Source: Marisa cornuarietis
Taxonomy: Eukaryota; Mollusca; Gastropoda; Architaenioglossa; Ampullariidae
Length of the DNA stretch: 64,000 nucleotides
Direction: 5' to 3'
NCBI GenBank assembly: GCA_004794655.1
Contig: SMMW01000001.1
Span: 20,842,501-20,906,500, forward strand
The notes under the pieces are model-generated. The model searched no databases, was not told the DNA's origin, and saw only the letters and a program-made list of their open reading frames with translations. Shown piece after piece: positions 1 through 64,000 of this stretch (its first letter is position 1; each line of letters begins with the position of its first letter). The position numbers were made by a program, and so were the translations under genes.

Positions 1-11885: not shown

Positions 11886-12865
11886 TAGCGAGGAGAGAGA
11901 AAGCAGAAGATGAGTGACGTAATAGTGACGTCACTGATTTGCATAGCTCCGCCTACAGGTAAGCCATTTTTGTTATGGCGTCGCAAAACCACCTATAAGA
12001 AAGCTGTTCCAAATTCAGCTAACCCTACTATAATATTTAGATGTCTTTACCGTGTTAATACTCTTATCAAGCAATAATACTATCAGCGTTCTCTGGTTCT
12101 CTGGGTCAAAGTTCGCAAATTTAAAATGTAAGTATAGGAGTCATAAGCGAGTAGCTATAAGCGCCTTCCTGTCAATGTGCGAGCAGTGGAAAGCTGTCCT
12201 GTACTTTTTGAAAATGATATTGTTCCCTAATATCATCTGTCGCTTTAAAAAAAAAAACAAATGAAGACCATCCCTTGGCAACTGACCAGTTCCCCTAGTG
12301 GTAAAACCGAGCCTGCACAGACCTGGCATTGTCTAGTTTCCTTACCTCTATGTTAATTCGTGCGTGTGTCCGTGTACATTTGGCATAACAGCAGCTTGCT
12401 TGGTGTCGGACTCTACTACAGCCTAGTCAATTTTTAAAGTAAAATTTTCCACTCACTTCCGGCCTAGAGGTATGGGAACCTTATTTCCACATCACAAAGA
12501 ACAGCGGTGTCAGCTACGAACGCGGTGCATCACTAGTAGACACATAGGCGGAGGAGGATAACGGCTTTGGGGGTGGGGGCAGGAGGAGAGGCAAACTTCA
12601 TGCTGACAGTGAACGACGTTCACATCACATTCTTGCCTCCTCACCATCTTTTTTGAGGGGCAGCTGCTTTCCCCCCACCCTTCCGGTTCCTACGCCACTG
12701 AGCCATGATCAGCATCTAGACACCTGACCTTCCAAAATTATTTTGTGGAATTTACATCTCCTGACTGAAAACAAGTATTTTTCTCTTTATTAATGTTAAA
12801 AAGGGTCGTTATTTATCGCAAGAGTCTGCTGTATATCGAAGCTGAAAAAATTATTTATTGTATTC

Positions 12866-12866
<1 letters not shown>
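11886..12866. other. No gene seen
   Basis: No coding or RNA feature recognised. The phrase TTCCTACGCCACTGA near 12690 recurs near 32160, hinting at an old shared repeat end. Confidence 0.45.

Positions 12867-12962
<96 letters not shown>
12867..12962. repeat. (GATA)n microsatellite, about 24 units
   Basis: An uninterrupted run of GATA units. Its purity suggests it is young and probably polymorphic. Confidence 0.98.
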
Positions 12963-13178
12963 TGATCACTGCATTATTTATGAAACAAAATTTGTAGAGT
13001 AAGGTGAGAACTGATTATTGTTCTTGATCGTAGAATACCTGCACCTTGTATAAAACTTCGATAAATATTTGTTGGGTTAAGTAAATGTGTCAGTTTGGAA
13101 CAAAGAGAAATTTTATATTCATTGTATTGTATTGTATTCATTATGTGTTATTGATTGTTTTATAACATGTGACGATGT

Positions 13179-13180
<2 letters not shown>
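12963..13180. other. No gene seen
   Basis: Short AT-rich spacer between two microsatellites, with no recognisable feature. Confidence 0.45.

Positions 13181-13243
<63 letters not shown>
13181..13243. repeat. (GT)n microsatellite
   Basis: About 31 uninterrupted GT units. Confidence 0.98.
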
Positions 13244-13247
<4 letters not shown>

Positions 13248-14940
13248 CGCACATGCGTGCATGTTACTGTATTTAAACCTATGCAAATCCACATTGTTTG
13301 TTGGCATAGCTGTCAATAGTTGTGATTATAGTCCAAATAATCCGATAAAATACCAAAATCCCAGACCAGGTGAGTACACAACAAACCTAGTGATAAGGGA
13401 ATGGACAACCAACGAGTACATAATGGTATTAACCTACCGAATTTATTGTGTAAAGTGAAGTTGTTGGTGACACAAGACCCTGCGTTCACAGGTCACGTCG
13501 GTGCTAGATGAGGGGGGATCTCCAGGGGGATCTCCACCCCCTCTCTTCCTGCTACTCGAGTTGGTGACGTCTTCCGGTGACAACCCTCGGGACAAAGCTC
13601 TGTCTGTAAATAATGTCCACTAGTGTAGCGCCTTTTTTTTTTTTTTTACTAACAACAAGGCAGGCAAAGCGCTTTACAGATATATACATACACACAGCAA
13701 GGGCGCACGAATATGAGTTCTTGACAGATCAGATATGGACACACATATGACCAAGTCTGGCAACGTTTATACATAGCCCTCATGTACAGAATGCAAAACT
13801 TGATCAAACGTTGTTCCTTTTTGTCCAGTTAGAAACCACTTCACTAAATCAGATGGCGATGGTGTGAGTTTTTCTGTACAGATTTGTCTGTGTATACATC
13901 ATTATACACGTATGGGTTCTTTTTTTCTCCGGGGGGAGTGGGATGCGATCGTGTGTATTGTTTTTGTTTATGTATGCGTTTCTGTTTATTTGTATGTGCG
14001 TGTTTGCGTCTCTCTGCGTGCGTGCGTGTGTGTGATTATATATGTGCGACTTTTTGTGAGAGGTGGTGTGTGTGTGTGTGTGTTGTGGGTGGGATAGATG
14101 TCTGTGTGAGTGAGAGGGATCGGCAGTGGCACTGAACCTTCACTCAGGGCCGCCGAGAGCCAACGCGACCCCCGGGGCAGTGGACATTTCTGGGCCCCTT
14201 GCATTAACCATTGACTGTAATCGTGAATTATTTTCCCATTATATAGTAGTATGCTTACAAGTTATAATTAGACTGACAATATCTACATTAATTACCTTTA
14301 GTACCGTTATATAGACAGCAACCAACTAAGATCTACACCACTGCGCACGAGATGAGCATTTTAAAGTAGTGTACGCGTCAGTGGTCAGTAAATAAGGAAA
14401 AATGATCGACTGTGCTTTTTCAGCCGTGTTACTGTATTTGTTTTCTTTCCTTGGAGATTTACTTAAAAAAAAAAAAGAAAAATATCCACTGAACAGAGCC
14501 GGGCGGACCCGGGTACACCAGAGCCCCTCCCCCCGTCCCCCGTCCCCCCCCCCTGTCCCCTTCTCGTCAGAGCTGCCTTCACTGAATTACAAATCATCTA
14601 AATCTATTTACGTGACTTGGAAATATTTCCTTTATGTTTACTAAGTACATCTTTTACATTTACTCAGCACATCCTAAAGTAAGTGTACGAGCTATGAACT
14701 TTGAAACAGATCCTTGGGCCATAAATGCTAATGAAGTGAAACTTGTTTCCACCAGCAATAAAACACCCGTAATCTCATCCCAGGGTATGAATGTTTTAAT
14801 GATACTCTGGAAAGCGAATTAAATTTTGACCTCCTGTTATATGAGTCGACATTATCAGAGACGTACGGCGAGGTTCACAATCGCTCCCGCCGGCGGTTTT
14901 ACACCACATGCACTCGAGCAACCTGCGCATGCGCACGCAG

Positions 14941-14941
<1 letters not shown>
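13244..14941. other. No gene seen
   Basis: Contains homopolymer T runs near 13635 and C-rich runs near 14528-14560. No supportable exon. Confidence 0.5.

Positions 14942-15019
<78 letters not shown>
14942..15019. repeat. (CA)n microsatellite
   Basis: About 39 uninterrupted CA units. Confidence 0.98.
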
Positions 15020-15021
<2 letters not shown>

Positions 15022-15940
15022 TGCTCCAGTCCAAGATTTTCTCGACTTCATGTGTCAACGGATTCGGTGAACCGATTTCGTACCCTTTCCCGGTGGTATC
15101 AGCTCAGGTGTCGGGGTGCACTGAGTGTAGGTAACAGAGTGCACCTCTGATGTAGTTCCCTGAGTTTATTACGCTTGCTGGCTGAGACATCTTTGTATGC
15201 GGGTCGTTTGCGCTCCTAAAATCAAAATTTCTGCTCTTTTGTGCCTTTGTCACGACCACCGCGCAGTGTATCAGTCACTCAAGCCTTTCAACACATACAC
15301 GGAGCCTGACAAATACGCGTTCTTTCACACAAATTAAAAGAAAAGAATGATTTGCCTAACGAATCTCTCTGCTTTACTAAGTATGATTAAAAGAAGAAAA
15401 AAAAGAAAAATACACAAATGAAAAGTCAGAAAACGATTCCTACTTCCAGATTACTTTAAAATAATAAAATCCCTAACCTTTGAATCCTGCCTTTCTGAAT
15501 ATCTACAAGAATACTTACTCATCTAATCGATCTATATACTCCTAAACGCCCTACTCAAACGCCCTACTCAACAAATTCTTCTTTTAATTCCTACCCTACT
15601 TTCTGTCCTAAACCTCTCCCTTCTCCTACCTGACTACGAACTCCTTGCTCGCGCTCCCTCTCACGTCATTTCCTTCACTTTTTTTACATCACTCATACAC
15701 GTCTTCCGAACAACTGACGTCATTCACGCTCTTTCGTTCTTCCACATTAATCCTTTTAAAATTTAAGCTTAATCACGATACAATCAATAACTAATAACAG
15801 TGATACCTGACATTCTTGCCTTCAAGTCGTGAGTTAGTCGTTTTATATTTTCTGCTTGTTCTTTACCACAAAGGTTTTTGTAGGTTATGTAGGTTCATAA
15901 AATGACTGTGGAATGTATAGAAATAAGGATAGGAAAGGAG
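15020..15940. other. No gene seen
   Basis: Pyrimidine-rich from about 15480 to 15750. No coding exon or RNA gene recognised. Confidence 0.5.
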
Positions 15941-16015
15941 GGGATATTCCTGAAATACCACAGGAAGGCGATGAGCCTGAAATAAGTACAGAAATTACCT
16001 GATGTAAGAAATAAG
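15941..16015. repeat. CCTGAAATAAG minisatellite, piece 1
   Basis: Degenerate units of the type CCTGAAATAAGTACAGGAATGTGATG. The same words recur at 17.34-17.49 kb and 18.19-18.33 kb, and LINE relics fill the gaps between the three pieces. Confidence 0.65.
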
Positions 16016-16039
16016 TGTGTGACTATGTCTCATATGATG

Positions 16040-17020
16040 TTGCTGTCGCTCACCTGGTTTTTGTTTGTGCTTTTTATTACACTTGGAGGCCAGCTCACGA
16101 GATGGAACGGACAGTCATCTGCAGAATGTTCACAGACCCATACACCTTGTTGTTGGAGGGAATCGGCGACGCCCAGATTTCCTCCCTCAGTGGAAGAGCC
16201 TACATTAGTGTAGGATATGTTTTGTGGTTTGCTCTGCATCTCCACATAAGCACACTGGCGATGACACCAGATCCAGATGTAGTTTCGGAACAGGTGGTGC
16301 TTTAGTTTTTTTTTTGTGCCCTGTCCTGAAACGGAAATAATCACCTGGACAGATGGTAGTAGCTGTCTGGTGGCAGGGATGGTCTGTGCTGAACCTTAAT
16401 GATGGTCTTTATCTAAGGCTGACCTTGTTTTCGTCCAACCTGTCTTCAGCCCCAAGTCTTGTCATTGTATCAGCCTGTTCATTGCCTTCAATACCACAGT
16501 GTGAGGGCATCCACTGCAGTACCGTTTTTAGGCAATTAAGATTTTCAGTGCTGCTAAGGTATCCGGTTATTGCTGACGGATTGCAGCAAAGACATGACAT
16601 CTGTTAGGAACACCCCTCTGTGAGTCTGAGCTTGCTCTGCTGCTGACACTGTTCACTATGCAGATCACGGGTTCAACTTCGGATCTGTAGTCGGTGCAGT
16701 GAGAACCTGTTGGTATGGGTACCGTCTGCCTTGATGATTCAAGATACTGAGCGTATACCCCAGCTCCTCCTCGGATGGCATCTGTTCTTGACCCATCTGT
16801 GTAAGCCCGTATCCGTGTTTTTTGTGGGTACTTTTCTTCTAGCAAATGCCAGTTTTTTTTGTTTGTTTTTTTATTTCACCGAGTTCCTTCTTTGCTGTGA
16901 AATGGGGATTTGTGCTCTCCACTTTCTACTGTCTACTGCTTTCATTTGACATTTAGTTTGTGTCTAAGATCATCACTCTCCATTTCTCGTATCTTGCCGA
17001 TCAGTCCGGAAAGTCTGGTA
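16040..17020 (-). mobile_element. Decayed LINE with RNase H and C-terminal zinc knuckle
   Basis: Minus-strand frames, broken by stops and frameshifts, spell a retrotransposon RNase H domain. The segment near 16840-16750 has AYTDGS...GGAGVY (the first catalytic Asp). The segment near 16510-16450 has VLQWMPSHCGIEGNEQADT (the C-terminal RNase H block). A degenerate RTGH...C.CG...QT..HIL C-terminal knuckle lies near 16330-16200, ending with a REEIWAS...SRAGLQV stretch. RNase H after the reverse transcriptase is typical of I/R1/Jockey-type LINEs. Neighbouring sequence up to about 17230 may belong to it, but no motif confirms this. Confidence 0.8.
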
Positions 17021-17334
17021 ACCTCTGGCCTTGAATGGATTTTCAGGGACAGAGTTTACAGCATGGCTCTTGATCGCGTGGTGGACCTGTCGCTGGACAC
17101 AAGGGGTACTTCCTACTGTGGTCACTAGTGCCATCACCAGCTACCCCTATCCCTTGTTCTGTAAGGAACATCGCCAGTTGGTCTCGACTTCTTATTCGTC
17201 CATGGGGAAACCCAGCTTATTTCGCAGCTAACCTCTAGATCATGAAGCCATTCTCCTATCCACCACCGGTGAACGCGCTGGTTTAATGGTGGTCATCCCG
17301 CTAGCGGATTGAGGATAGCCTAGTCCCAGGCTTT

Positions 17335-17490
17335 ATATGATGAAAAGGGTTCTGTCTGAGATGCCTGCGATAAAAACAGGAATGTGCTAAACATGCCTGA
17401 TATACTACACGAATGTGACGCGCCTGAAATAAGTAATAGTATTCGTCTGATATGCCTGAAATAAGACACGATACGACACGACATCTTTTA
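17335..17490. repeat. CCTGAAATAAG minisatellite, piece 2
   Basis: Words GCCTGAAATAAG, GAATGTGACG and GTCTGATATGCC recur at about 35-45 bp spacing. Confidence 0.65.
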
Positions 17491-17621
17491 ATGTCAATGG
17501 CTTATAGTCATGTTGACATGGGGAGATAAATATACATAGTGATCATGCAAAGCAGTATATTCTACAACAACCAGATTACATTTCCATATATGTCTTTGTT
17601 TGGCCATCAGACATTGGAGCT

Positions 17622-17622
<1 letters not shown>

Positions 17623-17673
<51 letters not shown>

Positions 17674-17680
17674 GCACGCA

Positions 17681-17711
<31 letters not shown>
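17623..17711. repeat. (CA)n-(CGCA)n-(CA)n microsatellite
   Basis: (CA)n at 17623-17670, (CGCA)n at about 17673-17700, then CA again. Confidence 0.97.
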
Positions 17712-17789
17712 TACTTATCTTGCATGTGTCAACTCTATCGCCTTGAGAATATTCCTATCTATATAAGGGTGGCTAGAGTTGGGAAAAAA

Positions 17790-18165
17790 ATGAGAATTAA
17801 AAATCAAATGATCTCTGTTCTACTTATTGATTCAAGTTCTTTTAATCGCATTTTATTTGCTTCGGCTACAAATTTCGCTAAGCATGTCAGTAACTCTTCA
17901 TTAGTGAGTGACAGGTAAACCTCTATTCTTTGGATAGTAGGTGATTGAAAGAGTTGGTTATTCTTTCGAAGAGTTTCATAATACGGGCATCTAAACAGGA
18001 AATGCTCTTCATCTTCTATGATAGTTTCTCTACAAACTGGGCAACCTAAGTGAACTTCCATAGAAGGTTCAAACCATCTTTTGTTCGCATTAAGGCCTAA
18101 GGTTCTTGTTCTTAGTCTAGCTAAAGCACTCCTGTTCCAATTATTGCTTAAGGTAGATCAATATT
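17790..18165 (-). mobile_element. LINE C-terminal zinc-knuckle fragment
   Basis: The minus strand reads NWNRSALARLRTRTLGLN..., then CPVC...EDEEHFLFRCPYYETLR and a helical tail, without a stop for over 100 codons (about 18150-17805). The C-x2-C ... H-x4-C pattern with HFLFxCP is the C-terminal knuckle of many invertebrate LINEs. The intact frame suggests a fairly recent insertion. No reverse transcriptase domain is attached. Confidence 0.75.
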
Positions 18166-18184
18166 TTTCTGGCTGTAGATTATC

Positions 18185-18335
18185 TTTAATATCTGAAATA
18201 AGAGCTAGGATGTGTCTGACAGTCTGAAAACCCGCAAGAATGTGATGTCTGAAATAATTACCAGAAATATGTGTACCAATCCTGAAATATTTTAACAGCT
18301 GAAATTTACCAATACAGTGGGAGAGTTGTCCGCTG
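18185..18335. repeat. CCTGAAATAAG minisatellite, piece 3
   Basis: Words CTGAAATAAGAG, GAATGTGATGTCTGAAATAA and TCCTGAAATA continue the array seen at 15.94 and 17.34 kb. Confidence 0.6.
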
Positions 18336-18760
18336 CTGGAGCTAATGTTCAAAGGTATTCAGAAGTCGCTAAACATCCAAATGTGATGATGGGACGGGAA
18401 GCCAGTTGATGTTGCAGTATGCGTGCGTGTGAAAGAGAAACTGCAAACAGTCGCCAAACAAGGAAGTGAAAGCGCCAGGCTGCTATATTTAGAGCTTATT
18501 GCTGTAAGTACGAGAGACGATGCTGTGGGATTTAGTCTTGCAACTATTTTGCAATCAATTGTGCGAAAGTTTCTTGGTTTCCTGCGGCTGGTCCTCTTTG
18601 ACCTTTGCCCTTTCGTCATATCTTTCTGTGCTGTTATATTCACGACGTTTGAATAAGAATACTGTTCCTATCCATTCCTCTAGAGAATCATATGTGTGCT
18701 ACTTTAATTATGTATTTGTATGCTACTACATCATATACATTTCAGTCCGTACTGTTTGTC
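18336..18760. other. No gene seen
   Basis: Overlapping short open frames, but no recognisable domain or splice context. Confidence 0.45.
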
Positions 18761-18769
18761 AACCGATTC

Positions 18770-18902
18770 TTTTTTGCGTTTTTTAATTTTTTTTTCTTTT
18801 ATTAGTTATCAGTACTGCTGTTTCTCCTTCCGTACTTCCTATGCTGTCCTTGTTCTTGTCTCGAGTGCTGATAGCATGCTTTTTCATGATGATGATGATG
18901 GA
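18770..18902 (+). mobile_element. Possible solo 3' end of the 62 kb LINE family
   Basis: Sequence around CTCGAGTGCTGATAGCATGCTTTTTCATGATGATG resembles the 3' end of the LINE at 62.1-63.8 kb (CGTTTTAAGCGCTAATAGCATGCTCTTTATG). It ends in a short (ATG)n tail. Confidence 0.45.
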
Positions 18903-19704
18903 GCAACAGGAGAAGATATTTACAGTCTTAGCTGGTTATCATTCCACACAAATGTTGGTCGAGGGACGATATGTAGAGTGTATATGATCCACAACATCAA
19001 GCGCTAATACAAAACCTTAGCCAACGGAAGTCCACTGTACATACATCATTAAAAAGTCTAACTTTTTTTCACGTTTCGAAGAACGAGTCGAGTCGTGTCT
19101 CCTTTTCGTCTTTGGAAAAATAATTTCGCAGACTATGACAAAGTACCCAGGCCAGACAAAAGCGTTAACAGGGTATGTTTTCGTGTCGCGTGACGATATT
19201 CAGTTCAAGGTCGTAACGGTTATTTTCGAGGATTGTTTATCTGGCTGCATAAGAGGGCATTTTGTCTTTTTTTTCTTTTTATTGTCGTACAGGATTTTAA
19301 TGAAACGCTTGTTGACGCCGACACTCCTATTTCTTAACTGTTTCATTCCACCTACTTGCAGGCCGGATATGGGCACATCTTCCTAAATATCTATTCTCAT
19401 TAATCTTGGAGTAACGAATCTTAAAGTTATGAATTTTTATTGAATGGTGCTTCGGAATGTTCATGACCTACAGGGCAACTGCAGCTGGTTTCAGCTTGCC
19501 GTAAACCAGGTGGAGTAAATTTTTAAAAAAAAGATCCTCAAAAGGGCATTTGTATTCTTCTCTAGGCTTTCTGTCTAATCAGAGACTTAAAAAAAAAGCT
19601 TTAAGTGGTACAGTTAAATTCACAGATAAAACTGACAGGTGAGCAATAAAAATAATCTGTAAATGAGTAAAAAAATAATCTGATGATAAAGGAGCAACAT
19701 AGTT
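18903..19704. other. No gene seen
   Basis: No recognisable exon or repeat. Confidence 0.45.
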
Positions 19705-19995
19705 ATTCTTTCTTCCAGGAACCGTAGTTATGGAGAGAGGGCAAGTCACTGCCCTAGGGAAACGTAAGGAAAAACGTCTTGTTTCCGAAGTTATAGACCG
19801 GTGTCCAGAGCCCCCAGAAGCTGTTTTCCCCTGAGACCGTTTTTATAAGGCGGTGGCAAAGATGCCCTAGTGTTAAAAAAAACAAAACAACATGAAGTGG
19901 TGTCGGCGGGGTTTGGGCGTTCAATTGTAACTGCGTTCCCGATTTTGTCCTGGGAAGAAACTTCCTCTCGCTTCATAACTACGATCCCTGATCTC
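19705..19995. repeat. Dispersed repeat, copy B
   Basis: An uninterrupted counterpart of the 2.8-3.5 kb repeat: the two blocks GTAGTTATGGAGAGAGGGCAAGTCA and TATAAGGCGGTGGCAAAG lie in one piece here. No coding capacity. Confidence 0.55.
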
Positions 19996-20605
19996 CTCTT
20001 TGTCACCTTATTGAAGGCGAATCGAATAGCAATGTGCTTGATGTGTGTTTTGCTTTAGATTCTCGCTCCTCACGCCTTCAGTTCCCTCTCACTCCTTCCA
20101 CCATCACCTGCCACCCGTCCCCAAGCAACCAGAGCCTCTGCAAAACATTGTCGTTGACATCTGAAAGACTTAGGGACCACTCCTTCTGTCAAAGTCCTGT
20201 TTACCAGACTGTGTTGCTATACGTACCGCTGTGAGAAACACTGGATGTTTACCAAAGGGGTTCCTTTGGCCGGGATTTCGCTGTGCCTGACGTCAGTGGC
20301 ACTTGAACTGTTAGCACCATCCTTGTGTGCAGCTGTCAGGAGCATCTCGTGAGCACCAGGCTATTGATGTGTTCTGACGGAAAACGGATATACAGTCCTA
20401 CTTTGTTTCCAGGAAGCAAAACGACATTTTCCACCAAACGTACACTCACCCACCTCCCCTTGCCCCTTCATTTTAGACCAAATCCCGTTGACTGATTGTT
20501 CCCGCATCACCTCCCATCCCCTTGCTGTCTTGCGACGGAAATCGAGTTGTAAGGGGTCATTGGCCGGGACAGCCGTGATTAGCATATATGAGGGGTCTCT
20601 AAATA
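19996..20605. other. No gene seen
   Basis: Mixed composition, no supportable exon. Confidence 0.45.
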
Positions 20606-20770
20606 TAGCAGCACGTGACTTGCCCTAAAGGTTACCCTCGTTCTGCGTCTTATCGGGTCCCCCCCCCCCCGATGACAGGTGCTAGCTGGCCAGTTTAACA
20701 GGTGGGTCGGCTTGTTCCGTGTCCGCCTGGTACCAGTTAAAGGGATGATGATGATGATGATGATGATGAT
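20606..20770 (+). mobile_element. Possible SINE/LINE tail ending in (GAT)n
   Basis: A moderately GC-rich segment ends in AAAGGGATGATGATG..., with about nine ATG units at 20744-20770. A short simple-repeat tail on a non-repetitive body is typical of retroposon 3' ends. The class is not resolved. Confidence 0.35.
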
Positions 20771-22057
20771 GTAAGAAATCTATCATCAGTCGCTATGCCA
20801 GTTTAAACGTGTTCATTGCTCCAATCCAGGTCGGAGGATTAATCATGAATGTACACACTCTCTCTATTTCTCTAAATTTGTATTAAAAAGCTTAAATTTT
20901 TGTATTTACTTTAAGTTCAGTGTTCAGTTTTAAGGGTGACTTCTTATGAGTCTGTTTTAACTTCAATTACACCACCCCATCCCACCCATAGGCACACAGA
21001 TTAATGTCACGATGATAAACAACCAGTCCGAGAAACAGAGATTGTTATTGCTGCTGCGACCCTCTGTTTGTGGCCGAGTGCATGGCAAGACAAGCAGCAA
21101 GCATGGGGACTTCATGGTTTCCAGTCGAACATGTAATAGCCAAAGCTACCATAGCTTCAAGCTTGCACATTGCGTGCTGCCGAGGTCCATCTTCGTCCTT
21201 TGCTGAATAAGTATCAGTGACTTCCAAAGATGTTAGAAAAAATTTGACCTGTCCTTCATTTAAACTTTCTTAACGAACCATCATTCTTGCGCTGCAATGT
21301 GTTTGCACCTGTAACCATTTCAGTAAGGGATTGCAGATTCTAATTTGCTTCCTTGTTAATCTTTGTTAAAGTAATCAAGTGAGTGGCGTTACTCTGTTTG
21401 CTTTTATGTTTATCTCATCCTTGTTAGGTTGTGCCTTTATTTAGTCGTTTCACTCGCCCGTTATAACCGGTTCGAACGCCCTGAATTACTCCTAACGGTG
21501 GTCACTTCAAAACGGCGCCACCGGTCAGATGGTGGGTCAGATGTCACCACGATGCAGTCAAATATCGATGCATACAAGTGTGGAAGGGATCCATAATTTT
21601 CACAATGTGCTATTAAGTTTTTCCCGTTTGCTGGTCATCATGAGATGCGAATGTATTTTCAATACTCGTTTCCTCTGGGCGTGTACTGAAGTTGTGTTTT
21701 GATGTCTTTACTATAAATAATCTTGATCTCACCGATAGATTAACAGTTCCACAGTAACCCAGTTACCCATGTGGCTTTTTTATACCTGATGCAGCTCAGG
21801 AGATATAATATGTGACTAATAAAATTGTCGACTTAAAGTTTTATATGAGTATGCAATTTTGGATACATTAACCGAACTCAGCAGTGAAAGCTGACGTGTG
21901 CACGCGCTGGTGTTACTGTAATAATACCAACGATAACATGCACACTCAAGGTAATCCTGTATTTGTAGCATAATATGTAGATATAGGTGCTTTCGTGATT
22001 ATGGGTAGATGTGTGCGCGGGGTGGGAGGAGAGTTTTTGTTCCTTGATAGGTGTTTT
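20771..22057. other. No gene seen
   Basis: No recognisable exon, RNA gene or repeat. Confidence 0.5.
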
Positions 22058-22098
22058 GTATGTGTGTGTGCGTGCGTGCGCGCGCGCGCGTGCGTCTG
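22058..22098. repeat. (TG)/(CG) alternating tract
   Basis: A short TGTGTGTGCGTGCGTGCGCGCGCGCG-type tract, alternating purine-pyrimidine, with Z-DNA potential. Confidence 0.85.
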
Positions 22099-23355
22099 TT
22101 TGTGTTTGACAGTCGTAGGAGTGTGTGGGTGGATGGGTAAATGAGTAATGTGGGCAGGTGTTTATATGGTTTTGTACAGTTTTGTCTGGTTTCGGATAGG
22201 ACTGTGACTGCGGGTATTTGTCTGCATAATGGTGAGTGGGTGTGTAAGTGCGCGTGGGTAGGTGTGTACACGATTGTAGTTAGCTGTGTCAGAACATGTA
22301 GTAGGTGTGTATGTGAGTCTCACTCAGTGCGTCCAAAGTGTAAGAAACAAAAGCAACAACAAAAATAGCACAGACCGCGAACCATCATGAACATTCAGGT
22401 TATTGTTTCTCTCTTCATGAACTCTCGCTGGCTGAAAAACCAAAAGCTCTATAATTAATTCCTTCGACTTTCCTGCCCACGCATCGAGCCGACAGCTTTA
22501 TTGTCTCTTTTTATGTCCTTGAATACATCTCAAACATGCACCCAGCATGCAGCAGCAAAACGGCCCCATTTGAAGGACAAAAGCACGGGATTTTTTTTTT
22601 CGTTTTTTTTTTTTTTTTTTTTTCTTGAGAGAAACTTGAAAAGACGCGTCGCGAAAGCAGGTCAAAAATGCCCGCCTACGCGTGGGAAGGTGATGATCCA
22701 TGTCTTCCTGGATGCCTCTCATGCCAATCTGCTGAACGAACACTATTGTATCCGCGCACAATTGACACAAACAAAGCGTTTAATAATAGTAAGATGATAC
22801 TTAAGAGATATCGCTGATTAAGAGGACCCGTATAACATGAGTCAGCACGCAATATCTAACTTTAAAAAACAGAATTAGCCTTTGAAGTTTTAAAAGGTAC
22901 GATGCGACAAAGGCGACTGTGCCATTGATATAGATAACAATATAAAATGCTAACACTGCTTAATTTTTTTTTCATTCTGTGAGCCTCGTTTTAACAGCTT
23001 TTCTTTGTTATCTCGTTGATATCATCTCTTTGATATTTAGTTCTACAGAGGTGGCTTGTGTGCGAACAACGTCTCTGCTGAATTAATCAAATGTCTATTT
23101 ATAAGTAAATAATGAAGAATTGACACTTTAAGGAAATGAATAAATGTTTGTTAGTACATTCACACATTCACAACTGAGAAATAAATAAAATAAATAATTG
23201 ACGATTACTCGAGGCAAATGCAAGAGGTCCAGCAAAGTTCTAGCACGATTTTTTGTGTGGCAAACCACTGCAAAAGCTGATAGGCGCTCATTATCTCCCT
23301 TTCAAGCTGATGTGTCCTTTGTAGTGTATTTAAGGGGAGGGGGTGAGCTAAAAAG
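22099..23355. other. No gene seen; T tract near 22590-22623
   Basis: Long T homopolymer with few interruptions, otherwise AT-rich. No exon supported. Confidence 0.5.
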
Positions 23356-23560
23356 TATGCCCTCTTCTGTGCATTGCTAATACTGGATTTGAAGTCGATC
23401 TGATTATGGATCGAACCATCTGCCGAATGCCAGATATCCAGCCTCGACCTTTTGTGAGGATAGAGGGTGATGGCAAGGGTTAGCTTTTTGTGGCTTTGAG
23501 CAAACTCTAGAAGACTCGTCCCCCTTGACGTTTGTTTCGCCAAGGCCATAACACACTGCC
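23356..23560 (-). mobile_element. LINE endonuclease fragment
   Basis: The minus strand encodes SLLEFAQSHKKLTLAITLYP followed by HKRSRLDIWHSADGSIHNQID and FKSSISNAQKRAY. This is the middle of the endonuclease domain. It matches the 30.1 kb LINE (RLLEFAQSQRLTLANTLYPH...) apart from a small deletion after the NQID block. It is an isolated, dead fragment. Confidence 0.85.
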
Positions 23561-25460
23561 CAAAACACGAAGATTGTTGGTTTTTTTAAAGTAAATACGA
23601 ATAAAGCAAACTTTTTTGACACTCTTCACTTGCAGTGCCAGAGTTTAGGGTTTACGGCCTCTAGTGCTGTCCACAGAGTTATCCACGAAGTCAGTCGCTG
23701 ACCTTTCTCTTCACGGTCAGTTCCGACTAGAATGCAGGACACCCTAGTCAGGCCTAGTGGTAGATAAACCCATGATCTGTGCCCCGATGCACGGTCCAGC
23801 GTGACGAGAACATGACAGCGCTGACCTCACTTCCCTCCCAAGTCCACCACCCCACCGGCCAACTTCACTACTCCACCAGGTCTGCACCACTGCAGACTTG
23901 AAACTCGTCTACGTGTAATGCTTTGGTATTCTTTACCTAGACATTTGTATTTTTAAAAAAACACAAACAGAGAAGAAACCTGACGAAGACCGGGCTCTCT
24001 TCACACCCGCCGACCTCCCGTCTCGTCAGACCCGCGGGTAAACGCACTTGAATGCGGGGAGGGAGGTCGCTCTCATCTCTGAGCCCTCTACAGTCCCTCC
24101 CGGCCACGTCTACTCTTTCTTCCTTTTAAGCTGTATTCACACCAACCCCTCTTCTAAACAAATTCCGTAATCTATGTCTCATCTACGCCAAGGCTAAACT
24201 TCCTGTTGTAAATGATAAGCGTGCATGTCCTCATTGTTCATTTATTGGTTTCGGTTTTGGAATAATTATGAATCCACCCACATGTGAGGGAAGCCGCCAC
24301 ACAGTATTATTATGGTTTGTACAATGTTTATTCCTTCTCGCGAAAGATTTCCCTTCTTTGGTTTCAAAAGTCACGCTTGTGTCACTTTTATACTCCTGTG
24401 ATCAATTAAGGCAGCGATGTGGAACCGGAGGTCATGTCTGAGTGCGCAGCACTAGAAGAAAGGCACCTGACTCGCTCATTCATGTTTACAAAGACAGACA
24501 AAATGATGGTCCTCTTTAACGCATCAAATTTTCGAGTCTATTTCTCTTTTTTAATTTTTTTTCTTTCATTCTTTATTTCATTTATTCATTCCTTCTTTGC
24601 TTCTTCCTGACTTTCTTTTTTTCTCCTTCTTCCCTCTCATTCTTCTTTTTTTCTTTCTCGTTCTCATACCTTTCTCTGGTCAATGAATAGAAAAAAGAAT
24701 GACAGATAAAGACACGCAGCGGCAGTCGTGGGACCACCAAGATGCACTGAACTGTCGCTGAGTGCTAAGTGGGGGGTGGGGGGTGGCGAGGTGTAAAATT
24801 AAATCACTAAACTGCTTGAAACGCCTCACGACATGCAGAACGCCTTAGCCCCAGGTAAATCTGCTCCGTGAAGCGGGCATCGTGGTTGATAACAGGTATC
24901 AACAACAAAGGCGGTAGCCTGATGAGCTAGCACAAACAAGTGCACACGCGTGCGTAACGGCGACATACCTGAACCGTGAATAACGAGCCTCTTGGTGACA
25001 AACGATTATACGAAAGTCGTTAACTCGTTAAAGTTCACGCGACCTAGAATGCTAGTAGAAAGGGCATTGGAAAATCCCGCTTGGAGTTTCGGTTCAGAAA
25101 TACTCTGGTGCTGGGGTATACTGTATAAGAGGCACCGCGTACCGGACATAAGCCCCATCCATCCTCCTTCCTTCCCCTAGGTCTGCTTATCCAAAATCTT
25201 ATACCACCCACACTTCTTAATCTTAAAGTATCTCCTAAAATAGGGACCGAAAAAAAAAGAATTAACATGCGCGTTGTTGTAAGTGAATTCCCTCCCAATC
25301 AGTAGACAAGGTTTTCCGAAAAAATGTGAGGAGGTGGATGTGGTCTTGTGTCTACGAACCTTTGCAGTCGTCTGCGAGAACTGACCATTCTTTGTGTTGT
25401 ATGACATCGAGATTAAAAATAAAATATGCCTAAGACTGAAAGTATTTTCCCGATTTTCTT
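23561..25460. other. No gene seen
   Basis: Pyrimidine-rich around 24540-24670. A G-rich GTGGGGGGTGGGGGGTGG run lies near 24770-24787. No exon supported. Confidence 0.5.
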
Positions 25461-25467
25461 TCGTGCC

Positions 25468-25475
25468 TATAAATA
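25468..25475 (+). promoter_or_regulatory. TATA-like box upstream of the galaxin-like gene
   Basis: TATAAATA lies 436 bp upstream of the ATG at 25904 in a GCCTATAAATACGG context. Transcription would then begin near 25500, giving a 5' UTR of about 400 nt. This is inferred from sequence only. Confidence 0.4.
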
Positions 25476-25903
25476 CGGCATCGGACTTCATCAATTGTCA
25501 TTTGCTGAACCTACACATCTGCTACTACCCGAGTGTTGCAGCCGGCAAGGTTCACTGATCTTGCAGGACTACGTCCAGCACTAGAGCCCGTCGCCACAAA
25601 ATAAAAGCATCTACTCAGCGCCGCTCTCTCCGGCTTGAAACCAGTAAACCCGGGGTGGAAAAGAACTCTTTAAAGAAGTCTTAGCCACCTTTTTTGTATT
25701 TATTCTCTGCTGAACGTTACTTTCTGCAGCCGACAATCAACAAGCGAGAGGTGGAAAAGAACTCTTTGAAAAAAAAGAGTTTCAGTCACACTTTTACTCA
25801 TTTATTCTTCGTTTAAATTTCTTGAAGTGCAAACCACTATACACTCGAGTTTCGTGAGTTCTACGAATCACTCCGACGCCCACTCAACTTGGGTTCTTCG
25901 AGG

Positions 25904-33136
<7,233 letters not shown>

Positions 33137-35785
33137 TGTTACCTCTGACTCGGAGCTATTTTTTTAAAGACAGTATACAGGAGGATTTATTTATTTATAA
33201 AAGACCGCTCAATATCAATGTCAATGGGCGTCTTCACTTTCCGTGACACACAGGTTAGCTTTGTATCAAACATGCAAGTTAATTTATTTTAAAATGTAAC
33301 AACCCTCCAAAGAAAATGTTAGCCGATACAACTGTATTATAATCATCGGAAGTGCATGCACTCGTTTATACCTGCCAAAGCCGTGCATGTTGATTATGTT
33401 TTGTTTAGAAAAGATCGCTTTTCCTTCTCCAACTTCATCACTTATTTTTCTTACTTTCTTTAGTTTTTGAATTTGTTCGCTGTAAGTATCCACAGCGTGG
33501 ACCTGTGCAAATCACATACAGCTCTGCCGGGTCACAGACGATTGTGTAAAACATACACATCCGGACAAGACACATTTATCATGAACATTTTACCTAACAC
33601 ATAAACTGTTAATTACGAACACTTTACATATCATAACTATTGCTCACGAACACTGTACATGTTACATAAGCAGTTGATCGCAACCACTATACATGTTGCG
33701 TAAACGTTTGAACACAATATCACATATCACGATCACAGATGATCACATGGTACAAATCACAAACTGCCCCGATCACAGGAATACAGCAATTATTTCTCCA
33801 CATTATGTGCTGAGCTTTGTTGTACGAAGACTTTTTGTGAACAACACGTTTGTATCAGCAAAATTTCGTATTTTTCACATAGTATCAACGTTGCATGATT
33901 GATTTATTTAAACCGCATTAGTTCTTTCAAAACCAAAGAGGTATGTGTAAATATGTTCATGTTTGTTGCTGGTTTATATGACATTACGAGAGGTAAGATG
34001 GCTGCGTGGTGGCTTCAACAAATTCTATTACAGCGCGCGCTCTGCATCTGTCCAACAGTTTTAGAGCAGTACGTGTTATTCTGGCGGATCACTGAGCATT
34101 TTTCACGTTCGGGGATTGTTATTTTCATCAAAATGCAGGTTGCGTCTGTTTGTTTATTTGTAACATGTAGTATATGCCTAAGATGCTCTCAGGAAATATT
34201 TCGACTGCAACGCAGAGGTGCCTTGCTGCTAATTTTCTGGGAGTTGGTGGGTGGGGGGATGTGAAATGCGAATGTACTATGTTCACTGAGTTAGTGTTAC
34301 TCCGTAGCACATATTGCGCTAGACCATTACCATTGGTGAAGGCACGGGCGTGTATAATACAAGTTAATACAAGTTCGTGGTGAAGGTGAGTGAAGCAGGA
34401 AGTGGCGTAACACGGAAGATGACAGCGCGGATGTTGGACTAAGATGAGATCATTACGTCATCCTCACGCCCCATCTCTCGAGTTCCCCTTTAGAGAGCAG
34501 GACTGCCCTGCCCTAGTTGTTATCGAAGAGTGCCATTGGTGGATGCTTTGTTGTTTCATGAAGCCCGCATTCCTTCCTACATGATCAGTCATGAACGATG
34601 TAGCATTGTTGTCAGGACTGTTTGCCTGTGAATGTGTGTTCGTATTTCTCGGTCGTTATATGTTCGTCTCTACGTCCGTGCGTGTACGTATGAGTGATTC
34701 AGCGAGCCAGTGTAGAGCATATACTTCCTACGAACAAAAATGGAAACCGGATGGACGAGCAGATCTCAAGCTTGCCTTCCTTCGTATTTTTTAAAGGCTA
34801 GTCTTTCGATTTTACTTCCATGACGTTTCGACTGGAAAAACCTCTCGTTCATTTTTATATTTCCATGACGAGGAGAGCATCCAGGCACCCCACAATACTT
34901 GAGATTGTTTTGGGTGTGCAGAGGGATCGAGCAGCTCGAACACGAAACTGATCTCTCCAAAGAGATTGGCTCTTTCGGCTGACATTTCCTTTGATGTTTC
35001 CTTGATGCCGATCATCGATGAGATTTGTATCTCGATTTTCGGCTGCTCTTTAAGTTATATTATTAATCGTAGATTCCGGGGACTTGCGGTATGTACCCTG
35101 ATGACGCTAACCAGTTTGTGGTTACACATCGTCTTGTTGCACAACACACCGGTTTACGGAATTAAACGTCTTTTGAGATACATTACTCCGGTGATAGTTG
35201 TATGCAGTAATATACTACTTGCGTGAATGTAAATAAGTAATTGTGCAGTAGTATGCATGGAATGCTTGGCCATTAAAAAACGCTGTGTAAATAAAGTTGC
35301 GTATACACGAAATGCCGAATGAAAGCAAGCGATTGTAAATGAAGATTTTGTTGCATTTGCAAGAGAAGCTAAATGCTTCAACAGCAACTGTCGGCTATAT
35401 TTTTGCTTTCTTATGCGATACTGTTTATATATATACTCATCCTCACCTGCACATTGCACATAAATCTTTAAATCATGTTCTTAAAGTGTTTGTTCGTCTG
35501 TTACTATGTGTTGCGTTTCATATAAGTAACTATGATCATGTTCGTTCTCAAATAAAGATATATCTCACTACTAAACGTCGTACTGTTATTCATTACTAGG
35601 TACCCAGCTTTACCCGGGTCTCGCAAACACTTTTATCATCTATACTTTCGATGCATCACTTGGAGTCAAGCTTATTCCATGCGTAATTCACATGCACGGC
35701 ATCAGGGAAACATGTAATTCCTTAAACTGTCGACAGCTCGATCATTTGGGGCAACGGCCGGTTTGCTGATTTTTTTTTTCTTTTT
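33137..35785. other. Intergenic; no gene seen
   Basis: AT-rich with scattered short open frames on both strands and no motifs. It may include the 3' UTR of the galaxin-like gene. Confidence 0.5.
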
Positions 35786-35789
35786 TTTT

Positions 35790-36350
35790 TTTTTTTTCGT
35801 AAACGTCTCAGTGAAGGCAAAAACTTCGGAAGCCTTCGGAAGTGTGACGTCAGCGACCTTGACAAACCTCGGGTTTGAGTCTTTGCCAGCTATGCCTTCA
35901 AAGACTACCTCCAGTCATCTCCTCCAGTCTTCGTTTCGATGGCAGCCCCTCAAGATGAACACTGGTACTGTCTTCGCAGGCGACCTTCATTACTCTCGCT
36001 GACCGATGAGATCGATGAAGACAGACTCGACCCGAACTGCAGCACCGTGCGCTAGGATAACTGGCCGAACACTCGCTCTCCGTCGCTTAACCCTCGCCGT
36101 TGCCATTGTGGAAGGCCATTTTCCACGCAGATCAGCGGTTCCTCCAGCCTGTGGAGCGTCGCAACAGGCACATCGAAAGAAAACGTGAGGGGAAAGAATC
36201 TGCAGTGGAGACAGAAAGCACGCCAAGCCGACCTCACAGGCAAAAGCCCTATATGTGCTCTCCTCGTCTGTTTGGTGATCTGGTGTCATCTGCTCTTTTT
36301 GATCTTGAATTTAACGCAGATAACAAAGAACCTGGCTGGCTCTGCTAGAC
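35790..36350. other. GC- and CpG-richer block before a CpG-poor domain
   Basis: This block is visibly richer in CG dinucleotides than the sequence to its right. Overlapping open frames of 60-100 codons run on both strands, as expected of GC-rich non-coding DNA. It could be an unmethylated promoter-like island or an old repeat. I cannot assign a gene. Confidence 0.4.
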
Positions 36351-37935
36351 TTAGACAATTACCATCTGTAAAGCACATATTATCTTTTCTCCACCCTTTT
36401 TAAAATTTACTGTGCGGCAGTTTATAAGACAGCAGCAATCTTTTACATCATTTCTCTTTACGTTCATGTAGATCAGTAGAAGCAGTTGAAAGGTTCAAGT
36501 TTTCGGAGACTTTTTTAATACCTCAAGGGTACATATTATTGATATCATTTTCTTGTAGCCTTTTGGGCAATAAAATTTCTTAAATTTTAGTCACCAGTTA
36601 AAATGTTCCAGATATTAGTCCAAGCACATTTGCTTCACAGAGTGAAGGATGCAGGTTGGCGAGCTATGGCCTGGCCTTTTATGGATTTAGAAATTCCATC
36701 TTATCAATCTGCCATAGTGTGCCATTCGGTCTTGGTGGAATATAAATGAGCACTTTTGGAATCCCATTGTTTGTATACCTGTCACAAATATATTGCATAG
36801 TTTTATTTTCACAGACGCAGTCACTACGTGAAATCCACATGCTGTAATGTATGCTGTTAAATACCAGCATATTTGAATGCACCTTTAATTTTTGTTCACT
36901 TACAAGCATGTTACCATACAGTGTGTTTATGATGATAAGAAACATTTGACCTACAAGCTCGGCAAATGTGAAAAACGTATCTAACAATACAACGTATTTG
37001 TTGTGGAGTAATAGGATTGTGACCGCAGTATATGACCACTTAGATCACAGTATCTTTATCTGCAGCTCTGGTGTGGGCATGCTAACATCACATTGATTCA
37101 GATTCTTATGATTTTGGCACTACAAAGAAAACCAAATTAGACATTCGGAGTTTTCATTGGCATTTTTTTTCCTGTTTTTGGACCAGCGATTCAAATGGGG
37201 AAAATCCATTACAAATGAGCCTTGTACATCATCTGCATGCACACACACACACACAAAGGTCTTAAGATCTTATTTGTTGTACTATTATGTATACTTTTCA
37301 TCTGGTTTGCATACACACACTTAATCTCTAATCCTCATCAGTTGTTTTTGACTTAAGTTCATAACAAGGGTTTGTAATTTGCTTCCCACTCTTTAAAAAA
37401 AAAAGTATGGCTTCAGACAGGAAATTTCCAAATGACTATACATCTGTTCTTGTGATAAGACATGCGCTTTTTATATTTACACATTAGAGGTTGTAATGGA
37501 CAATTCTGCCAAAGTATTTGTGTGAAACCACAAGGCAGACAACAAATCTATTTATATGTGAGGATAATAGTTATCTCCCTTTTCCAGTCTGCTATCGAAT
37601 GAAAATACAAAGCCACTTTTAGTAATATGGTCAGTTCTGTTTTTAAATTAAAATAAATGAGTCATTAAGCCTAGATGCCAAGTTGCACCACCCTGTTTAT
37701 CCAAGCTGTTTCAGTTTTAAGACAATGCTTATGAAAATCTTCCCTGATCACTGCAGTCAGTGACAGGTCACTAATACAGATTTATTTTAAATGAGTCATT
37801 GCTGTTATTTATAATTAGTTTACATGTCAACCTTCTCAATATTTCTTGACAAAACTGTTTTAAATGTTGTCTGAAACACTCACATTTTACATGTGTGCAC
37901 ACATGCATGGTAGAGGTCATGGCACTCAATGACCA
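36351..37935. other. Intergenic, AT-rich; no gene seen
   Basis: Strongly AT-rich and CpG-poor. It contains only short CA runs (37240-37256) and homopolymers. Confidence 0.5.
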
Positions 37936-38350
37936 ATGACAGAGATTGTGTATTAAGAGTGTACAGAACAGGGCCCAGGATAGAACTTTAGCAAAAGCCA
38001 CAGAGGGCTGGGAAAGGCATAGAGGGGAGGAGGGGGGAACCAGTGATGACAGTCTGAGATAAGTCATGGGGGTGATTCTGGAACCAAGGGTTGCGTCTTG
38101 AATGCTGAAAACAGAACAGTCGATTGATAATCATATCAGTCACAGCAAAGTCATGGAGGACAAGCACTGAAACCAGGTTATTGTTAGTGTCACTGAGGTC
38201 AGAAGTCAAATGGAGGCAAGCTTTCTCTGTACTGTGATGGGGATGATAGGCAGATTGATCTACAGCTAGAAGATAGTGGTGAGGAAGGTCGTCACTAAGC
38301 CAATTAAGGATTATACGTCCTAGCAGCTTAGAAAGGGAAGATTAGAAACA
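37936..38350 (-). mobile_element. Decayed LINE reverse transcriptase
   Basis: Minus-strand frames give LLGRIILNWL..., a degenerate QSAY.PHHSTEKACL, SDLSDTNNNLVSVLVLHDFA, then SSILGPVLYTLNTQSLSLVI. These line up with reverse transcriptase blocks (SAYRxxHSTET, LLDLSAAFD, GSVLGPVLFxLY) of the family found intact at 62.5 kb. Stops and frameshifts are frequent, so it is old. Confidence 0.65.
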
Positions 38351-39031
38351 GAATGGTGATTCTCATTAGCATCAAGGTCAAGCTGTGAACAATCGCCATC
38401 ATTAGTCAGTGAGTTGCACGTCAAGTTTGCACTCATCCTGATGAACACCATTCAAACTGCAAATGTTGAATAGAATCATCTCTTCTTCAACAATACCAGT
38501 CCACTTCTTTCATAAAACTTCACAGGCACAATAGAAATAATTGTTCTTTATGGAAAAAAAATAACAATTTCATGAAAAACAGGTATGCAACCAACACAGA
38601 CAACACTCATATTCTGCACCATTGTATAGAACCAACTCTCTTTCAGCAAACAACACTTCACTTATAGACCACATTTTTGCATTCTTTGCACTTGGTGACT
38701 TGATTAGAGATACAGTCCATGACAGCCCACAAGAGTTCAATGGGCTGCGACATTTCAGCAAAAAATTATTCTTGAAATAACATGTGAAGGCACTGTAGTT
38801 GTCTTCCCCACAAACATTCCAGCCTAGAGTCGATTAACTTCAACTTAAACCATTTCAACACACTTTCACAGAAAGCAGGATCCCAAAATAAAATCATAAG
38901 TAAACAGACTGTCATTCAGAAAAAAAATAAGCAGAAGTGCAAAATTCATATCCCTTCATGTCACAGCAATTCACTTTGAGCCAAAATAACCAAGCTCATA
39001 TGTAGTCATGGCACAAATCTGGGAATCACAT

Positions 39032-39133
39032 CTATGTTTCTAGATGTGGGTCATCATCCAGTAGGTTGCCAGTACTGTCGGACAAGTAATGCTTCATTGG
39101 TGATCCATCATATTCTGGCCAAGTCTTCATTTC
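39032..39133 (-). CDS. Unknown minus-strand gene: last coding exon
   Basis: Acceptor TTCTGCACAG. Encodes EMKTWPEYDGSPMKHYLSDS, then an acidic tail ending HLET and TAG at 39034-39032. Confidence 0.82.
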   Translation of the reverse strand, partial: EMKTWPEYDGSPMKHYLSDSTGNLLDDDPHLET

Positions 39134-42100
39134 CTGTGCAGAAACAAGAAAAAATCTTAATTGGAATGTAAACGTTTGTACACAAAGTCTTAAGGTATGA
39201 CAAGCTAGAAATCAACCAGTGCAAAGTATGAAAGATGTGCTACCTTCTGAAACACTCCACAGCAACGAAAGAAAGACTGCATAGCAAGGAAATGGAAATA
39301 TTCTGACAATACATAGCAAAAATTATTCTGTAAAATTAAATACATAACTAAATAAGTGCAGATCAAAAAAGAGAAAGAAAAAAAAACGAAGTAAGCATGC
39401 ATTTCCAATTCTAGTCACAATCTTGGACAAACCTTGAAAATCTGCAGCAAACTACGAGGACCCAGATCTCCTGTCCATTCTGCCATTGTGTGACCTGCTG
39501 CAATTAGGTGAAATCCACAGTTTGGCACAAGCTGTCTGTTGATACAAAAATTAATTTCTATTAAATGCAAACAGAAGTGACAAGAAAATTTTGCAAAATA
39601 GTATACAGGTTAATTGTTCTTTGATGTATGTCACAGATATCTGAGCATAATCAAACACTGCACATCCATTATTAAAATCTATTGTGTTATTTTCTTGTCA
39701 AGGTGGAATACCTACTCCATTCTGATTATCATGCGTTGCTTCTTCTTGGACAACATCTGCTGTAAGAAACTGTAAAAAGCTTCCACCTCAGACAGCGCAA
39801 TAATATCGTATACATTGCTGTGTGGAGTCAGTCGTACAAGGTATCTCATGTTGTTGGATACACCTGCTACCAATTTGTCACCCTGCCAAATAAACAGTAA
39901 AATGATGAAACCTGAAAAATACCAACTACAGAAAAAGAGTTAAGCAAAACTGGCTTTGTCAGAAAAAGATGTACACCAGGAACAACATTTTTAAATTCTT
40001 ACTTTGATATCCTTCTCTTTGAATTTTGGAGTAAATTTCCAACCAGGCAACTGAAAAAGAAGAAATCAAAAGGCAACAGCTCCTTTTCCTTTAAGATGTC
40101 ATCTTTCTTCTTAAAAAGGCAATAAAAAAACAAAAAACTTTCTTCTTTTCCTTTTCTTTTTCATTTTCTTCAACTTTAAACTGAGATAATTAACAGGAAT
40201 TAATAATTGTACATTATTCCTTCCTATATGAATTTTTTTTCACAAAGCCATATAAGCATGGCAGAAAATCAATACCTCAGCACAAAGGTGAATGTCAAAA
40301 AGCAGTTCCAAGATAATTGCAAGAGGTGAATATTTTAATATCGGGCGATCTTTCTCCATTCTGCACACTAACAGTTTCTGTGAGGAAAACAAAATTTACT
40401 TATTAAAGGCCTTTCTAGTCTAACAATTCCAGTAATGAATATTTTTACAATGCTTTTGATCTTATTGACATTGGTGCACTGCAGTAAATAATGCCCCTTT
40501 TATTCATTCATAAATTTCCTTCCTGCCATCAGAAGTAAACATAAATTTATGAAAAAAGTCATGCAGCAGTCCTCTTGAAATACTAATATTATCTGCTAAT
40601 TATGTAAAGCAAAAAAATTGCTAATCAAACAAATGGAAAAGAAATGATTAAAGAGATGTCTATAAATGAAACCAAAAAAGAATAAGAAGTAATAAGTAGC
40701 ATATAGCTAGGTCAAAATACCCTGTACACTGAAGGAGAGATAACTAAAAACCATTCCGGATGACCTAGGGTAAAAAATCCGCTTTGTCCTGAGAAGGACT
40801 TAACAAGATAATGCAGGAACAGCCGCTCCCTATTTTCTGTCAAAACTGTGAACACAGATAATGGAGGACCTGCAGACAAAAATAAACAATACAGTTCACA
40901 TATCACAGTCTCATTTTCAGCATTTGATGTGACATTACTTCTTTCACTGCTACAAACTTCATGCCATCAAGCTGAATTAGGGATTAAAAAAGAAAAACGA
41001 AGTCCCCTAACCTTTCAGAGTTAGGTATTAGAGACAGCACTTGTCTTCTTGCCTTACAGCTGGCTTTTTATCATCTACTCGCTCTTGCTGCATTGCCTTC
41101 CCTAACCCCTGCTATGGAGTGTGCTTGTTTGACTGAAGCAAGGTCACTACACCCTAAGGGTATCAAACTGGTGCACCCTTGGGCTCGAATATTATTGTTT
41201 TAACCACTCAGCTATCAATTTTACAAATTAAGGCTTCTATAATGTGAAACAGACTCATGCGCATGCTAAGATATCAGCATGCATGTGCACCCATGCATTC
41301 ACACACACACACACAAAACTAAAGACATTAAGCTCTACAATAGCACATCTCATACAAGTTGCAAACTAACAGGTGATGTTAGCATTTTCAAATTTACCAT
41401 CACTATGTTTTTTGGGAGGGATAAGAGCAATCACAACGTCTTCATGTTGTCGGTATATGGAGTTTGTCTCTATGTTACGTAACCAGACCAAAGTATAATC
41501 CCAGTGAAATATGGTAAGTACTTTTGGATCTAGTTCTCCTTGCAGCTTCTGAAAATGAGAAATACAAATATAGGAGAGCATATGCATGTGTGCACAATAT
41601 GCATATGTGAACAGAGATAAGAGATTGGTCATGAGACAATGTGGGTATACTTATATATGCAAGTGATTGCTCATATGCTAAATGCCTTAAAACTCCTGAC
41701 ATTACACCAGTTCTTTGCAACTTGAATAAGTCCAACCAGGGTCCACCTCACACTGACAAAAGGTAATATCTTTCTTAACTAACACATATATAGATGCAGG
41801 AAAAATTTTCCCTACTTTTAACCTTTAGGAACTAAATCTTATTAAAAACTAAATTCTATTCTCAATCATCTCTCTACATCATTCTCACAAAAATTTCCTC
41901 TTCTGAATGATTTTGTTTTTCCAAGAATGGTATCTTTAGCACAATAAAAACATCCAAGCACAGTCAAATAGATCTAAATAAGAACAATTTAACTACCTAT
42001 GCCTCAGCACTTTAAAAAGATGCCATCCTTGCTTCTCAAGGACCCTAAACTATGTGCAGAACTGGTACAATAACTGTCACAAATATTGTTACATACAATA

Positions 42101-43304
42101 CAAACAAAATTTTGTATTCACAAGTAATATGAGATTTTTTTTCCATCATACTTAATTTCTCTGTTTTTGTAAGAAGAACCACAGTTTTAAATATGCTAAT
42201 GTTTGGCGCATTGTCTCAAAACAGATTGTTACCAGCATAAAAGGGAGAAATTCTTGAACACCTTCAACAGCAAAAACATGCTTAACTCCTGCTTGCACCA
42301 GTTTACGAGTGACCAGACCAAGTCCTATGACAGAACAAAGTGTTATCAGATGAAAAGCAAAAAAAAAAAAAACCTAAAGAAAAAAATTACGAAGAATTCC
42401 AAAAAAAAAAAAACCTTGTAAGATGCAACCATTCTATCCAATTAGCATGTGACATTGTCTTGCAACCTAAAAAAGTGTGGATCAATGTATCTCAGATTTT
42501 TTATAGTGGAAAATCATGCAGTACAATTTTTTTTTTACCCAGTTTACAACACTGATAAGCTACCTCTGAAAGTTTACCTGGATTAGATTCTAGCACAGGA
42601 ACATTTGGGTCTGCCTGGTTTTTACGTAAAGCTGTGACGATCTGGTCTGTCCAAAAAAGAGAATGGTGATAATAAACCTTTCAGTTTTGACCCATGTCCA
42701 TGCATGTATATGCAAGTGCACAGATAAGAATATAACTTATGTACCTTTAAGAGCTCAAAGATGTAGATTTTTTATTAATTTTTCTTAAGCTACATTGAAT
42801 GATAAAAGGACTATGGCCTGTAGAATATCAATCAAAGCTTCGTGATAAACCATTTCCCTGACAATACCAATCTATAAATACCATCAATTTGCAAGCATGT
42901 TTTCTCCATACACATCCATTTGACCACCATTTAAATAAGAAAATAAACATTCAACAAATATAGTTTATGAACCCACCAGCTAGTTCATTGTCTAGCACAT
43001 AGGAAGATTTCAATGGAATTTGAACTGAATCCGGCAAATCGCTTTTGAATTGGACATTCTTTAATGCTGCTGACTCTGCAGCAAAATATCTCCTTAAAAG
43101 GCAATTTTTAAAGAACAGCGAATGTCGGCCCCAAGGTTTCTCTGCCCTGCATGAAATTTTCCAATACAGCACATTCAGGAATGGTTGAAAATGCCTAAAA
43201 TGTATCAGTGATATTTTTGGCAACATGGCCCGTGATATGTCCCTGGTGGAATCAGCTTGTGCAGCATCTGTTATGAAGTTCGTTGTCTTCTGTACAGATG
43301 ATAC
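39032..43304 (-). CDS. Unrecognised conserved-looking gene, 9 coding exons, 5' end missing
   Basis: In gene order the exons are 43304-42977, 42646-42564, 41548-41398, 40869-40721, 40377-40276, 40050-40003, 39882-39716, 39535-39433 and 39133-39032, with a TAG stop. Every junction is GT-AG and every phase matches, giving 1,233 nt (410 residues). The protein is globular with no low complexity. Landmarks are PWGRHSLFFKN, LDPKVLTIFHWDYTLVWLR, FFTLGHPEWFLVISPSVYR, RPILKYSPLAIILELLFDIH, LPGWKFTPKF, NMRYLVRLTPHSNVYDIIALSE, HTMAEWTGDLGP and a C-terminal SDSTGNLLDDDPHLET. I see no signal peptide, membrane segment or catalytic motif and do not know the family. The first exon, with the start codon, must lie right of 43304 with a phase-0 donor. 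Low CpG content fits a broadly expressed gene. Confidence 0.85.
39433..39535 (-). CDS. Unknown minus-strand gene: 103 nt exon
   Basis: Encodes QLVPNCGFHLIAAGHTMAEW and ends LLQIFK at AAG|GTTTGT. Confidence 0.82.
39716..39882 (-). CDS. Unknown minus-strand gene: 167 nt exon
   Basis: Encodes GDKLVAGVSNNMRYLVRLTP, then VEAFYSFLQQMLSKKKQRM. Phase 0 in, phase 2 out (ATGGA|GTAGGT). Confidence 0.82.
40003..40050 (-). CDS. Unknown minus-strand gene: 48 nt small exon
   Basis: Sixteen codons, LPGWKFTPKFKEKDIK, phase 0 on both sides, between CTTTTTCAG and AAA|GTAAGA. Confidence 0.8.
40276..40377 (-). CDS. Unknown minus-strand gene: 102 nt exon
   Basis: Phase 0 on both sides, encoding KLLVCRMEKDRPILKYSPLA through FDIHLCAE. 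Donor GAG|GTATTG. Confidence 0.82.
40721..40869 (-). CDS. Unknown minus-strand gene: 149 nt exon
   Basis: Encodes PPLSVFTVLTENRERLFLHY and FFTLGHPEWFLVISPSVYR. Acceptor TCTGCAG, phase 1 in, phase 0 out. Confidence 0.82.
41030..41216 (-). mobile_element. Degenerate tRNA-derived SINE in an intron
   Basis: The minus strand shows GATAGCTGAGTGGTTAAAAC (A-box region), ATTCGAGCCC in place of a clean B box, then a GGGGTTAGGGAAGGCAATG body. The body resembles the SINE copies at 5.5 kb and 58.1 kb. It is strongly decayed. Confidence 0.45.
41398..41548 (-). CDS. Unknown minus-strand gene: 151 nt exon
   Basis: Encodes KLQGELDPKVLTIFHWDYTL and continues to PPKKHSDG. Acceptor TTTTCAG, donor GATG|GTAAAT in phase 1. 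Confidence 0.82.
42564..42646 (-). CDS. Unknown minus-strand gene: 83 nt exon
   Basis: Encodes QIVTALRKNQADPNVPVLES... Two donors lie close together (CAG|GTAAAC and GAG|GTAGCT). Only the second keeps phase 0 for the next exon. Confidence 0.75.
42977..43304 (-). CDS. Unknown minus-strand gene: first located exon
   Basis: Acceptor GTGATTGCAG|GTATC, phase 0 in and phase 1 out (GCTG|GTGGGT). A stop lies just upstream in the same frame, so the protein must begin in another exon or at an internal ATG (AMLPKIS). Confidence 0.75.
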
Positions 43305-45133
43305 CTGCAATCACATTCATAAATCTTTGTATTTTTCGTTTTGTGGCTTCACTGGCAAGTTTTTTTCTCTCTCTTTCTCTCTAATAGGGTCAGCACATTA
43401 AGCAAACATTTACATTCCATTTTCTATTTGGTCTGACGAAATCTGAAAACAAGGCCCTCAAAATTGGGGTGGAAAAGGATGAGCAAGTGCTCTTCGAAAT
43501 GCCACTCTCTGCTGTGATGGTCAAGAATGTAAATATAATGTGTAATATTGTACAGAACACCAATTTTTGTTGTTGTTTTCTGCACCTCACGAAAGAAAAA
43601 TAAATCGCTTGACACAACAAGAAGTGAAATGGGACTGTGGCATGATGTTCCAAAAGCAATGTGTACCTTCGAGAAAAATAGCAATAAAAAATAAGCTTGA
43701 ACTGTGGAATTAATACATCAAATATAAAACGTAGTTTTTCTTTGAAAGGTTCTGCGCGAAATTACCTCCCTAGGAAGTACACAGGTAACAACTTACTTCC
43801 CTTGTTCTTATGTTTTATTTGTACGAACAAGAACTTGTCTAACTTTTGCAACATTGTTCACAATATTCACATTTTCAACTGGACAGAGCTTCGTCAACAG
43901 GTGAAATATATCTGCGCAGCATGTGTCCCCATCAGATGGATCTCTTTAGACTTGTTAACTGAAAACTTGTAAAGTATAACATTACACGGCCCGTCAGTGG
44001 CCTGTTTCATAAGTTGTGATTTTGTGTTAGATATTTGGTGAAAAACTTATTTCAATGTTACATGTATGGGTTTTACGCTATTCGACGGTAGCCTGCAGCC
44101 ACCGAAACAGGAAAACTTTTTGTGTGCATATCATATCTTTATTGTTATTTACCTCTGGATACATGCACTATCCTCCATATTATTTTCATCTCGTTCACGC
44201 AAGAAGATACTTAAGGAGAAATTCTTTTTCAAAAGTAGATAGAGCAATAATTAATGAATTAAAATCTTTGAATATTTATCTCTTTGTTATTAACGGAAAT
44301 TGATTTTTAAGGGGAATCTATTTTTATATACAAGGACGAGACTTTCCGGTCTGCGATAGCCAGCTACGCTGAACTATGAAAAAGTGAAAATGAGTATTGC
44401 AGCTGCAGCTCCGTTTATTTTACAGATGGTATGACTATTATTGGTGATGCCCCCCCCCCTCAAAAAAAATTTTATTCTCGAATTTAATTCCATATTTGCA
44501 GTAAATTTGATGGACTGTCGGGGTCTGCTTGCTAGTCGTGAATCGTACCCTTTACTAAAGCGAGTGGCAAACCGCAGGCACGATAACCAACATTTTTGGT
44601 TAGACTTTTTCATCTTATTTAGCAATACAAACATTGAGTGTTATCTCAGATTGTCAGACAGGTGGTTTCCACCACTGTTAGTGTTAAATCCAATATTCAT
44701 TATAATACCTTTATAAGAAGTTGCATGATAATTGATAACACGCATATACACCTAGGTATACATGCATAATATGTGGTACAAGATGTCTTTAAGAGAGAGA
44801 GAGAGAGAAAGGTCATGTGCATAATAAACAGGCTACCATCCGACTTTGATTTCCAGCAGCCTTCCCGATGCCATCCTGCCTTTATGTCAGTCTTTTATTA
44901 AATGTTTTATTATTTGATGTAAATGCTTAATCATTATTGTGTTATACCTATGTACATTTGTGCTGTTATAAACTTGCTTTGAAAAAGACCATTATTACAT
45001 GCTAGAAGAATTATTGACTTCTTGAGAAAAATGTTTATAATATTCACCGTCGCTTAATGAGTCTGCTAGCAATGTTAAAAACTAAAAGCAGTTCTTTAAT
45101 CAGTAACTACAACTTTCTTTTCTTTTTTTCCAG
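43305..45133. promoter_or_regulatory. Head-to-head intergenic region of the two large genes
   Basis: The minus-strand gene starts to the left and the plus-strand gene to the right, so this roughly 1.8 kb must hold both 5' ends unless their first exons lie elsewhere. It is AT-rich. Several minus frames are open (for example 43684-43424), but none joins the next exon by an obvious splice. No TATA box stands out. Confidence 0.4.
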
Positions 45134-48100
45134 ATTAAGACCCTCAAAGGAGCTTTGGCTTGATCTGCAGTTGTGCATTGGTAGATATGTTGTTCTTGGT
45201 GCAGTAACATATCTGGTTTTTACCCCTCATCTTGAAATTAAGTAAATGTCTGCTTTTCAAATACTTAATAAGACATGGATAATTCGGCATTTAGAATTGA
45301 CCACATGTATGCTGCACCCTGCAGCTTGACTCCATCATCACTCCAGAGCTGTTCAGTGGTGTCAGCAACTGCACAGCAACAGAACCTTTCTGGGATTTGT
45401 GCAAGAAGCGAACCTCAGGATCCAAAGCAAGAAAACATTCAGATGGGCAAAGACGTCAAGAATACTGAGAGCAGCAGAAAGCACAGTCTATGTTCAGGGA
45501 CAGAGCAAAGGTCTGGCAAGTTGAGTCCTGAAAAAAAGGGCAAAGGGCAGATAAATCAACCTGCTCCAGAGCTGAAACCAATTCATCATGGAAGAGCAAA
45601 AGAATTGCCAGATGTAGCTGACAGAGATGGTAAAAGTGAGGAATCTATGAAGAACTTTTCAGTGCTGAGCCTGGATCATCAGTACCACAGTTTGTCAGAC
45701 ACAGTGGAAAAGACTCATTCGCAGCCGGCTGGCAACCTGTCAGCAGTAGTACTTGATAATCAGAAAAAGCAAACTGATCTCAGCGTAGATTTATCTAGTG
45801 GGGAAAGAGTTTCATTGACGATGAGGAATAAAGCAACTTTTGAAGAAAATGGAGGAGGCTGTGATAATGATAAGGACAACTTACTGAACAATGAATCTAA
45901 TGAAACTGGTAATGAGAGTGATTTTAATGTCAGTGACAATGAATGTGAGGTGACTGATGAAGAACAAATCAGTAATGCTAAGAAACTGCATTCTAGCACT
46001 TTAACAGAGTGTCATGTTACATGGCTCAGGCATGTAGCTGAAGGTGAGAATAGTGAATCATGCAAACCAGTGGGTGAAATACAACAGCCAAAGAATGCAC
46101 CAGATAAAACAATGGAAGTCAGCACTTTAACAGATTCTGAAGACAAACCTGCAAAAGATTCCAATGAAACAAAAGAATTACACAAAGACTTAGTAAATGA
46201 GAAAGAGACTCAAGGCTCCACAAAAATGCAAAAGAAGACGTCTTTAGGAAAAAAAGGAAATGTCAGGACCTCTGCCAAAATGCTCAATACAAAATCATCA
46301 TCAAATCCAAAACAGGATATGCATTCAAATAATGAAGTAACAGTTGTGAATCCATCAGAAAAAAAAGGGGAGGATCCTGGAAAGTCAGATGACTTGACAA
46401 AAGCTGAAACTGTCACAGGTTCCAGAGGTTCAGAAGATATCTTGGACACTTCAGAAGCAAGACAGCCCATGGACTCAGCAAAGCCAGAAGAGATCGTGAA
46501 CTCTTTAAAAATAGTGAAGGATAAGGATTCTTCAAAATCCCAAAGAAAAGCTGAAGATTTTGCAACACCACAAAATGCCATACACTCATCAGAACTAGAA
46601 GTTTTAATTGATCTGCCCTATACAGGAGAGGATATGGAACTTTCAAAAACAGAAAAGAGTAACAATTCCCTCAAAAAAGGCAAAAGGCAGGAAACTTCAG
46701 ATGACATGGACCTCGTCAAAGACAGTGCCATTCAAGGTGAGGACAAGAAAAATAAAAAAGTGAGAGATTCTGCTGGCCTCACCAGCAAAACAAAAAAAAA
46801 GATAATGAACAGTGACAGTGTACATGAGTCACATGAATCATTGGATATTTCACAAAAAAGTGGCATTTCTGGGAAAGTCATCAAAGTTAGCCAGGTGATT
46901 TCCTCTCGGCAAAAAACCAACAAAAAAAGAAGTTGTGGGGAGGCAGGGCTGCGAATTCCTGTATTGGATGCTAATGATGAGATCAGCAAGGTTCCTAAAA
47001 CTGATCATACCCCAAGCCTCAAGAAGTCTCCGATAACCAAGAGAGGTGAACATTTTTTACTTGAGAGAGAAAGTGTGTGTGTGTATATATATATCATGAT
47101 ACTGTCATTAGTTAACAATAAATTTTGTGTATTTTAATCAAGAGTAGATAAAATAGTCAGTCACAAGGGTGTGAAGATGAGTCAAACTCAAGAACACTGT
47201 AACAGTATATGGCCTTAACTGCGAGAGCTGTTATTTACAGAATTCTCAGCTAAGCTTTTACTGAGTAGTTATGGAGAGTGTACTTTCTCAGTCACCATCT
47301 GGTATGGCAAGACCACTTTAAAGCAGAAAGTCTGACTTAACCGGGTAGTGCGTGCAGCTAGTAAAACCATTGGCTCTGACCTGCACTCTGCAGGCACAAT
47401 CTGTGCCCAGTGCAGTTTATGCAGGGTGCATAAGATTGTGTCTGGTGAATCATTCCCAACCAATAGTTTGGGGTTTTCTGTATCGCATGACCCCTGGGGT
47501 CAGGTACAAACATATCTGAACTAGATTATCCTGCCTGAGAAACAGTTATTACTAGCCCCTCTAATGTGGCGCAAGTTAGGACTGAATGTTGAACCTGTTA
47601 CCTTGAACTCAGTGTTCAGTGCAAGTGTTTGAGTGGGCATCCATGCATGTGTGTGTGCATACTCGTGTGTTTTGTTATGTCTGTGCATGCAGTTAATGGT
47701 GAAACTAAAATGGGTGAATAGTGTATAGTGTGTGCGAATGTGTTTGGAAGGAGTGTGTGGTGCATGTATGGGCATTGGGAAGGACTGTAGGTGAAAGGAG
47801 AGGGATTTTCGTTTGCATTTCACTGTGTTTTAGGTGTACATATAGTAGTTCATGTAGTGGTTGTCCAAGAGTGTTGGTGACTGGTATTTGTCGAGTAAGT
47901 GGTGGCCATCATTTAAGACATATTCCTCTTGCCATGTCACTTGGCAAATAAATGAATTTTCTTCTCCTCCTCCTCTTCTGATGACCCTATTCTTTTACTT
48001 TTTTTACTTTCTCCCATTCTCACACTTTTTGGTGTGTTTGTATTCGCTGTACTTGCCTTGCTTACTTATGCTGACTATACTTAGTGCTCCACTTGAATTT

Positions 48101-51100
48101 ATTATTTCTCTCAAATTAGTTGGAAAGCCCATGCTCATGCTGAAATATGTTGCATTTTTTTAATTTGCCCACCACAGGTGCTTCTGATACAACTCTTAAT
48201 AAAGCACAGTACTTGATACCCATGAAAGAACATGGTGAGTTTACTTTATCACCATTGCAAAATAATTTTAAAAAACAATAGTAATATGTCTGTCTTGAAG
48301 AGAACATTATCACACTTTTATGGGAACACATTCACCTTATAGTACAGGCCGATAAAAAACAGTATTAAAAATAGAGGTAATCATAAGTCAGGAATGTGGA
48401 AAATTAGGTAAATAGAATAAATGACAGAGAGCAGAATGATATATGATAATGTACAAAAAATATTAAGATATCAGAAATTACAGTCCTGATGTTGCATTTA
48501 TAAAGCTACCAACACTGAAACATTCTGTATCACCCCTATAATTTAGACTTGATTTTTCACAGTTTGGATAAAATGGCTTTCCAACAGTTTTCTTATCATA
48601 TCTCTGGTTAAATATTCGTTGCTAGCCTCTCAGTGAAAGATTTTTTACTATGGAAGCTTCTTTCTCATTTTTATAAAAGTATCAGAAAACTGTATAATTT
48701 TTAGACCAACATTAATGTGGGTTTTTTTTGGATGTTGTGTAATATGGTTTTATATATATGATGTATGTTTTGTGTGTGTGAGAGAGAGAAAAAAAAGAGA
48801 CCATGTGTGTTGTTGGGCCCCCCCCCCTGCCCGCACTTTAAGAATATTTATTAATATGGGAAAATATGGGAAAATGCATGATCTTTGTGTATTTTCACAG
48901 GCTGGCTTAGAGAGGTAGTATTTAGAGGTATCTTCACTGAGACTTCATCTGGCCAAAAGCCAGCTGATATCTACTATATTACACCAGAGAAGAGGAAACT
49001 TGTAAGTATTGTCATTTAACACTAACAATGTTTGTGTTAATCTGTTCAAACATGACTAGTCTAATAAGCTAGTACGATTAAATATACCATTTTCTGACTT
49101 TTATTCATAAATTAACAACTATACGCGAGTTGAAACTTGCCAGCTTTACATCGTAATCTTTATGTTCAATCTAGGATATGGCCTAGACTTGGTTTTCACC
49201 TCAAAACCACAGGGTTTTTTTTTTTTTTAAAGATGATTATGCTTTTTTTCTGCAAAAGAAAAAAGTGCAACACCCATTGAACAAAAGAATTAGAATGGTG
49301 CATTGGTAAGGCTAGAAACAACTACAAAAGCTATAAGAAGCTGATTTAAACAAACATTTTGTCTTAAACTATTGTCTTTTCAAAGATACTTAACTTACAA
49401 GAAAAGAAGCATGGACCAAAACCGACAGGTTTTTTTATAGTTGTCAATTGATCTAATTGTAGGTGCACAACTTGTATGTCATCCTTGCCACCATAACTTC
49501 CATGTGTAATGTTGTGATTATATGTGTATTAGTATTATTATTTATTGGTGGTGAGGTGTATGTTTTAAGAATATCAGCGTATAATGTTTTGGGAATAACC
49601 TATAAATCTGTATCCACAATATGTTGTTCCTGCACATTTACAAATACTGAATGGCCCACAAAACAGCAAAATAAACCCTGACTATTATTAATGCTACATT
49701 TTGCCCACTTTTCTGAAAATAATGTAGGTCAAGAGTTGTATACAAGAAAACTTTATTCACCCCTCCTTATGAAATAAGTGTAAAATAGTGATTTTTTATT
49801 GGATTTTTTTTTCTTTCACAGAGGTCGAAGGTCCAAGTTGCCCAGTATTGTAAGTATTTAGTTATATACTTGGTACTATTGTACTCAGTTTTTTTTTTAA
49901 TTCATTAATTATGCATGTATATAATTCGCATGTGTGTGTGTGTGTGTGAACATAAATTGTGGACCTAGTGTCTTTTTTTTCCTTTCTGGGAGATTATATA
50001 CTTTTAGTTTTGTGTTATCAGAAGATTTTTATCATGAAGAAATTTATAATTATAATGCAAACTTTCATCATTATAATTATTTAACAAAGTGCAGTTGCTA
50101 CTTCATGCTTTAGGCTTAATCCATGATGCCATATATGTTGGGTTCCAGTGAGAGATCGCCCTTCAGTCCCACTAACAGAGGAGAACTTTACCTTTCTGCG
50201 TGTGCCACTATTTGAGGAGCCCTGGGAATTCGTTCGAAATGCAGGGACACCAAGATCTGTGCAGCCAGTTTCAAGATCTTATAAAGACAAAACTCCTGCT
50301 CGAACAACTTCAAAGCATGATGATTCCCGCAAACAACAATCAAAGCCCTCAGATCACTTTTCAGATTCATCCATGACCTCATCATCATCAGACATTGAAT
50401 GTGAGAATAAAAACAATAAAGAATGGAGCATCATTAGTGGGCCTGGCACTGACTCAAAGAAGGCCAAAGTTGTTACAAGGACCAGAGGTCGAGGCAGGGG
50501 CTGGTTGAGAGGAAGCTGGGAGGTGAGAGAGGAGCCCCATGAGATGGAGGTGTTGATCCAGGACCTGCCTCCCCCAGAGGTCATTATTGATCGAGCAGAT
50601 GATGGGGAAGGTTTGAGTCTAGGGGATGAGTCCCAGGAAGGTTCACAGACTGAAATGCAGATGCAGGGAAATCCTGACAAAAATGTCAGTGAGCGTCCAT
50701 TTGAGCCAGTGCACTTTGATCATGCTCCTACCCATTTGCAGCATCCACCTTCTCGCATCATGAAGGCAACTGCAAGAAAAAGCACCATGCCGCATATTAA
50801 GTTCAAGTTTCCATCCAGGTAGTGTAGTATTTAAATGAACTGCAACATGTAAACAATTTTATTAGCTTTTTTATGCATTTAGTGACAAAAATTCTACTAT
50901 GCCTTCACATAGGTAAAGACTCTTTGTATTTTATTATTATTATCATTAACTTGTCCTTCAGGATTTGGAGATTTTGGTTTGTGGGGTCTGGATCTGAAGA
51001 CAGGAATGACCAGATTTTTTTATGTTAATTATCAGTCCAGGGGCATTTCTTAACAGGATCTGGCTTATGCCTTCCATTTTGAATGCAGATGTTTGGAAAC

Positions 51101-54100
51101 CTATGAGAGACTAGAAAAATGTGACATTTTTAAGGATTGCCATGACATCTGAAGGGTCATTTTTGAGAGGGCTAGATAAAGTAGGACTAAAACATCATCT
51201 GAGATACCATCATCATTTTACTAGGCTGTTTTGCATGCTTTCTGAAGCCAGTTTTGCCTTGGTTGTTTATCTGATAATAACATCCATGTTTAAATGCATC
51301 AAGACTTATGTATGTGAATTTTATTTTTTGCTTCATTCTCTATGTTCCATTAAGCAGGCATGGTAATCTTACTCATTTTATGTACATGTGTGTGTGTGTG
51401 TGTGTTTATTACTAGAGAATACTCTTTATTAATCCAGGCTTTCAGCTTAATTTCACAAGGAAGTGGTGGGGTGGGGGGGTAAAAATATGGTGAGACAAAA
51501 TTTACTATGTATCAGATATTTTTGTGACAATAAAATAAAAAAGGAAATAATTTTCTTGTATCAGACATCACTAGTGTTTAATGAAGATCTTTGTGTGTGT
51601 GTGAGAGAGAGAGAGAAAATGTTTGTAGGTTTTGTTAAGTACATTATGTGCTTTCTCAACAGGGCAACATGCCTACTTATCATAGTGCAGGTACTACATT
51701 TCTTAGCCTGTCTTCACTTGCAGCAAATCGTGTTCTATGAGAGAGCGCAACTTATCCCGTGGACAGTTGTGCACCAACAGTTGCCCTGGGCTTAATGGGC
51801 AGCCTCCAGAACTGCAGTGTTGTGTCTGTATGTGTCTCTTTCATCACCAGTGTGTGAACACGGAAAAGTCTTCCCAAGGTGCAGCAGATCAATTCAGATG
51901 TTTGGTAAGCTTGCAAATATTTTTGTAGTTTTTGATCCTGGAGTATCTATTTTACCCTTATGTGTAAACTACATAAAGCAATAAAAGGTTTCAGGAAATG
52001 TTTCAAATCCTTATCAGCATCTTTAAAGGTCTAGTTCACTTTTTTTTTTTAAATGACTGGGGTGAGCTCTGCACTGGCTTCTGTAATTGGCCTTGCAGAT
52101 GAGTAGCGTTGTATTGCACCAGAATTCAAATGAACAACTTCCCTTTCCTCTCAGTTTTTAAGATAAAAACTTGTGAATATCACCATGCACAGAAAGAGGT
52201 CAAACACCATGAGCTACCTGGACATAATTAAGTTGTGAAGCCCACAGCCAATGGGAAAGCTGAAAGCATACATTAACTAGGCTATCCATGACATCCCAAG
52301 TCTGACCACCTTCTGTGCCTTTGCAGGCAAATATCTCAAGAAGGGAGCTGATTCCCTTATATTTGAATAATACTGTCCTGTACAGAATGCTGCCCAGTCA
52401 TTTGTAAAAAGTTCTGGACTGTAAAAGATCTGTAAAGTTGTTTTGAAGTGTTTATATTTGTTATGTGGTAAATGGGACAGGAAAATCCCCCACAATATCT
52501 CGACTTAATTTACCATGGGTCCACAGTAAGAGACCACTTAATTAAAAAGATCTTGTGTACAAGCTTTTAGAGGGCACTTATTTAAGGCAGATGGACTTAA
52601 TAATAATAAAATAAACATGTGATTTGCATAGTGCATGATAACACTTACGAAAAGCATGCTCTCAGCAGCTATGACAAAAACAAGACATAGACAGTATATG
52701 AAGAATAGAAGGATGAACTAGAGTACTGACAAGTAAGAAAATACAATCAAAGACGACAAAAAAGGAATTGGGTAACAAACAGTTATGACAGGGAGTTTTA
52801 TGAATCTGCAGAGGAAGATTGGCAGGGGACTAGTCAATAGATCCCTCTCAAAAAGTGAGAGAAATGGTTAGAAAATGGACTTGCATGAAGTGGACTGTTA
52901 TTAGGAGCAATGCTTATAGAAAAGATGTGTTTTTTGTGCGCATTTAAATGATTCATTGTGGTGGATGTGGAAAATAGGTAAAGAGCTAGGACGACCCCCC
53001 ATGCATGTGGCAGATATCATATAGGGCAGAAAGGCCAGGTAATGTCACCTTCCTTGACCAGACTCAGGAGGCTGTCGTGACAGTTGCATCTGAAGGCTGG
53101 AGAGAGAGAAAACATCCAAGGTCATTTTATCCCTTGTAGAACAGTGAGAGAATTAGTCTTTTTTACTCCACCTTGCTACCTGGAGGTGGGTATAACAGTG
53201 TAGTCAGTGGAACAAGCAGTCTTTACAGAAGCCATGTAACATCCCGGGACTGGGACAGTGGTTGATATCTGTGTTGCCAAGGGAGTGGTCATCACTCTCT
53301 GACATGGTTGGTGGACTAAGTGGGGAAGTGACAGTAGAGAGTCAGATAGGGCACACTACACGTGAAGAGTCATTGTCGTACATTTGTTTAAGATATGAAA
53401 TATTAACAATTGTTCCTGTTGAATTATTTATATTTCAGCGCTGCATTAATATGCCCACTCCTCCACCTTCTGTTAGCCCACCATCCAAATCTGCAGACAC
53501 ATCAGCATCAAGACATGAGCAAGTGCCAGCTCCACCTGTTCCCATCCCACTATCCCCTGCAGTGTTGAGCATGCCAGCACCACAGCTCACCGTCATACAC
53601 CAGCCTTCCAGTGTCATACCCCTCTTCCTGCCTCTTGTGCCTGGACAAATAGCTTGCCAGCAGTTGCCAGTGCAAAATGCAAGCGCAACACATTCGGGGC
53701 AATTGGCTCAGCCTGCGGATGGCAGCAACTCTGATGCTATCCAGGTTCTACGTGGCATGGCAGGGAAGCATGACCAACCAGTCAGCACTTCACAGCCAAT
53801 GCCCAGCATGCCAAGCCCACCAAGCCTGTTGATGAGAGGGGCTGTGCCTCCTCCACTCACTCCATCCAGCAAAGTCAATCCTACCCGAGGGATCGTCACA
53901 GCTTTCCGACCTCCACCACGTTTGGTGGCTGCTCCCGGGGTAGTGGCATCCACGGCAACACCAGCAGTAACTGTTAGTGGCAGCCTTTCTCAAGAAGCTG
54001 CTTCATCTTCTACTGTAACAGCACCGCTGTCAAGAAGTATGTCAATAGTTTCTTCACCTGCTGAGAAAAATTCTATACCGCTGCCAATTCCAGCTCCATC

Positions 54101-57100
54101 AGCAAGTACTTTGATGGTTCCTTCACCAGCAGAAAAAACTTCTGAGGGACCAGTAAATCCTGTCCCATCAGTGAGTGGTTTGTCAGTTCCATCACCTACA
54201 CAAAAACATGTAGTGAGTCTGCTGAGTCCTGCGCTCACAAGTACCTTGGCATTTGCTACACGTGCAGACAAAAATCCTTTAGTTATGCCGTCTTTTGCCC
54301 CTTCTGAGAGTACACCAACAATTTCTTCACCTGCAGGGGAAAACTCATTACCGCACCCAGTTCCAACTCCATCGAGAACAACAGCAGCTTCTTTACCTTT
54401 TGGAAAAAATTCCTTATCTCAACCAAGTCCTGCTCAGCTGCTAACCTTGCCAGCATCCATATTGAGGCGTGTGAATGTCAACCAGCCATTAGCGCTAAAA
54501 ATCAACAACAGACACATTGTTGTACCACCATACTGCCTTCTCAAATCCAAAGAGGCTGTCAAGGTGAGAATGCACTTATCAGTATCGGATCTGCATCATA
54601 AAAATTAGGTTATGTGTAGAAATGTGGGAGGTATTTTGGTGCTGCCAGCCATGGATGGTTCAGAAGGAGTAAAGTAAAAGCTAAGATGCAATGGATGATA
54701 TCTCAAACAGAAAAGATTGTCTCTGTCCACGCACATATAAATATATAAATAAAAGCGAACACTGTGAGAATAATGATGTAAGAAAATTTAAGTTTTTACA
54801 ATAAAAAATGTGCCTTCATAATGCAGATATGTTGAAAATTTCTTGAAGCTCAGTCTTTGCATTTTCTCTTGTAGTGTTTAGCAGTTTATTGGAAATTGAG
54901 AGTATCGTTTCTGCATGACTGTCTTCTATGCAGTTAGTGATTGTGTCTTTTAATAAAATTCTGCTGTGTTTTGAGTCTTGGTAAGTTTCGTAATGATGGG
55001 GTCATGTCTACAGGTAGTTCTTCCTCCAGGCACATTTTCCATGCCACCCAACTCTGAAACAACGTTCCCATTGACTGTGTCTAACAACACTCTTACTACA
55101 TCATCACCTGTAACAATGACAACCATCAACCCTGCGGCCACGGCTGAACAAGGCACACAACTTGAAGCCAAGGCCAGTGACGAACCTTCCACATCATATG
55201 CACAAGCTACGCTGGATGTACCCTCTACATCAGATGTCCCTATTATATCAGTTCTTGGATCTGATATTCCTTCAACATCAGATGCATGTGCTTCATTAGA
55301 TGTATCTTCTAAATCGGATGACGATTCCCTAAGCAGAAGCAAAAGTTCAAAGCATATGTCATCAGGGAAGTGTCAGCATAGAGCAACGTCACACTCACAA
55401 ATCAATCCCTCTCAGTGCACGATGCACAGGTTGTTTGGAGGATTTGATGCCATGTTGCAAATCTTCCGCTTCCTTCAGATTCCAGATCTTATGCAGTAAG
55501 TATTTTTAACTCATATTTCTGGCTATCTGGCTAGATGCAACCAGTTCAGAGTACTATATTTGCATAAAAGGGATTGATTTTATCCTAGTTTTAGGAGTAA
55601 AAATTCTCAAACTGTCACCCCAAGCTTTGGCCAAAATTTGCTTTAAAATGTTTTGCAGGGATGGTTTGCTGCTGTCCATTCTTTCTCTTCACAATTAATT
55701 GACACAAATTATGAATGCTTCAAAGGTAATTTTTGAATCCTGCGTTGTGAATATGCCTAGGATTTCATTAGGCTAAACTTGTGACTCACTTTTATGAAGC
55801 TATTCCGTTTTTGTTTTTTGTTTGTTTGTTTTTTTTTTTGCTTAATTCAATGTGAACCATTCACTGTTGTTACAGTGCCAGCCAAGTATGTTCTACCTGG
55901 CTGCAGATTGCGCGACAGCGTACCTTGGTAAAGAAAAGAATCCTAAGCTTTTCTTCTTTGTGGTAGCAGAATTAAGCACATTTGAAATGCTTTAATATTG
56001 AAAAGGATTTTTTTAATTTTCCTTTTCTCCACTTTGTGAAAATCTAAATAGACAGTTGGCTTTATTCCCCTTGACCTAAAGTGCAGACTGAACATAGGTA
56101 AACTGTCTGCAGAATTTAGTTTTCTTCGTGTGTTACATGCTATTTTATTGTTACAGTGGCAGTCTGTCAATCTCAAAGACTTTGTAGTGGCTGACTGGGA
56201 AAAGGCTTTAAAGTTTATGAGGAGTTGTGGAACCCAGAAGCTGGTGAGGTTTCAAACACAAGTACACTAACAGTATGTCTTCTTTCAGTTGTCTTCCTCT
56301 CCCATTTCTTCTCACTTCCACCAGATTTAGTAACCATTATTGTGGCAGAAGTTTGTGGAAAGTTAGTGTCACATGACTGAGGATTACTTTTCCTTTTCTT
56401 CACCATCTAAGAGCTTCTGTTTTTTCTGTGGTGCCATTTTTCTAGACATATCATATTCATCAGAGTTAGCAATGTGTCTATGGTTTCTCTCTTTTGCTTT
56501 TTCTGCCTTGCAGCTCTTGAAGGGTGTGAAACACAAGGTTAGTCAGAGCCAGGCTTGGCAAAGCCTGCTGGAGAACTTGGACTTGCTAGTGGGCTTACGG
56601 CACATAGAATTTGGCCTGGTCCCAGCTGCTGTTGTACATGCTGTTGTGGAGAAGCTTACTCAGCTAGAAGTCTTCAAAGCAGAGCATATCACTCTCTTCA
56701 CAGATATTTACAGTGAACAAATGTGGTTAGTGCATCTACACACAATGTTTACTTAGGGCTGTCATCACAGCTTTTGATTAAATGCTTAAAAGTATAATTT
56801 GGATTATGTGAATTTTTATTGTAGTTAATTTAGAAGGATTCCTTCAGTACAGTGAACACCATTTTTTCAAATAAAAAATTTTCTTTTTAAATAACTCTTT
56901 TAAAAATAAACATGCGTAAAGTTCGCACCAAAATTCATGCCGCCCACAACTAGCACATTTTTTTGTTTATGTTTGTATCTGAGCAGACTTCCCGAGTATA
57001 ATTGCCAACTGGGAGTAATAAAGTTGGTCATTGTTATTGACATGCAACATTCAATATTTTAGAATTATTACAATTTGAGGAATCTTCCATTTCATTTGTT

Positions 57101-60100
57101 TTACCTCTTGGAAAACGAGCTGGATAAATGCATCAAGCAGGGGTCACTAAAAGAGTCTTCAAACATGTTACACAGTCCAGATTTTTTTTTTTTAACAAGT
57201 CTTACTACATCTGCAGGAACTAGCAAGTAACACGACCTTTTATCAAAGCTGCTTACTATCCTACCATGAACGTTGATCTACTGGACTGCCAGCAGACGAT
57301 TTTTTTCAATTAAGTCGGAGAGCCGCGAGAACGAGGCTCGGAAAAAAAGCAGCTTCCGGTAGCGAACGATGACAACAATGGCAGCAGTAAAGGAATATAA
57401 ACAGCCAGGAAGTGGTAACTCCTGCAGCATGGAAGAATGCCATTGTGCAAGTTACAAATGTTTTGGTGTAAGTTTTTTTCGCCTTCCGTGGCCAGGTATA
57501 TCAAAAGAGCAAGAAGAGTGGCGAGCGGCTCTCATTCATGCTAAAGGCCAGCGGATTCGGTCCGATTTCCGTTTCCGGAGACGCAGCACGACGATGGAAT
57601 CTACGTCCATCATCGTGCTGCGTCTCCGGAAACGGAAATTGGATTGAATCCCGCTAGCCGAGACTAGCGGTTCAGAACTTCGCAAGAGGCTAAGCGTTGG
57701 TCTCGGCATTTCGTCAGCAGTCCAGTAGATCAACGTTCATGATCCTACTTATGCTAGAAACACTTGGCATGTATTTTCTGATTTTTTTAAGCACCTAATT
57801 AAAATATATGCTCAGGACAACACCCACCAAACTGGATGTGGGCAAGTTTGGTAGTCTGGTTCACCTACAGGAGCTACGGCTGCGTGGAGTGTTGGGGCTG
57901 GTGCTGCCCACATTTACCTTCAACGGCAGTTTATCAGAACTAGCACATCTGAAGCATCTTCGCTCATTGGTAGGATCATTGTTAATGTTAACGGAAAGTG
58001 AGCAGGGGTATACAGGAATAAACATGCATTCACAATTGTTTCTGTTTTATTAACATGAGGGTAGATATGTAGTTGAATTGTTAGAGCACAAGGTTCTGAA
58101 GCTAGAAGCACCCACTAGCCATTTTTAAACCTTTGTTGACCCGAGTTATTGAATTATTACCTGATCCCCATAAAGGGTTGCGAAGGAAAAGGTGGCAAGG
58201 GATAGGAAATGGGCACCAACCTCCCAAAAAGCTAGTGCCAAAATAAGAGCAGTCTCTTTCTATCTCACTCTACAACAGTTGAATGGTTACAGGGCTACTC
58301 TTACTTTATTATCATGAAGCCAACTCTTTTTGTGTTTTATCATAACGTTAACTTTTCTAATGTCTTATTATCATGAAGTTCTCTTCTTGTGTCTTATTTT
58401 CTTTAGTCTCTGACATCCTTGCATGCTATGCGGGACAGCGACTTTAATTTCTTGGCTGACATGAAGCATTTGAGAGAGCTTGAATTGGGCAACTGTCTCA
58501 ACTGGACATCTCAGGTTGGTGCATCCAGAAAATCTTAATAAATAATAGTAATAAAAGCCATTAAAGCCAATGAAACAAAAATTCACATTTAATTGTCACA
58601 TTGTTTTGTCTGCAACATTCATAAACACACCAAATAAAGATTAAGGGTTTTCCCTCTGGATCATAGCTTTTCTCCAGAAAGATCACAGGTTAGTCGTCCT
58701 AAAGATAAATAGGTCTAAAGTGCAGTTGCTTGCTCGCAATTGGAGTCCTCGGTTGTGCCAGCTGCCCTGTGTTCAGCTGTGGCTTGGGTGAAAGAACTTA
58801 TTTGCAATGATTCTTTGTCTTGGATTGTGAGCCTGTATCTGCTGGTGTGCTGTGGTCCTGTTAGATTGGCACCTTTAAGTTGGTTGTCACATTATCGATG
58901 TTGGACTTTTGGAGCATGGTACAGACTTCAACAGGCAAAGATGTCAGAGGCACAAGGGCATATACTTTAGATCTCAGATGCCTGGTTGTAAATCCTTTAG
59001 AAAATTATTTAATAACTGCAGCAGCCTGTGTCATTCTGTTCAGGACACCCTCACCCCTTCATAGTTTGTTTCTTTTTTGTTAACCTGGTTTGCTCATTCG
59101 TTTGCCCCCGAGGGCCCAGCATCTCATGCCAGGATATTATTTTCCAACAAACTCTCCCCCATCCCACTCTCTCAAACTATGCCACCTCCCTCTTCAACTT
59201 CATACCATTATTTGTGGCAGCAGAGACATTGTCTTCATTTGAGTCCCTGGCCATGCTGCCATCCCAGACAATGTTCGAACTGAAAAGGCTGCCAAGGCCT
59301 CTTGCCAATCTGGTCAATTGCAGTCACTGATGTCATCAGACTGTAAGTCTGTCTTTACAGCCCATGTTCAGTCCCTGCGATAGTGCCTTCCATCGTAACG
59401 TTACCTTGTCGAATATTATGTCCACAGTGGGCTGGCGTTCGACTTTTTTTTTTTTTTCTTTCTTTTTTCAGATATCTTTCCACGCACGTTGCTTCTCTTG
59501 CACTATTGGGACCGATCTCGACAGCACAACAGGCCACCTTGTGACTTTCACAGGTGGTTTGTATGTACTTCCCTTCACCTGATCTTTATTCTCCTATGGT
59601 CATGTTATCTGGTAAAGTCAAAGAAGAAATATAATTTTGAGAGTAAATTCTCTTTCTTCAAGACTAGTGTATTGGCCCTGCGTTTGCCTTATATCTGTAA
59701 GAGTGCAATTCCTCACCTAAGTTTTTGGTTTTATTTACAGCCTCTGGTTTAATGATGGCCTTTTAGGCCACAAAATTCATTTTAACACATTACTTACCCT
59801 TTCATAATGTCCTTTCTCCTTATGTTGGTTTATTGTTAGTGATGTTATCATATCATCTGGGAGTCTTGTTTTTCATATTTTCAATGTAATATAACGCATG
59901 ATAAAACCTTAGTTTCTGGCACAGCGTTAAGCACAGACATCAAACTACAAACCATCCACATACCAATGAATATTCCTTCTCTCAGCTATATTTGCTTTGG
60001 TTCCAGTAGCTAGTTTTTTGCTATGCATGATCATTGTTGATCCAGACCTCAAGAGACACGGCAGAAAGTTTATGCAGAAACAAATATCCATAATCCCTTC

Positions 60101-63100
60101 TCAGGGTTTATACACAAGGTGGTTGGCCTGGTTGTGAATACATGGGCACTGAGCCCTGACGGGTACTTTGTCATGTAAAACTTTTACCCACTGTCTTCAA
60201 AAATATTAAGCATTTATAAAATAATTTCACGAAATGGGAAGGTGATGCTCAGCAGCATGTAAAAAGATGATGCTGATGGTTTCCTCCAGGTACTTCAGTT
60301 TCCTTCACTCTGTGCTGCCTGTTTGTGTGAAGTGGGTATGAGTGTTCACATACGACGGTGCATTTTATACCTGCCCTTAAAAGGTAGTGTCTGTGTGTAT
60401 GTAAAGCGCTTTGAGCCCATCTTTGTGCCAGGGATAGGTACTACATCAGTACGATGATGATAAGCCCGCCCCCTTCCCTCTTGCTACTTTACCCATCTTT
60501 CTCGCAGAATCACTATATTTTTCTGTTCCTGTTACTTGATGCCTTTTGTTTTCTGTTTCGTCAGTACTGTCGTTTTCTTTCGTCCCTTTGTTCTGTGTCT
60601 ACTTAGTCCACGTCTCTTCCTCGTTTTAAGCGCTAAGAGCATGCTCTCTATGAGTGTGAATATGCGATATAAAAATCTTCACTATTATTATTATTATTAT
60701 TATTATAAGGAGAAAACCAAATAATTCATCCAAAATCTGTGGAAAAACAAAGGCATTTAATGCGTAATTTGGGGGTGAGGGTGGGGGAAGAGAACTTTGA
60801 AACTTAGAGAATTATGGGATGTACATCATTGTTGCCTCGTCAGGTGTTATGTAGTCTTGTACAACAGCCTGTTTCCTGTTCTCTTCAGACATACTTGCTG
60901 TTAGGTGAATTGCGAGAGTTGCGGCACCTTCGACTAGAATGTGGTGGGGAGATACCCGACGTAGGTCTGGGCGATGCTTTGTCGTATCTAACAAAGTAAG
61001 TTATTCATTGAAAGCGGCCTCATCTTTTTAGCCACATCCTATTCTGGTAAAAGTTGAATCACCTTTGAACTACACTTTATGTTTTTTTAAAAGTGAAAAG
61101 AATTAACTCTGCGAGTAAGATAGTTTCAGGATATTTTTTAAGAGGTTTTTTTTTTTTGAGGTTTTCTTCCACACCATTCTGACTGGACAAGCTGTTTGTC
61201 TGTGCAGACTTGAGCGTTTGGAGCTGATTCTGTTTGTGATCCCAGCCTCTCTCAACAAAGCTTTGTCAGAACTCACCTGTTTGCACACATTGGCCCTATG
61301 GCCCGACACTGGCTGTGGCATCTTGGTAAGCAACAATGTTATGGAGAGCTTGGGCTTAAAGACCAACCTGAATAGTTTGCGGTTTTTTACGATATCGGTA
61401 GACGTAGGCGATATAAAGCTAACCTGTAAATTTCAGCCTCCAAAACCCATCCATTAATTATCCGCTAGCAAAGTACGCGATTCGCACCTGAGATCAACTA
61501 CGTCATGCTGGTACACCATTCACAACATTGCCAGCAGTCAACACCAAACAGAGGGAAAGAATGAGTAACGGTTTGGATTATTTGGACATTGAAAGTCAGC
61601 ATTTCTGGTGCTAAAGTAGCAGTTTTTCAGAATCACAACACAAGCAGACTTTCAGTGTCCAAATAATCCCAAATCTCGCTCATTCTCTCTCTCTTTGTTT
61701 GGTGTTGACTGCTGGCAATGTTGTGAATGGGGTACTAGTGTGACTTAACAGATTGCAGGTGCGAATTGCATACTTTGCTAGCGGATAATCAATTATCAGA
61801 TCGGTTTTGAAGGCTGAAATTTACAGGTTACTTTTATATTCCCTATATCTACCGATGTCTGCAAAAGACGCAAACCATTCAGGTTGGTCTTTAAGCACTC
61901 AGAATGTGTGCATAAACATGAAGTAACTGTGTGCAAGTGGGACAGCAAGTGTAAGAATGTATATGCACACTCGTTTGTAATGTGGTCCTCTTGCATGTGA
62001 CTGGATAAAATATGTTGTCTATTTGTGTAGAAAATGAAATGAAATGAAATGTGCAGCTGAGAAGTTTTTACTGGTTTTCTTTGTTCAAAAATGCGCTGGT
62101 GAGGCCACGCTTGACGTCAATGTGCTGAACAGCTACCGCCTAGTTTCTAACTTGTCTTTTCTCTCTAAGATCATATAGAAAATAGTTTTATGTACAGCTC
62201 TGGGCCTACTTACAAGAGCACCATCTTATCCCACAAGCTCAGTCGGCATATAGACCTTTCCACAGCACTGAGACCACTCTTATTAAGGTAACGACAGACA
62301 TTATCTGCCCTTGACGGTGGTGATGTTTCTCTGTTAACTCTACTCGACCTATCTGCTGCATTCGACACTATAGACCACTCTCTGCTCCTTCATAGACTCC
62401 ACACCCTCTATGGAATTTCTGGACCTGCCCTCTCATGGTTCAACTCCTATCTCACTGATAGGACCCAGACTGTGTTTGTTGACGGTCAAACATCTCACCC
62501 TGCTCCACTTCTCTGTGGTGTTCCCCAAGGCTCAGTACTTGGCCCAGTTCTGCTTATCCTGTACACTAAACCACTTTCATCATGTATCCAGTCTCACCAG
62601 GTTTCTCATCAATCCTATGCTGATGACACGCAGCTTTACTGTTCCACTCCACCGGCTGAGTCTCACTCTGCTATTAGCTCTCTAGAAGCTTGTATTAGCG
62701 ATGTCAAGGGCTGGATGGTAAAAAACAAGCTTAAACTAAACGATGATAAAACGGAAGTCCTCTTGTGCTACAGAAGAAGACATCAACCTTCGCTCGTCAG
62801 TCTGCCCAATCACATCAAGGTGGGCAACAGCAACATCACCTTCACGTCATCCGTTAGGAATCTGGGATTTATTGTCACTGCAGACATGACCCTTGATAAA
62901 TATGTTACAGCTGTCTGTCAGTCTGCCTATTATGATAAACATATTACAGCTGTCTGTCAGTCTGCCTGTTATGATAAACATATTACAGCTGTCTGTCAGT
63001 CTGCTTATTATGAGCTCCATAAGATCAGCACCATCCATCACTTTCTCGCACTACCAACACTCTTGTCTGTGCGTTTGTTCTTTCTCAACTTGACTACTGC

Positions 63101-64000
63101 AACTCCTTGCTGGCAGGCTGCCCCTCATCCCTCATTCAGAGACTCCAGAAGGTACAGAACTCCGCTGCATGTCTGGCGCCACGAAACGAGACCATGCCAC
63201 TCCTCTCATTTTCCACACTGGCTACCCATCCCTTCTCGCATTCAGTACAAACTGTGCTGTTTTAATTTCTTTGCTGGCTCCTGCCCTATTTCTGAACTTC
63301 TCTTCCGTTATGTTCTGGCCAGACAACTACGCTCTTCGTCTGATGACCGTATCCTAACTGTTCCTGTCACCAGAACAACATATGGTCACAGGATTTTTGG
63401 CTACTGTGCAGCAAAACAATAGAACTCTCTCCCTTTCCATATCCGCCACCTTCCTACAATTGAATCCTTTAAATCTGCACTGAGAACTTACCTCTTCCTT
63501 GAGCATTACTCCTAACACAGTCCACAATGCTAGTCCTTCTTACGCCCTCTTCCTACTTCTCTACCCATCTTTCTCTGCAGAATCACTATATTCTCTGTTC
63601 CTGTTACTTGGTACCTTTTTGTGTTTTCTTTGTTTTCTGTTTGTCATCAGTACTTTTGTTTATTCTTCCGTCCCTCGTTTTCTATCCATTTAGTCCATGT
63701 CTCTTCCCCGTTTTAAGCGCTAATAGCATGCTCTTTATGTGTGAATATGTGCTATAAAAATCTTCATTTATTTATTTTATTATTATTATTATTAAAATGA
63801 CCGATTGACATTTTTCATAGATCCTTGCATTGTAATGTATGTGTGTTAATGCAGCCAGCAACAGTCAACTCGAACGCTGTAGCCGCTGTCCTCAATGTCA
63901 AGCAGTTGCAAGTCTTGGAGTGGGGTTTAATGGTCAAAGAGTCCTCTGCACACTCCCAGTTACTGCTGCAGCAGACTGAGGAGAACAGCACCATACCAGT
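45134..64000 (+). CDS. MBD - PHD-like - F-box - LRR protein (runs off the window)
   Basis: Coding starts at ATG 45275, which has an in-frame TAA six bases before it. Exons: 45275-47045, 48178-48234, 48901-49001, 49822-49849, 50149-50818, 51724-51904, 53439-54563, 55014-55495, 55876-55927, 56157-56243, 56514-56725, 57816-57969, 58407-58514, 60889-60995, 61208-61325, 63855 onward. All junctions are GT-AG and in phase, giving about 1,800 residues so far. Order: disordered Ser/Lys/Glu-rich region (1-600); methyl-CpG-binding domain (about 606-675); RG-rich acidic linker; PHD-like finger (892-938); Pro/Ser spacer; F-box (about 1448-1495); leucine-rich repeats (from about 1500). Inferred role: nuclear SCF (Skp1-cullin-F-box) substrate receptor directed to methylated DNA. 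I recognise no named vertebrate counterpart; an insect MBD/F-box protein such as Drosophila six-banded might be related, but I am not sure. Confidence 0.88.
45275..47045 (+). CDS. MBD/F-box gene: long N-terminal exon
   Basis: 590 codons in one exon, rich in Ser, Lys, Glu, Asp and Asn with almost no aromatic residues, so predicted disordered. It contains acidic runs (NVSDNECEVTDEEQ) and basic runs near the end (KTKKKIMN, SRQKTNKKRS). It ends KR|GTGAAC in phase 1. CpG is very rare (about five in 960 bp from 46021). An upstream non-coding exon seems to begin at 45134 after TTTTTTTCCAG. Confidence 0.85.
47260..47970 (+). mobile_element. Decayed LINE 3' region in intron
   Basis: The plus strand, with stops, gives YGECTFSVTIWYGKTTLKQK, NRVVRAASKTIGSDLHSAGT, VHKIVSGES, then a shifted GVRYKHI-stop-TRLSCLRNSYY. 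These match the C-terminus of Rex/L2-like LINEs (FS.T.WYG, NR.VR.ASKIIG, LPSGRRYR...RLKNSF). A GT-rich 3' UTR ends near GGCAAATAAATGAATTTTC. Confidence 0.7.
48178..48234 (+). CDS. MBD/F-box gene: 57 nt linker exon
   Basis: Encodes GASDTTLNKAQYLIPMKEHG with both ends split in phase 1; the final Gly is completed by the next exon. It is the lead-in to the MBD. Confidence 0.8.
48901..49001 (+). CDS. MBD/F-box gene: MBD exon 1
   Basis: Encodes GWLREVVFRGIFTETSSGQK and PADIYYITPEKRKL, the MBD core. By alignment with MeCP2, R618 matches R111 and D632 matches D121. The loop between them is about four residues longer than in MeCP2. Donor CTT|GTAAGT, phase 0. Confidence 0.9.
49822..49849 (+). CDS. MBD/F-box gene: 28 nt microexon in the MBD
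   Basis: Only 28 nt between TTTCTTTCACAG and T|GTAAGT, encoding RSKVQVAQY. Its first Arg (R644) aligns with the second DNA-contacting arginine of MeCP2 (R133, FRSKVEL). Confidence 0.87.
50149..50818 (+). CDS. MBD/F-box gene: MBD end and RG-rich acidic linker
   Basis: Begins by completing a Leu codon (YLRDRPSVPL), then EENFTFLRVPLFEEPWEFVR. A Ser-rich run and a short TRTRGRGRGWLRG box follow, then an acidic stretch (DDGEGLSLGDE). Ends KFKFPS + AG|GTAGTG, phase 2. Confidence 0.87.
51724..51904 (+). CDS. MBD/F-box gene: PHD-like zinc finger exon
   Basis: Encodes CTNSCPGLNGQPPELQC followed by CVCMCLFHHQCVN and FRCL. With the RC at the start of the next exon this gives C892, C896, C908/C911, H916 or H917, C919, C935 and C938, a Cys4-His-Cys3-like order as in PHD fingers. 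Spacing is not canonical, so the fold is inferred. Donor TTG|GTAAGC. Confidence 0.83.
52590..53130 (-). mobile_element. Reverse-oriented retroposon end in intron
   Basis: At 52598-52700 the sequence (TAATAATAATAAAATAAAC...AAAAGCATGCTCTCAGC...AAGACATAGAC) is the reverse complement of the 3' end of the 62 kb LINE (GTCTCTTCC...GCGCTAATAGCATGC...TTATTATT). The rest, to about 53130, is repetitive-looking but unassigned. Confidence 0.5.
53439..54563 (+). CDS. MBD/F-box gene: Pro/Ser-rich exon
   Basis: Phase 0 on both sides. The first two residues (RC) complete the zinc finger. About 330 residues of Pro/Ser/Thr/Val-rich sequence follow, with a loose internal repeat (SSPAEKNS.PLP.PAPS, four or five times from about 54045 to 54400). 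A short ordered piece follows, LALKINNRHIVVPPYCLL.SKEAVK, running into the next exon. Confidence 0.83.
55014..55495 (+). CDS. MBD/F-box gene: spacer and start of F-box
   Basis: Begins VVLPPGTFSMPP, continuing the ordered piece. A Ser/Thr-rich repeat follows (LDVPSTSDVP, DIPSTSDA, LDVSSKSDD). The exon ends MHRLFGGFDAMLQIFRFLQI + PDLM, the first helix of an F-box. Donor CA|GTAAGT. Confidence 0.84.
55876..55927 (+). CDS. MBD/F-box gene: 52 nt F-box core exon
   Basis: Completes HASQVCSTWLQIARQRTL, which carries the F-box signature of a Cys/Ser-x-W helix (VCSTW...A). Phase 2 in, phase 0 out. Together with the previous exon it predicts Skp1 binding. Confidence 0.84.
56157..56243 (+). CDS. MBD/F-box gene: F-box end / LRR cap
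   Basis: Encodes WQSVNLKDFVVADWEKALKF and ends CGTQKL. The LW..VNLKDF transition is usual between an F-box and the first leucine-rich repeat. Confidence 0.82.
56514..56725 (+). CDS. MBD/F-box gene: LRR exon A
   Basis: Encodes WQSLLENLDLLVGLRHIEFG and VEKLTQLEVFKAEHITLFTD, two Leu-rich repeats. Donor TG|GTTAGT, phase 2. Confidence 0.82.
57265..57741 (+). mobile_element. Small inverted-repeat DNA transposon with THAP-like fragment
   Basis: Perfect 25 bp terminal inverted repeats (CATGAACGTTGATCTACTGG...) lie at 57265-57289 and 57717-57741. They are flanked by the direct repeat ATCCTAC on both sides (57258-57264 and 57742-57748), a 7 bp target duplication. Inside, 57369-57647 encodes a short protein whose first part (SCSMEEC...GVSFFRLP...EEWRAAL) resembles the start of a THAP zinc finger, the DNA-binding domain of P-element-type transposases. 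A near-perfect 46 bp hairpin (57553-57598 and 57606-57651) has replaced the rest. It is a non-autonomous deletion derivative in an intron of the MBD/F-box gene. Confidence 0.9.
57816..57969 (+). CDS. MBD/F-box gene: LRR exon B
   Basis: Encodes VGKFGSLVHLQELRLRGVLG and LSELAHLKHLRSL. Acceptor ATGCTCAG, donor TTG|GTAGGA. Confidence 0.83.
58065..58262 (+). mobile_element. Degenerate tRNA-derived SINE in intron
   Basis: GTAGTTGAATTGTTAGAGCAC is a decayed tRNA head. Further on, CCTGATCCCCATAAAGGGTT and GGAAAAGGTGGCAAGGGATAGG match the body of the SINE at 5.5 kb. Confidence 0.5.
58407..58514 (+). CDS. MBD/F-box gene: LRR exon C
   Basis: 36 codons, phase 0 on both sides, with MKHLRELELGNCLNW. Donor CAG|GTTGGT. 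Confidence 0.83.
58515..60235. other. Intron; no recognised feature
   Basis: Intron of the MBD/F-box gene. Open frames around 59028-59330 and 59489-59752 lack matching splice phases. I see no gene or known repeat in it. Confidence 0.5.
60236..60450 (+). mobile_element. Old SINE-like fragment
   Basis: GGTTTCCTCCAGGTACTTCAG resembles the central box of the 3.0 kb SINE. Further on, AAAGCGCTTTGAGCCC and GGGATAGGTACTACATCAGT resemble a common retroposon 3' end. Confidence 0.45.
60470..60715 (+). mobile_element. 5'-truncated 3' end of the 62 kb LINE family
   Basis: Closely follows the last about 230 bp of the 62 kb LINE: TTTCTC.CAGAATCACTATAT, then TAGTCCACGTCTCTTCCTCG, GCGCTAAGAGCATGCTCT and a (TTA)n tail. 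A solo end left by truncated insertion. Confidence 0.8.
60889..60995 (+). CDS. MBD/F-box gene: LRR exon D
   Basis: Encodes LGELRELRHLRLECGGEIPD and GDALSYLT, ending AA|GTAAGT. The next exon supplies A to give Lys. Confidence 0.83.
61208..61325 (+). CDS. MBD/F-box gene: LRR exon E
   Basis: Encodes LERLELILFVIPASLNKALS and ELTCLHTLALWPDTGCGIL. The donor TTG|GTAAGC is phase 0, matching the final exon. Read-through would add about 43 codons to a stop at 61455-61457, an alternative C-terminus discussed separately. Confidence 0.8.
61230..61990. repeat. Large inverted duplication including part of an LRR exon
   Basis: 61356-61605 is repeated in reverse complement at about 61645-61900 with a spacer of about 40 bp. 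Shared blocks include CTTAAAGACCAACCTGAAT, ACCTGTAAATTTCAGCC, TTATCCGCTAGCAAAGTA and TTGCCAGCAGTCAACACCAA. Weaker similarity continues outward into exon E (LTCLHTLAL versus LSHLHTVTS). The RNA would fold into a long hairpin. Confidence 0.85.
62085..63795 (+). mobile_element. LINE reverse transcriptase copy with 3' end
   Basis: A CR1/Jockey-type reverse transcriptase. Early part with stops (LNSYRLVSNLSFLSKII), then an open stretch to 63422 with LLDLSAAFDTIDHSLLL (first catalytic Asp), CGVPQGSVLGPVLL, SYADDTQLY (catalytic Asp pair intact), SDVKGWMVKNKLKLNDDKTE, and a partly shifted C-terminus. A 3' UTR with GCGCTAATAGCATGCTC and a (TTA)n tail ends near 63795. The 5' half is missing. It lies in the last visible intron, same strand as the host gene. 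Confidence 0.92.
62895..63011 (+). repeat. Three tandem 39 bp units inside the LINE frame
   Basis: GATAAA..TATTACAGCTGTCTG..., exactly 39 bp each at 62895-62933, 62934-62972 and 62973-63011, with three or fewer differences between neighbours. Each encodes DKHITAVCQSAYY or a close variant, so the frame is kept. Confidence 0.95.
63855..64000 (+). CDS. MBD/F-box gene: LRR exon F, cut by window end
   Basis: Acceptor TTAATGCAG, phase 0. Encodes PATVNSNAVAAVLNVKQLQV and LEWGLMVKES, then runs off the end with no stop or donor seen. Confidence 0.8.

What the first reader, a model, noticed from the sequence alone, without database searches (positions are those of the whole stretch)
45275..64000. One protein joins a methyl-CpG reader, a PHD-like finger, an F-box and LRRs
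Seen: 16 phase-consistent exons encode MBD, then a Cys/His finger, then an F-box, then leucine-rich repeats. Known: KDM2A/B and FBXL19 combine CXXC (unmethylated CpG reader), PHD, F-box and LRR. Inferred: this protein copies that plan with the opposite DNA specificity, so it could bring an SCF ubiquitin ligase to methylated DNA. I do not know a named vertebrate protein with this order; it may be an under-described invertebrate family.
Basis: partly seen in the sequence, partly recalled or inferred. Interest (0 to 1): 0.9.

Follow-up and report, generated by a model that had tools for sequence, protein, structure and literature searches.

The report
F-box methyl-DNA reader with histone mimic
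Snails, clams and octopuses share one protein that joins a domain of the methylated-DNA-reading (MBD) type, an exact five-residue copy of the histone H3 tail (ARKST), a PHD-type zinc finger, an F-box and leucine-rich repeats; it would likely bring SKP1-linked ubiquitin machinery to methylated DNA, a possible link between DNA methylation and protein tagging.

Summary
Sixteen exons, all introns GT-AG, give a 1,799-aa frame without stops, still open at the window's end. Pfam finds the MBD and the F-box above cut-off. The finger is a C4HC3 PHD type; the F-box-LRR part of an orthologue models as an FBXL fold. Three searches found 29 relatives in gastropods, bivalves, cephalopods, a brachiopod and a nemertean; 26 of 29 list MBD and F-box in one protein. 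The two arginines and the tyrosine behind methyl-CpG selectivity are kept in 27 of 27 MBDs. I read the protein as a methyl-CpG-guided SKP1/SCF adaptor carrying its own H3K9 mimic. Architecture and conservation are shown; methyl-CpG binding, ligase function and methylation of the mimic are inferred. It resembles KDM2/FBXL19 in plan but is not a member.

The parts
45275..64000 (+). Whole gene as far as the window shows: 16 coding exons 45275-47045, 48178-48234, 48901-49001, 49822-49849, 50149-50818, 51724-51904, 53439-54563, 55014-55495, 55876-55927, 56157-56243, 56514-56725, 57816-57969, 58407-58514, 60889-60995, 61208-61325, 63855-64000 (open at the window end)
   Evidence: all introns GT-AG, 1,799 aa, 0 stops; in-frame stop before the ATG at 45275
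45299..45313 (+). DHMYA N-terminal motif (DHxYA), present in 9 of the 25 molluscan rows
   Evidence: coordinates; count
48228..50204 (+). MBD domain, aa 608-671, split over exons 2-5
   Evidence: Pfam MBD 34.7 bits; contact residues R, D, Y, R, S kept in 27 of 27
50574..50597 (+). PEVIIDRA, a second conserved short motif in the linker; meaning unknown
   Evidence: its P in 23 of 25 and its I in 25 of 25 linker rows; coordinates
50763..50786 (+). KATARKST, aa 858-865: histone H3 tail-like motif (H3 K4-x-T6-A7-R8-K9-S10-T11); ARKST itself is 50772-50786, with K863 in the place of H3K9
   Evidence: ARKST in 25 of 25 molluscan rows
51770..53444 (+). PHD finger, C4HC3, aa 892-938, exon 6 plus the start of exon 7
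   Evidence: eight ligands invariant in 20 of 20 rows; profile hits PHD fingers best
54435..55085 (+). KINN block, aa 1269-1335: conserved, predicted beta-rich, no known family found by sequence
   Evidence: P0008 residues 661-727; pLDDT 73-79 to residue 710, 54-68 after; no significant match
55422..56171 (+). F-box, aa 1448-1494
   Evidence: F-box-like 37.7 bits, F-box 26.1 bits, both above cut-off
56172..63998 (+). Leucine-rich repeats, aa 1495-1799, cut by the window end

Best explanation
This snail gene encodes one protein with an MBD, an H3-tail-like ARKST motif, a PHD-type finger, an F-box and leucine-rich repeats, and it likely works as an adaptor that would bring SKP1 and a cullin ubiquitin ligase to methylated CpG DNA. 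Shown: the gene, its domains, their order and their conservation across molluscs, a brachiopod and a nemertean. Inferred steps: (1) the MBD binds methylated CpG, which in gastropods lies mainly in gene bodies (PMC11050768, passage); (2) the F-box binds SKP1 and through it CUL1; (3) the LRR face picks a chromatin-bound substrate for ubiquitination; (4) in molluscs, a G9a/GLP-type enzyme methylates K863 in ARKST, and a reader of H3K9 methylation (MPP8 as in ATF7IP; HP1 or the UHRF1 tandem Tudor, recalled) then docks there, so that the ligase is held where DNA methylation and the H3K9 pathway meet; (5) S864 and T865 could act as a phosphorylation switch, as S10 does in H3 (recalled). Steps 1 and 2 are the firmest, step 4 is a sequence prediction, and steps 3 and 5 are open.
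For: Gene model without stops. MBD and F-box above Pfam cut-offs and matched in 11 of 11 relatives of A1. Two arginines and one tyrosine, which PMC5240623 (passages) names as the basis of CpG recognition and methyl selectivity, plus D and S, are kept in 27 of 27. ARKST in 25 of 25 molluscan rows, once per protein, with T before it in 22 (V in 3) and K three before the A in 24 (R in 1); in 300 shuffles of the linkers no 5-mer was shared by more than 3 rows. In the Patella model it lies in predicted disorder (pLDDT 30-35); it stands 22-38 residues before the PHD finger, while its distance from the MBD region varies from 91 to 277. TARKSTG is given as G9a's minimal recognition site, with RK/ARK as consensus (PMC8541646, passage), and the methylated ARK-type mimic of ATF7IP is read by MPP8 (PMC6172828, passages). 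The F-box-LRR fold aligns with FBXL2 and FBXL17 over 322 and 320 residues. Five unnamed entries that the tree places among molluscs (P0010, P0012, P0017, P0020, P0025) encode the MBD-to-LRR protein on contigs of 4,206-7,421 bases, which leaves no room for introns like those seen here, so they are presumably spliced transcripts. The gene lies in a CpG-depleted stretch (exon CpG o/e 0.29; 0.61-0.99 in the first 36 kb), as expected of a germline-methylated gene.
Confidence: 0.5

Rival explanations
1. Non-degradative scaffold: the F-box and LRR bind SKP1 and a partner complex, as in FBXL19-Mediator or KDM2B-PRC1.1, and the protein recruits that complex to methylated DNA without ubiquitin-ligase activity.
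For: FBXL19 pulled down SKP1 but no CUL1 or RBX1, and its F-box is needed for CDK-Mediator binding (PMC5997449, passages). The chain 5jh5_A of the PRC1.1 core structure (KDM2B) is among the Foldseek matches (rank 42).
Against: The F-box is closer to SKP2 and FBXL2 than to KDM2; VIA-align's top chains are FBXL2 and FBXL17 from SKP1 complexes. Neither excludes a scaffold role.
Confidence: 0.3
2. Methylation-blind nucleic-acid binder: the MBD is a TAM-type domain of BAZ2 ancestry that binds DNA or RNA without reading methylation.
For: BAZ2B TAM is the best solved match to the profile and matches also beyond the domain core; a GRP tripeptide, as in AT hooks, follows the domain in 18 of 25 molluscan linkers, though not in the window's own, as AT hooks follow the BAZ2 TAM (PMC10783490, passages).
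Against: R, D, Y, R and S of the methyl-CpG contact set are kept in 27 of 27, whereas BAZ2B has E, A and Q at the aligned places of D, Y and S. The window's single MBD matches MBD2 (1.2e-4) better than BAZ2B (0.0061).
Confidence: 0.2
3. ARKST is not a histone mimic but part of a nuclear localisation signal or a simple basophilic kinase site.
For: Basic residues stand just before ARKST in most rows; R-K-S is a plausible Aurora/PKA-type site (recalled).
Against: A localisation signal would not be expected to fix A, S and T in 25 of 25; Lingula, Tubulanus and P0034 have basic patches between MBD and finger without ARKST (sequences); K at -3 and T at -1 also fit the H3 register.
Confidence: 0.25
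4. Two neighbouring genes wrongly joined: an MBD-PHD gene and an F-box-LRR gene.
For: Only genomic sequence is at hand for this species; the annotated Pomacea canaliculata protein starts downstream of the MBD (P0001).
Against: 26 of 29 relatives list both domains in one protein, from three molluscan classes and two other phyla, and five lie on short contigs without room for such introns.
Confidence: 0.02

Closest known systems
KDM2A/KDM2B and FBXL19
   Same: CpG-reading domain, zinc finger, F-box and LRR in one chromatin protein (CXXC-PHD-F-box-LRR order recalled); likely SKP1 binding
   Different: CXXC reads unmethylated CpG, here an MBD with methyl-CpG residues; no CXXC or JmjC found; F-box no closer to KDM2 than to SKP2/FBXL2; ARKST and KINN block
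MBD1/2/3 and MBD4/MeCP2 methyl-CpG readers
   Same: MBD match and the R-D-Y-R-S contact set
   Different: None is known to me to carry an F-box or LRR (recalled); a gastropod review lists MBD2 and MBD2/3 (PMC11050768), annelid papers MBD1/2/3 and MBD4 (PMC8330077, PMC11292947); passages seen
BAZ2A/BAZ2B (TIP5), TAM-AT hook-DDT-PHD-bromodomain
   Same: MBD-type domain, followed by a GRP tripeptide in 18 of 25 linkers and, further on, a PHD finger
   Different: No DDT or bromodomain found; BAZ2B TAM lacks D, Y and S
FBXL2, FBXL17 and SKP2 (SCF substrate receptors)
   Same: F-box plus LRR fold; FBXL2 and FBXL17 align over about 320 residues
   Different: Those lack MBD, PHD finger and histone mimic (recalled)
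H3K9 mimics such as LIG1, ATF7IP, WIZ
   Same: ARK motif that fits the G9a/GLP consensus (PMC6172828, PMC8541646, passages)
   Different: Here TARKST in 22 of 25 and ARKST in 25 of 25, inside an F-box protein; methylation not tested

Membership tests
MBD domain family | Pfam MBD match above curated cut-off | tested here: met
   34.7 bits against 21; 11 of 11 relatives in A1 match
MBD domain family | Two arginine fingers and tyrosine for methyl-CpG | tested here: met
   27 of 27 rows each
MBD domain family | Preference for methylated CpG DNA | not testable with these tools
   needs EMSA or SPR
PHD finger | C4HC3 ligands | tested here: met
   all eight invariant in 20 of 20 (20 of the 29 fingers extracted were put in)
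PHD finger | Pfam PHD score above cut-off | tested here: inconclusive
   window 12.8 against 24; 17 of 20 members match at E up to 5, best 3.6e-5; profile against PDB: PHF2 3.1e-4, PHF23 0.0018, then other PHD fingers, with RING fingers weaker from 0.048
PHD finger | PHD fold in a predicted structure | tested here: inconclusive
   pLDDT 49.9 on exon 6 alone, which lacks the last cysteine; unusable; also under 50 in the full-length model
PHD finger, H3K4me3-reading type | Tryptophan before the (F/Y)-H (recalled) | tested here: not met
   L in 25 and M in 4 of 29 fingers; W in PHF2 at that column
SCF F-box/LRR (FBXL) proteins | F-box above Pfam cut-off | tested here: met
SCF F-box/LRR (FBXL) proteins | F-box and LRR in one FBXL-like fold | tested here: met
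SCF F-box/LRR (FBXL) proteins | Binds SKP1-CUL1 and ubiquitinates a substrate | not testable with these tools
   needs biochemistry
KDM2/FBXL19 | CXXC zinc finger reading unmethylated CpG | tested here: not met
   no CXXC family at E up to 1 in either half of the model; MBD instead
KDM2/FBXL19 | JmjC demethylase domain (KDM2 only) | tested here: not met
   none listed
BAZ2 (TIP5) | DDT and bromodomain | tested here: not met
   none listed
H3K9 histone mimic | ARK(S/T) motif in a disordered stretch | tested here: met
H3K9 histone mimic | Lysine methylated by G9a/GLP and read by an H3K9me reader | not testable with these tools
   needs mass spectrometry and binding assays

The most novel reading that the evidence does not exclude
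Molluscs evolved a methyl-CpG-guided ubiquitin ligase that carries its own H3K9 decoy: the MBD reads DNA methylation, the methylated ARKST tail recruits (or competes for) HP1, MPP8 or UHRF1, and the F-box-LRR arm marks chromatin proteins for removal. That would be a direct physical junction of DNA methylation, H3K9 methylation and ubiquitination in one polypeptide, the methylated-DNA counterpart of KDM2/FBXL19.
Probability: 0.33. Interest if true: 0.9.

Novelty: new variant of a known kind. Interest (0 to 1): 0.75.

Why it matters
Invertebrates concentrate methylation on gene bodies, and how that mark is read is an open question. [quoted passage not shown] a gastropod review lists MBD2 and MBD2/3 and two annelid papers list MBD1/2/3 and MBD4 (passages). 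A conserved further reader candidate with a ubiquitin-ligase module would offer a mechanism and a testable gene in oysters, mussels, snails and octopus. The ARKST motif, unchanged in gastropods, bivalves and cephalopods, is an unusually clear candidate H3K9 mimic, and its absence from the three non-molluscan relatives gives a built-in comparison.

Tried and rejected
Finger structure: AlphaFold2 on exon 6 with 22 relatives gave pLDDT 49.9, not usable; the PHD call rests on ligands and profile matches. KINN block: no PDB match below E 0.56, no Pfam family below 0.05; VIA-align barely tested that part of the model, so no claim of a new fold. Descent from KDM2 by sequence: weaker than to SKP2 and FBXL2, set aside. 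Origin of the MBD: BAZ2B best for the profile, MBD2 best for the window sequence alone; left open. Homologues outside Mollusca, Brachiopoda and Nemertea were not seen in three protein searches, but these need shared 5-residue words, keep to a length band, and scored only the candidates sharing most words, so absence (also from annelids) is not shown; the phylum of P0034 is unknown. LRR proteins at the tail (P0013, P0029-P0032, P0035) were dropped as unrelated LRR hits; only P0013 was read. Rows dropped before the ARKST count: P0001 (annotated protein starts inside exon 5 and skips exon 6) and P0028 (MBD core missing, other residues where ARKST would be; perhaps a frame error in that gene model, not testable without its DNA); both lack ARKST as annotated. 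P0028 was also left out of the tree, and P0001 was in it without a label. Five of the 25 molluscan rows are unnamed and count as molluscan by their place in the tree. Paper searches that found no paper with all terms: methyl-CpG-binding domain/F-box/leucine-rich repeat/PHD/invertebrate, MBD domain/F-box/mollusc, MBD/F-box/PHD/Crassostrea. Searches (40 papers, 25 listed; 8; 3) listed related papers; I opened passages of five and one, none, and saw no such protein. The library misses most subscription journals, so this is not proof that nothing is in print.

Full report
What is there. The region 45275-64000 (+) holds one intron-rich gene. I set the 16 exons from splice sites and reading phase; all 15 introns are GT-AG and the joined frame runs 1,799 codons without a stop, while the two shifted frames hold 94 and 120 stops. 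A first pass with exon 14 one base too long had stops in the last exons. The gene continues past the window, so its last LRR turns are not seen. Its host is an apple snail or close kin: the best protein match is Pomacea canaliculata C0Q70_14348, 94% identical over the F-box-LRR part and 852 of 973 aligned residues overall, which suggests a related species rather than that one.

A family, not a misjoin. Three protein searches found 29 relatives, 26 of them listed with both MBD and F-box models: gastropods (Pomacea, Batillaria, Babylonia, Littorina, Nucella, Gigantopelta, Patella, Lottia), bivalves (Solemya, scallops, mussels, oysters, Sinanodonta, Mercenaria, Ruditapes, Mya), Octopus, the brachiopod Lingula, the nemertean Tubulanus and six unnamed entries. 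Source names read uncharacterized or hypothetical protein, mucin-4-like, serine-rich adhesin for platelets, or automatic names such as MBD domain-containing protein. A tree of the F-box-LRR region (window and 28 of the 29; P0028 left out) groups cephalopods (100/100), gastropods (99/98) and, weakly, bivalves (81/80), with Lingula, Tubulanus and the long-branched P0034 together on the other side of one branch, one row per named species; this fits a single-copy gene inherited vertically, though the root is placed for drawing only. Two annotated proteins are shorter: Pomacea P0001 begins inside exon 5 and skips from there to exon 7, so it lacks MBD, ARKST and finger; Mytilus edulis P0028 lacks the MBD core and ARKST.

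Can the MBD read methyl-CpG? According to PMC5240623 (passages) two arginines recognise the CpG and one tyrosine gives methyl selectivity. Both R, the Y, and the neighbouring D and S are kept in 27 of 27 MBDs, from the window to Tubulanus (P0001, P0028 and P0034 have no full MBD to count). Against this, the closest solved domain to the family profile is the BAZ2B TAM (1.9e-8; MBD2 2.2e-7), which does not prefer methylated DNA (PMC10783490, passages). In the alignment BAZ2B has E, A and Q where the family keeps D, Y and S. I judge methyl-CpG reading likely but unproven.

In the linker between MBD and PHD finger every molluscan protein that covers it has ARKST, exactly once in the protein: 25 of 25 (window, P0002-P0012, P0014-P0023, P0025-P0027). 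It is the sequence of H3 residues 7-11. The register extends: T before it in 22 (V in 3), K three residues before the A in 24 (R in 1), as T6 and K4 in H3. The linkers are 119-308 residues long and otherwise diverge: outside ARKST only four alignment columns reach 23 of 25 (the K at -3, a P and an I of a second motif, and one L), and in 300 shuffles no 5-mer was shared by more than 3 linkers (the rows are related, so this measures conservation, not independent origins). ARKST sits 22-38 residues before the PHD finger but 91-277 after the MBD region, and the Patella model gives it pLDDT 30-35. It is absent from Lingula, Tubulanus and P0034 (0 of 3; sequences; Lingula also in the count), which lie on one side of one branch (88/82 support), so one gain on the way to molluscs is the simplest account; a loss is not excluded. 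PMC8541646 (passage) states that G9a's minimal H3 site is TARKSTG with RK/ARK as consensus; PMC6172828 (passages) shows an ARK-type mimic in ATF7IP methylated by G9a/GLP and read by MPP8; PMC10611923 (passages) calls such sites histone mimicry. By core sequence this is a good candidate G9a substrate; whether it is methylated is untested.

How it likely works. MBD: tether to methylated CpG. F-box: SKP1 and, if it acts as a ligase, CUL1. LRR: substrate. ARKST: docking site for H3K9-methyl readers once methylated, possibly switched by phosphorylation of the next residue. The gene sits in a stretch depleted of CpG (o/e 0.29 in its exons; 0.21-0.49 in 4-kb steps from 36 kb to the window end; 0.61-0.99 before that), a usual footprint of germline gene-body methylation, so the protein may bind its own gene; that is a side remark. 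The chief rival is a scaffold without ligase activity, as FBXL19 was found with SKP1 but without CUL1 or RBX1 (PMC5997449, passages).

Relation to what is known. The plan resembles KDM2/FBXL19 with the opposite predicted methylation preference, but the defining CXXC was not found and the F-box is not especially KDM2-like, so it is a functional look-alike and not a member. The inventories that I could open list MBD2 and MBD2/3 in gastropods (PMC11050768) and MBD1/2/3 and MBD4 in annelids (PMC11292947; PMC8330077); passages only, each with 0 hits for F-box. Three full-term paper searches found no paper. I file it as a new variant of a known kind: a CpG-directed F-box-LRR chromatin protein, new in its MBD, its combination with PHD finger and KINN block, and its built-in H3K9 mimic.

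Noticed in passing
62292-63422 (+): Reverse-transcriptase ORF of a LINE-type element inside the last seen intron (Pfam RVT_1, E 1.5e-22), with a short tandem repeat within it seen by eye.
   Followed up: partly
30326-32053 (+): Endonuclease plus reverse-transcriptase ORF (RVT_1 3.4e-18, Exo_endo_phos_2 8.8e-9), a second LINE-type element.
   Followed up: partly
27370-27834 (+): Cysteine-rich ORF with a weak Galaxin_repeat match (E 0.0011, below the cut-off).
   Followed up: partly
36000-64000: CpG o/e drops to 0.21-0.49 from about 36 kb on, against 0.61-0.99 before; it looks like a methylated and an unmethylated compartment in one window.
   Followed up: partly
54435-55085 (KINN block): Conserved predicted beta-rich block (QLLTLP...PLALKINN...GLKVFLPP) across the family, no known family by sequence; one of 14 members has a sub-threshold MazE (AbrB-type) match, E 0.14.
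   Followed up: partly
50574-50597: Second linker motif (PEVIIDRA here, PEVVIERD in many bivalves) conserved across molluscs; function unknown.
   Followed up: no
45299-45313: N-terminal DHxYA motif in 9 of 25 molluscan rows (gastropods and three clam rows).
   Followed up: no
57545-57660 and about 61370-61850: Inverted repeats seen by eye in two introns, perhaps short DNA transposons (MITE-like).
   Followed up: no
Pomacea canaliculata C0Q70_14348 (P0001): Public gene model starts late and skips the finger exon, and its end diverges from the relatives; Mytilus edulis P0028 also looks broken.
   Followed up: partly
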